Assembly: GCA_031292735.1 (NCBI GenBank)
Contig: JARLGP010000114.1
Location: 1-5,203, forward strand
From: Holophaga sp.
Lineage (GTDB): Bacteria > Acidobacteriota > Holophagae > Holophagales > Holophagaceae
DNA length: 5,203 nt
Direction: 5' to 3'
Part shown: piece after piece, positions 1-5,203 of the stretch
How the letters are laid out: each line of letters opens with the position of its first letter
Position numbering within the stretch: the first letter of the stretch is position 1
Program-made: the position numbers and the translations under genes
The notes under the pieces: model-generated
What the model saw: only the letters and a program-made list of their open reading frames with translations
Told to the model about the DNA's origin: nothing
The model's database searches: none

Positions 1-475
1 CGGCGGCCTGGGCACCATGGGCTTCGCGCTGCCCGCGGCGATCGGCGCCAAGCTGGCCCGGCCCGAGGCCGAAGTGTGGGTGGTGGCCGGCGACGGCGGC
101 ATCCAGATGAACTCCCAGGAGTTCATGACCCTGGTGCAGGAGGGCGTCAAGCTCAACGTGGCGGTCATCAACAACGGCACCCTGGGCATGGTGCGCCAGT
201 GGCAGACCCTGTTCTTCCAGGACCGCCGCTCGGCGGTGGCCATGGCCAACCCCGATTTCGTGCTGCTGGCCGAGGCCTACGGCATGAAGGGCCTGCGCGC
301 CACCACCCTGGCCGAGGCGATCACCGCGGTGGACCAGGCCCGGAGCAGCCCCGAACCGGTGCTCATCGAATTCGTGGTGGACCCGGAAGCTTCGGTCTAC
401 CCGTTGATCCCTCCAGGCGCCCGCCTGCAGGACATGCTGCACGAACCCTCCCTTCCCACTCCCCCCCAGAGGTGA
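1..475 (+). CDS. ilvB: Acetohydroxyacid (acetolactate) synthase large subunit, C-terminal part (5' truncated by window)
   Basis: This is the last 157 residues of the catalytic subunit, which condenses two pyruvates, or pyruvate with 2-oxobutyrate, in the first common step of Val/Leu/Ile synthesis. The frame is open from base 2 and stops at TGA 473-475. It shows the C-terminal thiamine-diphosphate domain. GLGTMGFALPAAIGA lies near the fragment start, and the ThDP/Mg motif runs from GDGG (fragment residues 30-33) to the paired Asn (57-58). It is followed by LGMVRQWQ, whose Trp is the residue known in plant enzymes as a herbicide-contact site. The tail VYPLIPPGARLQDML is typical of biosynthetic AHAS. 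The stop overlaps the ribosome binding site of ilvN and only 5 nt separate the genes, so both subunits are probably translationally coupled. About three quarters of the protein lies upstream of the window. The biosynthetic family assignment is firm; the choice among ilvB, ilvI and ilvG names is arbitrary. Confidence 0.95.
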   Translation, partial: GGLGTMGFALPAAIGAKLARPEAEVWVVAGDGGIQMNSQEFMTLVQEGVKLNVAVINNGTLGMVRQWQTLFFQDRRSAVAMANPDFVLLAEAYGMKGLRATTLAEAITAVDQARSSPEPVLIEFVVDPEASVYPLIPPGARLQDMLHEPSLPTPPQR

Positions 476-480
476 TCCCC

Positions 481-1005
481 ATGTTTCGCATCCTCATCGC
501 AACCACCGACAACGAACCCGGCGTCCTGGACCGGGTGGCCTCCACCTTCCGCCGCCGCGGGTTCAACATCCACAGCCTCACCGTCAGCCCCACCCTGGAT
601 CCGCTGGTCAGCCGCATGACCCTGGTGACCGACCTGAAGAGCAACTCCACCCGGAGCGCCAAGGCCTTCCTGGAACGCCTGCTGAACGTGCACTCGGTGG
701 TGGACCTCACCGAACTGCCGTCGCTGGTGCGCGACCTGGCCCTGATGCGGGTGCGGGCCACCGCCGAGACCCGGCCCGGGCTGTTCCAGCTGGCCCAGAT
801 CTTCAACGCGGAAGTGCTGGACGTGAGTCCGGACAGCCTGATGCTGTCGGTGTGCGCCAGCCCGGAGCGCATCGAGGCCCTGCTGGAATCGCTGCGGCCC
901 TACGGCCTGCTGGAGCTGGGACGCTCCGGCGCCGTGGCCATGCAGCGCAGCTCGAGCGTTGCCGCCCTGGCCTCCGAAGAAATCGAAGACGCCGTTTCTT
1001 TCTAA
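481..1005 (+). CDS. ilvN: Acetohydroxyacid synthase small (regulatory) subunit
   Basis: This 174-residue protein is the regulatory subunit that activates the large subunit and confers valine feedback inhibition. Residues about 2-76 form an ACT domain beginning MFRILIATTDNEPGVLDRV. Gly14 and Asn29 occupy the same numbered positions as the valine-binding residues of E. coli IlvH, and LTVSPTLDPLVSRMTLV matches the conserved core of the family. Residues about 80-160 match the C-terminal ALS small-subunit domain (REIMLV-like stretch read here as RDLALMRVRA, then RSGAVAMQR). A short acidic tail (EEIEDAVSF) extends slightly beyond the roughly 163-residue enteric protein. The ATG at 481 is preceded by GAGGTGAT (469-476), which overlaps the ilvB stop. 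A longer in-frame reading from upstream would run through ilvB in the wrong frame and adds no family-like sequence. The name ilvH would serve equally well. Confidence 0.95.
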   Translation: MFRILIATTDNEPGVLDRVASTFRRRGFNIHSLTVSPTLDPLVSRMTLVTDLKSNSTRSAKAFLERLLNVHSVVDLTELPSLVRDLALMRVRATAETRPGLFQLAQIFNAEVLDVSPDSLMLSVCASPERIEALLESLRPYGLLELGRSGAVAMQRSSSVAALASEEIEDAVSF

Positions 1006-2043
<1,038 letters not shown>

Positions 2044-2087
2044 GGATCGCTCCATCCGCAGGCGCCCATTCCGGGCAGAACGTTCAT

Positions 2088-2093
2088 AGGTGG
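2088..2093 (+). promoter_or_regulatory. Ribosome binding site fixing the LysR start
   Basis: AGGTGG sits 6 nt before the ATG at 2100. It supports that start over an in-frame upstream ATG at 1920 that lies inside ilvC and would add about 60 residues unlike any LysR N-terminus. The rest of the 56-nt gap (2044-2099) contains only a weak 4-bp GCCC/GGGC inverted repeat and no recognisable terminator or promoter, so read-through from ilvC is plausible. Confidence 0.75.
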
Positions 2094-2099
2094 TATCGC

Positions 2100-3005
2100 A
2101 TGGATCTCGCAGAGCTGGAAGTACTCATAAGCCTCGCCCAGGAAGGAAGCTTTTCCCGAGCGGCCGAGAGCCTGCACCGCTCCCAGCCGGCCGTGAGCCA
2201 GGCGATCCGCCGCCTGGAGGACGAGGTCCAAACCCAACTCATGGACCGCACCTCCCGGAAGGTCATCCTCACCGGAGCCGGAACCATCCTGCTCGGCTAC
2301 GCCAAGCGCATGGTCCAGCTGCGGGAGGATGCCGGGCGGGCGCTGGACGAGCTGCGCTGCTTCAAGCGGGGCGTGCTGCGCCTGGCGGCCAACGAAAGCG
2401 TCTGCAGCTACGTGCTGCCGCCCCTGTTGAAGGCCTTCCGGCAGCGGCTGCCGGCGGTGAAGATCGAAGTGCTCCAGTGCCCCTCCAACGGCATCTCCAC
2501 GCTGCTGGACGAGCAGGACGTGGACTTCGGCTTCCTGTCCTTCACCCCGGTGCAGCACGACCTGATCTCCCGGCTGCTGTTCCGCGACGAGCTGGCCCTG
2601 GTGGTCTACCCCGGGCATCCCCTGGCCCGGTCCAAGTCGGTGATCCTGCACCAGCTGGGCAACGAGAAATTCGTCGCCCACCGGGCCGAGACCCCGGGCC
2701 GGAAACGGCTGGTGGACCTGTTCGCCCGGGAAGGGGTGCCGCTGGGCATCGTCATGGAGCTGTCCAGCCTGGAGACCATCAAGGATTTCGTCAAGGGCGG
2801 CGACGGCATCGCCATCCTGCCGCGCATGTGCCTCTCCCGGGAACTGGAGGCGGGCGAACTGTGCTCGCCGCCGGTGCGGGGCCTGTCCATCGGCCGGGAC
2901 ATCCGGGTGGTGTATCCCAGAACCCGCACCCATTCCCCCGCGGCCGTGGCCTTCCTGGGCCTGCTCGAACGGCATTTCCCCACCCAGGAGCAGGCCGAGG
3001 CTTGA
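2100..3005 (+). CDS. LysR-family transcriptional regulator, target unknown
   Basis: This is a 301-residue protein of normal length for LysR-type regulators. Residues about 3-62 are the winged helix-turn-helix: LEVLISLAQEGSFSRAAESLHRSQPAVSQAIRRLE carries the hallmark A-A-x-x-L-x-x-S-Q-P-A-V-S-x-x-I-x-x-LE pattern, followed by the wing and RTSRKVILTGAG. A linker helix (about 63-88) leads to a periplasmic-binding-protein-like effector domain from about 89 to 290, including GDGIAILPRMCL typical of its second lobe. No transmembrane or signal segment is seen, so it is a cytoplasmic DNA-binding protein. It follows ilvC on the same strand, and its TGA stop overlaps the -35 box of the promoter for the aromatic fusion gene. 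E. coli IlvY is also a LysR protein beside ilvC but is transcribed divergently. Whether this one controls ilv genes, the aromatic gene or something distant cannot be read from the sequence. Confidence 0.93.
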   Translation: MDLAELEVLISLAQEGSFSRAAESLHRSQPAVSQAIRRLEDEVQTQLMDRTSRKVILTGAGTILLGYAKRMVQLREDAGRALDELRCFKRGVLRLAANESVCSYVLPPLLKAFRQRLPAVKIEVLQCPSNGISTLLDEQDVDFGFLSFTPVQHDLISRLLFRDELALVVYPGHPLARSKSVILHQLGNEKFVAHRAETPGRKRLVDLFAREGVPLGIVMELSSLETIKDFVKGGDGIAILPRMCLSRELEAGELCSPPVRGLSIGRDIRVVYPRTRTHSPAAVAFLGLLERHFPTQEQAEA

Positions 3006-3030
3006 CCGGCCCGGCCCGGCGGGCTATACT
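3002..3030 (+). promoter_or_regulatory. Near-consensus sigma70 promoter for the leader and aromatic fusion gene
   Basis: TTGACC (3002-3007) and TATACT (3025-3030) are separated by exactly 17 nt, each differing from consensus by one base. The spacer is very GC-rich, so these AT-containing boxes stand out. The predicted transcription start is near 3037, just ahead of an AGAGG ribosome binding site and a short Phe-rich ORF, as in classical amino-acid attenuators. The -35 box overlaps the lysR stop codon (3003-3005). No mapping data are available, so the assignment rests on box match, spacing and context. Confidence 0.8.
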
Positions 3031-3036
3031 TAGCCC
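3021..3036 (+). repeat. 6-bp inverted repeat around the -10 box
   Basis: GGGCTA (3021-3026) and TAGCCC (3031-3036) are perfect inverted copies around a 4-nt loop that is the 3' end of the -10 hexamer. It could be an operator half-site pair, a weak transcript-end hairpin for lysR (there is no T-run after it), or chance. Confidence 0.4.
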
Positions 3037-3048
3037 TTCAGAGGTTCC

Positions 3049-3129
3049 ATGTCCAGCTTCACGTTCACCTATGCCTTCGCCTACCGCTTTTTTACCGGCG
3101 GTGGACTGGTCGTGGTGGAAACGTGCTGA
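3049..3129 (+). CDS. Phe/Tyr-rich leader peptide (pheL-like), 26 residues
   Basis: This short ORF starts at ATG 3049 with AGAGG (3040-3044) 4 nt upstream and ends at TGA 3127-3129. Phe occurs at residues 4, 6, 10, 14 and 15 and Tyr at 8 and 12, so seven of the first 15 residues are aromatic. The tandem Phe codons 14-15 (3088-3093) are both TTT, which is rare in the neighbouring genes. The second half (GGGLVVVETC) has no aromatic residues. Placed right after a strong promoter and 100 nt before a gene for phenylalanine synthesis, it is best read as an attenuation leader in which the ribosome senses charged tRNA-Phe and possibly tRNA-Tyr. It shows no sequence identity to enteric PheL beyond this composition; the role is inferred. 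The peptide itself is unlikely to have a function. Confidence 0.8.
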   Translation: MSSFTFTYAFAYRFFTGGGLVVVETC

Positions 3130-3152
3130 GCAAGGCCTGAAGCATCCCACCA
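3113..3152 (+). promoter_or_regulatory. Leader RNA stem A, overlapping the leader ORF stop
   Basis: TGGTGG (3113-3118) pairs perfectly with CCACCA (3147-3152). Inside it GTGCT (3123-3127) can pair with AGCAT (3141-3145) including one G-U. The leader stop codon lies within the stem-loop, so a ribosome finishing the leader peptide would open it, while one stalled at the tandem Phe codons would leave it free to form. This is the expected behaviour of a segment-2 element, inferred from geometry only. Confidence 0.5.
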
Positions 3153-3156
3153 ACCC

Positions 3157-3178
3157 GTCCGCCACATCCCTGGCGGGC
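3157..3178 (+). promoter_or_regulatory. Leader RNA stem B
   Basis: GTCCGCCA (3157-3164) and TGGCGGGC (3171-3178) form an 8-bp stem with one G-U around a 6-nt loop CATCCC. It resembles a terminator hairpin but is followed only by AGGTTTCCC, with a run of three T, so intrinsic termination would be weak. Its 5' arm can alternatively pair with GGTGGAC (3100-3106) inside the leader ORF. Confidence 0.5.
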
Positions 3179-3195
3179 AGGTTTCCCAAAAGACC

Positions 3196-3222
3196 CTCCA
3201 GGAACGGCGGCCAACCCTGGAG
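3196..3222 (+). promoter_or_regulatory. Shine-Dalgarno-sequestering hairpin (stem C) of the fusion gene
   Basis: CTCCAGG (3196-3202) and CCTGGAG (3216-3222) form a perfect 7-bp stem with a 13-nt loop. The 3' arm contains GGAG (3219-3222), the only good ribosome binding site for the ATG at 3229, 6 nt away. Folding would therefore hide that site. The 5' part of the stem (CCCTCC, 3194-3199) can pair with the 3' arm of stem B (GGCGGG, 3172-3177, one mismatch), a possible anti-sequestering alternative. Seen in sequence as complementarity; the regulatory effect is inferred. Confidence 0.6.
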
Positions 3223-3228
3223 CAGTCC

Positions 3229-5203
3229 ATGGCAGTCAAACCCATCTCCGATCCGCTCGATCCCTTCCGCAAGGAGATCGATGAGGCGGATCGACAATTG
3301 ATCCAGATCCTGGCCCGCCGGTTCAACGCCGTGAAGCGGGTGGGATCCCGGAAGCAGGCGGAAGCGGACCAGCCCCTGCTGGACACCGAACGGGAACGGC
3401 AGATCCAGGCCAGCTGGGTGCAGGACGCCGAGGCCATGGGCCTGTCGGCGCCGTTCGCCCGCCGGGTGCTCAAGGAGATCCTCAACCATTCCCGGCGCCT
3501 GCAGGAGGCGCTGATCGAGAACCGGCAGGGGCCGGGCCGGCGGATCCGCTGCGGCTACCAGGGCCAGGCGGGCTCCTACAGCGCCCTGGCCGCCTCGCAC
3601 CTGCTGGCCCACCGGGGCACCGCGGAAACCGGGCTGCAGGGTTTCGAAACCTTCCAGGAGGTGGGCAAGGCCCTGCTGGACGGCGAGGTGGACTACGGCC
3701 TGCTGCCGGTGGAGAACAGCATCGGCGGCAGCATCGCCGACGTGAACCGGCTCATCTGCGACCACGCCCTGCACATCGTGGACGAGGAAGTCTGGCAGGT
3801 GGAGCACGTGCTGGCAGTGCCGCCCGGGGTGGAGCTGGCCGACCTGAAGGCGATCCGCAGCCACCCGGCCGCCCTCACCCAGTGCGAGACCTTCCTGTCC
3901 AGCCTGGAGGAGGTGCGCCGCGAGCCCTGGAGCGACACCGCCACCGCCGCCGCCTCGCTCCAGGAGGGCCCGGCCCGGGACCGCCGGGACACCGGCGCCA
4001 TCTGCTCGGAGGAGGCGGCCAATCTGTTCGGCCTGGACGTGATCAATCGCAGCCTGGCGGACCGGGAGTGCAACGAGACCCGGTTCCTGCTGCTGGCCCG
4101 GGAGCCGGAAATGCCCGACCAGCGGCTGTCCTGCAAGACCTCCATGCTGTTCCGGGTGAACCACCACGAAGGCGCCCTGGTGCGCGCCCTGGAAGTGTTC
4201 GCCCAGGCCAAGGTCAACCTCTCCCGGATCGAAAGCCGGCCCCAGCCGGACATGCCCTGGGAATACCTGTTCTTCGTGGACGTGGAGGGGCACATGGAGG
4301 CGCCCAACCTGGCCGGCGCCCTGCTCAAGCTCCGCTCCTGCTGCACCCACCTGCGCCTGCTGGGCAGCTACCCGTCGCGCACCCACAAACAGGACAGCCA
4401 CCTGGACCTGCCCCTCGCCCCGGCCCCGGCGGCGCCCCTGTGCGTGCGGGAACCGGCACCCGCGCCCGAACGCTCCGGGCGCGCCCGCTCCACCATCCAG
4501 ATCGGCCCGGTGATCCTGGGCGAAGGGCACTTCGTGCTGATCTCCGGCCCCTGCGCGGTGGAAAGCCTGGAGCAGATCGTGGACGCGGCGCGCATGGTGC
4601 GGGCCAGCGGCGCCACCCTGCTCCGGGGCGGCGCGTTCAAGCCGCGCACCTCGCCGCACGCCTTCCAGGGCCTGGGCATGGAGGGCCTGCGCTACCTGCG
4701 CGAGGCCGGCCGGCAGTTCGAGCTGCCCACGGTCACCGAGGTGCTCACCATCGAGGACATCCCGGCGGTGGTGGCCCACGCCGACGTGCTCCAGGTGGGC
4801 GCCCGGAACATGCACAACTTCGCCCTGCTCAAGGAGCTGGGCCGGGTGGACAAGCCGGTCATCCTCAAGCGCGGCATGAGCGCCACCATCAAGGAGCTGC
4901 TGCTGGCGGCGGAGTACCTGCTGAATGGCGGCAACCTGCAGGTGATCCTGTGCGAGCGCGGCATCCGCACCTTCGAGACCAGCACTCGCGCCACCCTGGA
5001 CGTGAGCTCGGTGCCGGTGCTCAAGCGCCTCACCCACCTTCCCATCATCGTCGACCCCTCCGACGCCGCCGGCGACCGGGAGCTGGTGATCCCCCTGGCC
5101 CTGGCGGCCGCCGCGGCCGGCGCCGACGGGCTGATCGTGGAGGCCCACCCCAGGCCCCAGGAAGCCCTGTGCGACAAGGAACAGGCGCTCAATGCCGACG
5201 ACC
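3229..5203 (+). CDS. pheA: Fused chorismate mutase / prephenate dehydratase / ACT / DAHP synthase (3' truncated by window)
   Basis: An open frame of 658 complete codons continues past the window end. Residues about 8-97 are AroQ chorismate mutase; all eight E. coli active-site residues have counterparts (Arg14, Arg31, Lys42, Asp52, Arg55, Glu56, Ser88, Gln92). Residues about 106-290 are prephenate dehydratase (GSYS, PVENS 160-164, SHP 211-213, DTATAAA 236-242, catalytic Thr284-Arg285-Phe286). An ACT domain (about 300-382) has both Phe-binding motifs, GALV 315-318 and ESRP 335-338. A Pro/Ala-rich linker (about 384-422) leads to a type I-beta DAHP synthase barrel (GPCAVE 440-445, RGGAFKPRTSP 466-476, VGARNM 523-528, KRGM 547-550). 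This lacks the usual N-terminal ferredoxin-like domain. Expected metal ligands are Cys442, Glu638 and Asp649, but the fourth, normally His, is Asp612. Only about 25-30 residues should be missing if the barrel ends as usual. The start has GGAG 6 nt upstream, and no other ATG, GTG or TTG lies in frame back to the leader stop. It would make DAHP from PEP and erythrose 4-phosphate, and phenylpyruvate from chorismate, under Phe feedback. Confidence 0.93.
   Translation, partial: MAVKPISDPLDPFRKEIDEADRQLIQILARRFNAVKRVGSRKQAEADQPLLDTERERQIQASWVQDAEAMGLSAPFARRVLKEILNHSRRLQEALIENRQGPGRRIRCGYQGQAGSYSALAASHLLAHRGTAETGLQGFETFQEVGKALLDGEVDYGLLPVENSIGGSIADVNRLICDHALHIVDEEVWQVEHVLAVPPGVELADLKAIRSHPAALTQCETFLSSLEEVRREPWSDTATAAASLQEGPARDRRDTGAICSEEAANLFGLDVINRSLADRECNETRFLLLAREPEMPDQRLSCKTSMLFRVNHHEGALVRALEVFAQAKVNLSRIESRPQPDMPWEYLFFVDVEGHMEAPNLAGALLKLRSCCTHLRLLGSYPSRTHKQDSHLDLPLAPAPAAPLCVREPAPAPERSGRARSTIQIGPVILGEGHFVLISGPCAVESLEQIVDAARMVRASGATLLRGGAFKPRTSPHAFQGLGMEGLRYLREAGRQFELPTVTEVLTIEDIPAVVAHADVLQVGARNMHNFALLKELGRVDKPVILKRGMSATIKELLLAAEYLLNGGNLQVILCERGIRTFETSTRATLDVSSVPVLKRLTHLPIIVDPSDAAGDRELVIPLALAAAAAGADGLIVEAHPRPQEALCDKEQALNADD

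Follow-up and report, generated by a model that had tools for sequence, protein, structure and literature searches.

The window, by which we mean the whole 5,203-nt stretch of DNA analysed, carries an aromatic-rich leader ORF and competing RNA stems immediately ahead of a CM-PDT-DAHP synthase fusion gene, and we consider it highly probable (roughly 0.85) that these elements constitute a ribosome-mediated leader-peptide attenuator tuned to charged tRNA-Phe and charged tRNA-Tyr. The window contains, in order, the end of ilvB, ilvN, ilvC, a gene for a LysR-type regulator (2100-3005) and, from 3229, the fusion gene. The regulator gene sits between ilvC and the attenuator, and its stop codon is overlapped by the −35 box of the leader promoter. 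As predicted, the downstream gene is one for phenylalanine synthesis that also carries a DAHP synthase: Pfam identifies CM_2, PDT, ACT and DAHP_synth_1 regions in a frame that runs off the window (3229..5202, + strand), the ACT match (26.8 bits) lying just below its cut-off of 27. The closest relative among the sequences found, at 85% identity, is a MAG labelled Holophagaceae (L001), and the window is Holophagaceae DNA (class Holophagae, phylum Acidobacteriota). A search of Rfam with the window and 12 related loci gave no curated-family match to a T-box or amino-acid riboswitch, a sub-threshold sul1 match within ilvN (511-567; 23.4 bits vs. a gathering threshold of 36.2), most likely due to chance, being set aside; the Rfam Phe leader families gave no match at cut-offs of E 1 in the window and E 0.1 in the 12 related loci.

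The elements proposed for the start of the transcript are present in the window. The sigma70-like promoter, predicted to have 17-nt spacing, lies at 3002..3030 (+ strand; −35 TTGACC, 17 nt, −10 TATACT) and scores 10/12 matches, compared with a mean of 0.0 in 50 shuffles; its boxes are identical in the closest relative (L085). At 8/10 fusion loci the best box pair scores 9-10/12; at the other two, L089 and L092, it scores 8/12, a score reached by 253/500 and 83/500 shuffles, respectively, and at L091 the −10 box ends just 6 nt ahead of the leader ATG. A Shine-Dalgarno-like AGAGG (3040..3044, + strand) precedes the leader ORF, MSSFTFTYAFAYRFFTGGGLVVVETC, of 26 aa (3049..3129, + strand; ATG at 3049, stop codon at 3127-3129), which has Phe at codons 4, 6, 10, 14 and 15 and Tyr at codons 8 and 12, with TTT TTT as codons 14-15. 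The promoter, the ribosome-binding site and the ORF with its five Phe and two Tyr codons within 15 codons are where the original prediction placed them. Among all ORFs of 8-60 aa on both strands of the window, this one, with seven, is alone in having four or more Phe or Tyr codons within 15; when 3000-3228 was dinucleotide-shuffled 3000 times, the highest count in any ORF was five in 0.2% of shuffles, six in 0.03% and seven in none. We conclude that the aromatic richness of the leader is not due to chance. Length-limited ORF lists skip such leaders, and regulation of this kind is therefore easily overlooked in annotated genomes.

The leader is conserved at orthologous fusion genes. Using the CM-PDT part as query against 77 Holophagaceae genomes, we found nine close orthologues, in all of which the DAHP synthase follows in frame as far as the contigs reach (in G070 the gene is cut by the contig end). 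Absence of an aromatic-rich ORF upstream of orthologues had been named as an outcome that would count against the proposal; an aromatic-rich leader of 23-34 codons is present at 9/9 family orthologues, 187-247 nt ahead of the matched region (for example, MTTTTFSFTYAYRYFIGGG.. in L085, MHSCLITFAFTYAYRRYFGGGGG.. in L089, MTAHSATFTFTPAARRYYYGGGGG.. in L087 and MFTATFAFTRAFRRFTRRGRELG in L086). The leader and the competing stems are thus found at 10/10 loci (window plus nine orthologues), and a short putative leader rich in codons for products of the pathway, accounting for 7/15 codons in the window, is what the class of leader-peptide attenuators would exhibit. In a codon-by-codon comparison of the window with L085, 6/7 aromatic positions are still aromatic, three of them with an exchange between Phe and Tyr. 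Across the same ten loci, TTT makes up 16/34 Phe codons in the leaders vs. 9/166 in the downstream fusion genes (8/9 of the latter from one genome, that of L089), and TAT makes up 11/22 Tyr codons in the leaders vs. 7/84 in the fusion genes. The part of the leader beyond the aromatic block is poorly conserved as protein and is shaped by base pairing, its Gly run being region 2 of the antiterminator.

Three stems can be drawn in the leader RNA. Stem 1:2 (3081..3104, + strand) pairs CTACCGCT (3081-3088) with GGCGGTGG (3097-3104) in the predicted fold, its loop holding most of TTT TTT ACC; region 2 of antiterminator 2:3, GGTGGACTGGT (3100..3110, + strand), comprises the Gly-Gly-Leu codons of the leader and pairs with 3153-3163; and the terminator-like hairpin 3:4 (3152..3183, + strand), identified from pairing in the alignment, has arms AACCCGTCCGCCA (3152-3164) and TGGCGGGCAGGTT (3171-3183). 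The predicted mutually exclusive stems therefore exist, but their expected location downstream of the ORF applies only in part, since stem 1:2, at 3081-3104, lies inside it, and region 2 is likewise within coding sequence. We scored conservation of the stems on a ten-sequence alignment (A1; window plus nine orthologues). Hairpin 3:4 is paired in 92.3% of cells and has three pairs changed on both sides, compared with 0.6 in shuffles (3/500 as high), whereas antiterminator 2:3 (80.9% of cells paired) and stem 1:2 (82.5%) have covariation no higher than in shuffles. The upstream alignment that had been proposed as a check thus bears out the aromatic-rich ORF and the covariation of hairpin 3:4, but not covariation of stems 1:2 and 2:3. 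Unusual folding energy is absent for 3037-3260 (z −0.85) and not clear for 3100-3245 (z −1.62).

To represent the position of the ribosome, we deleted the RNA as far as 13 nt beyond where the A-site codon starts, then folded what was left up to arm 4. In the window, before arm 4 is made, the probability that arm 3 is paired with upstream RNA is 0.81 with the ribosome at the last five aromatic codons vs. 0.25 with the ribosome at the last four codons and stop; across the ten loci the corresponding values are 0.72-0.95 with the ribosome at aromatic codons vs. 0.01-0.47 at the leader end, and at all ten loci arm 3 is set free as the simulated ribosome passes over the Gly codons. An equal or larger contrast occurs in 6/100 leader shuffles for the window and in 0, 2, 0, 2, 0, 0, 8, 13 and 11 of 100 for the other nine loci; for eleven unfused pheA leaders simulated in the same manner, 1-23/100 shuffles match the contrast. 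Mutually exclusive antiterminator and terminator stems, with stalling on the control codons predicted by these runs to select the antiterminator before arm 4 is made, are a further feature of the class. Folding of the complete leader at equilibrium was rejected as the switch: with arm 4 included, hairpin 3:4 dominates at all ribosome positions in 7/10 loci, and only the window, L089 and L092 have codons close to the aromatic block at which it drops below 0.5, so that switching at equilibrium is seen in at most 3/10 loci, vs. 10/10 before arm 4. Because hairpin 3:4 dominates at equilibrium in 7/10 loci, the switch would need co-transcriptional kinetics. Timing is essential in known attenuators too.

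According to the reading that we favour, RNA polymerase would start near 3037 and a ribosome would start at 3049. Under a shortage of Phe or Tyr, the ribosome would stall on codons 4-15 and keep stem 1:2 open, region 2 (the Gly codons, 3100-3110) would capture arm 3 (3153-3163), hairpin 3:4 would be blocked, and polymerase would continue into the CM-PDT-DAHP synthase gene. When Phe and Tyr are plentiful, the ribosome would cover region 2 on its way to the stop codon, leaving arm 3 free; hairpin 3:4 would then form, and transcription would stop. We infer use of the promoter, initiation on the leader, stalling, termination and the sensing of two amino acids from the arrangement of these elements. 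Attenuation of the enteric style requires coupling of transcription and translation.

Termination is the least secure step of this reading for the window copy. A pattern scan of 2700-3500 detected no canonical terminator, because the hairpin at 3152-3183 is followed by T CCC (UUUCCC in the RNA) and not by a T run. A run of at least four T (4-7 T) follows the hairpin at 7/10 fusion loci; L089 has none, and L091 has the C-interrupted TCTTCC. The terminator of the window copy looks weak: termination there may be inefficient or may depend on additional factors, or the mode of control may be in the course of changing. Further downstream, folding predicts a hairpin, CTCCAGG/CCTGGAG (3196..3222, + strand), in a position to mask the target gene's ribosome-binding site.

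The leaders of unfused pheA genes provide a comparison for the Tyr codons. A Phe-rich leader, often resembling RFFAFSFRT.GA..GG, is present at 41 of the 44 unfused pheA loci that we read in Holophagaceae (L312, counted among these, was selected with the RNA model and lacks a pheA match); the other three, L323-L325, show no leader with a terminator. A simple terminator pattern like GGGGGTTT is present in 34/41 unfused leaders (11 by alignment plus 23/30). Counted by eye, at least two Tyr codons are present in 8/10 fusion leaders vs. 1/41 unfused leaders, a difference for which p = 6e-7 is not to be taken literally, the sequences being related. In the control block of the unfused leaders, 10/41 have at least one Tyr codon, 31/41 have none, and L264 (G057) alone has two. 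The prediction that one switch senses both end products thus gains from the interchange of Phe and Tyr and from the higher frequency of Tyr in fused leaders, but does not amount to a rule: fusion leaders L086 and L092 have no Tyr codon and are Phe-only, and the unfused leader of G057 has two.

Three competing explanations were weighed. The same sensor could have a translational output in the window copy, with the hairpin at 3196-3222 hiding the ribosome-binding site of the fusion gene and being opened on stalling in the leader. The window, L089 and L091 all lack a good U tract and have a ribosome-binding site that is predicted closed (0.00, 0.09 and 0.00 open), removal of arm 3 opens the site to 0.44 in L085 and to 0.37 in L089, and at L150, a pheA locus of the phylum outside the family, the leader showed no terminator on inspection by eye but a perfect 9-bp stem over its presumed ribosome-binding site. 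The site is closed, however, also in L085 and L090, both of which have a U tract, and removal of arm 3 leaves it unchanged in L090 and L091. In the window the hairpin is predicted to be closed in both states (0.00 open, and 0.14 on removal of arm 3), so that Shine-Dalgarno masking as a switch is not supported there, and we judge a translational output of the window copy to be improbable. More improbable still is that the ORF encodes a real small protein or arose by chance and that the conserved hairpins belong to an ordinary structured 5′ UTR. The ordinary folding energy of the whole region is what an ordinary 5′ UTR would give, but the presence of the leader at 9/9 orthologues and the 0/3000 shuffles with seven aromatics make chance very unlikely, and a part beyond the aromatic block that is set by base pairing and poorly conserved as protein, together with the use of rare synonymous codons, argues against a functional small protein.

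A more serious competitor, which we nevertheless regard as unlikely, retains attenuation but has it sense Phe only, the Tyr codons being neutral filler, with TAT and TAC fitting the A+U-rich loop of stem 1:2. The Phe-only fusion leaders and the 31/41 unfused leaders with no Tyr codon in the control block are as this explanation would have them; the excess of Tyr in fusion leaders (in related sequences), the preservation of aromatic positions through swaps of Phe and Tyr, and the leader MTPPCTFFYYFGFRTPVRVGGVLR ahead of the class II DAHP synthase gene in G061 are not. The distribution of DAHP synthase genes bears on sensing of both amino acids as well. In each of 11 unfused-pheA genomes the search found one DAHP synthase of the type that the fusion carries. 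In 7/9 fusion genomes a further DAHP synthase lies on the trpE strand, at less than 2 kb from trpE in G001, G003, G068, G069 and G071 and at about 6 kb in G004 and G055; G002 has none, and G070 is not judgeable. Four fusion genomes (G003, G068, G069 and G071) have a third copy elsewhere. This distribution fits a split of DAHP synthase control, one part under a Trp leader and the other under a Phe/Tyr leader; the fit is incomplete and the loci are related, and the third copies lower the odds of the bolder picture that follows. In that picture, to which we give somewhat less than even odds, the Holophagaceae would run much of their amino-acid synthesis by leader-peptide attenuators, with the Phe/Tyr leader governing the DAHP synthase fused to CM-PDT and a Trp leader governing the second copy near trpE, and the Phe/Tyr leader would be a true sensor of either amino acid that gained its Tyr codons where DAHP synthase came under its control.

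Further biosynthetic genes in Holophagaceae have the same layout, with codons matched to the amino acid. When 77 genomes were searched with an RNA model built from the ten fusion leaders (R1), ten matches reached E 1.2e-25 or better: the nine training loci and an additional locus in the genome of the closest relative. The latter (L263; G001:C267:3291-3447; E 1.2e-25) is a second copy of the Phe/Tyr attenuator, with leader MPTFTFTYAYAYRWFTGGGGVMGGALS and a hairpin followed by TTTTTT; it precedes a 65-codon ORF, maybe a gene remnant, and what we take to be an aroD-like gene lies further on. Outside its training set R1 also found the unfused pheA leader in G057 (E 1.7e-5). Seventeen of the 27 R1 matches listed were read: 9 are training loci, 2 are the new loci, 4 are antisense to the terminator at training loci, one, in G056, is a class I DAHP synthase leader, and one, L273 (G072), was rejected as coding sequence. 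An RNA model of eleven unfused pheA leaders (R2) gave 38 loci with E values no higher than 7.5e-27 (27 outside training) and three at 2e-12 to 7e-10; by comparison of positions by eye, 40/41 of these strong loci are directly ahead of a pheA match, the exception being in G029.

Among the weaker R2 matches (69 counted among those listed, 28 read), 26/28 consist of a short ORF with matching amino-acid codons and a GC-rich hairpin ahead of a biosynthetic gene (Pro 10, Asn 7, Ile 5, Thr 2, Phe+Tyr 1, Phe 1); for L274, at a contig end, and L286 the target is not assignable. Eight target genes were named by NCBIfam and the others by eye, and codon enrichment, likewise judged by eye, is slight in L271 and L281. 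Pro-bearing leaders with a GC-rich hairpin precede proC or proB at L265-L268, L278-L280, L283, L290 and L293 (L278, L279 and L293 by NCBIfam); Asn-bearing leaders (e.g. RPNRNPNPNPRANRVW) with a hairpin precede asnB-like genes at L269-L271, L277, L282, L285 and L289 (L277 by NCBIfam); Ile-bearing leaders precede ilvA-like genes at L281, L284, L287, L288 and L291; and the Thr-bearing leader MTTTTTGTHPGAGTA precedes aspartokinase genes at L272 and L292. We know of no Asn leader that has been described, and a search of the literature listed none. Two free-standing DAHP synthase genes have leaders of their own: a class II gene in G061 (L275; 611.3 bits, just under the NCBIfam cut-off of 614.7), whose leader is the Phe+Tyr one given above, and a class I gene in G056 (L276; leader MKRPSFTFAFTHPLPAEGR, Phe).

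Filters for short ORFs upstream of other genes gave mixed results. Upstream of trpE-like genes (L231-L242), none of which passed the TIGR00564 cut-off, the Trp filter responded at 12/12 loci (reverse strand, 5/12) with a terminator pattern at 11/12; examples are STWNWSWWPQGSG.. and AWWWRTGSDG.., and the case for Trp leaders rests on the conserved WNW..WWPQGSG and AWWWR motifs. The His filter responded ahead of hisG in 6/14 genomes and on the reverse strand in none. At these six loci (L205-L210; G002, G068, G003, G071, G070 and G069) two His-rich leaders stand in series, each with its own GC-rich hairpin, as in L208, where MTFIVIHHPHFHAFTGG.. is followed by MNLHLHHHAHPPLPG (in L206 and L207 the second leader was recognized by eye). 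The second hairpin is followed by at least four T in 6/6 and the first by only 2-3 T in 5/6. In the other 8/14 genomes the filter found no hisG leader, and in those read (L197, L199 and L200) coding sequence extends up to hisG. The mgtCBR leader of Salmonella also has leader-peptide attenuators in tandem, which respond to two different signals, ATP and proline (PMC3641672); the hisG leaders are in series like those of mgtCBR, but both are His-rich. Ahead of ilvB the branched-chain filter responded at 6/13 loci, two of which (L160 and L161) were accepted by eye with a terminator. A leader was found at 0/10 loci of the second, CM-less PDT paralogue (L093, L095, L098, L100-L103, L106, L109 and L110), where coding sequence abuts the gene. 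Neither tyrA nor leuA gave a leader: the filter responded at 0/12 tyrA loci and at 2/12 leuA loci, neither of the latter being convincing.

Outside the family, we selected 40 pheA upstream regions from matches in a 297-genome sample of the phylum. The aromatic-ORF filter responded at 10/40 on the forward strand and at 6/40 on the reverse strand and, because the reverse strand also responds, means little by itself. Judged by eye, Phe leaders with a clear hairpin and T run are convincing at 3/40 loci (L131, L135 and L137) and doubtful at L120 and L150; L121 was rejected as unconserved, and the remaining responses were not accepted as leaders. At 10/40 loci the frames, of 661-708 aa, are long enough for the same fusion, and a convincing leader is present at 0/10 of these, the doubtful L120 alone being leader-like. 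With leaders at 3/40 outside loci and at 0/10 long frames, the switch is no constant companion of such genes.

In the parts of Naville and Gautheret 2010 available to us, premature terminators are predicted in bulk in acidobacteria, almost none with an associated function, and the authors state that to their knowledge no leader-peptide system had been reported beyond Proteobacteria and Actinobacteria before their case in Firmicutes (PMC2965389). The putative attenuator in the window shares its phylum with those predictions, from which it differs in that almost all of them are without an associated function. The accessible portion of another study gives the distance from leader gene to structural gene, Acidobacteria included, as statistics (PMC4833913), and the portions of two more name no acidobacterial leader-peptide attenuator (PMC2864571, PMC3766115). 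Within the open-access literature in PubMed Central, to the extent that its text was seen, we found no description of a leader-peptide attenuator in Acidobacteria.

The window thus most probably holds a switch of a classic type in a setting new for it, in which Phe and Tyr are unusually paired and the terminator of the window copy is uncertain. Its significance is that it would place attenuation of the enteric style in Acidobacteriota, for which the literature searched gave no described case, and that the correspondence between leader codons and downstream enzyme (largely Phe alone at unfused pheA, largely Phe plus Tyr at the fusion) offers a natural series on how the input of an attenuator changes as its target gains a function. 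The pheA (pheL) attenuator of E. coli has a Phe-rich leader ORF, stems 1:2, 2:3 and 3:4, and a prephenate dehydratase gene downstream. The window is like it in all of these respects and unlike it in mixing Phe and Tyr codons, in having a stem 2 made of Gly codons, in having a target fused to DAHP synthase and in belonging to another phylum; it has no covariance-model match to Phe_leader, which we take to be the Rfam family for the E. coli pheA leader. In enterobacteria, the leaders of the ilv and thr operons combine, in one leader, codons for more than one end product, and the window resembles them in its multi-product codons and differs from them in the amino acids concerned.
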